Assembly: GCF_030269665.1 (NCBI RefSeq)
Contig: NZ_BSTS01000003.1
Coordinates: 62,001-126,000, forward strand
Source: Actinomycetospora sp. NBRC 106375
Lineage (GTDB): Bacteria > Actinomycetota > Actinomycetes > Mycobacteriales > Pseudonocardiaceae
DNA: 64,000 nucleotides
Direction of reading: 5' to 3'
The notes under the pieces were generated by a model. It did not search any database and was not told the origin of the DNA. It was given only the letters and a program-made list of their open reading frames with translations. Position numbers and translations under genes: made by a program. Below, in pieces: positions 1 through 64,000 of this stretch (positions are counted from its first letter, which is position 1; every line of letters begins with the position of its first letter).

Positions 1-406
1 CGACGGCCCGACGGCGACGTACCTGCACCGCCGGTCCTCCGACCTGCCGCCGGCCATCGGCGTCGTCGTCGCCTACACCGGCGACGGCGACGACGCGTCG
101 GAGGCCGCGCGCGGCGCGGCCATGCAGGTCGCGGCGGCGCGCCCGCTCTACACCACGCGCGACGAGGTCCCCGCCGACGTGGTGGAGAACGAGAAGCGCA
201 TCGCCGAGGCCACCGCCCGCGAGGAGGGCAAGCCGGAGAAGATCCTCGAGAAGATCGTCGAAGGTCGTCTCAACGGCTACTACAAGGACACGGTGCTCCT
301 CGAGCAGGACTCGGTGTCCGTCGACAAGAAGACGGTCGGCAAGGTGCTGGAGGAGGCGGGCGTCGGCGTCCGCACCTTCGCGCGCTTCGAGGTCGGCCAG
401 CCCTGA
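1..406 (+). CDS. tsf: Elongation factor Ts, C-terminal part (partial)
   Basis: This is the 3' end of the gene for EF-Ts, the guanine-nucleotide exchange factor that recycles EF-Tu during translation. The reading frame is open from base 2, so the gene begins upstream of the window. The visible 134 residues include the dimerisation-domain sequence around [20 protein letters not shown] and the typical tail in which a conserved Lys/Glu-rich helix ([16 protein letters not shown]) is followed by [13 protein letters not shown]. An internal ATG at 122 is not the start, because homology-type sequence continues upstream of it. It is followed by a strong hairpin and then pyrH, the usual bacterial order. 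Confidence 0.96.
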
Positions 407-420
407 CCACGTCCCCGTGA

Positions 421-447
421 GGCCGGGGCCCGATCCGGGCCCCGGCC
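421..447 (+). terminator. GC-rich hairpin between tsf and pyrH
   Basis: A perfect 12-bp stem (421-432 with 436-447) closes a 3-base ATC loop 15 bases after the tsf stop. No U-run follows, which is common for terminators in high-GC actinobacteria. It may end or attenuate the rpsB-tsf transcript before pyrH. Confidence 0.6.
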
Positions 448-493
448 CCACGGGCCGGACGTCGAGCACCCCGCCGAGCAGCTGGAGGAGAGC

Positions 494-1258
494 GTGGCCA
501 GTCCCCAGACCGTGACCGACGACGGTCCGGACACGCGGTCCGGCCACAAGCGGGTCCTGCTCAAGCTCGGCGGCGAGATGTTCGGCGGCGGCGGCGTCGG
601 GGTCGACCCCGTGGTCGTCCAGACCGTCGCCCGCCAGATCGCGGACGTCGTCAACTCCGGCATCCAGATCGCCGTCGTCATCGGCGGCGGCAACTTCTTC
701 CGCGGCGAGGAGCTGCACCGCTACGGCATGCAGCGCCAGCGCGCGGACTACATGGGCATGCTCGGCACGGTCATGAACTGCCTGGCCCTGCAGGACTTCC
801 TCGAGCGCGAGCACCACATCGACACCCGGGTGCAGACCGCGATCACCATGGGGCAGGTCGCCGAGTCCTACATCCCGCGCCGCGCCATGCGCCACCTCGA
901 GAAGGGCCGCGTGGTCATCTTCGGCGCCGGCGTCGGCATGCCGTACTTCTCCACCGACACCACCGCCGCGCAGCGCGCGCTGGAGATCGAGTGCGAGGTC
1001 GTGCTGCTCGCGAAGGGCGTCGACGGCGTCTACACCGCCGATCCCAAGCTCGACCCGACGGCGACGATGTACCACGAGATCTCCCACCGTGAGGTGCTGG
1101 AGAAGGGCCTCAAGGTCGCCGACGCGACGGCCTTCAGCCTCTGCATGGACAACAAGATGCCGATCATGGTGTTCAACCTGCTCGTCGAGGGGAACATCGC
1201 CCGCGCGGTGCGGGGTGAGAGGATCGGCACGCTGGTCCACACCCCTTCCGGCCCCTGA
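494..1258 (+). CDS. pyrH: Uridylate (UMP) kinase
   Basis: PyrH phosphorylates UMP to UDP in pyrimidine nucleotide synthesis. The 254-residue protein belongs to the amino acid kinase family. It has the N-terminal phosphate-binding stretch [14 protein letters not shown], the [11 protein letters not shown] loop, the [17 protein letters not shown] helix and the C-terminal YTADPKLDP and [11 protein letters not shown] segments. The GTG start at 494 is chosen because GGAGGAG lies 4-10 bases upstream and the next start would cut into the conserved fold. The N-terminus is about 15 residues longer than in E. coli. It is followed 12 bases later by frr, the normal arrangement. Confidence 0.97.
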
Positions 1259-1270
1259 GGAGAGGCGACC

Positions 1271-1828
1271 ATGATCGACGAAACGCTCCTCGACGCCGAG
1301 GAGAAGATGGAGAAGGCCGTCAGCGTCGCCAAGGAGGATCTGGGCGGCGTGCGCACCGGCCGCGCCAGCCCGGCGATGTTCAACCGCATCCAGGTCGAGT
1401 ACTACGGCGCCTGGACCCCGCTCAACCAGCTCGCCGCCGTGCAGGTGCCCGAGGCCCGCATGGCCGTCATCAAGCCCTACGACGCGAGCCAGCTGCAGAG
1501 CATGGAGCGCGCGATCCGCGACTCCGATCTCGGCGTCAACCCCAGCAACGACGGCCAGATCATCCGCGTCGTGTTCCCGCAGCTCTCCGAGGAGCGCCGC
1601 AAGGACATGGTCAAGGTCGCGCGCGGCAAGGGCGAGGACGCCAAGGTCTCCATCCGCAGCGTGCGGCGCGGCGCGATGTCCGAGCTGCAGCGCATCGTCA
1701 AGGACGGCGAGGCCGGCGAGGACGAGACCGGGCGCGCCGAGAAGGAGCTCGAGAGCGTCACGGCCAAGTACGTCGCCCAGGTCGACGAGCTCGTGAAGAA
1801 CAAGGAAGCCGAGCTCCTCGAGGTCTGA
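1271..1828 (+). CDS. frr: Ribosome recycling factor
   Basis: RRF acts with EF-G to split the post-termination ribosome. The 185-residue length is the family norm. Recognisable segments are the N-terminal helix with EEKMEKAV, the highly conserved [20 protein letters not shown], the TPLNQLA segment, and the arginine/lysine-rich helix [20 protein letters not shown]. The ATG at 1271 is preceded by GAGGAGAGG. It lies between pyrH and cdsA as in most actinobacteria and is probably cotranscribed with both. Confidence 0.97.
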
Positions 1829-1843
1829 GGCAGCCCACGACCC

Positions 1844-2821
1844 ATGCCCTCCTCCGCGTCGCGGCCCCGGCGGCCCGCCCCGACCGAGTCCCCGGCGTCC
1901 ACGCCGGGGGCGGACGACGACACGGGCGACCCCACGGGCGACGACACGGGCGAGCACACGGACGAGACCGCGGGGCCCGACGCGGACCAGCCGAAGCGCA
2001 CCTCCCGCGCCGGCCGCAACCTGCCGGTCGCCATCGGCGTCGGGCTCGCCATGGGCGCGGTCATCCTCGTCGCGCTCCTGACCGTCCGGCAGGCCTGGAT
2101 CGGCATCGTCGCGATCTCCGCGGTGATCGGCACGTGGGAGCTGTTCGGCGCGCTGCACCGCGGCGCCGGCATCCGCCTGTCGCGCGTCCCCGTCCTGGTC
2201 GGCGGGCAGGCGATGATCTGGCTGGCCTGGCCGTTCGGCACCGAGGGCATCCTCGGCGCCCTGCTGGTCACGGTTCTTGGGTGCTTCCTGTGGCGCATGC
2301 GGCTCGGCGCCGCCGGGTTCGTGCGCGACGTCGGCGCGTCGATGCTCGTGCTGTGCTGGGTGCCGCTGTGCATGGCGTTCGGCTCGATGCTCGTCGTCCC
2401 CGCCGACGGCACCGCGCGCGTCCTGACGTTCCTCATCGTCGTCATCTGCTCCGACACCGGCGGCTACGCGCTGGGCGCGCTGTTCGGGAAGCACCCGATG
2501 GCGCCGAAGGTCAGCCCCAAGAAGTCGTGGGAGGGTCTCGCCGGGTCGCTGATCGCGGGCTCGACGGGGGCCTGCCTGTGCGTCGCGCTGCTGCTCGACG
2601 ACCGCTGGTGGTACGGCCTGATCATCGGCCCGCTGCTCGTGGCGACGGCCGTCACCGGCGACCTCGTCGAGTCGCTGATCAAGCGCGACCTCGGCATCAA
2701 GGACATGGGCCACACGATCCCCGGCCACGGCGGGCTGATGGAGCGCCTCGACTCGCTGGTGACCTCGGCGCCGATGGCCTGGCTCCTGCTGCTCGTTTTC
2801 GTCCCGGTGCACGGCGTGTGA
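1844..2821 (+). CDS. cdsA: Phosphatidate cytidylyltransferase (CDP-diglyceride synthase)
   Basis: CdsA makes CDP-diacylglycerol from phosphatidic acid and CTP at the membrane, the branch point for phospholipids including phosphatidylinositol. Of 325 residues, the first ~55 are a Pro/Asp/Thr-rich cytosolic extension. After it come about seven or eight hydrophobic segments. The C-terminal family signature is visible as IKRDLGIKDMGHTIPGHGG followed by LMERLDS, including the metal-binding Asp residues. It starts 15 bases after frr, and its stop overlaps the next gene (GTGA). Confidence 0.94.
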   Translation: MPSSASRPRRPAPTESPASTPGADDDTGDPTGDDTGEHTDETAGPDADQPKRTSRAGRNLPVAIGVGLAMGAVILVALLTVRQAWIGIVAISAVIGTWELFGALHRGAGIRLSRVPVLVGGQAMIWLAWPFGTEGILGALLVTVLGCFLWRMRLGAAGFVRDVGASMLVLCWVPLCMAFGSMLVVPADGTARVLTFLIVVICSDTGGYALGALFGKHPMAPKVSPKKSWEGLAGSLIAGSTGACLCVALLLDDRWWYGLIIGPLLVATAVTGDLVESLIKRDLGIKDMGHTIPGHGGLMERLDSLVTSAPMAWLLLLVFVPVHGV

Positions 2822-3540
2822 CCCGCTTCCAGAAGGGGGACGTCGTCGAGTCCCCCAACATCTGGCGCTGGCCCGAGGTCTACGAGCGCGAGAACGAGGC
2901 GCAGGACGCCACCGGCGCCCTGTGGGACACCCTGGTCGAGCTCGCCCCGCACGACGGTCTCGACGTGGTCGACGTCGGGTGCGGCGACGGCTACCACCTG
3001 CCGCGGTTCGCGCGGCGAGCCCGCTCGGTGCTCGGCGTCGAGCCCCACAGGCCCCTGGTCGCGCGGGCCCGCGAGCGGGTCGCCGGGCACCCCACCTGCC
3101 GGCTCGTCCCGGGCAGTGCGGCCGACCTGCCGCTGGACGACGACAGCGTCGACGTCGTCCACGCCCGCACCGCCTACTTCTTCGGCCCCGGCTGCGAACC
3201 GGGGCTCGCCGAGGCGTCGCGCGTCCTGCGGCCGGGCGGGATCGTCGTGATCGTCGACCTGGACGCGACCCGCCACTCCTACGGCGCCTGGATGCGGGCG
3301 TCCGCCCCCCGCTACGACCCGGGTGCCGCCGAGCGCTTCTTCGCCGCCGAGGGCTTCGGGGTGCGCCGCGTCGACACGCTCTGGCGCTTCGCGGACCGCA
3401 CGACGCTCGGCGACGTGCTGCGCATCGAGTTCACCCCGGCCGTCGCGCAGCGCGCGATCGACGGCACCCCCGGTCTCACGCTGTCGGTGGGCTACCGCGT
3501 GCACACCCGCCGTGAGCCCACCGGACTCGTACGCGTCTGA
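2818..3540 (+). CDS. Class I SAM-dependent methyltransferase
   Basis: This 240-residue protein has a Rossmann-type methyltransferase fold. Motif I is VVDVGCGDGYH at residues 50-60, followed by an acidic GVEPHRPL for the SAM ribose and VVHARTAYFFGPG as motif IV. It resembles small-molecule methyltransferases of the UbiE/ArsM-like superfamily, but the substrate cannot be told. The GTG start overlaps the cdsA stop by four bases (GTGA), which suggests translational coupling. A longer open frame upstream is only the shadow of cdsA. Confidence 0.85.
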   Translation: MTRFQKGDVVESPNIWRWPEVYERENEAQDATGALWDTLVELAPHDGLDVVDVGCGDGYHLPRFARRARSVLGVEPHRPLVARARERVAGHPTCRLVPGSAADLPLDDDSVDVVHARTAYFFGPGCEPGLAEASRVLRPGGIVVIVDLDATRHSYGAWMRASAPRYDPGAAERFFAAEGFGVRRVDTLWRFADRTTLGDVLRIEFTPAVAQRAIDGTPGLTLSVGYRVHTRREPTGLVRV

Positions 3541-3578
3541 CCCCGCGCCGGATATATCAGTTCGCCTGGTCGGATCTC

Positions 3579-3645
3579 TTGACGTGATCTCGGTCACGGA
3601 CGCATGCTCGTTGCGTCAAGGGAAACCAGTTGCTATCTGCGCAAC
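3579..3645 (+). promoter_or_regulatory. Candidate promoter and operators ahead of the demethylation island
   Basis: A TTGACG at 3579-3584 could be a -35 box, with a weak CATGCT at 3603-3608 as -10. Overlapping this is an inverted repeat CGTGA-6-TCACG (3583-3587 and 3594-3598), the kind of site bound by GntR/FadR-type regulators. Further down is GTTGC-7-GCAAC (3629-3633 and 3641-3645). No regulator gene is adjacent, so the binding protein is unknown. Confidence 0.4.
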
Positions 3646-3701
3646 GCCCGTCCGATTGCCGGCTCGGGGGGCCGGCGGACGCACGATGAGGTGAGGTGCT
3701 G

Positions 3702-4928
3702 ATGACGGACGTCCTGCCCACTCGGGCCGCGGTGGACCTCGTGCCGGAGCCGTCGTCGACGGTCGTGACGAACCCGGGGGTGCTGCTCTACCCGCGCCTG
3801 CGCAAGTCGCCGTACTTCTGGAAGTCGCGGGCGCACGGCGTGGCGATGTACAGCGTCTACAACCACACGTACCACCCGCGGCACTACGGTGACCCGGTCG
3901 CCGAGTACTGGGCGCTGCTCGAGGACGTGACCCTCTGGGACGTCGGCGTCGAGCGCCAGATCGAGATCTCCGGCCCGGACGCCTTCGCGTTCACCAACCA
4001 CCTGATCCCCCGCGACCTGACCAAGTGCGCGGTCGGCCAGTGCAAGTACGTGTTCGTCACCGCCCCCGACGGCGGGATCATCAACGACCCCGTGCTGCTG
4101 CGGGTCGAGGAGGACCGGTTCTGGCTCTCGCTGGCCGACTCCGACGTCGGGCTGTGGGCGACCGGCCTGGCGCACGCCGGCGGCTGGGACGTGCGGGTCC
4201 GCGAGATCGACGTCGCCCCGGTGCAGGTCCAGGGCCCGAAGGCCAAGGCGGTGGTCACCGACCTGTTCGGCACCGACGTCGCCGAGATGCCCTACTACCA
4301 CCTGCGCCACGCGGTGATCGACGACATGGAGGTCGTCGTGAGCCGCACCGGCTACAGCGCGGAGATCGGCTACGAGATCTACCTGCGCGACGCCGTCCGG
4401 AACGCGGGCCGGCTCTGGGACCGGGTCTGGGAGGCCGGCCGCCCGCACCGCATGCGCCCCATCGGCCCGTGCCACATCCGGCGCATCGAGGGCGGCATGC
4501 TCGCCTACGGCTGCGACATCACCCTCGACACCAACCCGCTCGAGGTCGGCTACGACTACACGTGGATGGTCGACCTCGCCCAGGACGCCGACTTCGTCGG
4601 CAAGGACGCCCTGATCCGGGCCAAGGAGCGGGGGCTCGCGCGCTCGCTCGTCGGGGTCGAGATCGGCGGCGCGCGGCTGGGCACGTTCAACGACGGGTCG
4701 ATGATCGAACCGTTCACGGTGCGCAACGAGGCGGGCGAGTTCGTCGGCGCGGTCACCAGCGCGTGCTGGTCGCCGCGGCTCGAGCGCAACATCGGCCTCG
4801 CGATGGTCGCGACGCCGTCCACGCCGCTGGGGACGACGCTGCAGGTCATCACCTCGGACGACGTGCGCGACGGCGTGGTCGTGGAGAAGCCGTTCGTCGA
4901 CCCGAGCAAGCAGACCCCCAAGGGCTGA
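3702..4928 (+). CDS. DmdA/GcvT-like tetrahydrofolate-dependent demethylase
   Basis: This is a 408-residue aminomethyltransferase (GcvT) superfamily protein. From memory it resembles DMSP demethylase DmdA more than glycine-cleavage T protein: RLRKSPYFWKSRAHGV and YSVYNH near the N-terminus, LWDVGVERQIEISGPDA at 78-94, IPRDLTKCAVGQC at 102-114, VQGPKA, and RIEGGMLAYGCDITLDTNP. Such enzymes move a methyl group from a methyl-sulfonium, methyl-ammonium or methoxy donor to THF, giving 5-methyl-THF. The ATG at 3702 follows GAGGTGAGGTG; a GTG two codons upstream is less likely. The downstream MTHFR-family gene fits disposal of methyl-THF. The substrate is unknown: DMSP, a betaine or a methoxyaromatic are all possible. 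Confidence 0.8.
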   Translation: MTDVLPTRAAVDLVPEPSSTVVTNPGVLLYPRLRKSPYFWKSRAHGVAMYSVYNHTYHPRHYGDPVAEYWALLEDVTLWDVGVERQIEISGPDAFAFTNHLIPRDLTKCAVGQCKYVFVTAPDGGIINDPVLLRVEEDRFWLSLADSDVGLWATGLAHAGGWDVRVREIDVAPVQVQGPKAKAVVTDLFGTDVAEMPYYHLRHAVIDDMEVVVSRTGYSAEIGYEIYLRDAVRNAGRLWDRVWEAGRPHRMRPIGPCHIRRIEGGMLAYGCDITLDTNPLEVGYDYTWMVDLAQDADFVGKDALIRAKERGLARSLVGVEIGGARLGTFNDGSMIEPFTVRNEAGEFVGAVTSACWSPRLERNIGLAMVATPSTPLGTTLQVITSDDVRDGVVVEKPFVDPSKQTPKG

Positions 4929-4934
4929 GCGGTC

Positions 4935-5782
4935 ATGGGAGGGCTGGACGCCGCCGGCGGTCCGGACGTCCGTGCCGCCGTCGCCACGCTGCTGGCCGAC
5001 CCGCGCTTCGAGGTGGCGCCGACGGCCGGCGTGCTCGACGCGGTCGCGGATCTCCCGGCCGGGCGACGGTGACCGTCACCGCCACCCCGCGCCGGGGACC
5101 GGCCGCCACCGTGGCCGTGGCGGTGGAGCTCGTCGCCCGCGGCTTCGCGGCCGTGCCCCACCTCGCGGCGCGCAGCGTGCGCGACCGCGGCGAGTTGACC
5201 GAGCACCTCGACCGGCTCGCCGGGGCCGGGGTGCGCGACGTGTTCGTCGTCGGCGGCGACGCGCGCGAGCCCGCCGGGGACCTGCCCGACGGGCTCGCGC
5301 TGCTGCGGGCGATGGAGGACCTCGGCCGGCGCCCGCCCCGGGTGGGCGTCCCGTCCTACCCGGACGGCCACCACCACATCGGCGACGACGTGCTGTGGGC
5401 CGACCTGCGGGTCAAGCAGTTCCACGCCGACTACACCGTCACGCAGCTCTGCTTCGACGCCGACCTCGTCCGCGGGTTCGCCGGCGAGGCGCGGGCGCGG
5501 GGGATCGACCTCCCGGTGGTCGCGGGCGTGCCCGGGGTCGTCGACGCCGCGCGGCTGCTGCGCCTCTCGGTGCGGATCGGGGTCGCGGACGCGGCCCGGT
5601 TCGCCCGCTCCCACCGCGCGACCGCCCGCTCGCTCCTGCGGCCCGGCCGCCACACCCCCGACGACCTCGTCCGGGGCCTCGCCGCGGGCGCCGGCGACCT
5701 CGCCGGGCTGCACCTCTTCACCTTCAACCAGATCGAGCCGACCGTGCGCTGGCTGTCGCAGGCCCGCCGCACGGCCGCCTGA
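4935..5782 (+). pseudogene. Methylenetetrahydrofolate reductase family protein, interrupted by an apparent frameshift
   Basis: The family interconverts 5-methyl-THF and 5,10-methylene-THF; here it would oxidise the methyl-THF made by the preceding demethylase. ATG 4935 opens a 45-residue frame ending in VADLPAGRR at a TGA (5070-5072). The rest, from VTVTATPRRG to the stop at 5782, lies in the next frame. A GTG at 5069 could start that 237-residue piece alone. The two pieces join naturally into the family pattern (DLPAG-x-TVTVTATP) if one G were added to the GGG at 5061-5063. Later conserved parts are intact: AAVPHLAARSV, DVFVVGGD, YPDGHH, QLCFDADLV and HLFTFN near the end. It is either a real frameshift, a split gene or a sequencing error in the G run. 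Confidence 0.75.
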
Positions 5783-5800
5783 GGAACCCGAGGAGAAGCC

Positions 5801-8311
5801 GTGTCACCGTTCCCCGACCGGGCCCAGGTCGTCGTCATCGGGGCCGGCATCGTCGGCAACGCCGTCGTCCACCACCTCGCGCGGCTCGGCTGGCGCGAGA
5901 TCCTGCTGGTGGACAAGGGCCCGCTGCCCGACCCCGGCGGGTCGACCGGCCACGCCTCGAACTTCGTCTTCCCGGTCGACCACTCCCGCGAGATCACGCA
6001 GCTGACCGCGGACGCCGCGCGCCAGTACACCGAGCTCGGGACGCTGACGACGTGCGGCGGCATCGAGGTGGCGCGCACCCCGGAGCGGGTGCAGGAGCTG
6101 CACCGGCGGATGTCGTCGGCGCGGGCGTGGGGCATCGACGCCGAGCTGATCACCCCGGCGGAGGTGGCCGACAAGGTGCCGTTCCTCGACCCCGCCCCGG
6201 TCCTGGCCGGGTTCTGGACGCCGTCGGTGGCGGTCGTCGACCCGCTGCGGGCCGGCGAGCTCATGCGCGAGCGGGCCACGGCCGCGGGCGCGCTGACGGT
6301 CTCGGCGATGACCGAGGTGCTCGGCATCGACACCGACGGCGGCCGGGTGCGGCGGGTGCGCACCGACCGCGGCGACGTCGAGACCGAGTACGTCGTCGTC
6401 GCGTGCGGCGTGTGGAGCCCGCGCATCGCGGCGCTGGCGGGCGCGACGGTCCCGCTGACCCCCGCGGTCCACCAGATGATCGACGTCGGCCCGATCCCGG
6501 AGCTCGCGGCGACCGGACGCGAGATCGCGTTCCCGATCATCCGCGACATGGACCCGCTGATGTACGAACGGCAGAGCGGGGCGGACCTCGAGATCGGCTC
6601 CTACGCCCACCGCCCGATCCTGGTCGACCCCGACGACATCCCGTCGCTGGCCGCGGCGGCGCTCTCGCCGACCCAGCTGCCGTTCACCCCCGACGACTTC
6701 GACCCGCAGATGGAGGCGGCGCTCGAGCTCTTCGCGAGCGTCCTCGACCGTCCCGACGCCGGTATCCGGCACGCGATCAACGGGCTGCTCTCGCTGACAC
6801 CCGACGGCCACCCGCTGCTCGGCGAGACCCCCGAGGTGCGGGGGCTCTGGTCGGCGGCCGCGGTGTGGATCAAGGAGGGGCCTGGCGTCGGCCGCCTCAT
6901 CGCCGAGTGGATGACGGCGGGCGCGCCCGAGATCGACCCGCAGCACTCGGACATCGCGCGGTTCGCCCCGCACGAGCGCACCCGGGCCTACGTCCGCGCC
7001 CGCGCCGCCGAGGGCTTCAACAAGACCTACGGGATCGTGCACCCCCGCGAGCAGTGGGGCTCCGACCGCGGTGCCCGCCGGTCGCCGTTCTTCGAGCGCG
7101 AGCAGGCCCTGGGCGCGGAGTTCTTCGAGGTGGCGGGCTGGGAGCGGCCGCAGTGGTACCGCGCGAACGAGCACCTCGTCGCCGAGCTGGGCGTCGCCGA
7201 CCGGCCGCACGAGTGGGACGCGCGCTGGTGGTCGCCGATCATCAACGCCGAGCACCTCGCGATGCGCCGCGGTGTCGCGATGATCGACCTCAGCGCGTTC
7301 ACGTCGTTCGACGTGCGCGGGCCGGGCGCGCTCCCGTACCTCCAGCACCTCACGGTCGCCCAGATGGACCGGCCGGTCGGTCGCGTGATCTACACGCCGC
7401 TGCTCGGCCCCGACGGCGGCTTCCGCAGCGACCTGACCGTGGTCCGGCTCGGCGAGGAGCACTTCCGCGTGGTCACCGGGGGCGCGGACGGTGCCCGGGA
7501 CCGGCACTGGTTCACGACCCACCTCCCGGCCGACGGGTCGGTGGCGCTGCACGACGTGACGTCGGCGATGTGCACGCTCGGGCTGTGGGGGCCGCGGGCC
7601 CGCGACGTCCTCGCGGCGGTCACCGACGACGACGTCAGCGACGCCGCGTTCCCGTTCGGCACCGCCCGGACGGTCCACGTGGGCTCGACGCCGGTCCTCG
7701 CGCTGCGGCTGTCCTACGTCGGGGAGCTGGGCTGGGAGCTGCACGCGCCGACCGAGTCCGGCCCGCGGCTCTGGGACGCGCTGGTCGAGGCCGGCGCCCC
7801 GCACGGGCTCGTGCCCGCCGGCATCGGCGTCTACGGCACCACGGCCCGGATGGAGAAGGGCTACCGGCTCATGGGCCACGAGCTCGACGCCGAGCACGGG
7901 CCGGTGGAGGCGGGCCTCGCGCTGCCCGGGCTCAAGGCGGCGGACTTCGTCGGCAAGGCCGCGTACACCAAGGCGCGCGAGGGCGAGCCGGAGGCGACGC
8001 TCTGCACACTGACGCTCGACGGCGCACGGGACAGGGCCGGGCTGCGGCGCTACCCCCAGGGCGGCGAACCGCTCCTCACCCTCGACGGGGAGCGGATCGC
8101 CGACCGCCGGGGCCGGCCGTCGTACGTCACCAGCGCCGGGGCGGCCCCGTCGCTCGGGACGCACCTGCTGATGGCCTACCTCCCGCCGTGGCACGCGGTC
8201 GAGGGCACCGGCCTGCTCGTCGAGTACCTGGGGGAGCGGTACCGGGTGACGGTCGCCCGGGCGGGCCGCCGGCCGCTGTTCGACCCCGACGACGCGCGGA
8301 TGCGGGGCTGA
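5801..8311 (+). CDS. FAD-dependent dimethylglycine/sarcosine oxidase-like protein fused to a GcvT domain
   Basis: This 836-residue two-domain flavoenzyme has the length and architecture of dimethylglycine oxidase and dehydrogenase. Residues ~8-370 form a DAO-type FAD domain with VVVIGAGIVGNAVVHHLA at the N-terminus and GGSTGHASNFVFP, whose His51 sits where the family links FAD covalently. Residues ~430-830 form a GcvT-like THF-binding domain (SFDVRGPGALPYL, LSYVGELGWELH, ARMEKGYRLMGHEL). It would oxidise an N-methyl group and load formaldehyde onto THF as methylene-THF. The directly following ETF genes suggest a dehydrogenase rather than an oxidase. GTG 5801 follows GAGGAGAAG. The exact amine substrate cannot be read from the sequence. 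Confidence 0.85.
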   Translation: MSPFPDRAQVVVIGAGIVGNAVVHHLARLGWREILLVDKGPLPDPGGSTGHASNFVFPVDHSREITQLTADAARQYTELGTLTTCGGIEVARTPERVQELHRRMSSARAWGIDAELITPAEVADKVPFLDPAPVLAGFWTPSVAVVDPLRAGELMRERATAAGALTVSAMTEVLGIDTDGGRVRRVRTDRGDVETEYVVVACGVWSPRIAALAGATVPLTPAVHQMIDVGPIPELAATGREIAFPIIRDMDPLMYERQSGADLEIGSYAHRPILVDPDDIPSLAAAALSPTQLPFTPDDFDPQMEAALELFASVLDRPDAGIRHAINGLLSLTPDGHPLLGETPEVRGLWSAAAVWIKEGPGVGRLIAEWMTAGAPEIDPQHSDIARFAPHERTRAYVRARAAEGFNKTYGIVHPREQWGSDRGARRSPFFEREQALGAEFFEVAGWERPQWYRANEHLVAELGVADRPHEWDARWWSPIINAEHLAMRRGVAMIDLSAFTSFDVRGPGALPYLQHLTVAQMDRPVGRVIYTPLLGPDGGFRSDLTVVRLGEEHFRVVTGGADGARDRHWFTTHLPADGSVALHDVTSAMCTLGLWGPRARDVLAAVTDDDVSDAAFPFGTARTVHVGSTPVLALRLSYVGELGWELHAPTESGPRLWDALVEAGAPHGLVPAGIGVYGTTARMEKGYRLMGHELDAEHGPVEAGLALPGLKAADFVGKAAYTKAREGEPEATLCTLTLDGARDRAGLRRYPQGGEPLLTLDGERIADRRGRPSYVTSAGAAPSLGTHLLMAYLPPWHAVEGTGLLVEYLGERYRVTVARAGRRPLFDPDDARMRG

Positions 8312-8312
8312 G

Positions 8313-9068
8313 ATGGACGTGCTGGTGTGCGTCAAGCGCGTGCCCGCGGTGGGCGCGGAGATCCTGCTGACCGCGGACGCGACGGCCGTGGACACCCGCC
8401 ACCTCGGCTTCACGATCGGCCCGCACGAGGAGTGCGCGGTCGAGGAGGCGGTCCGGATCGCCGGGCGCACCGGCGGCTCCGCCGGCGTGCTGACCGTCGG
8501 GCCGGCCGAGACCGAGGAGCAGCTGCGGTACGCGCTGTCGATGGGCGCCGACCACGCGGTACGGGTCGACGCGCCGGTCGCCGACCCGCAGCCGGAGGTC
8601 AGCGCCGCCGCGATCGCGAGCGCGCTGCGGGACCTGCCGCCCTACGACCTCGTCCTGTTCGGGGAGGCCTCCGCCGACGCCGGCCACGCCCAGGTCGCCT
8701 TCCGGGTGGCCTGCGCGCTGCGCCGCCCGGTGGTCGGCGGGGTGAAGGGCATCGAGCCCGGCTCCGACACCGTCGCGGTCCGCCGCGAGGTCGGCGACGG
8801 GGTCGAGGTCCACGACGCGCCGCTGCCCGCCGTCGTCGCCGTGCTGGAAGGGCTCAACCTCCCGCGCTACCCGACGATCAAGGGCCGGCTGCGGGCGAGG
8901 AAGGCCCGCGTGCGGGTGCTGGACGCCCCGTCCGCGACGGGAGGGCTCCGGACCCTGAGGCTGCGCCACCGCCCGGACGCCCGCGCGCAGACCGTCGAGC
9001 TGGGCCGCGGGGCCGCGGCGGCGCCCGCGGTGGTGGACGTCCTCGCCGACCTGGGAGTGGTGCGCTGA
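8313..9068 (+). CDS. etfB: Electron transfer flavoprotein beta subunit
   Basis: ETF beta binds AMP and carries the recognition loop for partner dehydrogenases. The 251-residue protein begins MDVLVCVKRVPAVG, matching the family start, and has GPHEECAVEEAVRIAGR, LSMGADHAVRV, and LPAVVAVLEGLNLPRYPTIKG, the conserved ETF beta signature with the ProArg-TyrPro recognition segment. It starts one base after the flavoprotein stop and overlaps etfA, so the three are one transcript. This looks like a pathway-specific ETF for the flavoprotein, not the housekeeping fatty-acid ETF, although other uses are possible. Confidence 0.9.
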   Translation: MDVLVCVKRVPAVGAEILLTADATAVDTRHLGFTIGPHEECAVEEAVRIAGRTGGSAGVLTVGPAETEEQLRYALSMGADHAVRVDAPVADPQPEVSAAAIASALRDLPPYDLVLFGEASADAGHAQVAFRVACALRRPVVGGVKGIEPGSDTVAVRREVGDGVEVHDAPLPAVVAVLEGLNLPRYPTIKGRLRARKARVRVLDAPSATGGLRTLRLRHRPDARAQTVELGRGAAAAPAVVDVLADLGVVR

Positions 9069-10054
9069 TGGTGCTGGCCGTGATCGAGAGGGAGACCGAC
9101 GGGACGCCGAGCGCCGCGTCGGCGGAGGTGCTCGCGGCGGCGCGCGACCTCGCCCACCGGCTGGACCTCCCCGTCGCCGCCGTGGCCGTCGGCGAGGCCG
9201 GCGACCTCCCGGAGGACCTCGTCAAGCAGGGGGTCTCGCACCTGCACCTGCTCCGTCACGAGCTGCTCGCCGACGGCGGGCCGGCGTGCACGGGGGAGGC
9301 CCTCGCGCAGCTGGTCGCGGCGCGGCGGCCGGCGGCCGTGCTCGCCGCGAGCACCACGGAGAGCACGGAGGCGATGGCGTGGGCCGCCGCCGCGCTGGGC
9401 GTGCCGCTGGCGACGGCGTGCACGGAGATCCGGCCGAGGCCAGAGGGATGTGACGAGCTGTGGGAGGTCACCCGGGAACGTTCGGGCGGCATCCTGCTCG
9501 AGGACGCCGCGCTCGACGCCCCGGTGCGTCTCTGCACGCTGAGCGCCGGCGGACGCCCGACCGGCGAGACCGCCGCGGCCGCCGAGGTGACCGTCGACGT
9601 GTTCGTCCCCGAGCTCGACGCGGCGGTGCCGCGTGCCCGCCGGGTCGAGCGGGCCCCGCGGGCGGCCGGCATGACGCTGGCCACGGCTCCGGTGGTGGTC
9701 TCGGGCGGGCGGGGCGTGGGCAGCGCCGAGGGCTACGCCGTGCTCGAGGAGCTGGCCGGGCTCGTCGGCGGGGCGGTCGGCTGCTCGCGGGTCGCCACCA
9801 ACAACGGGTGGCGTCCGCACGCCGACCAGGTCGGGCTCACCGGCACCCGCGTGCACCCCGACCTCTACATCGCGTGCGGCATCAGCGGCGCCACGCAGCA
9901 CTGGGTCGGGTGCATGGGGGCGCGGTCGATCCTCGCGGTCAACACCGACCCGGAGGCGCCGATGATGCGGCGCGCGACGTGGTCGGTGGTCGGCGACGTG
10001 CACGAGGTCCTGCCCGCGGTGATCGCCGAGATCCGGCGGCGGTCCGGACGCTGA
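9068..10054 (+). CDS. etfA: Electron transfer flavoprotein alpha subunit
   Basis: ETF alpha binds the redox-active FAD and passes electrons to ETF:quinone oxidoreductase. The 328-residue protein has an N-terminal nucleotide-binding-like domain. Its C-terminal FAD domain carries [49 protein letters not shown] and [11 protein letters not shown], all family hallmarks. The ATG overlaps the etfB stop (TGATG). The usual RPVVDxGW is RVATNNGW here, a divergence that fits a specialised paralogue. It is the last gene of the island. Confidence 0.9.
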
Positions 10055-10126
10055 CGGAATGCTGCCGGGCCGGCGACGGGCCCGCGACGGACCGCCGGGC
10101 ACCGCCGGGGCTGGCGTCCCGGCCCG

Positions 10127-10750
10127 GTGACCGGCCGCGTTACCGTGGACGTCGTGTCCGCGTATCCCCCTCCCCGCCCGCCCGGGCGTGGATTCCAGGG
10201 CTCCCCGCCGCCGCGGCGCGGGCGGGCCGTCCGCGTCGACCCCGTGCTCGTCGAGCTGGGCGCCGGGCTGGTGTGGCTCGCGGTGGGCACCCTCGGTCTC
10301 GGGGCCGACGGGGTGGGCACGCTGATCCTGGCGGTGGGCATCGCGATCGCGATCGGCATCGGGGTGGAGAACCGCCGGCGCGGGCCGCGCCCGTTCGACA
10401 CCTCGCGGTCGGCGGAGATGCTGCGCCTCGGCGGCGGCGTGATCGCGATCGTGATCATCGCGTCGATCGTGCTCGGCCTCATCAGCGCCTCGGCGTTCCT
10501 GCCGGGTCTCGCCCTCGTGCTCACCGGCGGGGCGTTCGTGCTGCTCAGCCGCTCGACGGGCCAGCAGCCGACCCGCTGGCTCGGCCTGGTCGTCGTGGCC
10601 GCCGGGGTGCTGTCCGCGCTGGTCACCACCGCCACGGCGGGCGGGTTCGTCTCGCAGGGTCTGCTCGGGCTGCTCGCCGGGGTGCTGATGCTGCTCTCGG
10701 CCGCCGACCGTGTCGGCCTCGTCGAGATGCTGCGGGACCGCGCGCGATGA
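10127..10750 (+). CDS. Hypothetical multi-spanning membrane protein
   Basis: This up to 207-residue protein has a Pro/Arg-rich N-terminal tail and about six hydrophobic segments. Examples are [76 protein letters not shown] and [12 protein letters not shown]. No catalytic motif is visible and I do not recognise the family. GTG at 10154 (protein beginning [10 protein letters not shown]) is an equally good start, because GTG 10127 has no clear ribosome site. Its stop overlaps the rlmN start (ATGA), so the two are probably translated together. Confidence 0.7.
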
Positions 10751-11892
10751 GCGAGCCCGCCCTCGATCCCGCCGACGCCGCCGGACCCGTCCTCTCCCTC
10801 TCCCCGAAGGGCAGCAGGCGCACGAAGCCCGCGCGCCACCTCGCCGACCTCGACCCCGCGGCGCGCCGCGAGGCCGTCACCGAGCTGGGGCTGCCCGGCT
10901 TCCGGGCCGACCAGCTCTCGCGGCACTACTTCACGCGGCTGGAGAGCGACCCGGCGGCGATGACCGACCTCCCCGAGGCCGCCCGCGAGGCGCTGGCGCC
11001 CGCGCTGCTGCCCGAGCTGCTCACGCCGACCTCGGTGCTCGACTGCGACGGCGGCGCCACCCGCAAGACGCTGTGGCGCGCGAACGACGGCGCCCTCGTC
11101 GAGAGCGTCCTCATGGGCTACCCCGACCGCGCCACCGTCTGCATCTCCAGCCAGGCGGGGTGCGGCATGGCGTGCCCGTTCTGCGCGACGGGGCAGAACG
11201 GGCTCGAGCGCAACCTGTCGACTGCCGAGATCGTCGAGCAGGTCCGGGTCGCGGCCGCCGCGGTGCGCGACGGCGAGCTCGGTGCCGACCTGTCCCGGCT
11301 GTCCAACGTCGTGTTCATGGGCATGGGCGAGCCGCTGGCCAACTACCGGCGCGTCGTCGACGCCGTGCACCGGCTCTGCGACGCGCCGCCGGCGGGGCTC
11401 GGGCTCTCCCAGCGCTCGGTGACGGTGTCGACGGTCGGCCTCGTGCCGGCGATCCACCGGCTCGCCGACGAGGGCCTGCAGGTGACGCTCGCGGTCTCCC
11501 TGCACACCCCCGACGACGAGCTGCGCGACAGCCTGGTGCCCGTGAACGAGCGCTGGCCGGTCGCCGACGTGTTCGCCGCGGCGCGGCGCTACGCCGACGT
11601 CACCGGGCGCCGCGTCTCCATCGAGTACGCCCTGATCCGCGACGTCAACGACCAGCCGTGGCGTGCCGACCTGCTCGCGAAGCTGGCGTCGAAGCACCTC
11701 GGGCGGCTGGTGCACGTCAACCTCATCCCGCTGAACCCGACCCCGGGCAGGAAGTGGGACGCGAGCCCCGCGCCGGTGCAGGCCGAGTTCGTGGCGCGGG
11801 TACGCGACGGCGGTGTCGCGTGCACCGTCCGCGACACCCGGGGCCGCGAGATCGCGGCCGCCTGCGGGCAGCTCGCGGCCACCGCCCGCTAG
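10747..11892 (+). CDS. rlmN: 23S rRNA (adenine2503-C2)/tRNA methyltransferase RlmN, radical SAM
   Basis: RlmN methylates C2 of A2503 in 23S rRNA and of A37 in some tRNAs. The 381-residue protein has the radical-SAM cluster motif CGMACPFC in [17 protein letters not shown]. It also has [13 protein letters not shown], the [13 protein letters not shown] segment, [16 protein letters not shown] and HVNLIPLNP. The C-terminal Cys that is transiently methylated lies in the segment [11 protein letters not shown]. The ATG at 10747 overlaps the preceding stop. Location near cdsA and frr fits actinobacterial order, although the demethylation island separates them here. Confidence 0.95.
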
Positions 11893-11896
11893 CGCG

Positions 11897-13150
11897 ATGA
11901 CCGAGGTCCGCCGGCTCGTCCCGCACGTGGCCGAGGGCGTCGCCGACGCCGACACCGTCACCTGGGCCCGCGCGATGGCCGCGGCCTTCCTGCGGCCCCG
12001 CATGGATCCCGCCGACCTGGCCCGCGCCGCCGCCGACTACGCCGGCCAGCGGCTGCGCGGGGTCTACGAGACCGGCGACCCCGCGCCGGTCGCGACGCTG
12101 CGGTCGTGGGACTCGCTGATGACGGTGCCCGGCGGGGAGGTGGCGGTCGACGCGATCACCTCGATCGGGGTGCGCAGCACCCACCGACGTCGCGGCCTGC
12201 TGCGCGCCGTGCTCGTCGACGACCTCGCCGAGGCCGCCCGCGCCGGCACGCCGATGGCGGCGCTGACCTCCACCCAGGGCTCGCTCTACGAGCGGTTCGG
12301 GTTCGGTCTCGCGTTCTCGACGCGGTCGCTGCGGCTCGACACGCGCGCCGCGGACTTCCGCGATCCCGGGCCCACCGGACGGCTGCGCACCCTCGACGTC
12401 GCGACGCTCCCGTCCGCGGCCGCGCCCGTCCACGACCGCGCCCGCCGCCGGCACCCGGGCTCGATGGGCCGGTCGACGCGGTCGTGGACCACGCTGATGA
12501 CCGGGGAGAACCTCTTCTCCGGCATGCGGCCCGACCGCGAGCGCCATGCGGTGCTGTGGTCCGACGCCACCGGCCGGCCGGGCGGCTACGTCGTCTACCG
12601 CGTGGCGCAGGACTGGCTGGGCGACAGCGCCGAGATCGCCGTGCTCGACCTGCAGGCCACGACGCCCGAGTCCTATCGCGAGCTGTGGCGCCACCTCGCC
12701 TCGCTCGACCTCGTCGGAGCCGTGAGCTGGTCCGACGCGTCGGTGGACGAGCCGCTGCCCTGGCTGCTCACCGACCTGCGCCCGGTCACCGCGGGCACGT
12801 CCCGCGAGATGCTCTGGCTGCGCGTGCTCGACGTGCCGGCCGCCCTGACCGCGCGGCGCTACCCGGTGACCGACCGGGTCGTCCTGGGGGTGCAGGACCC
12901 CGCGGGCCACGCCGCGGGCACGTGGCTGCTCGACACGAGCGACCCCACCGCCCCCGAGGTGGCGACCACGACCCGCGACGCCGACGTCGCCCTCGACGCC
13001 GCGACCCTCGGCTCGCTCTACCTCGGCGGGATCGATCCCCGGGTGCTGGCCCGCTGCGGGCGCCTCGAGGAGCTCACCCCGGGCGCGGCGGGCCGGCTGG
13101 CCCGGCTGTTCGCCCCGCCGTCGGTGCCGTGGAACGGCACGCGGTTCTGA
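11897..13150 (+). CDS. Eis-like GNAT N-acetyltransferase
   Basis: The 417-residue protein matches the Eis (enhanced intracellular survival) family: an N-terminal GNAT domain, a central second GNAT-like domain and a C-terminal SCP2-like domain. The acetyl-CoA loop is SIGVRSTHRRRGLLRAVL. GSLYERFGFGLA contains the Tyr used as general acid in Eis. The protein ends in ...NGTRF, keeping a C-terminal Phe whose carboxylate is the general base in characterised Eis enzymes. Family members acetylate aminoglycosides, polyamines or protein lysines; the true substrate here is unknown. It starts four bases after the rlmN stop. Confidence 0.85.
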   Translation: MTEVRRLVPHVAEGVADADTVTWARAMAAAFLRPRMDPADLARAAADYAGQRLRGVYETGDPAPVATLRSWDSLMTVPGGEVAVDAITSIGVRSTHRRRGLLRAVLVDDLAEAARAGTPMAALTSTQGSLYERFGFGLAFSTRSLRLDTRAADFRDPGPTGRLRTLDVATLPSAAAPVHDRARRRHPGSMGRSTRSWTTLMTGENLFSGMRPDRERHAVLWSDATGRPGGYVVYRVAQDWLGDSAEIAVLDLQATTPESYRELWRHLASLDLVGAVSWSDASVDEPLPWLLTDLRPVTAGTSREMLWLRVLDVPAALTARRYPVTDRVVLGVQDPAGHAAGTWLLDTSDPTAPEVATTTRDADVALDAATLGSLYLGGIDPRVLARCGRLEELTPGAAGRLARLFAPPSVPWNGTRF

Positions 13151-13223
13151 GTGGTCGGTCGCGGCGGCCGGGCTGGCTACGATCCCCTTCCGACAGCGAT
13201 GACGAGGACACCGAGGGGGGCGC

Positions 13224-14831
13224 GTGGCGGAGGAACGCTTCGGGCCCTACCGCATCGAGGGCCTGATCGGCGCGGGCGCCATGGGCGAGGTGCACCGGGC
13301 CACCGACGTGCGCAAGGACCGTGCGGTCGCGCTCAAGCGGCTCTCGTCGGCGCACAGCGGTGACGAGGGCTTCGCGACCCGGTTCCGGCGCGAGGCGGAG
13401 ATGACCGCGCGGCTCAGCGAGCCGCACGTCATCCCGATCCACGACTACGGCGAGATCGACGGCCGGCTGTTCCTGGACATGCGGCTGGTGGAGGGCATCG
13501 ACCTCGGGACCGCCCTCGGCAGCCAGGGCCCGATGGACCCGCTGCGGGCGGTCGCGATCGTCGAACAGGTCGCGGCCGCGCTCGACGCCGCCCATCGAGC
13601 CCAGCTGATCCACCGGGACGTCAAGCCGTCGAACATCCTGCTCGCGGATCCGGAGGTGCCCGGGACCGCTGCGCCCGCGTTCGCGTACCTCATCGACTTC
13701 GGGATCGCCTCGAGCCTGCGCGACTCCCGGCTCACGTCCCAGAGCACGCTGATCGGCACCGCCGGCTACATGGCCCCCGAGCGCTTCAAGCCCGGCCCGG
13801 GCGGCGACCACAGGGTCGACGTCTACGCCCTGGGTTGCGTGCTGCACGAGGCCGTCACCGGCGCCGCCCCGTTCCGCGGGACCATCGAGCAGCTGATGCA
13901 CGCCCACCTCCACGCGGCGCCGCCGCGCCCGGGCGCGCTGCGCCACGACCTCCCGCACCAGCTCGACGACGTGGTGGCCACCGCCTTGGAGAAGGAGCCC
14001 GAGAACCGCTACCAGCGGGCCGGGGAGCTCGCCGCGGCCGCGCGGGCGGCGGTCTCGCGCGTCACGCCGCCGGGCGCGGACGGCGCGGACGCGGGGCGGA
14101 CCGGGGTGCTGCCGTCCGCGGCGCCCGGACCGACCGGGCAGTACGCACCGCCGGGACCGCCCCGGCCGACCGGGTCCCGGTCCAACGCGCTGTGGGGGCC
14201 CGTGTCGCCGCCCCCCACGCGGGCGCACGACGCCGGCGAGGCCGCCACGTCGACGACCCCGACCCACCCGGGTGCCACCAGCCCCGGGGCGACGAGCCCC
14301 GGGGTGACCACCCCGCCGGGGTCGGGCACCTTGCCCGGGTCGACCGACGACCTGAAGCGCCCTCCGTCGCCGACCCTCGGCGACGCCCCGACCTCGCCGC
14401 GCCGGCGCCGGGGGCTGGTGATCGGCGCCGTGGTGATCGTCCTGGTCGCCCTGCTCGCGGCCGGGGGCACGTACTGGTGGCGCACGCAGAACGCGGGCCC
14501 CGCACCGGTGGCCCTGCCCGCGGGTCTCGTCGGCGGGTGGGCCGGCGAGCAGACCGAGCCCGGCACAGGGCGCACCTTCCCGATCCGCATCGACCTGCAG
14601 GCCGGGGACGTCGGCGCGAAGGTCGGGCAGATGGCGTTCTCCGTCTACGACTGCCGCTTCGACCTCTACCTCACCGCCGTCGCGGAGACCACCGACCTCG
14701 ACGCGCGGCCGGTGTCCGGGCCGTGCACCGAGGGCCTGGTGCGCATCAACCCGGAGGGGACGGACCGCTTCTCCTACGAGACGTCGGCGGCCGGCACCGT
14801 CGTCGCGCGGGGCACGATGAACCGGGCCTGA
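13224..14831 (+). CDS. Membrane-anchored serine/threonine protein kinase
   Basis: This is a 535-residue PknB-family kinase. The N-terminal kinase domain (residues ~1-275) has the glycine loop LIGAGAMGEVHRA, the ATP Lys in VALKRL, HRDVKPSN with catalytic Asp132, DFGIA and the GYMAPE segment. A Pro/Thr-rich juxtamembrane region with repeated GATSPG follows, then one membrane helix around LVIGAVVIVLVALLAAGG. The remaining ~120 residues would be extracellular and contain two Cys; there are no PASTA repeats. The GTG at 13224 follows GAGGGGGGCGC. It ends 18 bases before the converging LigD-like gene. The signal it senses is unknown. Confidence 0.92.
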   Translation: MAEERFGPYRIEGLIGAGAMGEVHRATDVRKDRAVALKRLSSAHSGDEGFATRFRREAEMTARLSEPHVIPIHDYGEIDGRLFLDMRLVEGIDLGTALGSQGPMDPLRAVAIVEQVAAALDAAHRAQLIHRDVKPSNILLADPEVPGTAAPAFAYLIDFGIASSLRDSRLTSQSTLIGTAGYMAPERFKPGPGGDHRVDVYALGCVLHEAVTGAAPFRGTIEQLMHAHLHAAPPRPGALRHDLPHQLDDVVATALEKEPENRYQRAGELAAAARAAVSRVTPPGADGADAGRTGVLPSAAPGPTGQYAPPGPPRPTGSRSNALWGPVSPPPTRAHDAGEAATSTTPTHPGATSPGATSPGVTTPPGSGTLPGSTDDLKRPPSPTLGDAPTSPRRRRGLVIGAVVIVLVALLAAGGTYWWRTQNAGPAPVALPAGLVGGWAGEQTEPGTGRTFPIRIDLQAGDVGAKVGQMAFSVYDCRFDLYLTAVAETTDLDARPVSGPCTEGLVRINPEGTDRFSYETSAAGTVVARGTMNRA

Positions 14832-14849
14832 GGGCCCCGGCCCCGGGGG

Positions 14850-15794
14850 TCAGACCTCCGGCGGCTCGTCGGGCACGCCGTCGTCGCGGTCGGCCCACTC
14901 GAGCAGCGGGCGCAGGTCGAAGACCTCGTCGTCGATGGCGGCGTGCAGGTCGCCGAGCTCGGCGTAGCGGGCGGGCATCGTCGCGAGGGTGAAGTCGCCG
15001 GGCTCGGCGTCGTCGATCTCGTCCCAGCGCAGCGGCGCGGAGACCCGCCCCTCCGGGGTGCCGCGCACCGAGTAGGCCGAGGCGATCGTGTGGTCGCGGG
15101 TGTTCTGGTTCCAGTCGAGGAAGACGGTGCCGGGCTCGCGGTCCTTGCGCCACCAGGCGGTGGTGACGAGGTCGGGCGCGCGCCGCTCGACCTCGCGGGC
15201 GAACGCCAGCGCCGCGCGCCGCACCTCGGTGAAGGAGTGCTCGGGGCGGATGCGGACGTAGACGTGCAGGCCCTTGCCCCCCGAGGTCTTCGGGAAGCCG
15301 ACGGCGCCCAGCTCGTCGAGCACCTCGTGGGCCACGGCCGCCACCCGCCGGATCGTGCCGAACTCGACCCCGGGCATCGGGTCGAAGTCGATCCGCCACT
15401 CGTCGGGGGTCTCGACGTCGGCGGCGCGGGTGTTCCACGGGTGGAACTCCACGGTCGACATCTGCACCGCCCACACGACGTCGGCGGGGCTGGTGACGCA
15501 CAGCTCGTCGGCGGTGCGGTTGAAGCGCGGGAAGGTCACCCGGACGGTGCGGACCCAGTCCGGCGCGCCCTTGGGCAGCCGCTTCTGGTGGACCTTGTCG
15601 CCGTCGACCCCGGTGGGGAAGCGGTGCATCATGCAGGGCCGCTCGTAGAGCGCGCGGACGATGCCGTCGGCGACCGCCAGGTAGTAGTGGGCGAGATCGA
15701 GTTTCGTTTCTCCCCGGGCCGAGAAGTACACCCTGTCGGGATTCGTGAGCCGCACGGTCCGCCCGTCGACCTCGATCTCCGCGGCCTCGCTCAC
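14850..15794 (-). CDS. LigD-type DNA polymerase/primase domain protein
   Basis: The 314-residue protein matches the stand-alone polymerase domain of bacterial NHEJ protein LigD (archaeo-eukaryotic primase fold). Visible segments are VRLTNPDRVYF, MMHRFPTGVDG, the VEFHPWNTR segment, the catalytic metal motif IDFDPMPG (Asp-x-Asp), KTSGGKGLHVYVRI and VFLDWNQNTRDHTIASAYS. It would extend or fill DNA or RNA ends during break repair. No ligase, nuclease or Ku gene is in the window. The GTG start at 15794 lies 35 bases from the divergent reductase gene, so their promoters must overlap. Confidence 0.9.
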   Translation of the reverse strand: MSEAAEIEVDGRTVRLTNPDRVYFSARGETKLDLAHYYLAVADGIVRALYERPCMMHRFPTGVDGDKVHQKRLPKGAPDWVRTVRVTFPRFNRTADELCVTSPADVVWAVQMSTVEFHPWNTRAADVETPDEWRIDFDPMPGVEFGTIRRVAAVAHEVLDELGAVGFPKTSGGKGLHVYVRIRPEHSFTEVRRAALAFAREVERRAPDLVTTAWWRKDREPGTVFLDWNQNTRDHTIASAYSVRGTPEGRVSAPLRWDEIDDAEPGDFTLATMPARYAELGDLHAAIDDEVFDLRPLLEWADRDDGVPDEPPEV

Positions 15795-15829
15795 GGCGGC
15801 ACGATACTCCCGGGAGGGACTCCGGACTC

Positions 15830-17212
15830 ATGACCAAGCGCATCGTCGTCGTCGGTGGCGACGCCACCGGCATGTCCGCCGCGTCGACCGCCCTGCGCCA
15901 CGCGCCGGACGGCGACCTCGAGGTCGTCGTCCTCGAGCGCGGGCACTACACGTCCTACTCCGCCTGCGGCATCCCGTACTGGATCGCGGGGGACGTCGGG
16001 GACCGCGACGAGCTCATCGCCCGGTCGCCCGAGCAGCACCGCGAGGCCGGGATCGACGTGCGGATGCGCACCGAGGCCACCGCGATCGACGTCGAGGAGC
16101 GGACCGTGAGCGTGCGCGGGGTCGACGACGGCGACAGCTACGAGCTCGGCTACGACGAGCTGGTCATCGCCACCGGCGCCGTCCCGACCGTGCCGCCGCT
16201 CGAGGGCGCCGACGCCGAGGGGATCTTCGGCGTGCAGTCGCTGGAGCAGGGCGAGGAGATCGTCAAGGACCTGGGGGCCGGGGATCGTCGCCGCGCCGTC
16301 GTGGTCGGCGCGGGGTACATCGGCGTCGAGATGGCCGAGGCCATGGTCTCGCGCGGGCTCGAGACCACGATCCTCGACATGGCGCCCGAGCCGTTCACCC
16401 AGGTCGACCCGGACATGGGCGCGCTGATCCGCGAGGCGATGGAGGGCATGGGCATCACGGTGCGCACCGGGACGTCGGTGGACGGGTTCGACGTCGGCGA
16501 GGACGGGCGCGTCCGGGCCGTGCGCGCGGGCGACACGGTCCTGCCCGCCGACATCGTGATCATGGGGCTGGGCGTGAAGCCCAACGTGGCGCTCGCGGCC
16601 GAGGCGGGCCTGACGATCGGGGAGTCGGGCGGCATCGCCACCGACGTGCGCATGCAGGCCGCCCCGGGCGTCTGGGCGGGCGGCGACTGCGCCGAGGTCC
16701 GGCACCGCCTGTCCGGCAAGGGCGTGCACATCGCGCTCGGCACCCACGCCAACAAGCACGGCCGGATCATCGGCACCAACATCGCCGGCGGCTACGGCGC
16801 GTTCCCCGGGGTCATCGGCACGGCGATCAGCAAGGTGTGCTCGCTGGAGATCGCCCGCACCGGGCTGGGGGAGCGCGAGGCGTCCGCGGCCGGCTTCGGC
16901 TACGTGACCGCCTCGGTGGAGTCGACCACGACCGCCGGCTACTGGCCGGGCGCGGAGCTGATGACGGTGAAGCTGCTCGCCGAGCAGCGCACCGGGCGCC
17001 TGCTGGGCGCGCAGATCGTCGGGCGTGCGGGCTCGGCCAAGCGCATCGACGTCTTCGCCACGGCGATCTGGAACGCCATGACCGTCGAGCAGATGACGTT
17101 CATGGACCTCTCCTACGCCCCGCCGTTCTCGCCGGTCTGGGACGCCGTCCTCGTCGCCGCCCGCAAGGCCGCCAAGGAGGTCCAGGCGGCCGTCCCCGCC
17201 TCCCCCGTCTGA
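15830..17212 (+). CDS. CoA-disulfide reductase-like pyridine nucleotide-disulfide oxidoreductase
   Basis: The 460-residue flavoprotein has an FAD motif (VVVGGDATGMSAA), an NAD(P)H motif (AVVVGAGYIGVEMAEAM) and a C-terminal dimerisation domain. The single redox Cys46 in YSACGIPYW is the hallmark of CoA-disulfide reductases, NADH oxidases and related persulfide reductases, in contrast to the paired Cys of thiol-disulfide reductases such as mycothione reductase. C-terminal Tyr residues in SYAPPFSPVWD also fit the CoADR group. Substrate choice among CoA disulfide, persulfide or oxygen cannot be decided. ATG 15830 follows GGGAGGGACTC. Confidence 0.85.
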   Translation: MTKRIVVVGGDATGMSAASTALRHAPDGDLEVVVLERGHYTSYSACGIPYWIAGDVGDRDELIARSPEQHREAGIDVRMRTEATAIDVEERTVSVRGVDDGDSYELGYDELVIATGAVPTVPPLEGADAEGIFGVQSLEQGEEIVKDLGAGDRRRAVVVGAGYIGVEMAEAMVSRGLETTILDMAPEPFTQVDPDMGALIREAMEGMGITVRTGTSVDGFDVGEDGRVRAVRAGDTVLPADIVIMGLGVKPNVALAAEAGLTIGESGGIATDVRMQAAPGVWAGGDCAEVRHRLSGKGVHIALGTHANKHGRIIGTNIAGGYGAFPGVIGTAISKVCSLEIARTGLGEREASAAGFGYVTASVESTTTAGYWPGAELMTVKLLAEQRTGRLLGAQIVGRAGSAKRIDVFATAIWNAMTVEQMTFMDLSYAPPFSPVWDAVLVAARKAAKEVQAAVPASPV

Positions 17213-17215
17213 CGT

Positions 17216-17259
17216 ATGTGAGCGAATTTCGGAGCTATAGCTCCGAAATTCGCTCACAT
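17216..17259. terminator. 44-bp perfect palindrome between convergent genes
   Basis: Bases 17216-17259 are a perfect palindrome (22 bases each side, centre TA|TA), with outer ends TGTGAGCG and CGCTCACA and A/T-containing arms, unlike the surrounding GC-rich DNA. It lies three bases after the reductase stop and just before the end of the converging hydrolase gene, so it can act as a two-way terminator. Its TGAGC...GCTCA ends match those of the stem-loops at 20790 and 49015. Confidence 0.75.
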
Positions 17260-17264
17260 GGCGG

Positions 17265-18068
17265 TCAGCCCACACGGGCCTCGGAGAGGAGGCCGGCGAG
17301 CTCGGCCGCGAAGACCGTCGGGCGGTCCAGGTACGGCACGTGTGCGCCCGACGTCTCGCGAAGGGGCAGACCGAGCCGATCGGCGAGCCACGCGGTGCCC
17401 GTGTGGAGGTACATCCCGCGGTTGTCCCGGCCCGCAGCGACGATCAACGGGACACCGGCGTCGCCGAGGCTCTCCGGCTCCGGGACGTACTCTGCGACCA
17501 GCGGCATCTCGGCGCGGAAGAAGACCTCCCCGTTGGCGAGCAGGCGGGCGGCCAGCTGCGGGTCGGCGTCGTCGAACACGTCGTCGTGCCAGACCGCCCG
17601 GAGGAACCGCTCCATGGCCACGGGCGGGCCGCCACCGGCCATCCCCTCGCCGATCAGTGCCTCCAGCTGGGCGCCGACCTCGGCGGCGTCCGGCACGACC
17701 GACAGCAACGGGGGCTCGTGCAGTACCGCGTGCTCGACCACCATCGGATGCCGTTCGACCAACTCCGCGGTGATGATCGCGCCGAGACTGTTCCCGACGA
17801 CCGTCGCAGGCGCGAGGTCGAGCACCCGCAGCAGGGCCGCGGCGTCGTCCGCCTGTTCGGCCAGCGAGGTGCCGGCGCCAGGGGGTGCCGGGCTGCGGGA
17901 GTTCCCGCGCCGGTCGTACGTCACGACGGTGTACCGGTCAGCGAGTCGCGTGGCGGTTGCCGTCCAGTAGCCGGCGTCGCCGCCCGCCCCGGAGGTGAAC
18001 AGCAGCGGGGGGCCGCTGCCCAGGATCTCGTGGTGGATGTCCGTCCCGTTCGCGGTGATCACGGGCAT
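17265..18068 (-). CDS. Alpha/beta hydrolase
   Basis: This 267-residue alpha/beta hydrolase-fold protein has an oxyanion-type segment (ILGSGPPLLFTSGAGGDAGYW), the nucleophile elbow VVGNSLGAI (Ser in G-N-S-L-G), VVTYDRRGNSRS upstream and a C-terminal GAHVPYL with the likely catalytic His. The acid is probably the Asp in AAGRDNRG. ATG at 18068 is preferred over an upstream start at 18122 because GGGAGCAGC precedes it and MPVITANGTDIHHE is the usual beginning. It lies 79 bases downstream of the LuxR-family gene on the same strand and may be its target. The substrate is unknown. Confidence 0.8.
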   Translation of the reverse strand: MPVITANGTDIHHEILGSGPPLLFTSGAGGDAGYWTATATRLADRYTVVTYDRRGNSRSPAPPGAGTSLAEQADDAAALLRVLDLAPATVVGNSLGAIITAELVERHPMVVEHAVLHEPPLLSVVPDAAEVGAQLEALIGEGMAGGGPPVAMERFLRAVWHDDVFDDADPQLAARLLANGEVFFRAEMPLVAEYVPEPESLGDAGVPLIVAAGRDNRGMYLHTGTAWLADRLGLPLRETSGAHVPYLDRPTVFAAELAGLLSEARVG

Positions 18069-18147
18069 GGTGCTGCTCCCTGCTCGAGGAATTGTGGATG
18101 CAGGGGACGCTAGGAACACCATGACGTGCGCAGATGGGCGAAACTGC

Positions 18148-20724
18148 CTACTTCGTGCTCTCGCGGTGGGCGCGCGCGGCCGCTGCGGCGCGCGTGGACA
18201 CGTCCAGCTTCCGGAGAATCGCCGAGACGTGATGGTTGACGGTGCGCGCGGAGAGGTGCAGGTGCGCCGCGATCTCGGCGTCCCGCAGTCCCTCGGCCAG
18301 GAGGTCGAGAACCTCCCGTTCGCGGGCCGTCAGCGTTCCATCGCGCCAGCGGTCGGTGCCGGGTGGCTGCGGGATGCGGCGCGCGCCGAGCGCTCGCAGA
18401 CGCCGTGAGACGAGGCGGCTCAGGGGGTGGACACCGAGTGCGTGGGCGATCGCGAGGGCCTCGCGCAAGGGTGCCTCCTCATGAGAGCCGGCCAATGCCA
18501 TCGCACGGTGGTACGGCAGCCCCAGCGCCCCGAAACCGTCCGCTGCCGGTTGCCACCCGCCGGCGACACCGCCGGCGAAACCTCCACGCCCTTCCACCTC
18601 CTCGGGGGCGCCGAGCACATCGAGCCACCACGCCAGTTCCGCGTTCCACCAGCCATCGGTAACGCTGCGCGCCGCGTGCCACGCCGACCGGACCTCGTCG
18701 AGCACCGCCTGGCCACCACCGGCGAGCCACGCGGCTTCGGCGCGCGCCGCCGCCACCCCGAGCGAGCCCTTGAGGGAGGGCAGGACGGCGGTCCGGGCCG
18801 CGACGTCGAGGAGGTCGTCGGGATCGGCTTCGCCGCGGCGCAGCCGGACGAGCCCGAGATTCACGGCGACCGTCGCCGTGCGCACGGCCGGGGAGGTCGG
18901 CGCCGTCCGGTGCCAGACCGGTCCGGCCTCGGTGACCGCGTCGTCGAACTGCCCGCGATGCAGCAGGTTCTGCGCGCGGAACGCCCGGGCGTAATCGCCC
19001 CAGAACTCGACGCCCCGCTCAGCGCAGAAGGCCTGAGCCGCCGCGGCGCGCTCGTCGACCGCCTCGTGGTCCAGGGCGACGCACGCGACCCGGACCATCT
19101 GGAACAGTCCGCGGGCGGCGTGGTCGTCGGACCGAGCCACGATCGCCGCCGCGACGCCCGTTCGCATCTCGCCGAGCCCGCCGAGATCACCGGTCAACGC
19201 GCGGGAGAGGCCGAGATCGATGGTGGCCTGCGCCGCGATGGCGTCCGCGCCGAGCTGCTCGGCGAGCTCGCGGGCCCGGCGCCCCCAGTCCCGTGCCTCG
19301 GCCGGGCCGAGGTGCGTGGCGAGGTGTTGCGCGACCGTGGCGCGCGCTCGGGCCAGCTCGACGCCGGCAGGGAGTTGCTCGAGCAGCGCGGCGGCCGTCC
19401 GCCCGAGGCGGTCGGCATCGTCGACGCGCTGCGACATCCACGCCAGCCGCGCGAGCCAGCTCAGGGTGTCGCCTTCCCGAAGTGGTTCATCGAGCGCCCG
19501 CCACAGGCGCAGTGCCTGTTCGGCCTCCTCGGTGGCCTCGGCGATGTGGTCGCTCAACGCGCACGCGTACGAACATCGACCGAGGACGTCGGCGCGCTCG
19601 GCGTCGGCGGTCGCCGGTAGAGCGCGCAGGACCCGCTGCCACTGCTCCGCAGCCTGACGATGAGCCCCGAGGCGTGTGGCGTGCTGCGCGGCGTCGTCGG
19701 CGTGCCGCCGTGTCGCCGCGCGGTCGCCCGCCTCCTCGGCGTGGTGGGCGAGCGTGGCCGCGGGCGCCCCAGCCGCCTCCAGCGCGGCGAGCACGGAACG
19801 GTGGAGCTCCGCACGGCGGCCGGGCGGTGTCGCGGCGGCCACGGCGAGCCGAGCGAGCTCGTGGCGGAACCCCACCGCGTTCCGGTCGGCGCCCAGCATC
19901 CCGGCGTCGACGCAACGATCGACGTGGTGAACAAGCGACGGGGCCACCGACCGCAGGATCGGGAGCTCCGCGTCCCTGCCGAGCACCGCGACCGTCGCCA
20001 ACAGGGCGCGTGCGCCCTCGGGCAGGCGGGCCGCGCGGGCAAGGACCGCGTCGCTGACCGTCGGCGGGAGCGTTGCGCCGTTGGCCGCCAGCACCTCGGT
20101 GACGAAGAAGGGGTTGCCGCCGGTGCGGTGCCAGAGTCCGACGCCGTCGACGCCGGTGGGCGCCGCCAGTGCCGCCACGGCCTGCTCCGACAACGGTCGG
20201 AGGGTCGTCCGCCGGATCGAGCTGTGGGCTCCGATGTCGCCGAGGAGCACGCGCAGGGGGTGCCCTGCGCCGATCTCGTCGTCGCGGTACGTCGCGATGA
20301 CCAGCGCTGGGACGCTCGTGAGGCGCCGCGCGAGATAGCGCAGCAGATCGAGGGTCGCATCGTCGGCCCAGTGCAGGTCCTCGAGGAGGAGGGTCGTGCC
20401 CCTTCGAGCGGCGAGCCCGTCACGCACGGCCCCGTACACCGCGATCGGGGCAGCGCCGGACGCCAGGAGATCGGAGAGGTGGTCGTCCCCACGGGCGAGA
20501 TCGGCGAGCGGGGCCAGCGGCTGCGGCGTCGAGAGCGATTCGCAGGCGCCCCGAAGGACCCGGCTCGCCGGCCGCGACGCGAGAAAGGCCTCGACAAGGC
20601 TGGTCTTCCCGATTCCCGCCGGGCCGCTCACGAGCACGAGGGAGCCGTCGGTGCGTGTTCCCCGGGCCCACGTGCTCAGCTGCTCCAGCTCGGCGTGGCG
20701 CTCGAGCAGCGGTTGGGACCCCAT
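18148..20724 (-). CDS. Large LuxR-family ATPase transcriptional regulator (LAL type)
   Basis: This 858-residue regulator has an N-terminal AAA/NTPase domain with Walker A SGPAGIGKTS (residues ~30-40) and Walker B-type TTLLLEDLHWADD. A long helical middle region follows, and the C-terminal LuxR helix-turn-helix is LTAREREVLDLLAEGL...AHLHLSARTVNHHVSAIL. Such regulators switch on neighbouring catabolic or secondary-metabolite genes after ligand and ATP binding. ATG 20724 is chosen because GGGAGG precedes it; the frame is open further upstream but would translate straight through the stem-loop at 20790-20828. The hydrolase downstream is a plausible target. Confidence 0.88.
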   Translation of the reverse strand: MGSQPLLERHAELEQLSTWARGTRTDGSLVLVSGPAGIGKTSLVEAFLASRPASRVLRGACESLSTPQPLAPLADLARGDDHLSDLLASGAAPIAVYGAVRDGLAARRGTTLLLEDLHWADDATLDLLRYLARRLTSVPALVIATYRDDEIGAGHPLRVLLGDIGAHSSIRRTTLRPLSEQAVAALAAPTGVDGVGLWHRTGGNPFFVTEVLAANGATLPPTVSDAVLARAARLPEGARALLATVAVLGRDAELPILRSVAPSLVHHVDRCVDAGMLGADRNAVGFRHELARLAVAAATPPGRRAELHRSVLAALEAAGAPAATLAHHAEEAGDRAATRRHADDAAQHATRLGAHRQAAEQWQRVLRALPATADAERADVLGRCSYACALSDHIAEATEEAEQALRLWRALDEPLREGDTLSWLARLAWMSQRVDDADRLGRTAAALLEQLPAGVELARARATVAQHLATHLGPAEARDWGRRARELAEQLGADAIAAQATIDLGLSRALTGDLGGLGEMRTGVAAAIVARSDDHAARGLFQMVRVACVALDHEAVDERAAAAQAFCAERGVEFWGDYARAFRAQNLLHRGQFDDAVTEAGPVWHRTAPTSPAVRTATVAVNLGLVRLRRGEADPDDLLDVAARTAVLPSLKGSLGVAAARAEAAWLAGGGQAVLDEVRSAWHAARSVTDGWWNAELAWWLDVLGAPEEVEGRGGFAGGVAGGWQPAADGFGALGLPYHRAMALAGSHEEAPLREALAIAHALGVHPLSRLVSRRLRALGARRIPQPPGTDRWRDGTLTAREREVLDLLAEGLRDAEIAAHLHLSARTVNHHVSAILRKLDVSTRAAAAARAHRESTK

Positions 20725-20789
20725 CGCCACCACCGCCTCCCGCCTCGCGCCGATGGTGGACGGACCGGACGCACTCGGCATAGCCCATC

Positions 20790-20828
20790 TGAGCAGTTGG
20801 CGCCCCGATGGGGGGCGCCAACTGCTCA
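20790..20828. repeat. Stem-loop repeat A, copy 1
   Basis: A perfect 17-bp stem (20790-20806 with 20812-20828) closes a 5-base loop. The core TGAGCAGTTGGCGCCCC matches the stem-loop at 49015-49056, which reads the same on the other strand except for loop length. It sits in the 115-base gap between the permease end and the regulator start, both minus strand, and may terminate permease transcripts. Confidence 0.8.
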
Positions 20829-20839
20829 CGTACCGCCGG

Positions 20840-22816
20840 TCAGCCCACGTGGACCGCGGGGCGGCGGGTGCGGTCGGGCTCGGCTTCGCGGAGCACCTCG
20901 CGGGTCACGGGGGCGACCTCGCCGACGCCGAAGAGCAGGTAGCGCGCGATGTTCGTGGCGGGGCTGCCCTCGTCCCACTCGAAGTAGACGTGCGGCACGT
21001 GGCCCGTGACGTCGCGCAGGTGCAGCAGCAGCGCGGCGATGGCGTTGGGCACCGTCGCGCTGCGGGCGCGCAGGACGCGGTAGCCGTGGCGCTCCTCGCC
21101 GAGGACGTGCAGGTCGTCCTCGAAGTTCGAGGGGTCGTCGACCGTGATCTCGACGAAGACGATCACGTCTCCGGACGGGATGTGGTGGTCGTAGCGCTCC
21201 TCGAGCTCCTTGTCCTCGTACTCCCGGCGGTCGCGGCGGTCCGGCTCGTTGGCGACCAGGCGGATCGCGGCGTCCGGGTCCTTCTCGTGGGCCTCGCGCA
21301 CGATGCGCCGCGCGGTCTTGTCGAGGTGCACCTCCGAGACCCGCAGCTCGGTGCTGCGCAGCGCCCGCGAGGCGAACGACACGACGAAGATCGCCGCCAC
21401 GAACAGCAGGCCGATCCGCAGGCCCTCCGGGCGCTCGATCATGTTGGCCACGGTCGTGTAGACGAAGACGACGGCGATGCCCCCGAAGCCGACGGTCGCC
21501 GCGCGCTGGCCCTTCTTGCGCGCCGAGAGGGTCACCGAGATCGCGGCCGACGTGATGAGCACGAGCACGCCGGTGGCGTACGCGCCGCTCTGGGCGTCGA
21601 CGCTCGCGTCGAAGACGATCGTGATGACGATCGCGCAGGCCGTGAACACCAGCACCATCGGCCGCACGGCGCGCGCCCAGTTCGGCGCCATGCCGTAGCG
21701 GGGCAGGTAGCGCGGCACGAGGTTGAGCAGCCCGGCCATCGCCGAGGCGCCGGCGAACCACAGGATCGTGATGGTCGAGAGGTCGTAGACGGTGCCGAGG
21801 ACCGCGCCGAACTGCTCGTGCGCGAGGTAGGCGAGCGCGCGCCCGTTGGCCTGGCCGGTCGGCCCGAACTGGTCGAGCGGGATGAGCAGCGTCGTGGCGA
21901 AGCTCGAGGTCACCAGGAACACGCTCATGATCAGTGCCGCGGTGGTGAGCAGCTTGCGGGCCCCGGCGATGCGACCGGCCGGGTCGCGGTGCGTGTCGCC
22001 CGGCGCGCCCCGCACCAGCGGCATGACGGCCACGCCGGTCTCGAAGCCGGACAGGCCCAGCGCCAGCTTCGGGAACACGACGAGGGCGATCGCCACGATG
22101 ATCACGGGATTGCCGTGCTGGGTGGTCAGCGCCTCGCCCCAGTCGGCGATCCGGACGGGCTCGGTGGCGATGCGGTAGAGCGCCCCGGCGACCACCACGA
22201 GGTTGAGCGCGAGGAACACGCCGACCACGACGACGGCGATGCCGACCGCCTCGGCGAACCCCATGAGGAACACCACGCCGAGCAGCACCACCAGCGCGCA
22301 CGTCAGCGGCACCTCCCAGCCGTGCAGCGCCCCGCCGACCAGCGGGTTCTCGACGATGTGGGCGGTGGCGTCGGCCGTGGAGAGCGTGATCGTGATGAGG
22401 AAGTCGGTGACCGCGAAGCCCAGCAGGACCAGCACCAGGAGCTTCGCCCACCAGTACGAGAGCAGGCGTTCGAGCATCGCCACCGAGCCCTCGCCGTGCG
22501 GGCTCTCGCGGGCGACGCGGCGGTAGATCGGCAGGGCGCCCGCCAGCGTCACCACGACGAGGACGAGCGTCGCGATCGGGGAGATCACCCCGGCGGCGAC
22601 GACCGCGACGGCGGGCTGGTAGCCCAGCGTCGAGAAGTAGTCGACGCCGGTGAGGCACATGACGCGCCACCACGGCTTGCCCTCGTTCTCCGGCCGCGGC
22701 TTCGCGTGCGGACCCGAGTACTGGGCACCGCGGGCGGTCAGGCCGTCGAGCAGCCAGCGCCGCATCGCCGACGACCGCGGATGCCGGTCGGGCGGCGCGG
22801 CGGGCGGTGCGCTCAC
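20840..22816 (-). CDS. APC-superfamily permease (amino acid or potassium transporter)
   Basis: The 658-residue protein has about 12 membrane segments and a ~170-residue cytosolic C-terminal domain (from about [20 protein letters not shown]). The first part has [20 protein letters not shown] and [20 protein letters not shown], typical of a widespread actinobacterial APC family often annotated as amino acid or KUP-like transporters. The soluble tail contains [19 protein letters not shown]. The GTG start at 22816 overlaps the stop of the DUF2631 gene (GTGA), so the two are coupled. The substrate is not established. Confidence 0.82.
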
Positions 22817-23124
22817 CGCCGCCAGGACGTCCGTGAACGGATGATCGCGCCGAGCGAGAGGGCGAAGAAGCCGATCGCGAGGGCGATCAGCCAGATGTCC
22901 TCCTGCTTGCCCACGTGGTTGCCCCACAGCAAGATCAGCAGGACCGCGGCCACGACGAAGCCGGCCAGGCGGGCGACCTTCGGGTAGTGGCCGTGCCAGC
23001 CCCACTCGACCGACGGCTCGTCGTCGGACGACACGCCGTTGACGACCACCGCGGGCGCGTGGTGATCGTCGTGGTGCGCGACTCCGCCGCCGTGCTCCTG
23101 CCGGGCCGGGCTGTTCGTGGCCAC
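22813..23124 (-). CDS. DUF2631 small membrane protein
   Basis: This 103-residue protein has a His-rich N-terminal region ([15 protein letters not shown]), the motif [11 protein letters not shown], a membrane helix around [18 protein letters not shown], then KQEDIWL and a second helix. DEPSxEWGWHG with GNHxGxxEDIWL is the DUF2631 pattern, a family I recall next to dxr in mycobacteria and relatives. The GTG at 23124 follows AGGAGCC. It is divergent from dxr across 93 bases. The function is unknown, and the His cluster could bind metal. Confidence 0.82.
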
Positions 23125-23217
23125 GAGGGGCTCCTGGGGTCGGTGGTTCCGGGGCGCGCCCAACCTACCGTGCGCCTGACTACCGCGCGTGGCAGCCGCC
23201 GGTGATGATGAGGCGCG

Positions 23218-24384
23218 ATGAGCACACCGCGCCGGATCGTCGTCCTGGGCTCGACCGGGTCGATCGGCACCCAGGCCCTCGACCTCGTCCGCGCCCACCC
23301 GGACCGCTTCGTCGTCACCGGCCTCGCCGCGGGCGGCGGGCGGCCCGACCTGCTCGCGGCCCAGGCCGCCGAGTTCGGCGTGCCGGCCGTCGCGGTCGCC
23401 GAGCCGGCGGCCGCGGAGGATCTCCGGACGCGGGTCGGGGCGGGCGTGACCGTCACGGCCGGCCCCGACGCCGCCGCCGAACTGGCCGGCAGCGGCGCCG
23501 ACACGGTGCTCAACGCCATGGACGGCTCGCGGGGCCTGGCGCCGACGCTGGCGGCGCTGGCCGCGGGCTCGACGCTGGCCCTGGCCAACAAGGAGTCGCT
23601 GGTGGCCGGCGGGCCGCTGGTGACGCGGGCGGCTGCGCCCGGGCAGATCGTCCCCGTGGACTCCGAGCACTCGGCGCTCGCGCAGTGCCTGCGCGGGGGC
23701 GCGCCGGACGAGGTCGCGCGGCTCGTGCTCACCGCGTCGGGCGGCCCGTTCCGCGGCCGGACACGCGACGAGCTCAGCGGCGTCACCGTCGACCAGGCGC
23801 TGGCCCACCCGACCTGGGCGATGGGCCCGGTGGTGACGCTGAACTCGTCGACACTGGTCAACAAGGGTCTGGAGCTCATCGAGGCGCACCTGCTGTTCGG
23901 CGTGCCCTACGCGCGGATCGACGTGGTCGTGCACCCCCAGTCGATGATCCACTCGATGGTCACGTTCACCGACGGCGCGACGATCGCCCAGGTCAGCCCG
24001 CCCGACATGCACATGCCCATCGCCCTCGCGCTGGCGTGGCCCGACCGGCTGGCCGGCGCGAGCCGTCCCGAGACGTTCGCCGACCCGACGAGCTGGACCT
24101 TCGAGCCCGTCGACACCGCGGCGTTCCCCGCGCTCGACCTGGCCCGGGCGGCCGGCGCCGCGGGCGGGTGCCAGCCCGCGGTGTTCAACGCCGCCAACGA
24201 GGAGGCCGTGGCGGCGTTCCTCGCGGGGCGCTGCGCGTGGACGGGCATCGACGGGACCCTCGCCGCGGTCCTCGCCGACGCCGGGGAGTGGGCCGCCGAG
24301 CCCCGCGACGTCGACGACGTGCACGCCGCCGAGGCCTGGGCGCGCCGCCGGGCGGGAGAGCTGCTGGCCGTCGCGGTGGCGTGA
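23218..24384 (+). CDS. dxr: 1-deoxy-D-xylulose-5-phosphate reductoisomerase
   Basis: DXR makes 2-C-methyl-D-erythritol 4-phosphate, the committed step of the MEP isoprenoid pathway. The 388-residue protein starts with the NADPH motif [13 protein letters not shown]. It contains [12 protein letters not shown] and VPVDSEHSA (metal ligands Asp/Glu), then [17 protein letters not shown] and [10 protein letters not shown]. Length is normal. It forms an overlapping cluster with the rip protease gene and ispG, the latter a later step of the same pathway. Confidence 0.96.
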
Positions 24385-24446
24385 CGAAGACCCGAGGAGA
24401 CCACCCCACGCAGGGCACACCACCGGCGCGTCTACCGTGGGCCGCC

Positions 24447-25742
24447 GTGATGCTCGTCCTCGGGATCGTGCTCTTCGCGCTGGGCCTGTTGCTCTCCATC
24501 GCGTGGCACGAGCTCGGCCACTACTCCACCGCCCGCCTCTTCGGCATCCGCGTGCCCGAGTTCATGGTCGGCTTCGGCCCGACGGTGATCTCGGTCAAGA
24601 AGGGCGAGACGCGGTTCGGGTTCAAGGCGATCCCGCTCGGCGGCTACATCCGCATGATCGGGATGATCCCGCCGGCGCCCGGCGAGCGGATCGGGCGCAG
24701 CCGCCGGTCGGGCCCGTTCCAGGGCATGGTCGACGACGTCCGCGCCGACTCCGTGCGCGATTTCGAGCCCGGCGACGAGGACCGCCAGTTCTGGACCCGC
24801 AAGCCCTGGCAGCGGATCATCGTCATGCTCGCGGGCCCGTTCATGAACCTGGTCCTGGCGGTGGTCCTCTTCGCCGTCGTCCTCATGGGCTTCGGCATCG
24901 CCACCCCGCAGCCGGTGGTCAATGCCGTCAGCGAGTGCGTGGTCCCCGCCTCGCAGGCCGGTCCCGGCTGCCCGCCGGGGGCGCCGCGCACCCCGGCCGC
25001 GGAGGCCGGTTTCCTGCCCGGCGACCGCATCGTGAGCTTCGACGGGCAGAGCTACCCGGACTGGGAGAGCCTCCAGCGCGCCATCCGGGACGCCCGCGGC
25101 ACCGTGCCCGTGGTCGTCGACCGCGGCGGGCAGCAGCTGACGCTCTACCCGACGCTGATCGAGAACCAGGTGCCCGACCTGGACCGGCCGCTCGGCTCCG
25201 ACACCCGCTTCGTGACGGCGTCGTTCCTCGGCCTCGAGCCCATCCAGCCGGTGACCCGGCAGAGCGTGGGGCAGGTCACCGACCGCATCGGGGAGATGCT
25301 CGAGGGCTCGGTGTACGCGATCGGGCGCCTGCCGCAGAAGGTGCCGGCGCTGTTCGGGGCGGTGTTCCTGGGGGAGGAGCGCGAGGCCAACGGGCCGGTG
25401 AGCCTGGTCGGCGTGTCGGTGATGGGCGGCCAGGTGCTCGAGCAGGAGCGCCCCGTGGCGGTCGAGGTCTCGATCTTCCTCAACCTGCTCGCCGCGGTGA
25501 ACCTGTCGTTGTGCCTGCTCAACCTGCTGCCGATCCTGCCGCTGGACGGCGGGCACGTGCTGCCGGCGCTGTGGGAGGCGGTCAAGAAGCGGATCGCCCG
25601 GCTGCGCGGTCGCCCCGACCCCGGGCCGGTGGACCTGGCCCGTCTCATGCCGATCGGTGTCGGCTTCGCGGCGGTGATCATGGCCTACGGCCTGCTCGTG
25701 ATCGTGGCGGACATCGTCAACCCGATCGACCTGGGCCTTTAG
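24447..25742 (+). CDS. Site-2 (RIP) intramembrane metalloprotease
   Basis: This M50-family zinc protease cleaves membrane-bound anti-sigma factors in RseP/Rip1-type signalling. The protein of about 431 residues has the zinc motif AWHELGHY in the first membrane segment, a GGYIRMIGM loop, a PDZ-like domain (AAEAGFLPGDRIVSFDG) and the third zinc ligand region LLPILPLDGGHV. The start is uncertain: GTG 24447 or ATG 24450 fits the family best, while a GTG at 24381 overlapping the dxr stop would add 22 unmatched residues. The order dxr-rip-ispG is conserved in mycobacteria. Confidence 0.93.
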   Translation: MMLVLGIVLFALGLLLSIAWHELGHYSTARLFGIRVPEFMVGFGPTVISVKKGETRFGFKAIPLGGYIRMIGMIPPAPGERIGRSRRSGPFQGMVDDVRADSVRDFEPGDEDRQFWTRKPWQRIIVMLAGPFMNLVLAVVLFAVVLMGFGIATPQPVVNAVSECVVPASQAGPGCPPGAPRTPAAEAGFLPGDRIVSFDGQSYPDWESLQRAIRDARGTVPVVVDRGGQQLTLYPTLIENQVPDLDRPLGSDTRFVTASFLGLEPIQPVTRQSVGQVTDRIGEMLEGSVYAIGRLPQKVPALFGAVFLGEEREANGPVSLVGVSVMGGQVLEQERPVAVEVSIFLNLLAAVNLSLCLLNLLPILPLDGGHVLPALWEAVKKRIARLRGRPDPGPVDLARLMPIGVGFAAVIMAYGLLVIVADIVNPIDLGL

Positions 25743-25768
25743 CCCCGCTGTAAGACTCGCCACCGGCG

Positions 25769-25782
25769 AGCGTCGCGACGCT
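25769..25782. promoter_or_regulatory. 14-bp palindrome upstream of ispG
   Basis: AGCGTCGCGACGCT is a perfect palindrome in the 83-base gap between the protease and ispG, followed by TAGGAC (possible -10) about 4 bases later. It could be an operator or part of an ispG promoter. This is a structural observation only. Confidence 0.3.
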
Positions 25783-25825
25783 GTAGGACACTGGAGAACG
25801 TCAGGTCCTCCAGTACGGGAGAGAG

Positions 25826-26989
25826 ATGACCATCGATCTCGGCCTGCCCGAAGCACCCGCCGTGCTCGCGCCGCGCCGCCGGACCCGCCAGCTCGACGTG
25901 GGCGGTGTCGGAGTCGGCAGCGACCACCCCGTGTCCGTGCAGTCGATGACCACCACGCTGACCGCGGACATCAACTCGACGCTCCAGCAGATCGCGGAGC
26001 TCACCGCGGCCGGCTGCGACATCGTTCGCGTCGCCGTCCCGTCGGCCGACGACGCCGAGGCGCTGCCGGCGATCGCGAAGAAGTCCGGCATCCCCGTGAT
26101 CGCCGACATCCACTTCCAGCCGAAGTACGTGTTCGCCGCGATCGACGCCGGGTGCGCCGCGGTCCGCGTCAACCCCGGCAACATCAAGAAGTTCGACGAC
26201 AAGGTCGGCGAGATCGCCCGGGCCGCGAAGGACGCGGGGACCCCGATCCGCATCGGCGTCAACGCGGGCTCGCTGGAGCCGGGGATCATGGCCAAGCACG
26301 GCAAGGCCACGCCGGAGGCGCTGGTCGAGTCGGCGCTCTGGGAGGCCTCGCTCTTCGCCGAGCACGACTTCCACGACATCAAGATCTCGGTGAAGCACCA
26401 CGACCCGGTGACGATGGTGCGCGCCTACGAGCAGCTCGCGGAGCAGTGCGACTACCCGCTGCACCTCGGCGTCACCGAGGCCGGGCCGACGTTCCAGGGC
26501 ACGATCAAGTCGGCGACCGCCTTCGGGGCCCTCCTGAGCCGCGGCATCGGCGACACCATCCGCGTGTCGCTCTCGGCGCCGCCGATCGAGGAGGTCCGCG
26601 TCGGGCTCTCGATCCTCGAGTCGCTGAACCTGCGCCCGCGCAAGCTCGAGATCGTGTCCTGCCCGTCCTGCGGGCGGGCCCAGGTCGACGTCTACAAGCT
26701 CGCCGACGAGGTGACTGCCGGGCTCGAGGGCATGGAGGTCCCGCTGCGCGTGGCCGTCATGGGCTGCGTCGTCAACGGCCCGGGCGAGGCGCGCGACGCC
26801 GACCTCGGCGTCGCCTCCGGCAACGGCAAGGGCCAGATCTTCGTCAAGGGTGAGGTCATCAAGACCGTGCCCGAGGCGCAGATCGTGGAGACCCTCATCG
26901 AGGAGGCCCTGCGCCTCGCCGAGGACTCCGGCGACGACGAGCTCGCCGGCGGCCAGGCGGGCGGCGCCCCGACGGTGACCGTCGGCTGA
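25826..26989 (+). CDS. ispG: 4-hydroxy-3-methylbut-2-enyl diphosphate synthase (GcpE)
   Basis: IspG is the 4Fe-4S enzyme converting MEcPP to HMBPP in the MEP pathway. The 387-residue protein has [19 protein letters not shown] near the start, [20 protein letters not shown], and the C-terminal cluster ligands SCPSCGR and [11 protein letters not shown]. Length matches the short bacterial form. The ATG at 25826 follows GGGAGAGAG. It is downstream of dxr and rip, as in mycobacteria. Confidence 0.96.
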
Positions 26990-26993
26990 GGTT

Positions 26994-27064
26994 TGTCAGC
27001 GAAGTGCCCCTATCGGCGTGCTCCCCTCGATGACACTCAGCGTCCGTATCGGTACTTCGATCAC
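26994..27064 (+). repeat. Dispersed ~72-nt element C, copy 1
   Basis: This 71-base stretch recurs on the opposite strand at 61948-62020 with two substitutions and a 2-base indel. It begins TGTCAGCGAAGTGCC and ends GGTACTTCGATCAC, so its ends form an imperfect inverted repeat (CGAAGTGCC and GGTACTTCG). It starts five bases after the ispG stop. It is non-coding and could be a terminator-like or MITE/REP-like element. Confidence 0.85.
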
Positions 27065-27234
27065 TCACGTCGGGTGTGCGCGCGTCATGATCGACAGGTC
27101 CGGGCGGTCCGGCTCGCACGCGTCGCGTGTGATGCTCGGGCCGGTGCACGATGGACGAATCGTCATCGAGCCGTGACGTGATCATGGGCTGAGGACCCCG
27201 GGCGCTGTCGGGGGGTGGTCCTAGCGTCGGGGTC

Positions 27235-28098
27235 GTGGAGAAGAGCGGGTGGGACGAGGGCGGCGACCTGCCGCCGCTCGTGCTGCGGCGGGCGATCGCC
27301 GACACGCTCGTCCGTCGCCTGCCCCTCGCCGCCGACGCCGTGCTCGAGGGCTCGCTCGACGCCGACCAGCTGTTCGCCCTCGAGGGGGGCGTTCAGCAGC
27401 TCGTCCGCGACGGGTACGGCGCCGACCTCGTGGTCGCGCTGGAACGCCGGCTCGTCGACCTCGCCCGCGCCCGTCGCGGCGTCGACCTCGCCCCGGCCGT
27501 CGCCGGATTCCTCGCCGCGTGCGTCTCGGCTGGCATGGTCCCTGCTGATGGGGTCCCTGCGGACGTGGTCCCGGCCGACGAGTTGGGGGTCGACGGCGAC
27601 GCGCACGAGGCCGAAGCGGTCGATCCCGCCGGTACGGCCGGCGTCGACCCGCTCGACGCCAGACCGCCCGAGCCCGCGGACGCGGGGCCCGAGCGGCGGG
27701 CCGGTCCGGTCTGCGGCGTCCGGCTCCCCGGTTCTGGCCCCGGTTCTGGCCCCGGTTCTGGCCCCGGTTCTGGCCCCGGTTCTGGCCCCGGCCGCGGCTC
27801 GGGTCCGGTGGCGCTCGCCGACGGCCTCGCGCTCGCTTCCACGATCGCCTGCCGTCGTCGGCCGCGCGCGGTCAGCTGTGTGTCCCGCCGCGGGTGCGCC
27901 TCCCGGAGGTCGGTCCGCCCGAGGGATGAGACCACCGATCCGATCCCGGGAGTCCGCGAGCGGTGGCGGACGGATGCTAGCCGGGACCGCCCGAACGACG
28001 CGGGGCCGAGGAGGGGCGTCGCGGCGCGCGGTCCGCCGCGCGGACATGCTTCGTCCTCCCTGCAGGAGTCGAGCTCCCTGGCTGGTCGTTCGAGGTGA
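27235..28098 (+). CDS. Hypothetical protein of doubtful extent, with GSGP repeats
   Basis: A GTG at 27235, after TAGCGTCGGGGTC (a leaderless-type start), opens 287 codons. The first ~110 residues look coding: acidic and helical, for example PPLVLRRAIADTLVRRLPLAADAVLEGSLDADQLF. They are followed by Ala/Asp/Pro-rich low complexity and five perfect copies of a 12-bp unit (27730-27789, GSGP). After the repeats the Arg/Cys/Ser-rich sequence looks like an out-of-frame or non-coding tail. I do not recognise the N-terminal part. The gene may be degraded or frameshifted in the repeat. If it is not coding, 26990-28267 is a 1.3 kb gene-poor gap. Confidence 0.4.
   Translation: MEKSGWDEGGDLPPLVLRRAIADTLVRRLPLAADAVLEGSLDADQLFALEGGVQQLVRDGYGADLVVALERRLVDLARARRGVDLAPAVAGFLAACVSAGMVPADGVPADVVPADELGVDGDAHEAEAVDPAGTAGVDPLDARPPEPADAGPERRAGPVCGVRLPGSGPGSGPGSGPGSGPGSGPGRGSGPVALADGLALASTIACRRRPRAVSCVSRRGCASRRSVRPRDETTDPIPGVRERWRTDASRDRPNDAGPRRGVAARGPPRGHASSSLQESSSLAGRSR
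27730..27789 (+). repeat. Five tandem 12-bp units
   Basis: Five identical copies of GGTTCTGGCCCC lie head to tail. They encode Gly-Ser-Gly-Pro in one frame and VLAP in another. Exact identity suggests recent expansion, and copy number may vary between strains. Confidence 0.9.
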
Positions 28099-28267
28099 CG
28101 GCCGCCGGCGTCGAGTCGTGTGCGGGTGGGTTCCTCCGGGGTCAGGCACCCGTGCACGCTCCCGTCGTGGCGCGCTGCGCCGGCGTCGGCTCCCGCGGTC
28201 ACCGGGTTCCGCACGGTGCCAAGCGACGCGCGTGCGGGACGGTCGGACGTCGTGGTCGGATGGGGGC

Positions 28268-30271
28268 GTGAGCACGTTCGACGACCTCGACGCCTTCGTC
28301 GCCGCCCGCCGTTGCGCCGGGCTCGCGCTGTCCCCGGAAGGGACGCGCCTCGTCACGACTGTCTCGGAGCTCTCCGCGGACGGCAAGTCCTCCGGCACCT
28401 CGCTGTGGGAGATCGACCCCGGTGGCAAGCAGGCGCCGCGGCGGCTGACTCGCTCGTCGGCGGGGGAGTCGTCCGCGGCCTTCACCCCCGCCGGCGACCT
28501 CCTGTTCACCTCGCGGCGCCCCGACACCACGGCCGAGAAGCCCGCCGAGGACACGGCGGCCCTGTGGCTCCTGCCCGCCGGCGGGGGCGAGGCGCGCCCG
28601 GTCGCCGAGCGGCCCGGCGGGGTCAGCGGGTTCGCGGTCGCGCGCGACGCGGGCACGCTGGCGCTCGTCACCCCGAAGCCGGTCGAGGGCGACGCGGCCG
28701 AGCAGAAGGAGGCCCGCGAGTCGGCGGGGGTGTCGGCGCGGCTGCACACCGAGTTCCCGGTCCGCTTCTGGGACCACGACCTGGGCCCGGGCCGCGCCCA
28801 CCTGCAGCGGTGCGCCCCGCCCGACCCCGACGACCCGGACGCGACCTACGGCGAGCCCGAGCACGTCGCGCCCCACGCCGGCGAGCGGTTCGGGGGCAGC
28901 GCGATCAGCCCCGACGGGCGCACGGTCGCCGTCGTCGCCGACGTCCCCGACCCCGACGACCCGGCCTCCTGGCGGCGCCGGCTCACGCTCCACGGCCCCG
29001 ACGGGACGACGGCGGTCGGTGACGAACCGGGCGCCGACCACGAGTCCCCGGTGATCACACCGGACGGGCGCTGGCTGCTGTGGGTCCGCGAGCGCCACCC
29101 GCGGCCCGGGCGGGGCATGGCGCACACGCTGCGGGCGCGGTCGCTGGACGACGGCCACGAGGTCGACGTGCTGCCCGAGGGCGCCCGCCAGGTCCGCGGG
29201 ATCACCGCCGCGCCCACCGGCGACGCCGTCCACGTCGTCGTCGACGAGGCCGGGCACGGGCCGGTGCTGCGGGTGTCGATCACCGACGGCACCGTGACCC
29301 GCCTGACCCGCAGCGGGACCTACACCGACGTCGTGGCCGCGGCCGACGGCACGGCGCTCTACGCGCTGCGGGCCGCGGTGGACGCGCCGCCGACGCCGGT
29401 GCGTCTCGACCCCGAGGCGCCCGACCAGGAGCCGGCCCCGCTGCGGGGCGTCACCGAGATCGACCCGCTGCCGGGCGCGCTGACCGAGGTGCACGCCACC
29501 GCCGCCGACGGCACGCCGCTGCGCGCCTGGCTCGTCCTGCCCGGCGGGGCGTCGGCGTCGTCACCCGCACCGCTCGTGCTCTGGATCCACGGCGGGCCCC
29601 TGTCCAGCTGGAACGCCTGGTCGTGGCGCTGGAACCCGTGGCTCATGGCCGCCCGCGGTTGGGCGGTCCTGCTGCCCGACCCGCGGCTGTCCACGGGCTA
29701 CGGGCAGGAGTTCCTCGACCCGGCCACCGGGGCGTGGGGGGAGCTGCCCTACACCGACCTCATGACGGTCACCGACGCGACGACCGCCCGCGACGACATC
29801 GACGCGACGAAGGTCGCGGCGATGGGCGGCTCGTTCGGCGGCTACATGGCCAACTGGGTCGCCGGGCACACCGACCGCTTCGCCGCGATCGTGACCCACG
29901 CCAGCATCTGGCACCTCGACGGCTTCGTCGGCACCACGGACGCGTCGTTCCACTGGCGGCGCGAGTGGGGCGACCCGCTCGACGACCGCGAGCGCTACGA
30001 CGCCCACTCGCCGCACCGCCACGTGCGCGCCATCCGCACACCGATGCTGGTGATCCACGGCGACAAGGACTACCGCGTCCCGATCTCCGAGGGCCTGCGG
30101 CTCTGGTACGACCTGCAGCGCTGCGGAGTGACGTCCCAGTTCCTCTACTTCCCCGACGAGAACCACTGGGTGCTCGCCCCCGGTGACGCGAAGCTCTGGT
30201 ACCGCACGGTCTGGGCCTTCCTCGATCACCACGTCCTCGGTCAGGCCTACGAACGGCCCGCGCTCGTGTGA
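28268..30271 (+). CDS. S9-family prolyl oligopeptidase-like serine peptidase
   Basis: The 667-residue protein has a beta-propeller-like N-terminal part (repeated ALSPEG, VVTPDGR-type blades) and a C-terminal alpha/beta hydrolase domain. The latter carries LWIHGGPLSSWNAW, the nucleophile motif GGSFGGYM (Ser522), HGDKDYRVP with the likely Asp, and ENHWVL (His633). This is the acylaminoacyl-peptidase/dipeptidyl-peptidase arrangement. No signal peptide is visible, so it is probably cytosolic. The GTG at 28268 gives VSTFDDLDAFVAARR, a natural beginning; the frame is open far upstream, but that sequence is not protein-like. Confidence 0.88.
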   Translation: MSTFDDLDAFVAARRCAGLALSPEGTRLVTTVSELSADGKSSGTSLWEIDPGGKQAPRRLTRSSAGESSAAFTPAGDLLFTSRRPDTTAEKPAEDTAALWLLPAGGGEARPVAERPGGVSGFAVARDAGTLALVTPKPVEGDAAEQKEARESAGVSARLHTEFPVRFWDHDLGPGRAHLQRCAPPDPDDPDATYGEPEHVAPHAGERFGGSAISPDGRTVAVVADVPDPDDPASWRRRLTLHGPDGTTAVGDEPGADHESPVITPDGRWLLWVRERHPRPGRGMAHTLRARSLDDGHEVDVLPEGARQVRGITAAPTGDAVHVVVDEAGHGPVLRVSITDGTVTRLTRSGTYTDVVAAADGTALYALRAAVDAPPTPVRLDPEAPDQEPAPLRGVTEIDPLPGALTEVHATAADGTPLRAWLVLPGGASASSPAPLVLWIHGGPLSSWNAWSWRWNPWLMAARGWAVLLPDPRLSTGYGQEFLDPATGAWGELPYTDLMTVTDATTARDDIDATKVAAMGGSFGGYMANWVAGHTDRFAAIVTHASIWHLDGFVGTTDASFHWRREWGDPLDDRERYDAHSPHRHVRAIRTPMLVIHGDKDYRVPISEGLRLWYDLQRCGVTSQFLYFPDENHWVLAPGDAKLWYRTVWAFLDHHVLGQAYERPALV

Positions 30272-30350
30272 CGCGCGGGAGGGGGGACACGGGTCGGCGG
30301 GCGGGCGACCGGACTGGGTGTTCCGGCCCCGGACGTGGCAGGCTGATGGA

Positions 30351-31184
30351 GTGCTCCGTACCGCCGGTGCGCGGCTGCTCGACGACCGGGACCGGTCCAA
30401 GGTGCGGAGCGCCCTCGACGCCGACCCCGTCGCCACGTGCATGGTCGCGTCGCGGGTCGAGACGGTCGGGGTCGAGCCCTGGCGCCTCGGCGGTGAGCTG
30501 TGGGGCGTGGGCGGACGTCTCGACGGTCTGTGCTTCTCCGGGGCCAATCTCGTGCCCCTGCGCGGCGACCGGGCGGAGGTGCGCCAGTTCGCCGAGCGGG
30601 CCCGCCGCCAGCGCCGCGCGTGCTCGTCGCTGGTCGGTCGGCGCGAGCTCGTGCTCCCGCTGTGGGAGGAGCTGCGGGAGCACTGGGACACCGCGCGGGA
30701 GGTCCGTCCCGACCAGCCGCTGATGGCCACGGCAGGTGCGCCGCTGGTCACCCCGGACCCGGCGGTGCGCCAGACCCGGCCCGACGAGCTCGAGCGCTAC
30801 CTGCCGGCGGCGATCGCGATGTTCCTCGAGGAGGTCGGCGTCGACCCGCGCCTCGGCGACGGCGGCGCCGGCTACCGGGCCCGCGTCGCCGAGCTGATCG
30901 GCGCCGGGCGCGCGTTCGTGCGCTTCGAGCAGGGCGAGGTCGTGTTCAAGGCCGAGATCGGCGCGCTCTCCTCGCGGGTCGGCCAGATCCAGGGCGTGTG
31001 GGTGCACCCCGAGTGGCGCGGCCGGGGCCTCGGCCAGTCCGGCACCGCCGCGGTCGTCGCGCACCTCGTGCGGGCCCGGCGCGTCGCGAGCCTCTACGTC
31101 AACGCGTTCAACACCCCGGCCCGCCGCGCCTACGAGCGCATCGGGTTCGAGCAGGTCGGGGCGTTCGCGACGGTGCTGTTCTAG
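30351..31184 (+). CDS. GNAT acetyltransferase with DUF4081 N-terminal domain
   Basis: The 277-residue protein has an N-terminal DUF4081-like domain (LDADPVATCMVASRVE...GVGGRLDGLCFSGANLVPL) and a C-terminal GNAT domain. The acetyl-CoA loop is GVWVHPEWRGRGLGQSG, followed by LYVNAFNTPARRAYERIGF. It corresponds in position and layout to the GNAT gene next to gcpE in M. tuberculosis (Rv2867c, from memory). The GTG at 30351 yields VLRTAGARLLDDRDR. The substrate is unknown. It overlaps the next gene by one base. Confidence 0.87.
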   Translation: MLRTAGARLLDDRDRSKVRSALDADPVATCMVASRVETVGVEPWRLGGELWGVGGRLDGLCFSGANLVPLRGDRAEVRQFAERARRQRRACSSLVGRRELVLPLWEELREHWDTAREVRPDQPLMATAGAPLVTPDPAVRQTRPDELERYLPAAIAMFLEEVGVDPRLGDGGAGYRARVAELIGAGRAFVRFEQGEVVFKAEIGALSSRVGQIQGVWVHPEWRGRGLGQSGTAAVVAHLVRARRVASLYVNAFNTPARRAYERIGFEQVGAFATVLF

Positions 31185-31552
31185 TGACCACCACGGCACC
31201 GCCCACCCGGCGGGCGGGCTGGATCGTCCTCGACGCCGTCGCGGTCGTCGCCTTCGCCGCGCTCGGCCGGGCCAGCCACGCCGAGGACCTCGCCGGCACC
31301 CTGCTCACCGCCGCGCCCTTCGTCGCCGGCGCCGCGGTCGGGACGCTGGCGGGGCGCACGTGGCGCGACCCGCTCGCCTGGGGCTCGGGCCTCGTGGTCT
31401 GGGCGGGTGCGGTCGTCGTCGGCCTGCCCCTGCGCGCGGCGTTCACCGGCCGGCTGCCGGTGTCCTTCGCGATCGTGGCGACCGTCTCGCTCGGGGTGCT
31501 GCTCCTCGGGTGGCGGGCGATCGCACGCGTCGTGCGTTCACGCCGGGCCTGA
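31184..31552 (+). CDS. DUF3054 membrane protein
   Basis: This 122-residue protein has four hydrophobic segments, starting with WIVLDAVAVVAFAALGRASH, followed by LLTAAPFVAGAAVGTLAG, LAWGSGLVVWAGAVVVGLPL and FAIVATVSLGVLLLGWRAI. The pattern (D...GRxSH early, WRxP, LPLR) fits DUF3054, an actinobacterial and archaeal family of unknown function. Its GTG start shares its G with the TAG stop of the GNAT gene, so it is translationally coupled. Confidence 0.8.
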   Translation: MTTTAPPTRRAGWIVLDAVAVVAFAALGRASHAEDLAGTLLTAAPFVAGAAVGTLAGRTWRDPLAWGSGLVVWAGAVVVGLPLRAAFTGRLPVSFAIVATVSLGVLLLGWRAIARVVRSRRA

Positions 31553-31638
31553 TCCGTAGGACGCGGCCCGGACGGGGAACCCTCCGCGGCCTCGGCGTCG
31601 TGTCCCCCGATGTCGGTGGGTGGTGGCACGATCCCGGC

Positions 31639-32346
31639 ATGGACTTCCGTGACCTCGCAACATTGGGTGCCGAACCGACGCCCCGGCATCTCGGTCAGTT
31701 CATCGTCCAGTATCTCGAGTCCCATGGCCCGAGCAAGCGTGGCGATTTCATCAATGCCGCGGAGACCGAGTGGCGCGCCGTGAGTGGCCGACGCCTCTCC
31801 GTCAATCTGACCTCAGCGGTGAAGAAAGCGCTCTCGGATCTGACGAAGCAAGACATCGTCAGGCCGAGCGGCGTTCACGGCATCTGGGTGCTGACGCGTG
31901 ACCAGCACGAGACGGGTGCCGATGATCGGGACATGGAGCTGCCCGGCGGTGACGGAAGCGACGCACCGCAGGCGGACTGCGGCGATCCGGGCTCGCTGAC
32001 TGTCGTCGTGGAGAAGGAGCTCGGAGTCGGCTCTCATCTCGTCTACTCGTTCTATCTCGACACCTACCGAGTGGCTGCGGAGGCGAAGAGTGAGAATCGT
32101 TGGCCTATCAAGATCGGGATGACCACCGGGCAGCTCGACAAGCGAATGGAGACTCACCGGACTGCGCTCCCCGAGGTTCCTCGCATTCCACTCGTGATCA
32201 GGCACGAGAACGCGGCGCTGCTCGAGCGTGTGGTGTACGGCGCGTTGATGCTCCGGGGCAGAGGACTCGACGGCGTCGTCGGTAGCGAATGGTTCCTGAC
32301 CACTCCGGAGGAGATCGAGGAGATCTATCGGTCGGTCGCAGGCTGA
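31639..32346 (+). CDS. Winged-helix/GIY-YIG (T5orf172-like) protein, probably acquired
   Basis: The N-terminal ~85 residues of this 235-residue protein look like a winged-helix unit: PSKRGDFINAAETEW, SVNLTSAVKKALSDLTKQDIV, then GIWVL. The C-terminal part resembles the T5orf172/GIY-YIG nuclease group: YSFYLDTYR, WPIKIGMTTGQLDKRMETHR, AALLERVVYGALMLRGR, GSEWFLTTPEEIE. The Gly-Met-Thr and Arg plus a distal Glu fit a GIY-YIG core. Codons ending in A or T are visibly commoner than in neighbours (aat, tat, cga, gat), suggesting transfer. It interrupts the conserved GNAT-DUF3054-map block. Function is unknown; DNA cleavage or a defence role is possible. Confidence 0.7.
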   Translation: MDFRDLATLGAEPTPRHLGQFIVQYLESHGPSKRGDFINAAETEWRAVSGRRLSVNLTSAVKKALSDLTKQDIVRPSGVHGIWVLTRDQHETGADDRDMELPGGDGSDAPQADCGDPGSLTVVVEKELGVGSHLVYSFYLDTYRVAAEAKSENRWPIKIGMTTGQLDKRMETHRTALPEVPRIPLVIRHENAALLERVVYGALMLRGRGLDGVVGSEWFLTTPEEIEEIYRSVAG

Positions 32347-32438
32347 GGACTCGACGCAGCTGATACCGCCCCGGGGTCTGTGATGTGATCGCCTCCCGGA
32401 CCCGCCCCGGCTCGGCAGGGGCGCCTACGCTGGGCTGC

Positions 32439-33296
32439 ATGCCGGTCCGCGCTCCGCTGCGGCCGGGGCAGCAGACGCCGCTGCGCCCGGTCCCTGCCCA
32501 GATCCCCCGCCCCGAGTACGTCGGCAAGCCGGCGCCCACCCGCAGCACCGACCCGTGGGTGCAGCCGCCCGAGATCATCGAAGCGATGCGAGTGGCCGGG
32601 AAGGTCGGCGCGCGGGCGCTGCAGGTCGGCGGCGACGCGGTGAAGCCCGGCGTCACCACCGACGAGGTCGACCGCGCGGTGCACGAGTTCCTCGTCGACC
32701 AGGGTGCCTACCCCTCGACGCTGGAGTACCGCGGCTTCCCGAAGTCGTGCTGCGTCTCGCTGAACGAGGTCATCTGCCACGGCATCCCGGACTCGACCGT
32801 GATCGAGGACGGCGACATCGTGAACATCGACGTCACCGCCTTCATCGGCGGTGTCCACGGCGACACCAACGCCACGTTCCTCGCCGGTGACGTCGACGAG
32901 GAGGACCGCCTGCTCGTCGAGCGCACCCACGAGGCGACCATGCGGGCGATCCGGGCGGTGAAGCCCGGCCGTGAGCTCAACGTCGTCGGCCGCGTCATCG
33001 AGTCCTACGCCAACCGCTTCGGCTACGGCGTCGTCCGCGACTTCACCGGGCACGGGATCGGGCGCGCGTTCCACTCCGGGCTCGTCGTCGTGCACTACGA
33101 CGACCCCGCGCGCCAGGAGATGCTCGAGCCCGGGATGACGTTCACGATCGAGCCGATGATCACCCGCGGCGCGATCGACTACGACGTCTGGGACGACGGG
33201 TGGACGGTGACGACCAAGGACAAGTCGCACACCGCCCAGTTCGAGCACACGATCCTCGTCACCGACACCGGCAGCGAGATCCTCACGCTCCCGTGA
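32439..33296 (+). CDS. map: Methionine aminopeptidase, type I
   Basis: MetAP removes the initiator Met from nascent proteins. The 285-residue protein has the ~40-residue N-terminal extension typical of mycobacterial MapB ([22 protein letters not shown]), including a proline-rich linker. The catalytic core has all metal ligands: [17 protein letters not shown] (two Asp), [11 protein letters not shown] (His), FTIEPM (Glu) and [10 protein letters not shown] (Glu). The ATG at 32439 gives the normal [11 protein letters not shown] start. Confidence 0.95.
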
Positions 33297-33327
33297 GACG
33301 CGCCCGGCGGTGCGAGCGATGCGGCTT

Positions 33328-33348
33328 TCCTGGCGTCACACGCCAGGA
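33328..33348 (+). terminator. Hairpin downstream of map
   Basis: A 9-bp stem TCCTGGCGT/ACGCCAGGA with a CAC loop lies 31 bases after the map stop. No U-run follows. It is the only structure I see in the 93-base gap and is a plausible terminator. Confidence 0.5.
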
Positions 33349-33389
33349 TCGCCACATGCTCGCGACGACGACACGCCGATGACGCGCCC

Positions 33390-34400
33390 ATGACGCGGCC
33401 GCACGTGCTCGCCTCGGCGGCGGTGTCGATCGATGGTTTCCTCGACGACGCCTCCCCGCAGCGGCTCGTGCTCTCGGGTCCCGCCGACCTCGACCGTGTC
33501 GACGCCGAGCGGGCCGGGGTCGACGCGATCCTCGTCGGCGCCGGCACGGTGCGCGCCGACGACCCGCGCCTGCTCGTCCGCTCGCCCGACCGGCGCGCCG
33601 ATCGCGTCGACCGGGGCCTCGGGCCCTCGCCCCTGCGGGTGGTGCTCTCCGCGTCACCCGTCGACCCCGGGGCCCGCGTCCTCACCGAGGGCCGCGATCT
33701 CGCTGACACCGTCGTGCTCGCCGGCGACCCGCACCACGTGCTCGACGAGCTCGCCGCCCACGGCGTCCTGCGGCTCATGGTCGAGGGCGGCGCCGACGTG
33801 CACCGGGAGTTCCTCGCCGCCGGTGCCGTCGACGAGCTCCAGCTGGTGGTGGCCCCTCGGCTCGTCGGCGACGGCCCACGCTTCACCGGGGCACCGACCG
33901 TGGCGCACCTCGTCGAGACCCGCCCCGTTGGGCAGGACGTGCTGCTGCGCTACCGCTTCGGCGACACCGACGCCCGCTGGCTCGCCGAGGCGTGCACGCT
34001 CGCGGAGCGCTGCCCGCCGTCGGCGTCGGCGTTCTCGGTGGGCTGCGTCGTCGTCGCCGCCGACGGCACCGTGCTGGCGACGGGCCACAGCCGCCGCGAC
34101 GACGTCCTCGACCACGCCGAGGAGGTCGCGCTGCGGGACGTCGACCGCCACGACCCGCGCCTGCCCGGCGCCACGATCTACACGTCGCTGGAGCCCTGCG
34201 GGCAGCGCGCCTCGCGCCCGGTCACCTGCGCCCAGCACATCCTCGACGCGGGCATCGGCCGGGTGGTCATGGCGTGGCGGGAGCCGCCGTTGTTCGTCGG
34301 GACGCCGTCGGGCGCGGCGCGGCTGGCGGGGGCCGGCGTCGAGGTCGTCGAGTGCCCGGCGTTCGAGGCCCTCGCCCGCCGGCCCAACCGGCATCGCTGA
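33390..34400 (+). CDS. RibD-like protein with reductase and deaminase domains in reversed order
   Basis: Residues ~1-195 form a RibD/dihydrofolate-reductase-like domain: SAAVSIDGFLDD, LVGAGTVRADDPRL, RLMVEGGADVHREFL, DELQLVVAPRLVGDG. Residues ~200-325 form a cytidine/riboflavin-type deaminase with zinc motif DHAEEVAL and SLEPCGQRASRPVTCAQHI. Ordinary RibD has the deaminase first. Together they would carry out both steps of pyrimidine processing in riboflavin synthesis, but no other rib genes are near, so it may serve another pathway such as a deazaflavin or antibiotic precursor. The usual PCxxxxxxPxC spacing is kept. ATG 33390 is the only sensible start. Confidence 0.82.
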   Translation: MTRPHVLASAAVSIDGFLDDASPQRLVLSGPADLDRVDAERAGVDAILVGAGTVRADDPRLLVRSPDRRADRVDRGLGPSPLRVVLSASPVDPGARVLTEGRDLADTVVLAGDPHHVLDELAAHGVLRLMVEGGADVHREFLAAGAVDELQLVVAPRLVGDGPRFTGAPTVAHLVETRPVGQDVLLRYRFGDTDARWLAEACTLAERCPPSASAFSVGCVVVAADGTVLATGHSRRDDVLDHAEEVALRDVDRHDPRLPGATIYTSLEPCGQRASRPVTCAQHILDAGIGRVVMAWREPPLFVGTPSGAARLAGAGVEVVECPAFEALARRPNRHR

Positions 34401-34434
34401 GCCCGACAGGACGATCACCGCGCGGTCGGTCATC

Positions 34435-34965
34435 GTGGGGGCCGTGCGCTCGCTGCCGATCCTGCTGCCCGCCGCGGTGATCCGTGCCCGCGCCTGCCCG
34501 CTCGCGTCCATCCGGCAGATCCGGACGTGGCGCCTGCGCTTCGTCGAGCACGACGCCCCGGACGTCGCCCGGCCCGCGGGCTGGTCCGACGTGGTCGACG
34601 CCCACGCCGCACCTCGCCCCGGCCCCGACGGGCCCACCGACCTCACCGGCGACGGCTTCCGTGCCGTGTGGGACGCCCCGCGCCGCGTCGAGGGGCCCGT
34701 GCGGCTGCGCGGCGACCTCGTCGTCGACCCGCTCGACGGCCACCCCACGACGGGCCGCATCCACCGGGTCCGCCTGCTCACCGAGACGGTCCGGGAGGAC
34801 GCGGCGGGCGAGCGGGTCGTCGCCCTGACGGCCCGCGACCTCTCCGCGGTCCCGAAGGTCGTCGACGACGGGTCGCCCGGTGAGCACGAGCGGGGGACGA
34901 CGGCCCTCGACGTCCGCACCCGCGACCGGGGCGTCCTGCTGGACCTCGAGCTCGGGGTCACCTGA
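34435..34965 (+). CDS. Hypothetical protein
   Basis: This 176-residue protein is mainly polar and beta-rich after a short hydrophobic stretch near the N-terminus (SLPILLPAAVIRARAC). Segments such as VRLRGDLVVDPLDGH and RVRLLTETV...VALTARDL suggest a small beta-barrel. I do not recognise the family. The frame is open upstream as a shadow of the preceding gene. GTG 34435 gives a compact start and GTG 34444 is possible; neither has a good ribosome site. Confidence 0.6.
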   Translation: MGAVRSLPILLPAAVIRARACPLASIRQIRTWRLRFVEHDAPDVARPAGWSDVVDAHAAPRPGPDGPTDLTGDGFRAVWDAPRRVEGPVRLRGDLVVDPLDGHPTTGRIHRVRLLTETVREDAAGERVVALTARDLSAVPKVVDDGSPGEHERGTTALDVRTRDRGVLLDLELGVT

Positions 34966-35008
34966 ATCACCCGTGCACCCCGCGGCGCGGCGTGCGAGAT
35001 TGCCGGGC

Positions 35009-35584
35009 ATGGCGAAGGTCTACGAGCGCATCGAGCCGCGCCTGGCCCGGTGGATCGGCGAGCAGCCGGTGTTCTTCGTCGGCACCGCCCCACTGGCCGG
35101 CGACGGGCTGGTCAATGTCTCGCCCAAGGGGCTGCGGGGGACGTTCGGGGTACTCGACGACCACACGTTCGCCTACGTCGACATGACCGCCAGCGGCATC
35201 GAGACCACGGCCCACCTGCGCGAGAACGGGCGCATCTGCGTCATGTTCTGCTCCTTCGACGGCACGCCGAACGTCGTGCGCCTGCACGGGCACGGCCGCG
35301 TCGTCACCCACGGGGAGCCCGGGTTCGACGCGGCGCTGGAGCCGTTCGCGATGGGTCTCGCGTCGCGACGCACCGAAGCGCGCGGCGTCGTCACCGTCGA
35401 CGTCTCCCGCGTCGCCGACGCCTGCGGGTACGCCGTGCCGCGCATGACCCTGGACAGCGACCGCGAGCTGCTCGACTCCTGGGCCGAGCGTCGCAGCCCG
35501 GAGTGGCTGCGGAACTACCGCGGCGAGAAGAACGAGTACTCCCTCGACGGCCTGCCCGGTCTCGCCGGACTCCCCGACTGGTGA
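35009..35584 (+). CDS. Pyridoxamine 5'-phosphate oxidase-family flavin-binding protein
   Basis: The 191-residue protein has a split-barrel FMN-binding fold: [57 protein letters not shown], and RLHGHGRVV. This group is annotated as PPOX-like and includes FMN- or F420-dependent reductases of unknown substrate; it lacks the features of true PdxH. The ATG at 35009 is preceded by TTGCCGGGC. Its stop overlaps the cobQ start (GTGA), though no role in cobalamin synthesis is evident. Confidence 0.83.
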
Positions 35585-37101
35585 GGGGTTCTCTGCTCGT
35601 CGCCGGGACGACGTCCGACGCGGGCAAGAGCGTCCTCGTCGCCGGCCTCTGCCGGTGGCTGCACCGCCGCGGCGTCGACGTGGCGCCGTTCAAGGCGCAG
35701 AACATGTCGAACAACAGCGTGGTGTGCGCCGACGGCGGGGAGATCGGGCGCGCGCAGGCGCTGCAGGCCGCGGCCTGCGGGCTCGCGCCCAGCGTCCGGT
35801 TCAACCCGGTCCTGCTCAAGCCGGGCAGCGACCGCAGCGCGCAGGTCGTCGTGCGCGGGGTCGTCGACGGGACGGTGTCGGCGGCGAGCTACCGGGAGCG
35901 CAAGGCCGCGCTGCTCGAGGTCGTCACCGCGACCCTCGCCGACCTGCGCCGCGACCACGACGTCGTGATCTGCGAGGGCGCCGGGTCCCCGGCCGAGATC
36001 AACCTGCGCGCCACCGACATCGCCAACATGGGCCTCGCGCGCGCCGCCGACCTGCCGGTGATCGTGGTCGGCGACATCGACCGCGGCGGCGTGCTGGCGC
36101 ACCTGTTCGGCACGCTCGCGGTGCTCGAGCCCGCCGACCAGGCGCTGGTCGCGGGCTGGGTGGTCAACAAGTTCCGCGGCGACCCGGCGCTGCTCGCCCC
36201 CGGCCTCGACCAGTTGCGGGACCTCACCGGGCGCCCGACGCTCGGCGTGCTGCCGTGGAGCCCGGAGCTGTGGATCGACGCCGAGGACTCGCTCGGCCAC
36301 GTCGCCGACGGCGTCGTCGGACGGCCCGCGCCACCCGCCGGCCGGGACTGGCTGCGGGTCGCGGTCGTGCGCCTGCCGCGGGTGTCCAACGGCACCGACG
36401 TCGACGCCCTGAGCTCCGAGCCCGGGGTGGCCGTGCGCTGGGTCACCGAGCCCTCGCGCCTGGCCGACGCCGACCTCGTGGTCATGCCCGGCTCGAAGAC
36501 GACCGTCGCGGACCTCGCCTGGCTGCGCTCCACCGGCCTCGCCGACGCGGTGGCGGCGCACGCCCGCGAGGGCAAGCCCGTCCTCGGCGTCTGCGGCGGC
36601 TACCAGATGCTGGGCCGGCGCATCCACGACCCGCACGGCGTCGAGACCACGCCCGGCACCGTCGACGGGCTGGGCCTCCTCGACCTCGAGGTCACCTTCG
36701 ACGTCGCCAAGCACCTCGGCACCCCGGCGGGCGTCGCGCTCGGCGAGCCGGTCACGTTCTACGAGATCCACCACGGGCGGGAGCTGCGGTCCGGCGCCGC
36801 CGCCCCGCTGGTGACGCTCGCCGACGGCGCTCCCGAGGGCGTCGACGCCGGCCACGTGCTCGGCACCCACGCCCACGGGCTGCTCGAGAACGACGCCCTG
36901 CGCCGCCGTCTGCTCGCCCGCGTCGCCGCCGCGGCCGGGCGGGACTTCGCCCCGGCGCCGGACACGTCCTACGCGGTCGTGCGAGCCGCCCAGCTCGACC
37001 TGCTCGGCGACCTCGTCGCCGACCACCTCGACACCGCCGCCCTCGAGCAGCTGATCAGCGGGGGAGCCCCGCCCGGTCTGCGGGTCGTCCGGGCGGGCTA
37101 G
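35581..37101 (+). CDS. cobQ: Cobyric acid synthase
   Basis: CobQ amidates adenosylcobyrinate a,c-diamide at four side chains. The 506-residue protein has the N-terminal ATP-binding domain ([50 protein letters not shown]). The C-terminal class I glutamine amidotransferase has [13 protein letters not shown] (nucleophile Cys) and THAHGLLEN (His). GxPAEINLRxxDIxNMGxA is specific to CobQ rather than CobB. The GTG start overlaps the preceding stop. It is 11 kb away from the other cobalamin genes in the window. Confidence 0.95.
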
Positions 37102-37583
37102 GCCAACGGCTCGGTCGGGAGCCCGAGGGTCTCGGCGATCGTCGCGCAGGCGGCGCCGAGAGCGACCGTCCGCTCGGGGCCCAGCGGGTCGACGACGAGA
37201 CGCCGCACCGTCTCGACGTGTCCCGGCGCCGCCGCGGTGAGCGTCGCCCGGCCCTCCTCGGTGAGGGTGGCGACGGTGTAGCGCCGCCCGGTGCCCGGGC
37301 ACACGGTGCGCCGGATCCAGCCGCGCTGCTCGAGCCGGGTGACCGCGTGGGACGTGCGCGAGAGCGAGCCGTTCGCCATCTCGGCGAGCGCGGAGATCGG
37401 CAGCGTCTCCTCGGGGCTCACCGACAGCCGCGCCAGGATCATGTAGCCGAACAGGGTCAGGTCGGCGTCGCGCACCAGCTGGCTCTCCAACGCGCCGGGC
37501 AGCACGAGCAGCACCTTGCACAGCAGCACCCAGGCCGCGCGCTCGTCGTCGTCGAGCCAGCGGGTGTCGGCGGCGTCGGTCAC
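37098..37583 (-). CDS. MarR-family transcriptional regulator
   Basis: The 161-residue winged-helix protein has [30 protein letters not shown], the recognition helix [18 protein letters not shown] and the wing [12 protein letters not shown]. It is divergent from a small DUF6069 membrane protein and probably represses it through the inverted repeat at 37645-37666. The GTG at 37583 is the first start with a full N-terminal helix. Its end overlaps the cobQ end by four bases on opposite strands. Confidence 0.88.
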
Positions 37584-37644
37584 CCGCCCATCGTGCCACC
37601 AAATACTTGACGTGAACACGCAACCCGGAGGAGAGTCAAAGTCG

Positions 37645-37666
37645 TTGGGTTGAACACGCAACCCAA
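37645..37666. promoter_or_regulatory. Candidate MarR operator
   Basis: A perfect inverted repeat, TTGGGTTG-6-CAACCCAA, lies between the divergent regulator and membrane-protein genes. The sequence GAACACGCAACCC also occurs directly repeated about 38 bases upstream (37614-37626). A TTGACG at 37607-37612 could be a -35 box for the rightward gene. Confidence 0.55.
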
Positions 37667-37685
37667 GGCCCGGGAAGGCTCCGCC

Positions 37686-38114
37686 ATGACCTCCATCGCC
37701 ACCCCGCCGGCGGGCGCCGTCCCCGCCGCCGCCCCGACACCGCGCCTCGTCGGCGGGATCGCCGTCGCCGCCCTCGGCGCGGTCGTCGTCAACGCGCTGC
37801 TCGCGCTGGCGCTGTCCGCGCTGCTCACCGGACCGGCCGTCGGGCTCGAGCCCGCCATGGCCTGGATCAGCATGAGCATCGTCGGCGTGCTGATCGGCAC
37901 GGCCGGGTGGGTCGCGGTCCGTCGCCTCGCCGCGCGGCCGGCGGCGCTGCTGCGGGTGCTGGTCCCCGTCGCGCTCGTGGTCTCGTGGATCCCCGACGCC
38001 GTCGTGCTCGCCGGTGGCGCGGGCGTGCTCAACGTCGTCGGGCTCGCCCTGATGCACGCCGTCGTCGCGGCGGCCTGTGTCGCGGTCCTGCCGCGCGTGC
38101 TCCCCGTGCGGTGA
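37686..38114 (+). CDS. DUF6069-type small membrane protein
   Basis: This 142-residue protein has four membrane segments: VGGIAVAALGAVVVNALLALAL, MAWISMSIVGVLIGTAGWVAV, LLRVLVPVALVVSWIPDAVVLA and GLALMHAVVAAACVAVLP. The WIPD within helix three and the HAVVA in helix four fit a family I know as DUF6069, function unknown. ATG 37686 follows GAAGGCTCC; an upstream start at 37650 would place the operator within the gene. It is probably controlled by the divergent MarR protein. Confidence 0.78.
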   Translation: MTSIATPPAGAVPAAAPTPRLVGGIAVAALGAVVVNALLALALSALLTGPAVGLEPAMAWISMSIVGVLIGTAGWVAVRRLAARPAALLRVLVPVALVVSWIPDAVVLAGGAGVLNVVGLALMHAVVAAACVAVLPRVLPVR

Positions 38115-38117
38115 GGG

Positions 38118-39341
38118 TCAGGCGGGCGCGACGTCGTAGACGTGCCCCGCCGTGCGCAGGCGCTCGACCAGCGCCGGGCCCATCGCCGTGGCCGGGGTCA
38201 GCGAGCCGGTGCGGTTCGGCAGCCGGTCGCCGTCGAGGGCGAGGCACAGCGCGCTCTCGCCGAGCATCACCGCGGTCGCGGCGTAGCCCGGGTCGCCCGA
38301 GCCGGAGACGCGGGCGGTGTAGCGGGCGCCGGTGGTGGTGGTCGCGTCGACGTCGTGGCGGAACCAGCCGGTCTCCTGCGTCTTCTCGCTCGGGCCGGTG
38401 CCCGGCTTCGGCAGGACCCGGTCGAGCACCTGGCGCACGCCCGGCGTCGAGAGTCCCGCGAGCAGCCCGCCGAGCCCCGCGGTCACCGCGCCGGCGGCGA
38501 CGGCGCCGACGGGTCCCTTGCCGACGCCCATGACCTCGCCGTAGCGCAGGCCCTTGCCGTACGAGTAGCCGGCGATGGCGTTCGAGCGCCGCACGATGCG
38601 GGTGTTGTACGAGGCCATGACGAACGGGGCCACCCAGCGGCCGTGCAGCCGGTGCGGCGTGGGGGTGTCGCTGGGCTGGCGGGTCTCGGGCTCGGCGTCG
38701 CGCTCGGGGCTCAGGCCGAAGGGGTCGCGCAGCAGCCTGAACACCGAGCGGTCGGCCTTCGCCGCGTCGGCGAGCCCGCGCATCGAGTCCACGGTGCCGC
38801 CGGAGACGCCGCCGCGGATGCGGGCGACGGCGGTGACGTCGGTGAGCTCGCCCTCGCCGTCGGCCTGGACGCGGCTGTGCAGCAGGAGGACCGCGAGGTC
38901 GGAGGGGATCGAGTCGTAGCCGCAGGAGTGGACGATCCGGGCGCCGGTGCTGCGCGCGACCTCGTCGAAGCGGTCGATCGCCTCGCGGGCGAACTGGACC
39001 TCGCCGGTGAGGTCGGCGTAGTGGGTGCCCGCGGTGGCGCAGGCCTCGACCACCGGCATCCCGTACTTCGCGTAGGGGCCGACGGTCGTGGCGACGACAT
39101 CGGTGGCGGCCGCCATCCGGGCCAGCGCCTCGGTGTCGGAGGTGTCGGCGACGACCAGCGGCCAGTCTCCGCCCGGGGCGGGCAGCCGGTCGCGTGCGGC
39201 CTCGAGGCGCTGCCGGGAGCGCCCGGCCAGCGCGATCCGCGTGCCAGCCGGGGCGTGGCGGGCCAGGTAGGCGGCGGTCAGCTCCCCGACGAAGCTCGTC
39301 GCGCCGAACAGGACCAGCTCGTGCTCACGATCACCGGACAT
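38118..39341 (-). CDS. Saccharopine dehydrogenase-family (trans-acting enoyl reductase-like) protein
   Basis: The 407-residue protein has an N-terminal NAD(P)-binding fold (LVLFGATSFVGELTAAYLARH, IALAGRSRQRLEAAR) and the segments TTVGPYAKYGMPVVEACATAGTHY, DLTGE and SCGYDSIPSDL. These mark the saccharopine dehydrogenase-like family, including the mycobacterial trans-acting enoyl reductase (Rv2953 type). No lipid-synthase genes are adjacent, so the substrate is unknown. ATG 39341 gives MSGDREHELVLFGA, the family's usual beginning. It converges on the DUF6069 gene with only three bases between them. Confidence 0.85.
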   Translation of the reverse strand: MSGDREHELVLFGATSFVGELTAAYLARHAPAGTRIALAGRSRQRLEAARDRLPAPGGDWPLVVADTSDTEALARMAAATDVVATTVGPYAKYGMPVVEACATAGTHYADLTGEVQFAREAIDRFDEVARSTGARIVHSCGYDSIPSDLAVLLLHSRVQADGEGELTDVTAVARIRGGVSGGTVDSMRGLADAAKADRSVFRLLRDPFGLSPERDAEPETRQPSDTPTPHRLHGRWVAPFVMASYNTRIVRRSNAIAGYSYGKGLRYGEVMGVGKGPVGAVAAGAVTAGLGGLLAGLSTPGVRQVLDRVLPKPGTGPSEKTQETGWFRHDVDATTTTGARYTARVSGSGDPGYAATAVMLGESALCLALDGDRLPNRTGSLTPATAMGPALVERLRTAGHVYDVAPA

Positions 39342-39403
39342 GGCGGAACGATAGCGGCGCACCCCAGGTGCAGCAGGGCGCGCCGCCGCCGCTCACCGAG
39401 GGC

Positions 39404-39616
39404 TCAGTGCCGGATCGGGGCTTCGGTCACCGGGAGCCCGACGGCGCGGGCGAGGCCGAGCATGCCCAGCAGCTCGGCACAGTCCTCGACCCCGGTCGCC
39501 CGGGAGGCGACGACGCGGGCCGCGCTGAGCTGGTCCTGCTCGTGGGCGGCGAGCGCGGACTCGTGGGCTCCCGTCACGCGGTTCGCCACCGGGTCGGCCT
39601 TGGGGCGGGCCTTCAC
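39404..39616 (-). CDS. Small hypothetical protein (70 aa)
   Basis: A GTG at 39616 starts a 70-residue helical protein (VKARPKADPVANRV, then HEQDQLSAARVVASRATG and ELLGMLGLARAVGLPVTE). Its start overlaps the stop of the upstream lysine-rich gene by GTGA, and the frame shows normal third-position GC use. A longer frame upstream is not protein-like. I do not recognise it. Confidence 0.55.
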   Translation of the reverse strand: MKARPKADPVANRVTGAHESALAAHEQDQLSAARVVASRATGVEDCAELLGMLGLARAVGLPVTEAPIRH

Positions 39617-39777
39617 GGCGCGCCCCCCTGGCTGCGCGGGCTGCGGGCGTTGCGGGTGGCCGCGGCGAAGGCGCCGTCGTCGCCGGCGTCCTTCCTGGCC
39701 TTCTTGATGGCCCGCTTCTCCTTGATGGACTTGCCGGACTTCTTGCTCGCGGTCTGGCGCGGCGACTTGTCGGACAC
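39613..39777 (-). CDS. Small lysine-rich protein (54 aa)
   Basis: A short gene of 55 codons starts at GTG 39777 with GGGGAG just upstream. The protein begins VSDKSPRQTASKKSGKSI and continues KEKRAIKKARKDAG, with a Ser/Gly/Pro tail. I recall many actinobacteria with a small basic protein of the form ...KSPRQ..SKKSGKSLKEKRA..., function unknown. The basic sequence could bind nucleic acid or the ribosome. It is coupled to the following 70-residue gene. Confidence 0.7.
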   Translation of the reverse strand: MSDKSPRQTASKKSGKSIKEKRAIKKARKDAGDDGAFAAATRNARSPRSQGGAP

Positions 39778-39894
39778 GGGGTCTCCCCGAGGAGGCCGTC
39801 GCGGCGGCCCGTGGCAGGCCGGGCGTGACGGTGGTTGACCGGCACGGGCCGCGCCGAGGAGCGCGCTTCCCTTCGCTCATCCCACAGGCGACGT

Positions 39895-39911
39895 CCGGAG
39901 CTCCGCTCCGG
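39895..39911. terminator. Short hairpin in the gap after the F420-type reductase gene
   Basis: CCGGAG-5-CTCCGG forms a 6-bp stem in the 187-base gap between the reductase stop (39965, minus strand) and the lysine-rich gene start. It is a weak terminator candidate and the only structure I see in that gap. Confidence 0.3.
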
Positions 39912-39964
39912 GCCGGTACGTGGTCCACGTTACCCGGTGCGCCCGCTCAGCGGGCCGTGCTCGC

Positions 39965-40414
39965 TCATCGCGGTGTGATCGCGAAGACCGGGTGGCGGTC
40001 GGCGATCGCCGCGAGCTCGGCGTCGCTCGCGTCGGCGCCGACGCCGGAGAAGAACGCGCCGACCTCCCACGCCCAGGCGCGCAGGTACGCACGCAGCACC
40101 GGCACCTTGTCAGCGTCGGCCAGCTCGACGGCGCGCACGGTCTCGGTGCGGCGCCCGACGTGCAGCTCGGCCTCGCCGGCGACGCGCAGGTTGCGCACCC
40201 ACTGGGTGTGGCCGCGCGCGGCGACGAGGTAGCGGCGGCCCTCGTACGTCAGCGGGTTGACCGGCGTGGTGCGCACCTCGCCGCTGGTGCGCCCGCGGAC
40301 CCCGAGCACGGCGGAGCCCGCCAGCGGGACGCCGAGGCGTGTCAGTCCGGCCACGAGGGGGTTCATCACGCGGCGGGTGATGCGGCCGGGGGCCTGGTAG
40401 TGGCTGGTGTTCAC
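39965..40414 (-). CDS. Deazaflavin (F420)-dependent nitroreductase-family protein
   Basis: The 149-residue protein has the split-barrel fold of Ddn/FDOR-B enzymes: LGVRGRTSGEVRTTPVNPL, YEGRRYLVAARGHTQWVRNLRVAGEAELHVGRR, ELADADKVPVLRAYLRAW. RTSGxxRTTPV and WVRNLRA are the F420-binding signatures. Such enzymes reduce quinones, nitro compounds or menaquinone with F420H2. The GTG at 40414 follows GAGGAGACACC; a longer frame would run through the operator region. It is divergent from a TetR-type gene with three operator-like repeats between them. Confidence 0.86.
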   Translation of the reverse strand: MNTSHYQAPGRITRRVMNPLVAGLTRLGVPLAGSAVLGVRGRTSGEVRTTPVNPLTYEGRRYLVAARGHTQWVRNLRVAGEAELHVGRRTETVRAVELADADKVPVLRAYLRAWAWEVGAFFSGVGADASDAELAAIADRHPVFAITPR

Positions 40415-40438
40415 GGTGTCTCCTCGGGACGTCTTCTG

Positions 40439-40503
40439 AGAGCGCTGCTCTCGATGAAGAGCAGTGTTCTCGAAAAGTGGCTCCTCGTCAAGAGCACTGC
40501 TCT
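40439..40503. promoter_or_regulatory. Three repeated TetR-type operator sites
   Basis: The 13-base site AGAGC(A/G)(G/C)TG(C/T)TCT occurs at 40439-40451, 40458-40470 and 40491-40503, each followed by CGA. The consensus is near-palindromic and fills the divergent promoter between the F420-type reductase and the TetR-family gene. It indicates autorepression and control of the reductase. Confidence 0.65.
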
Positions 40504-40526
40504 CGATCCGTGGCAGGATGCTGGTC

Positions 40527-41183
40527 ATGCCCCCCGGAGCCCGCGCGCGGGCACGTGCCGAGACGAGCCGCGCGATCCTCGACGAGGCGCGCCGCCAGCT
40601 CGCGCGGGAGGGCGCCGCGGCGCTCTCGCTGCGCTCGGTGGCGCGCGAGGTCGGGATGGTGTCGTCGGCGGTCTACCGCTACGTGGCCAGCCGCGACGAG
40701 CTCCTCACGCGCCTGATCGTCGAGGCCTACGACGCGATCGGGGAGGCCGCCGAAGGCGCGCGCGACGACGGCGCCGGTCCCCGGGCGCAGTGGCGGGCGG
40801 TGTGGCGGGCCGTGCGCGCCTGGGCGCACGAGCACCCGGCCGAGTACGGCCTGATCTACGGCACGCCCGTCCCCGGCTACGCCGCCCCGACCGAGACGAT
40901 CCCGGCCGCCGGGCGCGTCGGCGTCGTCCTCGCGGGCATCGTCGTCGCCCACGGCGACCCCGGTGCGGTCGGCGGCTGGCCCTCGGTGGTCCGGGACGAC
41001 GTCCTGCCCGAGCTCGCCCGCCCGGTGGTCGTGCCCGCGGTCGTCGCGTGGACGCAGCTCTTCGGCACGGTGGGCTTCGAGCTCTTCGGCCAGTACGAGA
41101 ACGTCGTGACCGACCGAGACGCCTACTTCGACGCGGTCGCCGACGCCGCCGCGACGTCCGTGGGGCTCCCCGCGGGCAGGTGA
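40527..41183 (+). CDS. TetR/AcrR-family transcriptional regulator
   Basis: The 218-residue protein has a TetR N-terminal helix-turn-helix: RAILDEARRQLAREGAAALSLRSVAREVGMVSSAVYRYVASRDELLTRLI. The C-terminal part (QWRAVWRAVRAWAHEHPAEYGLIYGTPVPGY) belongs to a common actinobacterial subgroup with a WHG-type ligand domain. ATG 40527 gives MPPGARARARAETS; earlier starts would lie within the operator repeats. It likely represses itself and the divergent reductase. Confidence 0.88.
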   Translation: MPPGARARARAETSRAILDEARRQLAREGAAALSLRSVAREVGMVSSAVYRYVASRDELLTRLIVEAYDAIGEAAEGARDDGAGPRAQWRAVWRAVRAWAHEHPAEYGLIYGTPVPGYAAPTETIPAAGRVGVVLAGIVVAHGDPGAVGGWPSVVRDDVLPELARPVVVPAVVAWTQLFGTVGFELFGQYENVVTDRDAYFDAVADAAATSVGLPAGR

Positions 41184-41268
41184 CGCCGTCCGGACGCTTG
41201 ACGCCGTCGTCCCGGCGCCGGACGGTGTGCTTCGCCTGACATCGGCAGGGACGTCGAGAGGGGATGCG

Positions 41269-41544
41269 ATGGCCGAGCACGACCGGTCCGGTGACGAGGA
41301 ACGCCCGCCGCCGATCCCCGAGGCGATCCGGCGCGAGCGCGAGGCCGAGGAAGCCGCCGATGCCGACAGCGTGACCTCGATCGCGAGCACCGAGAGCCGC
41401 GGGCGCCACGCCAAGGGCGACGAGGACTCCCTGCCCGGTGCCGAGGCGCGTGAGCGCGCCGCCGAGGAGTCCGCCGACGCCGAGCAGGCGCAGTCGGACA
41501 ACCCGTCCATCCCGGGCACCGAGCAGCGGGGCCGCTCCGACTGA
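41269..41544 (+). CDS. Small acidic hypothetical protein (91 aa)
   Basis: This 91-residue protein is strongly acidic and probably disordered. It contains two related segments (PEAIRREREAEEAADADS and GAEARERAAEESADAEQ), suggesting an internal duplication, with Ser/Gly linkers. ATG 41269 follows GAGAGGGG. No membrane segment or motif is present and I do not recognise it. An inverted repeat CCGTCCGG/CCGGACGG (41186-41225) lies in the gap before it. Confidence 0.6.
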   Translation: MAEHDRSGDEERPPPIPEAIRREREAEEAADADSVTSIASTESRGRHAKGDEDSLPGAEARERAAEESADAEQAQSDNPSIPGTEQRGRSD

Positions 41545-41547
41545 CGG

Positions 41548-42189
41548 TCAGCCGCCCGCGCGCGCCGCGGCCCCGGCGCGCAGCCCCGCGATCATGAGGT
41601 CGAGACCGTGCCGGAACGGGGCCTCGTGGTCGGCGGCCGTGCCGGTGCGCGCCGCGAGCACGGGCGCGAGCGCCTCGAGGTGCGGGTAGGAGCCCGGGGG
41701 ACGCGCCGGCGCGCCGGTCTCGCGGTCGCGCTCGGCGTGGTACTCGATCGCCGAGCCGATGACGAGGTTGCCGACGGCCTGGACGGTCGCGAACGCGTCG
41801 GCGGGGGAGAAGCCCGCCCGGACGAGGGTGCCGAGTGTCAGCTCCACCACCGGCAACGAGGCCTCGGTCGGACGGTTGCCCGCGACCACCAGGGCGGCGT
41901 CGCGGTGCGCGACCAGGGCCCGGAACTGCCGGACGGCGCGCTCGCGCAGCCAGTCCGCCCAGTCCTCGCCCGGCGCGAGCGGCGTGACTTGCCACTGGTC
42001 GGCGAGCAGGCGCTCGGCGACGTGGTCGAGCAGGGTCCGTTTGTCGGCGACGTGCCAGTACAGCGTCGGCGCGCTCACCCCGAGCTCGCGGGCGAGCCGG
42101 CGCAGCGAGAGCCCCTCGAGGCCGACCTCGGCGAGCAGGTCCACCGCGGCGTCGACGACGTCGTCGCGGGTGAGGGTCTGGCGCGCCAC
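41548..42189 (-). CDS. TetR-family regulator with tetracycline-repressor-like C-terminus
   Basis: The 213-residue regulator has the N-terminal HTH TRDDVVDAAVDLLAEVGLEGLSLRRLARELGVSAPTLYWHV and DKRTLLDHVAERLL, the TetR(class)-type pattern with SAPTLYWHV. The C-terminal half has HRDAALVVAGNRPTEA and AFATVQAVGNLVIGSAI, typical of TetR_C-type ligand domains. It is divergent from a two-gene ABC exporter and very likely represses it through the operator at 42235-42247. The GTG start lies at 42189. Confidence 0.9.
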   Translation of the reverse strand: MARQTLTRDDVVDAAVDLLAEVGLEGLSLRRLARELGVSAPTLYWHVADKRTLLDHVAERLLADQWQVTPLAPGEDWADWLRERAVRQFRALVAHRDAALVVAGNRPTEASLPVVELTLGTLVRAGFSPADAFATVQAVGNLVIGSAIEYHAERDRETGAPARPPGSYPHLEALAPVLAARTGTAADHEAPFRHGLDLMIAGLRAGAAARAGG

Positions 42190-42211
42190 CGCGGAAACCT
42201 CCTTGCCGTCT

Positions 42212-42247
42212 CTAACAGCGTCAGAGTAGCGTCTCTAACACTGTTAG
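42212..42247. promoter_or_regulatory. TetR operator between regulator and ABC exporter
   Basis: CTAACACTGTTAG (42235-42247) is a near-perfect palindrome, preceded at 42212-42224 by the related CTAACAGCGTCAG. Both lie in the 68-base divergent gap just ahead of the exporter's ribosome site, where a bound repressor would block transcription. Confidence 0.7.
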
Positions 42248-42257
42248 GGGAGGACGC

Positions 42258-43262
42258 ATGGACACCACCACGGGGCCGAGCGGCCCGGCCGTCTCCGTCC
42301 GCGGCCTCGTCAAGCGCTACGGCAGCGGCGAGAAGCAGGTCGAGGCGGTCCGCGGGATCGATCTCGAGGTCGCGCGCGGCGAGACCTTCGGCTTCCTCGG
42401 CCCGAACGGGGCCGGGAAGTCCACCACGATCAACATCCTGTGCACGCTGGTCGAGCCGACCGCCGGTGACGCCGAGGTCGTCGGGCTCGACGTCGTGCGC
42501 GACCGCGCGGCGGTGCGCCGCCGGATCGGCCTGGTCTTCCAGGACCCGACGCTCGACGGCCCGATGTCGGGCGAGCAGAACCTGCGGTTCCACCAGGAGC
42601 TCTACGGCGTCGACCGCCGCCGCGCGCCCGGCCGGCGCGAGGAGGTCCTGCGCATGGTGGGGCTCTGGGAGCGGCGGGCCGACGAGGTGCGGACCTACTC
42701 CGGCGGCATGCGGCGCCGCCTCGAGATCGCCCGCGGGCTGCTGCACTCGCCGCAGGTGCTCTTCCTCGACGAGCCGACGATCGGGCTCGACCCGCAGACC
42801 CGGGGCTCCATCTGGGACTACGTCGCGGAGCTGCACCACACCGAGGAGATCACGGTCTTCGTCACCACCCACTACATGGACGAGGCCGAGCACTGCGACC
42901 GGATCGCGATCATGAACGAGGGGCGGATCGTCGCCCTCGACACCCCGGACGCGCTGAAGGCCCAGGTCGGCGCCGACCGCGTCACGATCACCACCGACGA
43001 CGACGAGGCGGCGCTGCGGGCGCTGCGCACCGAGTTCGGGCTGGAGGGCGCGGTGCGCGAGGGCGTCGTGTCGATCGCCGTGCCCGACGGCGCGGGGTTC
43101 GTGCCGCGACTGTTCGACCGGCTGGGCGTCGGCATCCGGTCCGTCACCGTCACCCGGCCCAGCCTCGACGACGTGTTCCTCGCCCACACCGGCACGACGA
43201 TCCGCGACGCCGAGACCGGGCCGAGCATGCACCCGATGGCCATGCGGATGAGAGGGCGCTGA
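42258..43262 (+). CDS. DrrA-type ABC exporter ATP-binding protein
   Basis: The 334-residue ATPase has Walker [13 protein letters not shown], the Q-loop region [12 protein letters not shown], the signature [12 protein letters not shown], Walker [13 protein letters not shown] and the switch His in [10 protein letters not shown]. The ~90-residue C-terminal extension ([19 protein letters not shown]...[12 protein letters not shown]) is typical of DrrA/daunorubicin-resistance ATPases. With the next gene it should export a drug or lipid. ATG 42258 follows GGGGAGGACGC. It is controlled by the divergent TetR protein. Confidence 0.93.
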
Positions 43263-44125
43263 TGACCACCACCCTGACCCCCGAGTCCCTCCACATCCCC
43301 GAGAGCAGCCTCGCCACCGAGGCGCGCGCCGCCGTCGTCGTCTGGCAGCGCGAGATGATCCGCTTCGTCAAGGACCGGTCCCGGATCCTGTCGTCGCTCG
43401 CGCAGCCGCTGCTGTTCCTCTTCGTGCTCGGCAGCGGCCTGGGCTCGCTGCTGAACAGCAGCGCCGGCGGGTCCGTCCAGTTCACGACGTTCCTGTTCCC
43501 GGGCGTCATGGCGATCTCGGTGCTGTTCACCGCGGCGTTCGCGGGCATCTCGATCGTCTGGGACCGCGAGTTCGGGTTCCTGCGCGAGATGCTCGTCGCG
43601 CCGGTGTCGACGGCGTCGATCCTCGTCGGCAAGGCCCTGGGCGGGGCCTCGGTCGCCACCCTGCAGTGCCTGGTCCTGCTGGCGCTGGCCGGGCTCGTCG
43701 GCGTGCCCTACGACCCGCTGATGCTCCTCGGCATGATCGGTCTGATCTTCCTGATGGCCTTCATGATCACGGCGCTGGGGCTGGTGCTCGCCGCACGTGT
43801 GCGGCAGGTGCAGACGGCGATGCCGCTCGTCCAGCTCGTGATCACGCCGCTGATGTTCCTGTCCGGCGCCCTGTTCCCGCTCTCGGGCCTGCCGACCTGG
43901 CTCACCGTGCTCACGCACGTCAACCCGATGACCTACGCCGTGGAGCCGCTGCGCTCGCTCGTGTTCGACCACCTCGACGTCGACGCCGCCACCCGCGCGC
44001 GCTTCGACCCGGGCATCGTCTGGGGCACCTGGGTCGTGCCGGTGGGCGTGCAGATCCTCATGACGATCGGCTTCTGCGTGCTGCTGCTGGCGCTCGCGGT
44101 GTGGCGGTTCCGGCGGACGGAGTGA
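43262..44125 (+). CDS. ABC-2 type transporter permease
   Basis: This 287-residue permease with six membrane segments is the partner of the preceding ATPase. It has an N-terminal cytosolic part (VVVWQREMIRFVKDRSRILSS), PLLFLFVLGSGLGSLL as first helix, the FGFLREMLVAPVSTASILVGKA coupling region and the LSGALFPLSGLPTWL loop. This is the DrrB/ABC2_membrane pattern. Its ATG shares the A of the preceding TGA stop. The substrate is unknown. Confidence 0.92.
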   Translation: MTTTLTPESLHIPESSLATEARAAVVVWQREMIRFVKDRSRILSSLAQPLLFLFVLGSGLGSLLNSSAGGSVQFTTFLFPGVMAISVLFTAAFAGISIVWDREFGFLREMLVAPVSTASILVGKALGGASVATLQCLVLLALAGLVGVPYDPLMLLGMIGLIFLMAFMITALGLVLAARVRQVQTAMPLVQLVITPLMFLSGALFPLSGLPTWLTVLTHVNPMTYAVEPLRSLVFDHLDVDAATRARFDPGIVWGTWVVPVGVQILMTIGFCVLLLALAVWRFRRTE

Positions 44126-45514
44126 TCACGCCTCGGGATCGAGCGCGAGCCCCAGCAGCGCGTTCTCGATGACCTCCGGCAGCGCCGGGTGGATCCAGTA
44201 CTGGTGCTCGGCCATCGTGCGCGCGTCGAGCCCGAAGGTGATCGCCTGGATGAGGGGCTGGATGAGCGACGAGGCCTCGGGGCCCATGAGGTGGGCGCCG
44301 AGCAGCGTGCCGTCGGTCGGGTCGGCGATGAGCTTGACGACGCCGGTGGTGTCCTCCATCGCCCAGCCGAAGGCGACGTCGCCGTAGCGCTGGACCTTGG
44401 TGACGTAGCGGATGCCGCGCTCGCGGCAGTCCTGCTCGCGTAGCCCGATCGTCGCGATCTGCGGGTCGGTGAACACCGCCGAGGGCACGTGGGCGTTGTT
44501 GGTCGCGCGCGGGTCGTCGGGGTGCAGCAGGTTGTGCCGCACGACCGCGGCCTCGTGGTTGGCGACGTGCTTGAGCTGGAACGGCGAGCTGACGTCGCCC
44601 AGCGCCCACACCCCGGGCACCGAGGTGCGCTGCTGCTCGTCGACGACGATCCGCCCGTCGGGGTGCAGGTCGAGCCCGCCGGCCGCGGCGTCGAGGCGGT
44701 CGCCGTTGGGGAGGCGTCCGGTGGCGACGAGCAGGGCGTCGGCCTCGATCTGCCCGTGCTGGCAGTGCACCACGATCGTGCCGTCGGCGCGCTGCTCGGG
44801 CGGCGCGGTCGGGGCGGCGTCGACGAGCACGTTCCAGCGGGTCGCCGCCAGCTCGGTGAATCGCGCGGAGATCTCCTCGTCCTGCTCGCGCAGCAGCGCG
44901 GGCCCGCGCGTCGCGATGGTGACCTCGCTGCCCAGGGCGGAGAACACGTGCGCGAACTCGGCGGCGATGTAGCCCCCGCCGATGATCGTCAGGCGGCGCG
45001 GGACCTCGTCGATGCGCATCACGTCGTCGGACGTGTAGTACGGCACGCCGCTCTCGACGATCTTCTCGGGGATCGCCGGGCGCGCGCCGGCGGCCACGAC
45101 GAAGCGGTCGCCGGTGACGGCCACCGGCGCGCCGCCGTCGGTCGGGGTGACCTCGAGCGCGCGCTCGCCGGTGAACCGGGCGTGGCCGAGGTAGACGGTG
45201 GTGTCGGACTGCTCCTGGCGGTAGCGCCGGCCGCCTGCCGAGATCGGGTCGATGCGGGAGAACACGCGGTCGCGGATGTCGGTCCAGCGGATCTTGTCGA
45301 TCGACGCGTCGATGCCGTAGGTGCCGGACCGCCGGATGATCTCGGCGACGTCGGCGGCGTAGACGAACATCTTCGTCGGGATGCAGCCCACGTTGAGGCA
45401 CGTCCCGCCGTAGATCCCGTGCTCGACGATCGCCACGTCGAGGCCGGCGAAGCGCTCGTCCGGGATCGAGTTGCCCGAGCCGGTGCCGATGATGACGAGA
45501 TCGTGGTGAGGCAC
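44126..45514 (-). CDS. mtr: Mycothione reductase
   Basis: Mtr reduces mycothiol disulfide with NADPH, keeping the actinobacterial thiol pool reduced. The ~462-residue flavoprotein has [18 protein letters not shown], the redox Cys pair in [17 protein letters not shown], the NADPH domain [43 protein letters not shown] and the C-terminal catalytic His in [18 protein letters not shown]. Start uncertain: GTG 45514 ([10 protein letters not shown]) or GTG 45523. It directly converges on the ABC permease gene. Its presence marks the host as a mycothiol producer. Confidence 0.93.
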
Positions 45515-45835
45515 GGGCCCCACGGTAGTGCGCGACCGGACCGGCTGCGGTCCCGGCCGACCGCCGGTGTGGGTGGCGGGGCCCACGACGAACGGTCACG
45601 ACGACCTCCGCTCGGCGATCCGAGCCGACCGCTTGCCGCCGAAGCGCCACCCGTCGGTGTCGTTTACCGACAGAAATCGACCGTTCGTCGTCGCTCGGCG
45701 GAGCGAACCTGCCCCGTTCCGTCTTGTCGCCCGCCCTCGGCGGCTGCTGTCGTCTGCGGCCGACGGCGGATGACCGCTCGGCTGATCGGCCTATATGGCC
45801 AGAGCCGAACGGACGTGAGCGGAGGGGCGGGACGG
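45515..45835. other. 321-bp divergent intergenic region (mtr / protease)
   Basis: This gap must hold both promoters. Part of it is less GC-rich (TTTACCGACAGAAATCGACC near 45663). The only structured site I see is GGCC-TATAT-GGCC (45788-45800), 35 bases before the protease start, which could be a -10-containing operator. There is no convincing small gene. Confidence 0.4.
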
Positions 45836-46717
45836 ATGAGGAACGGCGTGCGCGACGGGGTCACCGCGGTCGGACGGACCCTCGTGCTCGTCGGGATATC
45901 CCTCCTGCTGGCGCTGACCGCGGTCGGGACCGCGGCGGCCGCTCCCTCCATCGTGACCGGCGACGACCCGGGCACCGACCCGGGGACGGGCGGTGGTTCC
46001 GGCGGCTCCGGCTCCGGGCTCACCGTGGACGCCGGGACGCGGGTCGTCGGCGGGGCGCAGACGACCACCACCGAGGTCCCGTGGGCGGTGTTCCTCACCG
46101 ACGCCGGCGGCTTCCAGTTCTGCGGCGCGACGCTCGTCGCGCCGACCAAGGTCCTCACCGCGGCGCACTGCATGGCGAGCACCGCCGCCGACCAGGTGCG
46201 GGTGGTCGCCGGCCGCGACGACAAGCAGTCGAGCGCGGGGGAGACGCTGAAGGTGGCGTCGGCGTGGGTCAGCCCCGAGTTCGAGGGTGTCGGGAAGGGC
46301 ACCGACCTCGCGGTGCTCACCCTGGCGACCCCCAGCACCCGTACCCCGCTGCCGCTCGCCGGGCCCGGCGACGAGTCGCTCTACACCGACGGGCGCGCCG
46401 CCCAGGTCTACGGCTGGGGCGCGACCGCCGAGAACGCGCCGCCGTCGCGCTACCTGCTGACGGCGACGGTGCCGATGCGCGGCGACACCTACTGCCGCGC
46501 CGGCGACGGGACGTTCGACGGACGCAAGCTGACCTGCGCCGGGTTCGACGCGGGCGGCGTCGACTCCTGCCAGGGCGACTCCGGCGGCCCGCTCGTCGCC
46601 GGCGGCAAGCTCATCGGGGTCACGTCCTTCGGCGACGGGTGCGCCCGCGCCGGGCGTCCCGGCTACTACGTGCGGGTCGCGGCCGTGAGCACCGCGCTGG
46701 CACCGCAGCTCGCCTGA
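45836..46717 (+). CDS. Secreted trypsin-like serine protease (S1)
   Basis: The 293-residue precursor has a signal peptide ([22 protein letters not shown]), then a Gly/Ser/Asp-rich propeptide and a trypsin domain beginning [15 protein letters not shown]. The catalytic triad is His111 in LTAAHC, Asp157 in GTDLAVLTL and Ser249 in CQGDSGGP. Cys pairs around CGATLV...AAHC and SCQGDSGG...DGC would form the usual disulfides. An Asp six residues before the catalytic Ser ([11 protein letters not shown]) predicts trypsin-like Arg/Lys specificity. ATG 45836 follows GGAGGGG. It is exported. Confidence 0.93.
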
Positions 46718-46771
46718 GCTGCGCACCCAGGACGTGCGGACCGGAGGGCAGACCGGTCCGGCGAGACGGGT

Positions 46772-46809
46772 GCGGGACCCGGACCACCGGCCCCCGGTCC
46801 GGGTCCCGC
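46772..46809 (+). terminator. Strong hairpin after the protease gene
   Basis: A perfect 14-bp GC-rich stem (46772-46785 with 46796-46809) closes a 10-base loop, 55 bases after the protease stop and 98 bases before the chelatase start. No U-run follows. I looked for a cobalamin riboswitch in this gap and saw no B12-box-like core. Confidence 0.6.
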
Positions 46810-46907
46810 CCCGCGGGCGCCGACGGGTCGTCCTCATCTCAGCGAGCGCTCAGATGTCGTGGGTTAGGGTCGGCCGTCATTCCTCTCCGCTCGACGAAGG
46901 ACGTTCC

Positions 46908-49019
46908 TTGGCCTTCCCGTTCTCGGCCGTGGTCGGCCACGAGGACCTGCGCCTGGCCCTCATGCTCACCGCGGTCGACCCGGGCATCGGCGGCGTCCTG
47001 GTGCGCGGCGAGAAGGGCACCGCGAAGACGACGATCGTGCGCGCGCTGGCCACGCTGCTGCCGCCGGTCGAGGTCGTCGCCGGCGACCGCTTCTCCGTCG
47101 ACCCCGACGCCGGCGAGGAGAGCCCCGACGGCCCGTTCCCCGCGGACTCCGACCGTGAGCGGCGCCCGGTGCGGCTGGTCGAGCTGCCGGTCGGGGCGTC
47201 CGAGGACCGCGTCATCGGTTCGCTCGACCTCGAGGAGGTTCTCGCCCACGGGCGCGCGACCGTGCGGCCCGGGCTGCTGGCGGCCGCGCACCGGGGCGTG
47301 CTCTACGTCGACGAGGTCAACCTCCTGCACGACCACCTCGTCGACCTCCTGCTCGACGCCGCCGCCACCGGCCGCGCGCACGTCGAGCGCGACGGGGTCT
47401 CGCTGACCCACCCCGCGGCGTTCCTGCTCGTCGGGACGATGAACCCGGAGGAGGGCGAGCTGCGCCCGCAGCTGCTCGACCGCTTCGGGCTCACGGTGGC
47501 GGTCAGCGCGTCCCGCGAGGTCGGCGAGCGCACCGAGGTGGTCCGGCGGCGGCTGGCGCACGACGCCGACCCCGACGCCTTCGCCGCCCGCTTCGCCGGC
47601 GACGAGGACGCCCTGCGCGCGCGCCTCGTCGAGGCACGGGCCCGCCTCGGGGCGGTCGTGCTGCCCGATGCGGAGCTCGTGCGGATCGCCGCGCTGTGCG
47701 CCGAGGTCGAGGTCGACGGGATGCGCGCCGACGTGGTGCTCGCGCGCACCGCGGTCGCCCACGCCGCCTGGCGGGGCGCCGAGGCGGTCGACGCCTCCGA
47801 CGTCCGTGCCGCGGCACGGCTCGCCCTGCCGCACCGGCGGCGCCGCGACCCGTTCGACGAGCCCCACCTCGGCGACGACGAGCTGGACGAGGCGATGGAG
47901 CGCGCGGACGAGGCGACGTCCGAGGCCGAGTCACCGGAGCCGCCCGAGCCGCCCGAGCCGCCCGAGCCGCCGGAGCCGCCGGAGGGCGGGCCGGACGACG
48001 GGGGACCGGACGACGGGGGACCCGACGACGGGGGACCCGACGACTCCGGTCCCGGCGGTGGCCCCGGCGGGGGTGCGCCGCCGCCGACGAACGGTCAGGC
48101 TCCGCCGGGGGAGCAGCAGCCGTCGTCGGAGTCGTCGTCGGACCCACCGTCGGAGCAGTCGCCGGAGCCGCCGTCGGAGCCCCGGCCCGAGCCCGTCGGG
48201 GTCCCGGTCGGCGCGCCGGCCCGGACGCGTCTGCGGGCGCGCCGGTTCGAGGTGCGCGGGACCGGCGAGGGTGCCCCCGGCCGGCGCTCGCGGGCGCGGG
48301 GCCGTCAGGGACGCACGGTCCGGGCCGTGCCCGAGCGCCGCGACGACACGACGCTGCACGTCCCGGCGACCGTCCTCGCCGCCGCCGGGCGCGGGGCTCG
48401 GGTGGAGCCCGAGGACCTGCGCCACGCCGTCCGGGAGGGCCGCGAGGGCAACCTCGTGCTGTTCTGCGTCGACGCGTCCGGCTCGATGGCCGCGCGCCGC
48501 CGGATGTCCGCGGTGACGGGCGCCGTCGCGGCCCTGCTCCGCGACGCCTACCAGCGCCGCGACCGCGTGGGCGTGGTGACGTTCCGGGGCACCGCGGCGA
48601 GCGTGACGCTGCCGCCGACGACGTCGGTGCACACCGCCCACGCCCGCCTGCACGACCTGCGGACCGGCGGGCGCACCCCGCTCGCCGACGGGCTGCGCAC
48701 GGCCCGGGCGGTCCTGCGCACCGAGCGCACCCGCGACCCCCGCCGGCGCGGCCTGCTCGTGGTGCTCACCGACGGGCGGGCGACGGCGTCGGGCGGGCTC
48801 GACGCGGCCCTCGACGCCGCCCGGGGTCTCGCGCGCGACGCCGGGGCCTCGGGTCGCGGGGCGAGCATGAGCACCGTCGTCGTCGACTGCGAGTCCGGTC
48901 CGGTGCGCCTGGGGCTCGCCGGGCGCGTGGCCCGCGTCGCCGGCGGCACCGTCGTCACCCTCGACGAGCTGACCGGCGAGTCGGTCGCGGGCGTCGTGGA
49001 GCAGTTCCGGGCCTCGTGA
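46908..49019 (+). CDS. Fused ChlI/ChlD-type metal chelatase subunit, probably for cobalt insertion
   Basis: This 703-residue protein fuses an AAA+ ATPase to a von Willebrand A domain. The AAA+ part has [13 protein letters not shown], Walker [10 protein letters not shown], Walker [12 protein letters not shown] and [22 protein letters not shown] ~150-residue linker carries EPP repeats (47937-47985) and repeated GPDDG (47993-48045). The VWA domain has the MIDAS motif FCVDASGSM. The family serves magnesium or cobalt chelatases; neighbouring cobO and cobB favour a CobN partner, and Rv2850c is the mycobacterial counterpart. The TTG start at 46908 after GAAGG gives [13 protein letters not shown], the family's beginning; an ATG at 46851 is less likely. 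Its stop codon lies within stem-loop repeat A, copy 2. Confidence 0.88.
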
Positions 49020-49056
49020 GCAGTTGGCGCCCCCATCGGGGCGCCAACTGCTCACG
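49015..49056. repeat. Stem-loop repeat A, copy 2
   Basis: A perfect 19-bp stem (49015-49033 with 49038-49056) has a 4-base CATC loop. Its left arm includes the chelatase stop codon (49017-49019), and it ends 20 bases before cobO. The core is the same as at 20790-20828, and both copies are followed by CGTACCG. It may tune transcription between chelatase and cobO. Confidence 0.82.
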
Positions 49057-49076
49057 TACCGACGAAGGAGGCAAGC

Positions 49077-49691
49077 GTGCCGCAGGGGGTTCCCGTGACG
49101 GTGCCGCAGGACGGGCTGACGACGCGGCAGCGTCGCCGGCGGCCGCTGCTCGTCGTGCACACCGGGGTCAACAAGGGCAAGTCGACCGCGGCGTTCGGGC
49201 TCGCGCTGCGCCAGTGGACCGCCGGCTCGTCGATCGCGGTGTTCCAGTTCGTCAAGTCCGCGAAGTGGCGGGTGGGCGAGGAGACGGCGCTGCGCGCCCT
49301 CGGCGACGTGCACCGCGACACCGGCCAGGGCGGGCCGGTGGAGTGGCACAAGATGGGCGAGGGCTGGTCGTGGTCGCGCAAGCAGGGGTCCGAGGAGGAC
49401 CACGCCGGGGCCGCGCGTGAGGGCTGGGCGGAGATCCGGCGCCGCCTCGAGGCCGGCGCGCACGACTTCTACGTGCTCGACGAGTTCACCTATCCGCTGA
49501 AGTGGGGCTGGATCGACACCGACGAGGTCGTCGCGGTGCTGCGCGACCGTCCGGGCCACCAGCACGTCGTCGTCACCGGGCGCGACGCGCCGCCCGCGCT
49601 GGTCGAGGCCGCCGACCTCGTCACCGAGATGACGAAGATCAAGCACCCGATGGACGCGGGGCAGAAGGGGCAGAAGGGCATCGAGTGGTGA
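49077..49691 (+). CDS. cobO: Cob(I)yrinic acid a,c-diamide adenosyltransferase
   Basis: CobO attaches the adenosyl group to corrinoid cobalt. The 204-residue protein has the P-loop VHTGVNKGKSTAAFG, the segments AVFQFVKSAKW, WSWSRKQ, YVLDEFTYPLKWGW and VVVTGRDAPPALVEAADLVTEM, all standard for CobO/BtuR. The GTG at 49077 follows GAAGGAGG. It lies between the chelatase and cobB, as in mycobacteria. Confidence 0.96.
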   Translation: MPQGVPVTVPQDGLTTRQRRRRPLLVVHTGVNKGKSTAAFGLALRQWTAGSSIAVFQFVKSAKWRVGEETALRALGDVHRDTGQGGPVEWHKMGEGWSWSRKQGSEEDHAGAAREGWAEIRRRLEAGAHDFYVLDEFTYPLKWGWIDTDEVVAVLRDRPGHQHVVVTGRDAPPALVEAADLVTEMTKIKHPMDAGQKGQKGIEW

Positions 49692-49725
49692 GCGCGGGGG
49701 ACGTAATAAGGCGGCGCTCGACCCG

Positions 49726-51114
49726 ATGACACTGCCGCCGCGCGTGGTGGTCGCCGCGCCCTCGTCCGGCAGCGGCAAGACCACCGTCGCCACCGGGCTG
49801 CTCGGTGCCCTCGCCGCCCGGGGCGCCGCCGTCGCGCCCTTCAAGATCGGTCCCGACTACGTCGACCCCGGCTACCACGCCCTCGCGGCGGGCCGGCCCG
49901 GGCGCAACCTCGACCCTGTGCTCGTCGGCCCGGCGGCGTTGCCCGGGCTCGTCGTCCACGGGGCGCGGGGCGCGGAGCTGGCCGTCGTCGAGGGGGTCAT
50001 GGGCCTGTTCGACGGGCGGATCGACGCCGACCGGGAGGCCGACGGGTCGACCGCGCACGTCGCCCGCCTGCTGGACGCCCCGGTCGTGCTGGTGGTCGAC
50101 GCCCGCGGGCAGTCCCGCTCGGTCGCCGCGCTGCTCGCCGGGTTCCGCGACTTCGACCCGCGCCTGCGGCTCGCCGGCGTGATCCTCAACCGGGTCGGGT
50201 CACCGCGGCACGAGGAGGTCCTGCGGTCCGCGTGCGCCGAGGTGGGCCTCCCGGTGCTCGGGGTGCTGCCGCGCCACGCCGAGCTGGCCGTGCCGTCACG
50301 GCACCTGGGGCTGGTCACCGCCGCAGAGCACGGCGGCGCCGCGCGATCGGCGGTCGACGCGATGGCGGGGCTCGTCGCGGCGCACGTCGACCTCGACGCG
50401 GTCAGCGCCCTCGCCCGCTCGGCGCCGGCGACGGCCGCGGCGTCCTGGGACCCGGCGGACGCCGTCGGCCCGCCCGTGGAAGGTCGGCCCGTGGTCGCGG
50501 TGGCCGGCGGTGCGGCGTTCACCTTCGGCTACCCCGAGCACGCCGAGCTGCTCGCGGCGGGCGGGGCGCAGGTCGTCACCGTCGACCCGGCCCGCGACGA
50601 GTCCCTGCCCGCGGGGACCGCCGGCCTGGTCCTGCCCGGCGGGTTCCCCGAGGAGCACGCCGAGGCCCTCAGCAGCAACACCGCCCTGCGCGAGGACGTG
50701 CGCGCGTTCGCGGCGTCCGGCGCGCCGGTGCACGCCGAGTGCGGGGGGCTGCTCTACCTGGCGCGGACGCTCGACGGCCTGCCGATGTGCGGGGTGCTCG
50801 ACGCCGACGCCGTGATGGGCCCGCGCCTGGCCCTGGGCTACCGGACCGCCACCGCCGGGGCCGACTCCCCGCTCGCGGCCGCCGGGGAGACGGTGACCGG
50901 CCACGAGTTCCACCGCACGGTCACCACGCCCCGCGCCGGCGCCTCCCCGGCCTGGCGCTGGGCCGGCGCGGAGCCCGAAGGTTTCGTCGCGGGCGGGGTG
51001 CACGCCTCCTACCTGCACACGCACCCGGTGGGCCGTCCGGGTGGCGTCGCGCGATGGCTCGGCCACGTCGGTGGTAGGGCTCGTGGTGACACCGACCCCC
51101 GGAGGCCCTCGTGA
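49726..51114 (+). CDS. cobB: Cobyrinate a,c-diamide synthase
   Basis: CobB amidates positions a and c of (hydrogeno)cobyrinate. The 462-residue protein has the P-loop VVAAPSSGSGKTTVATGL, FKIGPDYVDPGYH, the VEGVMGLFDGR segment and a C-terminal glutamine amidotransferase with HAECGGLLYL (nucleophile Cys) and GVHASYLHTH. FKxGPDYIDPxxH and EGVMGLFDG separate CobB/CbiA from CobQ. ATG 49726 is 35 bases after cobO. Its stop overlaps the following hydrolase start by four bases. Confidence 0.95.
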   Translation: MTLPPRVVVAAPSSGSGKTTVATGLLGALAARGAAVAPFKIGPDYVDPGYHALAAGRPGRNLDPVLVGPAALPGLVVHGARGAELAVVEGVMGLFDGRIDADREADGSTAHVARLLDAPVVLVVDARGQSRSVAALLAGFRDFDPRLRLAGVILNRVGSPRHEEVLRSACAEVGLPVLGVLPRHAELAVPSRHLGLVTAAEHGGAARSAVDAMAGLVAAHVDLDAVSALARSAPATAAASWDPADAVGPPVEGRPVVAVAGGAAFTFGYPEHAELLAAGGAQVVTVDPARDESLPAGTAGLVLPGGFPEEHAEALSSNTALREDVRAFAASGAPVHAECGGLLYLARTLDGLPMCGVLDADAVMGPRLALGYRTATAGADSPLAAAGETVTGHEFHRTVTTPRAGASPAWRWAGAEPEGFVAGGVHASYLHTHPVGRPGGVARWLGHVGGRARGDTDPRRPS

Positions 51115-51977
51115 CCGACCGCCGCGTCACCGTCCACGGGCGCGCCGTCGCCCTCGCCGAGCACGGCGACCCGGCCGGCGCCCCGGTGTTCCTCTTCCAC
51201 GGCACGCCCGACAGCCGGCTCGGCAAGGACTTCACCGACGGACCGGCCCGCGAGCGCGGGCTGCGGATCCTCTGCCCCGACCGCGGCGGCATCGGCGGCT
51301 CCGACCCCGTCCCGGGCCGCACGATCGCCGGGTACGCGGCCGAGATCCTCGCGCTCGCCGACGCCCTCGGCATCGACCGCTTCGCGACCGTCGGCTATTC
51401 CGCGGGCGGGCCCTTCGCGCTGGCCTGCGCGGCCGGGGCGGACCCGCGCGTCACCGGGACCGCCCTCATGGCCGGCGCGGGACCGATCGACGACCGCCCG
51501 GGCGCCCGTGAGGGACTCGCGAAGTCCGACCTCGACATGCTCGACCTCCTCGAGAAGAGCCCGCGGCGAGAGGCGATGTCGCTGCGGGTGCAGAAGTGGG
51601 CGACGCAGCTCGTCCCGTCGGCGGCGATCGGCCAGATCTCCGCCGAGCTCACCGCGCCCGACAAGGACTTCCTCGCGCGCCGCTCCGCCAAGGAGGAGAT
51701 GTCGTTCTTCGTCGAGTCGCTGCGCCAGGGCCCGGCCGGCGTCATGGACGAGTACCGGCTCTGGGCCGGGCCGTGGCACCTCGACTGGGCCGCCGTGACG
51801 ACGCCGGTGGAGATCTTCCAGGGTGAGGACGACGCGATGGTGCCGATGCACCACGCCGAGGACATCGCGTCCCGCCTCCCGGCCGGCGTCGGCCGTCTCC
51901 ACCGCCTGCCGGCCACCGGGCACCTGTCGATCCAGGACCACATCGGCGACGTCCTCGACGCCCTGCGCACGCCGTAG
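51111..51977 (+). CDS. Alpha/beta hydrolase within the cobalamin cluster
   Basis: This 288-residue alpha/beta hydrolase has FLFHGTPDSRLG (oxyanion region), the nucleophile motif VGYSAGGPFA (Ser in G-Y-S-A-G-G), an acid in FQGEDDAMVPM and the His in PATGHLSIQDH. The GTG overlaps the cobB stop, and cobE follows directly, so it is translated with cobalamin genes. No known corrin step needs this fold. It may be a bystander or act on a precursor ester; this is inference. Confidence 0.85.
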   Translation: MTDRRVTVHGRAVALAEHGDPAGAPVFLFHGTPDSRLGKDFTDGPARERGLRILCPDRGGIGGSDPVPGRTIAGYAAEILALADALGIDRFATVGYSAGGPFALACAAGADPRVTGTALMAGAGPIDDRPGAREGLAKSDLDMLDLLEKSPRREAMSLRVQKWATQLVPSAAIGQISAELTAPDKDFLARRSAKEEMSFFVESLRQGPAGVMDEYRLWAGPWHLDWAAVTTPVEIFQGEDDAMVPMHHAEDIASRLPAGVGRLHRLPATGHLSIQDHIGDVLDALRTP

Positions 51978-52325
51978 ATGCTCGTCCTCGGCGTCGGCAT
52001 CGAGCCGGGCACGCCCCTGGCCCACCTGCAGGAGGCGGTCGACGCGCTCGGGATCGACGGCTACGGCGTGGTCGCGACCATCGACACCCGGGCCGCCGAG
52101 CCCGCCGTCGTCGACCTCGCCGCCGGGCGGGTGCTGCGCACGTACCCCGCGGCCGTCCTCGACACCGTCGCGGTGCCCAGCCCGTCCGCGGTCGTGCGGC
52201 GGCTGACGGGGACGGGCAGCGTCGCCGAGGCCGCGGCCCTGCTCGCGGCCCGCGAAGCCGGCGCCGGGGAGCTGGTGACGCCCAAGCAGCGGGGCCGTGG
52301 GGTCACCGTCGCCGTGGCGCGCTGA
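51978..52325 (+). CDS. cobE: CobE/CbiG C-terminal-like cobalamin biosynthesis protein
   Basis: The 115-residue protein matches the small CobE/CbiG_C family: LVLGVGIEPGTPLAHLQEAV at the start, ATIDTRAAEPAVVDLA, then SVAEAAALLAAREAGAGEL and TPKQRGRGVTVAVAR. CbiG cleaves the ring lactone in the anaerobic route; CobE of the aerobic route has an undefined role. Its ATG begins immediately after the hydrolase TAG. It is the last gene of this cobalamin group and ends flush with the converging hydrolase gene. Confidence 0.87.
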   Translation: MLVLGVGIEPGTPLAHLQEAVDALGIDGYGVVATIDTRAAEPAVVDLAAGRVLRTYPAAVLDTVAVPSPSAVVRRLTGTGSVAEAAALLAAREAGAGELVTPKQRGRGVTVAVAR

Positions 52326-52991
52326 TCAGGCCGCCGCGTCGAGCAGGACGTCGCGCAGCGCGTCGGGGGCGTCGCGCATGAGGTTGTGGGCGGCGTCGAG
52401 CTCGTGGACCTCCCACGACGGGTCGTCGCGCAGGCGCGCGAGCGTCGCGGCGAACGGTGACGCGAGCTCGCCCCACTGCGTCGCGTAGAGATAGACGCGC
52501 TTCCGGAAGCCCTCGAGACCCGCGGCCAGCTCGGCCGGTTGCTCCAGCGTGGCGAGCGGGTGGTCGGTCGCGCGGGCGTCGAAGAACGGCATGCGCGGGA
52601 CGAGGCCGGACGCGCGGGCCTCGTCGTACCAGGCGCGCTCGTGATCGTTGGTCATCGCCCGGGCGGTCTCCCCGTCGCGGGGGACGAAGGCGTCGAGGTA
52701 GACCAGCGCGTCGACCGCGGCGGGGCGCCGGTCGGCCGCGACCGTCATCGGGAGCCCGCCGTAGCTGTGCCCGGCGAGCACGACGGGGCCGATCGCCGCG
52801 TCGAGGGCACGGACGACGTCGGCGACGTGCGCGGCGAGGTCCACGGCGGGGTCGGGCGGCGTGGTCGGGTCGCCGACCGACGTCAGCGTCACGGCGTCCA
52901 CCGTGTGGCCGGCGGCGCGCAGCTCGGCGGCGAGGTCGTCGAAGCACCACCCGCCGTGGCACATCCCGGGTACGAGCACGAAGGTCGTCAT
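52326..52991 (-). CDS. Alpha/beta hydrolase (esterase-like)
   Basis: The 221-residue protein begins TTFVLVPGMCHGGWCFDDLA, continues LTSVGDPTTPPDPAVDLAAHV, and has the nucleophile elbow LAGHSYGGLPM and the C-terminal ELDAAHNLMRDAP with the catalytic His. This is the small esterase group related to plant methyl-esterases and hydroxynitrile lyases. ATG 52991 is chosen over 53090 because the family start MTTFVLVPG is clear. It converges on cobE with no gap. The substrate is unknown. Confidence 0.85.
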   Translation of the reverse strand: MTTFVLVPGMCHGGWCFDDLAAELRAAGHTVDAVTLTSVGDPTTPPDPAVDLAAHVADVVRALDAAIGPVVLAGHSYGGLPMTVAADRRPAAVDALVYLDAFVPRDGETARAMTNDHERAWYDEARASGLVPRMPFFDARATDHPLATLEQPAELAAGLEGFRKRVYLYATQWGELASPFAATLARLRDDPSWEVHELDAAHNLMRDAPDALRDVLLDAAA

Positions 52992-53135
52992 GGCTCTCAG
53001 CCTGGGCGTGGTGGGGGCATACGTCCAAGACATACCAGGACTGCCGTCCATCACCGCTGCTTCTGCGTCGCGGATCGCACCGACGCGCAACGGGCGGGGC
53101 TCACGGACCGGGCCGGGACGGGGGAGGATGCGACC

Positions 53136-53570
53136 ATGAGCGAGCAGCCCCGGTACGGCGCGCCGTCGCCCGCCGACGGGCCCACCACCCCCGGCACCGG
53201 CGCCGTGTCGCGTGCCGACGTCGCGCCGGCCGCGACCCCGCGGACGGGGCCGCCCTCGGAGCCGGTCACGATCCCCGACGGCGCGGCCGCCGCCCGTCCG
53301 CGACTCCAGACCTCGCCGGGCCGCACGCGAATCGGCGGGGCCTGGATCGGGCTGATCCTCGGTGCGGTCGTGCTGGTGTTCCTGCTCGTGTTCATCCTGC
53401 AGAACCTCGACCCGGCGCGTGTCGCGTTCCTCGGGCTCGAGGCCACGCTGCCGCTCGGCATCTGGCTGCTGTTCGCCGCGATCGCGGGGGTGCTGCTGCT
53501 CGCCATCCCCGGTCTCGGGCGGATGATCCAGTGGAGGCGCGCGGCACGTCGCACGGGGAAGGTGCGCTGA
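53136..53570 (+). CDS. LapA-domain (DUF1049) membrane protein
   Basis: This 144-residue protein has a ~65-residue Pro/Ala/Thr-rich cytosolic N-terminus, then two membrane helices (GAWIGLILGAVVLVFLLVFILQN and LPLGIWLLFAAIAGVLLLAI) joined by LDPARVAFLGLEAT, and a basic tail. FILQNxxPVxVxFLxxxxxLPLxxxLL is the LapA/DUF1049 pattern. In actinobacteria its role is unknown. The ATG at 53136 follows GGGGAGG. Its stop overlaps the next gene (TGATG). Confidence 0.85.
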   Translation: MSEQPRYGAPSPADGPTTPGTGAVSRADVAPAATPRTGPPSEPVTIPDGAAAARPRLQTSPGRTRIGGAWIGLILGAVVLVFLLVFILQNLDPARVAFLGLEATLPLGIWLLFAAIAGVLLLAIPGLGRMIQWRRAARRTGKVR

Positions 53571-54667
53571 TGAGTCCGTCCCTGCGTCTCGCGGGCGACC
53601 CGGTCCCGCTGGTCGGGCGGGCCCGCGCCTACGTCTGCGGCATCACCCCGTACGACACGACCCACCTCGGGCACGCGGCGACGTTCGTGTGGGCCGACGT
53701 GGCGACCCGCGTGCTGCGGCGGGTCGGGATCGAGGTCGTCAGCTGCCGCAACGTCACCGACGTCGACGACGTCCTCGACGCGGCGGCAGAACGCGCGGGC
53801 GCGCGCTTCGACAGCTTCGCGGCCGTCGGCCAGTTCCGCTTCGACCGCGACATGACCGCGCTCGGCGTCCGGCCACCGACCCACGAGCCGCGCGCCCACA
53901 ACCACGTCGACGGCGTCGTCGCGCTCGCGTCCGCGCTGATCGAGCGCGGGGCGGCGTACGAGCGCGACGGGGCGGTGCTGTTCCGCGCCAACCGGATCCC
54001 GGCCCCGTCGTCGTCCCGGAGCCCGTCCCCGGACCCGGACGAGACCTCCACCGAGGCCCCCTGGCCCGGCGCCGACGACCCCGGCGACGCCCTGGTCTGG
54101 CGCCCGGCCACGCCGGGCGAGGCCGCCTGGCCGAGCCCGTGGGGCGACGGGCGGCCCGGCTGGCACGCGGAGTGCGCGGCCATGGCGCTCACCGTGCTGG
54201 GCCCGGCCGTCGACCTGCACGTCGGCGGCGCGGACCTCCGCCACCCACACCACACCGTCCAGGCCGCGATGGCCGAGGCCCTCACCGGCGTCCACCCCTT
54301 CGCCCGGGCGCGCCTCCACGTCGGGACGGTGCGGGTCGAGGGCCGGAAGATGGCGAAGTCGGCGGGCAACCTGGTGCTGGTCGGGGAGCTGCTCGAGACC
54401 CACTCGGCCGCGGCGGTGCGCCTCCTGCTGCTCGACCGGGCATGGGCGCAGCCGTGGGACGTCGACACCGGCGCGCTCGACGCCGCCGAGGCCCGGCTGG
54501 AGCGGCTCTACGCCGCGGCCGCGCGTCACGTCGAGGGCGACGTCGCGTCGGGCGCGGTGCTCGAGCGGCTCCTCGACGACCTCGACGTGCCGGGCGCGCT
54601 GGCCGTCGCGGAGGAGTCCGGTGGTGACGCCGCGCGCACGGCGCTGGCGGTGCTCGGCCTGACCTGA
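53570..54667 (+). CDS. MshC/CysS-like cysteine ligase
   Basis: The 365-residue protein is a class I cysteinyl-tRNA-synthetase relative. It has the zinc/ATP segments YVCGITPYDTTHLGHAATF, the VTDVDDVLDAA motif, GRPGWHAECAAMAL with the zinc Cys/His, VGGADLRHPHH and KMAKSAGNLVLVGE (KMSKS loop with an Ala). CGITPYDxTHLGHA and the short length without a tRNA-binding domain fit MshC, which joins Cys to glucosaminyl-inositol in mycothiol synthesis. It lacks ~30 residues at the N-terminus compared with MshC, so it may be a paralogue with another amine acceptor. It is coupled to the LapA-like gene. Confidence 0.75.
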   Translation: MSPSLRLAGDPVPLVGRARAYVCGITPYDTTHLGHAATFVWADVATRVLRRVGIEVVSCRNVTDVDDVLDAAAERAGARFDSFAAVGQFRFDRDMTALGVRPPTHEPRAHNHVDGVVALASALIERGAAYERDGAVLFRANRIPAPSSSRSPSPDPDETSTEAPWPGADDPGDALVWRPATPGEAAWPSPWGDGRPGWHAECAAMALTVLGPAVDLHVGGADLRHPHHTVQAAMAEALTGVHPFARARLHVGTVRVEGRKMAKSAGNLVLVGELLETHSAAAVRLLLLDRAWAQPWDVDTGALDAAEARLERLYAAAARHVEGDVASGAVLERLLDDLDVPGALAVAEESGGDAARTALAVLGLT

Positions 54668-54820
54668 CCCGGCCGGGGAGATCCCGACCCACGGCCGTGG
54701 CCTGCGCAACTGCTCCCAGCGTGTCGGGCGCGGCACGCCGCGATCCGTCGGGCGTCCCCCTACCGTGGGCCGGGCGCCGGAGGCTTGCCCCGACCCCGGC
54801 GGCGGAGGGGAGGTGGCCTC

Positions 54821-55696
54821 GTGGTGGCGGGCACCCGATGGTGGCGGCGTGACGAGACCGATCCGGACCCCGACGTCTGGGGCGGCCCCGACGAGGTGAC
54901 CCTCGCGCCCGCTCCGCGCAGCGCACCCGACGACCACGTCGCCCGCGACGCCGCGGAACGTGAGGCGCGGGAGCTGGCGGAGCGGGAAGCGGCGGAGCAG
55001 GCCGAACGCGAAGCCGCCGAGCAGGCCGAACGCGAAGCCGCCGAGCAGGCCGAACGCGAAGCCGCCGAGCAGGCCGAACGCGAAGCCGCCGAGCAGGCCG
55101 AACGCGAAGCCGCCGAGCAGGCCGAACGCGAAGCCCGCGAGCAGGCCGAGCGGGAAGCCCGCGAGCAGGCCGAACGCGAAGCGCATGAGCAGGCCGAACG
55201 CGAAGCGCATGAGCAGGCCGAGCGGGAAGCCGCCGAGCAGGCCGAACGCGAAGCCCGTGAGCAGGCCGAACGCGACGCTCGCGAGCGCGCCGAGCAGGAG
55301 CGGGTCTCGACGCTTCCGGGCGCGGAGGCGGTGTCGCCGTCGGTGGCCCGGGAGTCCGCGGCGCGGGAGGCGGCCGCGCGGGAAGCGGCCGCCGCCGACA
55401 GGAAGCACCGGCGTCGCCGGGTCCTCGTGGTCTTCGCGGCGGCGGTCGTCGCGGTGGCGGCGGTGTGGATCGTGCCGCGGCTGATCGCCCTGGGCCTGTC
55501 GTTCCTCACGGTCCTCGGCGTGGTGTCGCCCGCCGAGACCCCGTCGATCGTGGACGCGACACCGGCGGCGGTCGTCGCCACGGACGGGGCCGCGGCGCCA
55601 CCGGTGCTCCGGGGGGCCGTGCTCGCGCCCGGCGGGCCGGGATCCCGCGCGGTCCGCGCCGCGACGGCCTGGCCGGACGTCCTGCTCGGCCGCTGA
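54821..55696 (+). CDS. Coiled-coil repeat protein with one membrane anchor
   Basis: The 291-residue protein has a short Trp/Asp-rich head, then about 14 copies of an 8-residue repeat (AEREAAEQ and variants) between residues ~45 and 160. This predicts a long charged single helix or coiled coil. A basic stretch KHRRRR leads into the membrane helix [19 protein letters not shown] and an Ala/Pro-rich tail. The 24-bp DNA units (about 54970-55290) are nearly identical, so length may vary. GTG 54821 follows GGAGGGGAGG. I do not recognise a family. The opposite strand shows a matching repetitive frame that is an artefact. Confidence 0.65.
54970..55290 (+). repeat. 24-bp tandem repeat array inside a gene
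   Basis: About 13-14 head-to-tail 24-bp units related to GCCGAGCAGGCCGAACGC plus GAAGCC encode the 8-residue helix repeat. Five or six central copies are identical, indicating recent expansion. The units have no spacers, so it is not a CRISPR array. Confidence 0.85.
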
Positions 55697-55713
55697 GGAG
55701 CATGATCGCTCCA

Positions 55714-55754
55714 GGTGCTCCTCCGACCCGACGTCATCGGGTGGGAGGAGCACC
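55714..55754. terminator. Bidirectional terminator hairpin
   Basis: An outer 11-bp stem (GGTGCTCCTCC with GGAGGAGCACC) and an inner 5-bp stem (CCCGA/TCGGG) enclose a CGTCA loop. It starts 18 bases after the coiled-coil gene and covers the last codons and stop of the converging hypothetical gene. Confidence 0.65.
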
Positions 55755-56120
55755 CGGACGGATCATGGATGCCGCCAGGTCGTCGAGCGCCGCGCCCCGG
55801 TCCCACAGCGCCTCGAGCTGTCCGTACCCGAGCACCTCCGGCAGCATCGCCAGGCGATCGGCCAGCCCGGCCCCGCTCGCCGCCAGGATCTCGGGCGCGT
55901 CCGGGTCGCCACCGGAGAGCGTCCCGAGCACGACCAGGACACCGCAGACCGCCGACGTCCCGAGCACCCAGCGCACCTCCTCGACCGCGGCCCGCAGCTC
56001 CTGGACGTCCGCGCTGCGGTGCCCGTCGAGGTGCACGCCTCCACCGCGGACCTCGACACGGCCGGACCCGTCGCCGAGCGCTCGCACCACCACCCCCGGC
56101 GGCCTCGGGCTCCTCGCCAC
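55734..56120 (-). CDS. Hypothetical protein (about 128 aa)
   Basis: This small protein is divergent from proS. It shows two halves: a beta-like segment ([25 protein letters not shown]) and a helical one ([51 protein letters not shown]). A weakly hydrophobic stretch, [17 protein letters not shown], is too short to be sure of a membrane helix. GTG 56120 or one of three GTGs at 56087-56093 may be the start. I do not recognise it. Confidence 0.5.
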
Positions 56121-56174
56121 GATCCCGGCGCCGCCCTGCGCAACCCGCTTCGCGACCGTCGTTACGCTCGGAAG

Positions 56175-57923
56175 ATGGCACGAGGGGTCACACGGATGTC
56201 CGGGCTGTTCCTGCGCACGCTGCGCGAGGACCCGGCCGACGCCGAGGTGATCAGCCACAAGCTGCTCGTGCGCGCGGGGTACGTGCGCCGCGTCGCGCCC
56301 GGCATCTACTCGTGGCTGCCGCTCGGGATGAGGGTCCTCGAGAACATCGAGCGCATCATCCGCGAGGAGATGGCCGCGATCGGCGGCCAGGAGGTGCACT
56401 TCCCGGCGCTGCTGCCCCGCGAGCCCTACGAGGCGACGGGCCGCTGGACCGAGTACGGCGACGCGCTCTTCCGGCTCAAGGACCGCAAGCGGGCCGACTA
56501 CCTCCTCGGGCCGACGCACGAGGAGATGTTCACCCTCATGGTCAAGGGGGAGACCAGCTCCTACCGCGACTTCCCGATCACGCTCTACCAGATCCAGACG
56601 AAGTACCGGGACGAGGAGCGGCCGCGCGCCGGCATCCTGCGCGGCCGCGAGTTCACGATGAAGGACTCGTACTCCTTCGACCTCTCCGACGAGGGACTGC
56701 AGGCCTCCTACGACGCGCACCGCGTCGCCTACCAGCGGCTGTTCGCCCGCCTCGGCCTCGAGGTGCAGATCGTCTCCGCGATGTCCGGGGCGATGGGCGG
56801 GTCGGCGTCCGAGGAGTTCCTCGCGCCCTGCGAGTCCGGCGAGGACACCTACGTCCGCTGCCCGGCCACCGGCTACGCCGCCAACGTCGAGGCCGTCACG
56901 ACGCCCGCGCCGCCCGAGCAGTCCGTCCACGACAAGCCCGAGGCCGTCGTCCACGACACCCCGGACACCCCGACGATCGAGACGCTCGTCGACCACGTCA
57001 ACGGTCTCGGCCTGGGCCGGACGTTCACCGCGGACGACACGCTGAAGAACGTCATGGTCAAGACCAAGCTCCCCGGCGCGGTGGAGTGGACGCTGCTCGG
57101 GGTCGGCGTGCCCGGTGACCGCGAGGTCGACATGAAGCGCCTCGAGGCGTCGGTATCGCCCGCGGAGGTCGCGCTGCTCGAGGACGCCGACTTCGCCGCG
57201 AACCCCTTCCTCACCAAGGGCTACATCGGGCCGGTCGGCCTGGCCAAGAACGGCGTCCGGTACCTCGTCGACCCCCGCATCGTGACGGGCACGGCCTGGG
57301 TCACGGGCGCCGACGAGCACGGCCGCCACGTCGTCGACCTCGTCGCCGGCCGCGACTTCACCCCCGACGGGACCATCGAGGCCGCCGAGGTCCGCGAGGG
57401 CGACCCCTCGCCCGACGGCGGCGGCCCGCTCGTCGCGGCCCGCGGCATCGAGATGGGCCACATCTTCCAGCTCGGGCGCAAGTACGCCGATGCGCTCGGC
57501 CTCACCGCGCTCGGCGCCGACGGCAAGCCCACCACGATCACCATGGGCTCCTACGGCGTCGGCGTCACCCGCGCCGTCGCCGCGATCACGGAGCAGCACG
57601 CGGACGCGAAGGGCCTCGTGTGGCCGGCCGAGGTCGCGCCCTACGCCGTCCACATCGTCATCGCCGGCAAGGACCCGGCCCAGGCCGAGGCCGCCACGAC
57701 GATCGCCGACGGCCTCGCCGCCGCGGGCCTCGAGGTCCTCCTCGACGACCGCAAGGCCTCGCCCGGCGTGAAGTTCGCCGACGCCGAGCTGCTCGGCATG
57801 CCCACCACGCTCACCGTGGGGCGCGGGCTCGCGACCGGCGTCGTCGAGGTCACCGACCGGGCCTCCGGCGAGCGCCGCGAGGTGCCGGTCGACGCCGTGG
57901 TCGCGGAGCTGTCCGCACGCTGA
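56175..57923 (+). CDS. proS: Prolyl-tRNA synthetase
   Basis: ProS charges tRNA-Pro. The 582-residue enzyme is the bacterial type with an inserted editing domain (residues ~225-395) between class II motifs 2 and 3. Visible motifs are [25 protein letters not shown] (motif 1 region), [33 protein letters not shown] (motif 2), EMGHIFQLG and [11 protein letters not shown] (motif 3), then the anticodon domain with [15 protein letters not shown] 56175 is used; MSGLFLRTL at 56196 is an alternative. In mycobacteria proS closes the same conserved segment. Confidence 0.96.
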
Positions 57924-57929
57924 CCGGGA

Positions 57930-58636
57930 TCAGTGGATGAGGAACGACGCCAACAGGGCCACGATCACCGAGTTGTAGACGAAGGTCATCAGGGTGTGCA
58001 GGTTGACCACCCGGCGCATCTCGGGGTCACGATGGCCACGTCGGTCGCCCCGAACGTCGTCGCGACGGCGAGGGCGAAGTAGCGGTAGTCGGCGAAGTCG
58101 TGGGTGCGCCGGCCCGGGAACTCGAGACCGGGCTCGTCGAGGTCCCGCTGCGCGTAGTGCAGGGCGTACGCGGCGATCGACAGCGCCCAGGAGCTGACCA
58201 GGATGCTCAGGGTCACCGGCGCCAGGATCAGGTCGGAGACGACGATCCCGTCGACGTGCGGGAGCACCAGCGCCGCGGCGAGCGCCACGAGCGTGGCCTC
58301 CAGGGCGAACGCCGGGGCACCGACGGGCGCTGCGCGCCGCCGCCCGCCGTCCCGGCTCGGGAGGTCGCGCGCCCGCATCCGGGCCCGGAACTCCTCGGGG
58401 CCGACGCGCCCGAACGTCCGCAGGGTGAGCACGACGTAGACGAGGGCGAAGAGGTCGAACCCGAGGAGCAGGAGGATCGTGCGGGCGGCCCACACGTGCT
58501 CGTCGAGCAGAGCGGTCCCGTTCAGGCTGATGCCGACGGCCAGCGGCAGCAGGACGCCGACGGCCAGGGCGAGGGCGCCCCGACGCCCGTCGCGGCAGAG
58601 CGGATGGGTGGACGGGGCCGCCGCCGACGTGGTCAT
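57930..58636 (-). pseudogene. DUF1345 membrane protein, interrupted by an apparent frameshift near its end
   Basis: ATG 58636 starts a protein with membrane segments ALALAVGVLLPLAVGISL, ILLLLGFDLFALVYVVLTL, EATLVALAAALVLPH and ILAPVTLSILVSSWALSIAAYALHYA, then DYRYFALAVATTFGATDVAIVTP. This is the DUF1345 pattern. The expected last part, EMRRVVNLHTLMTF and YNSVIVALLASFL, is present but in the next frame. As written the protein ends at 57989 with 13 unrelated residues. Adding one base to the G run at 58023-58026 restores a full-length protein ending at 57930. It is either a sequencing error or a recent mutation. It ends six bases from proS (convergent). Confidence 0.75.
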
Positions 58637-58792
58637 GGGGTGCTCTCTCGGGCCGGGCCTCCCGTGGGGTCGCGATCTCCTCCGACGATCACCCGGCGAC
58701 GGTGCCACGTCGATCTCACGGAGCGCGACGTCCGCCGGCGGCCCGGAGACGGAAAGACCCCGATCAGCCCAGCGGTCGGCGACGCAGAGGGC

Positions 58793-60034
58793 TCAGCCGA
58801 CCCGCTGCCGACGCTCCAGGCCCACCGACACCGCCAGGACGACGAGGCCGACGAGCGGCAGCACGGCCCCCACGGCGGCCGGGGCGTCGTATCCCAGGCC
58901 GGCGGCCAGGACCAGGCCGCCGATGGCGGCGCCCACGGCGTTCGCCACGTTGAAGGCCGAGTGGAAGCTCGCGGCGGCCAGGGACGGGCCCTCGGCGGCG
59001 AAGTCGATCAGACGCCCCATCAGCGCCGGGCCCGCCGACATGCCGACGAAGCCCAGGGCGAACAGCCCGACCGTCGCGGCGACCGCGTCGTGCGCGGCGA
59101 AGACGAACCCCACCAGCACCGCGGAGTAGACGACCAGGGCGATCGCGATCGTCAGGCGCGGGGCCTTCTCGGCGAACCGGCCGCCCGCGATGTTGCCCAC
59201 GGTCATGCCGATCCCGAGGGCACCGAGCATCAGGGGCACCGTCGTCGCGGAGACCTGGGCCTGGGTGGTGAGGATCGGGTTGATGTAGCTGTAGACCGCG
59301 AACAGCCCGCCGAACCCGGCGGCGATGACGCCGAGGGTCAGCCACACCTGCGGGCGCCGCAGCGCGGTGAGCTCGCCGGAGATGCTGCCGCCGCGGTCGC
59401 CGGCGGGACTGGGGACGAGGGTCACGACGGCGAGCACCGTGATCAGCGCGATCATCGTCACCGCGACGTAGGCGCTGCGCCAGCCGAACGCCTCGCCCAG
59501 CCACGTCGCGGCCGGGACGCCGATGATGTTGGCGATCGTCAGCCCGAGCATGACCGTCGCGAGCGCCCGGGCGCGCTTCTCCGGGGGCACCAGCGCCGCC
59601 CCGAGCACCGCCGCGGTGCCGAAGTACGCGCCGTGCGGCACACCCGCGAGGAACCGCAGGCCGACGAAGGGGAGAAACGACGGGGCCAGCGCCGAGAGGG
59701 CGTTGGCGACGACGAGGAAGACCGCCAGCGCGACGACGAGCCGCTTGCGCGGCCACCGCGCGCCGATCAGCGCGATGAGCGGGGCGCCGACCACGACGCC
59801 CAGCGCGTAGGCGCTGATCGCGGTGCCGGCCGTCGGCACCGAGACGCCGAGGTCGGAGGCGAAGCCGGGGAGCACGCCCATGCTCGCGAACTCGGTGGTG
59901 CCGATGGCGAGCCCGCCCAGCGACAGGGCGGCCAGGCTGACGCCCGCCGGGACGCGGGGTCCCCGGGCCGTCCGCGGCGCGGTGGTCTCCGTGCGAGGGG
60001 CCGGAGCGGCCTCGGTCGAGGTCGGCGGGGTCAT
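58793..60034 (-). CDS. MFS transporter (AraJ/Cmr-type exporter)
   Basis: This 413-residue, 12-helix major facilitator has an early signature LAIGTTEFASMGVLPGFASDLG, the inter-helix loop GARWPRKRL and the segment RFLAGVPHGAYFGTAAVLGA. TTEFxxMGxLP and GxPHGAYFG are marks of the DHA1 AraJ/chloramphenicol-exporter group. Its ATG overlaps the stop of the upstream HAD phosphatase gene (ATGA), so the pair is coupled. The transported compound is probably a sugar derivative or drug, given the HAD/ROK neighbours. Confidence 0.9.
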   Translation of the reverse strand: MTPPTSTEAAPAPRTETTAPRTARGPRVPAGVSLAALSLGGLAIGTTEFASMGVLPGFASDLGVSVPTAGTAISAYALGVVVGAPLIALIGARWPRKRLVVALAVFLVVANALSALAPSFLPFVGLRFLAGVPHGAYFGTAAVLGAALVPPEKRARALATVMLGLTIANIIGVPAATWLGEAFGWRSAYVAVTMIALITVLAVVTLVPSPAGDRGGSISGELTALRRPQVWLTLGVIAAGFGGLFAVYSYINPILTTQAQVSATTVPLMLGALGIGMTVGNIAGGRFAEKAPRLTIAIALVVYSAVLVGFVFAAHDAVAATVGLFALGFVGMSAGPALMGRLIDFAAEGPSLAAASFHSAFNVANAVGAAIGGLVLAAGLGYDAPAAVGAVLPLVGLVVLAVSVGLERRQRVG

Positions 60035-60690
60035 GCGGTCACCTCCTGGGCGATCAGGGTCGGGACGACCTCGTGCAGGGTGCCGATCGGGATGTCGCCG
60101 GGGGCGCCGCGCAGGCCGGCGACGGTCGCGCCCGCGGCGCGGCCCGCCGCGACGCCGACGGGCGAGTCCTCGACGACGAGGCAGTCGGTGGGGTCGACGC
60201 CGAGGAAGTCGGCGGCCATGAGGTAGCCGTCGGGGGCCGGCTTGCCCTCGGCCACCATGTCGCGGGGGACGAGTACCGGGGCGTCGATGCCCGCGGCACC
60301 GAGGCGGGCGCGGGCGAGCCTCGTGTCGGCGCTGGTGACGACGGCCCACGGCGTGTGCGTGGCGTCGAGGTGGGCGACGAGCTCGTGCGCGCCCGGCGCC
60401 GCGACGACGTCGGCGAGGTCGGTGCACTCGGCCTCGAGCTGGTCGCGGGTCGCGACGGCGACCAGGGCCTCGTCGAGGTCGGGACGGACCCGGCGCACGG
60501 TGGCCTCGGCCGGGGCGCCGTGCATCACGGCGAACACGGCGGCGGGGTCGGCGCCCCAGCGCCGGGCCCAGGTCCGCCAGGAACGCTCGACGGCGGCGTC
60601 GGAGTCGACCAGAGTGCCGTCCATGTCCAGGAGCACGGCGGTGAAACCGCAGGTCACCCGACGGGCGGGTGCCTCGGCGTGCAGTGTCAC
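60031..60690 (-). CDS. HAD-superfamily sugar-phosphate phosphatase
   Basis: The 219-residue HAD-IA hydrolase has the nucleophile motif AVLLDMDGTLVDSD, motif II VVTSAD, the motif III Lys in EGKPAPDGY and motif IV CLVVEDSPVG. The helical cap between motifs I and II is that of the DOG1/beta-phosphoglucomutase-like group, which dephosphorylates sugar phosphates. GTG 60690 follows GGAAGGAC. It is divergent from a ROK repressor and coupled to an MFS exporter, together suggesting sugar-phosphate detoxification and efflux. Confidence 0.87.
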   Translation of the reverse strand: MTLHAEAPARRVTCGFTAVLLDMDGTLVDSDAAVERSWRTWARRWGADPAAVFAVMHGAPAEATVRRVRPDLDEALVAVATRDQLEAECTDLADVVAAPGAHELVAHLDATHTPWAVVTSADTRLARARLGAAGIDAPVLVPRDMVAEGKPAPDGYLMAADFLGVDPTDCLVVEDSPVGVAAGRAAGATVAGLRGAPGDIPIGTLHEVVPTLIAQEVTA

Positions 60691-60717
60691 GGCGGGTCCT
60701 TCCAACGCAGAGTCGTA

Positions 60718-60738
60718 TATTCTCGTGTTCCGAGGATA
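60718..60738. promoter_or_regulatory. Candidate ROK operator
   Basis: TATTCTCG-5-CGAGGATA (7 of 8 positions paired) lies in the 57-base gap between the divergent HAD and ROK genes. This is unusually AT-rich for the window and overlaps where both promoters must be. Confidence 0.5.
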
Positions 60739-60747
60739 ATCGGAGCC

Positions 60748-61941
60748 ATGACCGCGTCAACGGAGATCGGACGTGAGCCCGGTCGCGCCCGCGTGGACCG
60801 GTGGCGCACGAGTGCGGAGGTGCTCGACGAGGTCCGGCGCACGCCCGGCATCACCCGCGTCGAGCTCGGGCGCCGGCTCGCGCTCTCCAGCGCGTCGGCG
60901 ACGGAGACCGTCACGCGCCTGCGCGAGGCCGGGTGGCTCTGCGAGCACCGCGCGCCGGTGCAGGGTCGCGGGCGGCCCACCACCACGCTGGGGCCCGCGC
61001 CCGACGGCCCCCGCGTCGTCGCCGCGGACGTGCGCCACGAGGACTGGCGCGTGGGGCTGGCCGGGCTCGACGGCGAGGTCACCGGGGTCGTCAGCGCCCG
61101 CCACGACCGCGATCCCGCCGCGGTCACCGAGGCCCTCTGCGGGGCCATCGCCCGGGTGGCGGCCGACCACCACGTCGTGGCTGTCGGGCTCGCCGCGCCC
61201 GCTCCGGGGAGCGACGACGGGCTCGTGCACGCCACCGAGCTGGCCTGGGACGCCGTCGACCTCGGGTCGGTGACGCGGTGCCTGGGCCCGACGCCGGTGC
61301 CGCTGCGGGTGGGCAACGACGCGACGCTCGCCGGCGTCGCCGAGGCGCGCACCGGAGCGGCGGCCGGGGCGAGCACGGCGGTCTTCCTCACGGTCGAGGT
61401 CGGTCTCGGGGGCACGCTCCTGCTCGACGGGCGGCCGCACCTCGGCGCACACGGCGCCGCGGGGGAGTACGGCCACCTTCCCTTCGGCGACCCGGCGCGA
61501 CCCTGTGCGTGCGGCGCCTCCGGCTGCTGGGGCCCGGAGGTCGACGGCCGGGCCCTCGCGCGCCTGCTGGGCGACCCGACGCCGACCGACCCCCGCTCGT
61601 ACGCCGAGGCCGTCCTGTGCCGGTGCGCCGCCGGGGACGACGCGGCCGTCGGGGCGGTGCGCGCCGCGGGCGTCGTGCTGGCGCGCGGCGTCGCCGGGGT
61701 GGTGAACGTGCACGACCCGGACGTCGTCGTGGTCGGCGGCCTCGCCCGTGGCCTGCGCGCGGCGCCGGGCTTCGACGAGGCCTACCGCCGCGGGCTCATG
61801 GGCTTCCGGCGGGAGCAGCCGGTGCCCGTGCTCGACGCGGTCCACGGCGACGACGGGGCCCTGCACGGTGCCGCGGCCCTGGCGCTCGACCACGCCACGA
61901 GCGCCGAGGGACTCGCGGCGCTCGCCGGCGACCGACCCTGA
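60748..61941 (+). CDS. ROK-family transcriptional regulator
   Basis: The 397-residue protein has an N-terminal winged helix (TSAEVLDEVRRTPGITRVELGRRLALSSASATETVTRLREAG) and a ROK kinase-like domain. Within it, VGNDATLAGVAEA and the zinc motif CACGASGCWG are visible, while the sugar-binding EYGHLPFGD segment is close to the EIGH consensus (Tyr for Ile). It would sense a sugar and repress the divergent HAD-MFS pair. ATG 60748 follows CGGAGCC. Element C, copy 2, lies just after its stop. Confidence 0.9.
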   Translation: MTASTEIGREPGRARVDRWRTSAEVLDEVRRTPGITRVELGRRLALSSASATETVTRLREAGWLCEHRAPVQGRGRPTTTLGPAPDGPRVVAADVRHEDWRVGLAGLDGEVTGVVSARHDRDPAAVTEALCGAIARVAADHHVVAVGLAAPAPGSDDGLVHATELAWDAVDLGSVTRCLGPTPVPLRVGNDATLAGVAEARTGAAAGASTAVFLTVEVGLGGTLLLDGRPHLGAHGAAGEYGHLPFGDPARPCACGASGCWGPEVDGRALARLLGDPTPTDPRSYAEAVLCRCAAGDDAAVGAVRAAGVVLARGVAGVVNVHDPDVVVVGGLARGLRAAPGFDEAYRRGLMGFRREQPVPVLDAVHGDDGALHGAAALALDHATSAEGLAALAGDRP

Positions 61942-61947
61942 TCCTCG

Positions 61948-62020
61948 GTGATCGAAGTACCGATACGGACGCTCTGAGTGTCGTCGAGCGGAGCACGCCG
62001 ATAGGGGCACTTCGCTGACA
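61948..62020 (-). repeat. Dispersed ~72-nt element C, copy 2
   Basis: Read on the minus strand, this 73-base stretch matches 26994-27064 with two substitutions and two extra bases. It fills the gap between the ROK gene and the converging YjbQ-like gene and may act as a terminator for both. It is not coding. Confidence 0.85.
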
Positions 62021-62025
62021 CGACC

Positions 62026-62436
62026 TCAGCCGCCCAACAGGCTCAGCCGCACCTTCCGGGAGGGGTTGTCGCCGTTGGTGTCGACGAGGCACACGGACTG
62101 CCAGGTACCGAGGGCGAGGCGGCCGCCCAGCACCGGGACCGACATCGACGGGGCGACGAGGGCGGGCAGGACGTGGTCGCGGCCGTGGCCCGGCGAGCCG
62201 TGGCGGTGCGACCAGCGGCCGTCGGCGGGCAGCAGTTCGCGCAGCTGGGCGAGCAGGTCGTCGTCGCTGCCGGCGCCGGTCTCGATGATCGCGACACCGG
62301 CCGTGGCGTGCGGGACGAACACGTGCAGCAGGCCGTCGGGGGCGTCCGCGCCCTGGACGAACCGCGTGCACTCGCCCGTGATGTCGCGGACGGTCTCCCG
62401 GGCGCCGGTCCGGACCTCGATCTCCTCGCTGTACAC
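62026..62436 (-). CDS. YjbQ/UPF0047 family protein
   Basis: The 136-residue protein begins VYSEEIEVRTGARETVRDIT and has FVPHATAGVAIIETGAG, DHVLPALVAPSMSVPVLGGRLALGTWQSV and CLVDTNGDNPSRKV. HxTAxxxI...HG..GxxDHxxA..xGxSxxxPv..G.L.LGxWQ is the UPF0047 pattern; the conserved His, Glu and Asp residues are present. The E. coli member YjbQ has weak thiamine-phosphate synthase activity, but the physiological role is unknown. Start GTG 62436. Confidence 0.9.
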   Translation of the reverse strand: MYSEEIEVRTGARETVRDITGECTRFVQGADAPDGLLHVFVPHATAGVAIIETGAGSDDDLLAQLRELLPADGRWSHRHGSPGHGRDHVLPALVAPSMSVPVLGGRLALGTWQSVCLVDTNGDNPSRKVRLSLLGG

Positions 62437-62488
62437 CCGACGGAGGGTAGGGCCCGCGACCGGAGCGCCGGAGGTGCAGGATGCCGCC

Positions 62489-63307
62489 GTGCAGCAGCCC
62501 GGACAGGACTCCAGGAGCGGACGCGTCGCCGTCGCCGTCGTGACCGGCGCCGGCCGGGGCATCGGGGCGGCCCTCGCGGCCGCCCTCTCGGCGCGGGGCC
62601 ACCACCTCGTCGTCACCGACGTCGACGGCGCGGCGGCGCAGGCGACCGCGGAGTCCCTCGACGGGCCCGCGACCGCCCTGCCCCTCGACGTGCGGGACCC
62701 CGCGGCCCACCGCGCCGTGGCGCGCACCGCGGCCGGGCTCGGCGACGTCACGGTGTGGATCAACAACGCCGGGGTCCTGTCGACCGCGCCCGCGTGGGAG
62801 GCGACCGACGAGGAGGTCGGCACCACCTTCGAGGTCAACACCCTCGGCGTCGTGCACGGCAGCCGCGCCGCGATCGAGGTGATGCGCCGCGGCGACATCC
62901 TCAACGTCGTCTCGCTCTCCGGGCTCGGCCCGACGCCCGGCTTCGCGCTCTACGGCGCCAGCAAGGCCGCGGCGCTGAGCTACTCGCAGGCCCTCGACAT
63001 CGAGCTGGCCGCCGCCCGCCGCCCCGTGCGCATCCGGGCCCTGTGCCCCGACGTCGTCGACACCTCCCTGGTCAGCAACGTCGCCCACCGGCCCAGCGCC
63101 GCCCTGCTGTTCACCGGCACGCGGCTGCTCTCGGTCGACGAGGTCGTCGACGCGGCCATGGGGCTGCTCGGGTCCCGCCGGGCGATGCGTACCGTGCCGG
63201 GCTGGCGTGCAGCGTTGCAGCGGACGTCGGCGGCGCTGCCGGCGCTCGCCCGGGTCGCGGTCCCGATCGTGGCGCGGATGGGCGAACGGCGGCGGCTGTC
63301 GCGCTGA
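62489..63307 (+). CDS. Short-chain dehydrogenase/reductase
   Basis: The 272-residue SDR has the cofactor motif VVTGAGRGIGAALAAAL, Asp in VVTDVDGAA (NAD preference likely), INNAGVLS, the catalytic Ser in VVSLSG and YGASKAAALSYSQAL (Tyr-x-x-x-Lys). The C-terminus has a hydrophobic/basic region (LPALARVAVPIVARMGERRRL) seen in a mycobacterial-type SDR group. GTG 62489 follows GGAGGTG at 62470-62476; GTG 62474 is an alternative. The substrate is unknown. It is divergent from the YjbQ gene. Confidence 0.88.
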   Translation: MQQPGQDSRSGRVAVAVVTGAGRGIGAALAAALSARGHHLVVTDVDGAAAQATAESLDGPATALPLDVRDPAAHRAVARTAAGLGDVTVWINNAGVLSTAPAWEATDEEVGTTFEVNTLGVVHGSRAAIEVMRRGDILNVVSLSGLGPTPGFALYGASKAAALSYSQALDIELAAARRPVRIRALCPDVVDTSLVSNVAHRPSAALLFTGTRLLSVDEVVDAAMGLLGSRRAMRTVPGWRAALQRTSAALPALARVAVPIVARMGERRRLSR

Positions 63308-63414
63308 CGGCCCCGCGAGCGGGGCCACACGCCGGGGCCCGGGGGTCGTGATCGGATCGTGACCCCTTCGGCTACGTTGAGCACGGTCCATGTCCCCCGA
63401 ACGTGGAGGATCGG

Positions 63415-64000
63415 ATGCTGGTCCTGGCCCCCGATCCCCGTCTCGGTATCGCTCCGGAGCGGGTGACGCGGGTGCGCGGCCTGCTCGAGCAGGCCGAGGC
63501 GGGAGCGCCCGTCCCGGGCGTCGTCGTGGCGCTGCCGGGCGGCCCCGACGGCGTGCTCGACGCGGTGGTGCTGCGCCCGGACGGCGTCCTCGGCCTCGCC
63601 GCGCTGCCCGCGGGCGAGCGCGAGCTGGCGCGCGACGCCTCGCGCGAAGCGGTCGCCGCCGGCGGGGGACGGGCGGGCCTCGCGACCCCGGCGACCGGCC
63701 TGCCCCGCGCCCGCTCCGGCGCCCCCGACACCGTGCCGCCCACGGCCCGCGAGTCCGCCGACGAGCTCGACCGCCTGCTCGCCCTGCCCGACCCGGCGTG
63801 CGGCGCCCCCCGGCGCGTGCTCGCGACCGTCGGCGACGACGAGGCCGGCGTCGGCGCCACCCGCACGGCGCTCACCGCCCCCGTCGGCTCCTTCCGCGTG
63901 CTCGACGTCGAGGACGTGCGCCGCCTGCTCGCGGCCTTCCGGCTCGGCGACCACGTCCCCGACGGGACGAAGCTGGCCGAGGTCGGCTTCCTCGCCCCGG
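63415..64000 (+). CDS. Hypothetical protein, 5' part (runs off the window)
   Basis: ATG 63415, preceded by GTGGAGGATCGG, opens a frame that stays open to the window end (195 codons). The protein starts LVLAPDPRLGIAPERVTRVR and contains VPGVVVALPGGPDGVLDAVV, an Ala/Gly/Pro linker and FRVLDVEDVRRLLAAFRLGDH. It is soluble with no membrane segment, and codon use is normal. I do not recognise it, and the missing 3' end may hold the diagnostic part. Confidence 0.65.
   Translation, partial: MLVLAPDPRLGIAPERVTRVRGLLEQAEAGAPVPGVVVALPGGPDGVLDAVVLRPDGVLGLAALPAGERELARDASREAVAAGGGRAGLATPATGLPRARSGAPDTVPPTARESADELDRLLALPDPACGAPRRVLATVGDDEAGVGATRTALTAPVGSFRVLDVEDVRRLLAAFRLGDHVPDGTKLAEVGFLAP

Follow-up and report, generated by a model that had tools for sequence, protein, structure and literature searches.

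The window, by which we mean the whole stretch of 64,000 nucleotides analysed here from Actinomycetospora sp. NBRC 106375, carries at positions 3702-10054 five neighbouring genes that lie tightly spaced on one strand (+), and profile searches place them in the families that a sequence-only reading of this DNA had claimed for them. The first encodes a DmdA/GcvT-like protein of 408 aa (3702..4928, with an alternative GTG start at 3696; PF01571 and PF08669), which we propose to be an N-betaine:THF methyltransferase. It is followed by an MTHFR-like gene in two pieces, an N-terminal fragment of 45 aa (4935..5072), whose stop overlaps the GTG start of the second piece, and a body of 237 aa (5069..5782; PF02219, 41 bits). 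The third gene, termed DMGO-B here, encodes an FAD/GcvT fusion (5801..8311; DAO, FAO_M, GCV_T, GCV_T_C) and is a candidate for an ETF-linked dehydrogenase of dimethylglycine and possibly also of sarcosine. EtfB (8313..9068; PF01012) and EtfA (9065..10054; PF01012 and PF00766) overlap by four bases, and Pfam finds the ETF and ETF_alpha domains in these two neighbouring genes.

To the left of the cluster lie cdsA (1844-2821) and, downstream of it, a SAM methyltransferase gene (2854..3540, + strand); to the right lies a gene for a predicted membrane protein that has no Pfam or NCBIfam match (10127..10750, + strand), with rlmN next. In seven of the eight congeners whose rlmN region was examined, picked because the cluster is not at their rlmN site, these four flanking genes form one contiguous run, the SAM methyltransferase gene being joined to the right flank. 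The eighth congener (G205) has the cluster at the same site, interrupted by a contig end. Because the congeners show an empty site, the five-gene cluster is an insertion in an otherwise conserved gene order, as had been supposed for the interval between cdsA and rlmN.

Orthologs of the DmdA-like protein were found in 69 of 200 genomes of the host family (its own genome included), the lowest match being 567 bits, and the group is sharply set apart, with the next level at 154 bits or less in the genus search. At least 64 of the 69 positive genomes have a DMGO-type gene less than 8 kb from the DmdA-like gene; the partner is the type that we call DMGO-A in at least 32 and DMGO-B in at least 32. 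In the relatives' loci, genes were predicted with a simple codon-usage caller and labelled mostly by BLAST against a few labelled proteins, and the 61-row alignment and tree of DmdA-like proteins omit three of 63 loci (L042 and L062, where the gene is split between frames, and L069, a partial match). In most other lineages, a gene for formate-THF ligase (FTHFS) is additionally kept within the cluster. No conserved transporter was noticed among the neighbours in these loci.

The locus had also been described as a complete-looking operon. This holds for the cluster across relatives, but not for the window copy, in which the domain body of the MTHFR-like gene is present and the frame is interrupted: the fragment, which aligns to residues 4-40 of an intact relative, is read in another frame than the body, which aligns to residues 45-285. 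Single-frame tblastn matches show an unbroken gene in nine of twelve Actinomycetospora loci (the window counted); of the other three, the window and L009 have it interrupted and L013 lacks it. Since the frame is broken, another MTHFR would be needed in this strain, and elsewhere in its genome there are a homocysteine methyltransferase/MTHFR fusion and two FTHFS genes. The damaged or missing MTHFR genes, together with the absence of FTHFS from the locus in all eleven other Actinomycetospora loci, would fit a copy that is decaying and has no present catabolic role. We consider such decay improbable, as the other four genes are open and share 79-93% identity with those of A. succinea L008, the FTHFS genes and the MTHFR fusion elsewhere in the genome speak against it, and the frame shift could be a sequencing error instead of a real break.

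DMGO-B scores 540 bits against the dimethylglycine oxidase 1pj5 and 306 bits against human DMGDH (5l46), and by Pfam it has the domain order DAO+FAO_M+GCV_T+GCV_T_C of these enzymes. It also shares with them the His/Tyr dyad, the folate Asp and the conserved His of the FAD motif: His225/Tyr259 and Asp552 (AgDMGO numbering) are each kept in 42 of 42 full-length B-type rows, and Asp552, a residue with a functional role in AgDMGO, is replaced by Ala in 3gsi. DMGO-A stands near the known enzyme, with 846 bits (L055) and 948 bits (L048) to 1pj5; the four DMGO-A proteins examined share 51-65% identity with AgDMGO, and the window's DMGO-B shares 39%. Between the FAD domains of the two types, 50 columns are fixed differently, four of them gaps. 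In the FAD motif, HA is followed by Pro in 8/8 DMGO-A, by Ser in 42/42 DMGO-B and by Ala in human DMGDH. Pro and Ala have been contrasted between oxidase and dehydrogenase (PMC5082570); the text available from that paper gives no residue numbers, and the column was assigned from our alignments. The Pro next to HA that would mark an O2-using oxidase is thus replaced by Ser in DMGO-B, which may be a sign of a dehydrogenase. A further difference from 1pj5 is the adjoining ETF genes. Both ETF genes occur in 29 of 62 named loci, every one of the 29 with window-type DMGO-B, while the pair is found in none of the seven named loci with DMGO-A, in agreement with the private ETF that had been claimed.

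The earlier reading of an inserted, folate-linked demethylation cluster in which two enzymes, one DmdA-like and one DMGO-like, deliver methyl groups to folate is likewise supported. The DmdA-like protein belongs to the GcvT/aminomethyltransferase superfamily (GCV_T 149 bits and GCV_T_C 49.7 bits, against Pfam cut-offs of 25.6 and 25.9), and its closest solved relative is 3tfh (226 bits), which we take to be DmdA of P. ubique. Like DmdA it is a single GcvT-fold protein with a conserved folate Asp, and of the 174 columns that the DmdA-like orthologs conserve, 3tfh has the same residue in 83; overall identity is 33%, however. The top curated match is the DMSP demethylase family NF009133 (318.6 bits, under the cut-off of 410), and Rhodobacterales plasmid homologs (47-48%) adjoin genes for acyl-CoA synthetase and enoyl-CoA hydratase, surroundings that resemble those of DMSP genes, so that a pathway for DMSP or another sulfonium compound has to be weighed. 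The cut-off alone is not decisive here, because a Marivivens homolog adjoining dmdD also falls short of it (360.5 bits). The Trp at position 197 of 3tfh, however, which presumably lines the substrate site, is also Trp in homologs from three DMSP-like loci, whereas the column holds Tyr in 60 and Phe in one of the 61 aligned actinobacterial proteins. The DmdA-like gene further differs from dmdA in its neighbours, which are DMGO, MTHFR, FTHFS, ETF and Sox genes, and a DMGO partner would make no sense for a sulfur compound. Profile searches of the scanned window genes found no DmdB, DmdC or DmdD gene. We regard demethylation of DMSP or another sulfonium compound as very improbable.

As candidates for O-demethylation of methoxyaromatics, LigM (46 bits, cut-off 580) and DesA (56 bits, cut-off 800) were rejected, as was TMAO demethylase (211.8 bits, cut-off 1100), and neither the neighbours nor the profile matches gave a pointer to methoxyaromatics or methylamines. 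The list of substrates that had been left open (a betaine, DMSP, a methylated amine or a methoxyaromatic) thus narrows, from the neighbours in relatives, to an N-methyl betaine, the other three not being favoured.

Several of these neighbours point to glycine betaine. The L048 locus combines DMGO-A, the DmdA-like gene and MTHFR with a relative of monomeric sarcosine oxidase and a BCCT transporter. The Microbacterium loci L033 and L043 hold soxBDAG, sdaA, the DmdA-like gene and FTHFS (L033 also glyA), and their DmdA-like proteins nest in the tree with those of L036, L040 and L052, which have DMGO-B; DMGO-A and SoxA are both present in the L033 genome, whereas those of L040 and L052 have no SoxA. 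The genome searches behind this covered 28 of one set of 30 (all but L043 and L059) and nine of a second set of ten (all but L043). In three relatives, the place of the DmdA-like gene next to DMGO-B and EtfAB is taken by an MttB-family methyltransferase set, with genes for a corrinoid protein, a pterin-binding methyltransferase, RACo, an MTHFR-like protein and FTHFS, and the MttB-family protein of L130 scores 393 bits to 9yce, a solved 'glycine betaine methyltransferase'. On haloarchaeal plasmids, neighbours of homologs include MTHFR (6/6), large FAD oxidoreductases (5/6), glyA (3/6) and BCCT (1/6); ten neighbourhoods were examined of 29 plasmid records with a DmdA-like homolog.

From the gene neighbourhoods, we consider it fairly probable that these genes form an operon in which an N-methylated betaine is broken down by way of folate. 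The betaine would most likely be glycine betaine, which is very widespread as an osmolyte and also serves as a source of carbon and nitrogen. The DmdA-like protein would take a single methyl group off the quaternary ammonium and place it directly on THF, without cobalamin or oxygen, giving methyl-THF and dimethylglycine; MTHFR would convert methyl-THF to methylene-THF, and formate-THF ligase would release formate with formation of ATP. DMGO-B would remove the next methyl group oxidatively, again yielding methylene-THF, with the EtfAB pair encoded in the cluster, and not oxygen, as its electron acceptor. We infer which compound is the substrate, which way and in what sequence the reactions run, that ETF is the partner and that this strain uses another MTHFR.

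What happens to sarcosine bears on the identity of the betaine. SoxA is present in 31 of the at least 32 A-type family genomes (31/32 counted) and lies within 15 kb in 26/32, whereas only 18/32 B-type genomes have it, never within 15 kb (p 2e-4, kinship ignored); it is also commoner in DmdA-like-positive genomes (53/69 vs 52/131, p 6e-7, kinship likewise ignored). Eleven of the 32 B-type genomes have neither SoxA nor a match to the monomeric sarcosine oxidase family, so that sarcosine would also have to be accepted by the fusion enzyme unless the cluster acts on a different betaine, e.g., proline betaine. Moreover, the window genome already has a DMGO-A+SoxBDAG locus elsewhere and, on another contig, a GbcA-like oxygenase (under its cut-off), and the cluster may therefore serve another betaine. 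The same chemistry on a betaine with two removable N-methyls, such as proline betaine (stachydrine), would lead through the DmdA-like protein to N-methylproline and through DMGO-B to proline. It would account for these separate genes, for the 14/32 B-type genomes without SoxA (the eleven included), for the 50 fixed FAD-domain columns and for the 11 columns that separate the DmdA-like proteins of A-type loci from those of the B-type loci with ETF genes, the subgroup to which the window belongs. One Phaeobacter plasmid has proline racemase and ornithine cyclodeaminase family genes about 5 kb on, beyond a recombinase, and the MttB family includes proline-betaine enzymes (PMC12478193). Nonetheless we think another betaine rather unlikely: seven A-type and 45 B-type DmdA-like proteins show just one fixed difference when compared, in a column of the ragged N-terminal end, sister Microbacterium species pair the same enzyme with DMGO-B or with sox-sdaA genes, and our neighbour survey, which was not a search by name, noticed no shared proline catabolism gene. 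For glycine betaine, we advance tentatively the more far-reaching idea that the actinobacterial and haloarchaeal DmdA-like family is a cobalamin- and oxygen-free glycine betaine:THF methyltransferase and, at the same time, that a single ETF-linked DMGO-B converts dimethylglycine to glycine by way of sarcosine and takes the place of both DMGO and SoxBDAG.

GbcAB, BHMT and MtgBCD are described as ways to take the first methyl group off glycine betaine (PMC12478193, 2025), and profile searches found the first enzyme of none of them among the five cluster genes. The cobalamin-dependent MtgBCD route shares the overall step from betaine to methyl-THF (PMC12478193), and an MttB-family set occupies the same gene neighbourhood in the three relatives, but the window cluster is without corrinoid protein, MttB-family enzyme and RACo. 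A pattern of GbcA replacement was not borne out (GbcA-like genes in 7/69 positive vs 6/131 negative genomes, all below the family cut-off; Fisher p 0.14); in L043, a GbcA-like gene lies about 9 kb from the DmdA-like locus. Direct methyl transfer to THF is the chemistry of DmdA (PMC5395565), and we found in the literature no described route that strips betaine methyls straight onto folate in this way. An earlier suggestion concerns SAR11, where GcvT-like aminomethyltransferases were given a putative role in glycine betaine metabolism, SAR11_1303 lying near opu genes and the DmdA-like SAR11_1265 beside metF (PMC3160333).

On at least one occasion the first betaine demethylation step has been a gap in actinobacteria: for Arthrobacter Rue61a, which can use glycine betaine for growth, the genome-derived pathway is listed as incomplete, and the available text of PMC3534580 assigns no gene to this step. 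If our reading is right, a one-protein THF-dependent step would be a candidate for such gaps and a further biochemical way of starting betaine breakdown; it would also offer engineering a simple module for methyl transfer, and would provide a marker gene for proteins now annotated as aminomethyl transferase or glycine cleavage T-like. The downstream part of the pathway is shared with the glyA-soxBDAG-sdaA-purU and DMGO genes of Arthrobacter and Corynebacterium (PMC3534580), and a similar locus lies elsewhere in the window genome. It counts against our reading that DMGO-B with EtfAB also occurs apart from, or without, a DmdA-like gene (L125-L129).

The cluster holds genes for a DmdA-like protein (3702-4928), an MTHFR-like protein (body at 5069-5782), a DMGO-like FAD/GcvT fusion (5801-8311; this type is called DMGO-B here), EtfB (8313-9068) and EtfA (9065-10054), all on one strand and either overlapping or separated by short gaps. 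Pfam and NCBIfam assignments agree with the sequence-only reading that five adjacent genes belong to these families. Its description of the operon as complete-looking is right for the family, but not for this copy, in which the MTHFR-like gene is interrupted, its first 45 codons (4935-5072) lying in a different frame from the body. This shift may be either biological or a sequencing error. Close relatives of the genome are Actinomycetospora, and the MTHFR-like gene runs in one frame in 9 of 12 Actinomycetospora loci (the window counted). In a further locus (L009) it is also broken, at a different point, and Actinomycetospora sp. TBRC 11914 (L013) has lost it; there, a 15-base gap (L013:11230-11245) separates the DmdA-like and DMGO-B genes.

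The cluster had also been taken for an insertion between conserved genes, and the genus bears this out. The rlmN region was read in eight congeners, and in seven of them cdsA, a SAM methyltransferase gene, a membrane protein gene and rlmN are directly contiguous (five are genomes without any DmdA-like ortholog, two carry one on another contig). In the remaining congener, G205, the cluster occupies the same site as in the window, on a contig that stops past the MTHFR gene. Across the genus, 12 of 18 genomes have the DmdA-like gene (one as two pieces), and one further genome, not among these 12, has the rest of the cluster.

Among 200 family genomes, own included, a DmdA-like ortholog (at least 64% identity) was found in 69, and at least 64 of the 69 have a DMGO-type gene beginning less than 8 kb from it. 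By identity to the window's DMGO, the partners fall into DMGO-A (41-46%; at least 32 genomes) and DMGO-B (at least 71%; 32 genomes). We fetched 63 named loci; the DmdA-like gene is full or nearly full in 62, of which 51 lie outside Actinomycetospora. Of these 51, 41 contain FTHFS, whereas the 11 Actinomycetospora loci all lack it; in one locus, L031, the assignment was checked against a curated model (772 bits, cut-off 652). In the set of 62, MTHFR was detected in 51 loci, SoxA in seven (five Saccharopolyspora, two Microbacterium) and the pair of ETF genes in 29, always with DMGO-B. In Frigoribacterium sp. JB110 (L042:9953-11197), simple codon-usage gene calls split the DmdA-like gene over two frames (112 and 301 aa), downstream of a mere DMGO fragment.

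Dimethylglycine is demethylated to sarcosine and then to glycine. The DMGO-A proteins of L055 and L048 score 846 and 948 bits against the known dimethylglycine oxidase 1pj5, and SoxA is present in 31 of 32 family genomes with a DMGO-A partner (A-type), within 15 kb of the DmdA-like cluster in 26. These neighbours match the order from dimethylglycine to glycine, and the DmdA-like gene stands where a gene for the first-methyl step would be expected. The DmdA-like and FTHFS genes adjoin soxBDAG, sdaA and glyA in Microbacterium suaedae (L033), and soxBDAG and sdaA in Microbacterium sp. G2-8 (L043), whose locus also carries, at its opposite end, a GbcA-like gene scoring 379 bits against a cut-off of 670. 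Both group in the tree with the DMGO-B-bearing Microbacterium L036, L040 and L052, and the L033 protein is 86-89% identical to those of L040 and L052. The L033 genome contains SoxA and DMGO-A; a SoxA search of the L040 and L052 genomes returned none at the threshold used. L048 has a transporter that passes the general BCCT cut-off but, at 593 bits, not the betaine one (650), and an oxidase that passes the N-methyltryptophan oxidase cut-off but not that of monomeric sarcosine oxidase. A PLP-dependent (PF00291) gene (L048:9071-9991) stands between the DMGO-A and DmdA-like genes.

Homologs with 38-44% identity occur on haloarchaeal plasmids, where MTHFR lies nearby in all six neighbourhoods read, glyA in three, FTHFS and ilvA in two each and BCCT in one. 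Five have large FAD oxidoreductases, and the three aligned are 39-40% identical to AgDMGO. Plasmids L148 and L150-L154 carry varying mixes of FTHFS/FolD, glyA, DMGO-like and creatininase-family genes with MTHFR, several also folP, pabB and dihydrofolate reductase genes. We think it rather probable, judging from gene content, that the cluster would serve folate-linked demethylation of an N-methyl betaine, most likely glycine betaine.

The clearest sign for the role of the DmdA-like protein comes from three genomes (L130-L132) in which DMGO-B and EtfAB have no DmdA-like gene next to them. Its position is taken by an MttB-family methyltransferase gene, and the cluster also encodes a corrinoid protein, a pterin-binding methyltransferase, RACo, an MTHFR-like protein (36-38%) and FTHFS. 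Each of the three MttB assignments was checked, whereas those of the corrinoid, pterin and RACo genes were checked in L130 and their L131 and L132 counterparts identified by eye. No NCBIfam model matched the MTHFR-like protein of L130. L132 has an extra choline/betaine-type ABC permease, scoring under the family cut-offs. Since the two methyltransferases are exchanged, the DmdA-like protein would probably perform the quaternary-amine-to-THF step.

DMSP is argued against as the substrate. Plasmid homologs in Phaeobacter and Loktanella adjoin acyl-CoA synthetase and enoyl-CoA hydratase genes, and that of Marivivens AMP-binding, acyl-CoA dehydrogenase and dmdD genes. At position 197 of DmdA (3tfh), a putative substrate-site residue, these three Rhodobacterales homologs share its Trp whereas all 61 actinobacterial rows have Tyr or Phe, a comparison based on a small sample. 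The column holds Phe in both haloarchaeal proteins aligned and Tyr in Lichenihabitans, whose homolog adjoins MTHFR, FolD and PurU genes. The window's protein falls below the NCBIfam DMSP cut-off, as do the three Rhodobacterales homologs (360-380 bits). In L145:8016-12114 (Phaeobacter) and L147:7971-12118 (Loktanella), the DmdA-like gene is accompanied by OsmC, enoyl-CoA hydratase and acyl-CoA synthetase genes after an Lrp/AsnC regulator, with no acyl-CoA dehydrogenase annotated in the stretch shown.

As to the second step, DMGO-B keeps the His/Tyr dyad, folate Asp and FAD-motif His in 42 of 42 full-length rows. One FAD-motif column is Ser in DMGO-B, Pro in eight DMGO-A rows, AgDMGO and the haloarchaeal proteins, and Ala in human DMGDH, an ETF-using enzyme. 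A passage in PMC5082570 names Pro/Ala and Val/Ile differences as likely controls of oxygen reactivity, and in our own alignment we take the Ser/Pro column as its Pro/Ala site. Because Ser replaces Pro, and ETF genes stand beside DMGO-B only (62 loci), the comparison supports DMGO-B as a putative ETF-linked dehydrogenase. Judging by its CCG and 4Fe-4S domains, a 643-residue protein encoded between EtfA and the DmdA-like gene in L067 may provide the ETF:quinone step. The association has exceptions: DMGO-B and EtfAB lie away from the DmdA-like gene in L125-L128 and in a genome without any DmdA-like match in L129, and DMGO-B lacks nearby ETF genes in L034, L037-L040, L047 and others.

In genomes with a DMGO-B partner (B-type), the sarcosine step agrees less well with this reading. 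SoxA occurs in 18 of 32 B-type family genomes, never near the cluster, and is missing in 20 of 28 named genomes searched, 18 of the 20 with a DMGO-B match in the locus. Sarcosine may be a further substrate of DMGO-B, a separate enzyme may handle it, or the B-type cluster may instead act on a betaine that carries two methyl groups. AgDMGO and human DMGDH demethylate sarcosine poorly, according to a passage in PMC5082570. A two-methyl substrate, such as proline betaine, seems unlikely to us, even with SoxA missing in 14 of the 32 B-type genomes and, at the threshold used, the monomeric oxidase family also in 11. When the 28 B-type DmdA-like proteins with ETF genes beside them are set against the A-type, eleven columns are fixed differently, four at the C-terminal end; with all 45 B-type against 7 A-type proteins only one is, at the N-terminus. 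Hence a single substrate for all DmdA-like proteins is favoured, though not secured. More tentatively, the family may be a direct, cobalamin- and oxygen-free glycine betaine:THF methyltransferase, with DMGO-B alone replacing DMGO plus SoxBDAG in the ETF-bearing version.

We found no report of a GcvT/DmdA-type betaine:THF methyltransferase in the open-access literature at title and abstract level; the nearest precedent is a passage in PMC3160333 suggesting a possible betaine-metabolism role for a SAR11 protein of GcvT type whose gene lies close to those for betaine transport. We rate DmdA-type methyl transfer, to which the cluster's first enzyme corresponds, and DMGO-type oxidation, to which its partner does, as known kinds, and their combination as a betaine pathway as one we did not find described.

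The window's genome need not depend on the cluster for betaine use, since it has three BCCT genes, a separate DMGO-A and SoxBDAG locus (L103) and, in L136, a GbcA-like gene adjoining a relative of the monomeric oxidase. Elsewhere in it, L106 (C37:4001-23000, on a 28-kb contig of a genome with 4.9% estimated contamination) resembles a serine-cycle methylotrophy cluster: FTHFS was checked, an MtrH-family methyltransferase and a homocysteine methyltransferase/MTHFR fusion exceed their cut-offs, and malate thiokinase, malyl-CoA lyase, serine-glyoxylate aminotransferase and PEP carboxylase were recognized by eye only. In L104 (C19:80001-98000), a type III glutamine-synthetase gene stands ahead of another soxBDAG-like set and a PurU-like gene, an arrangement that, read partly by eye, resembles the N-methylglutamate route for methylamine.
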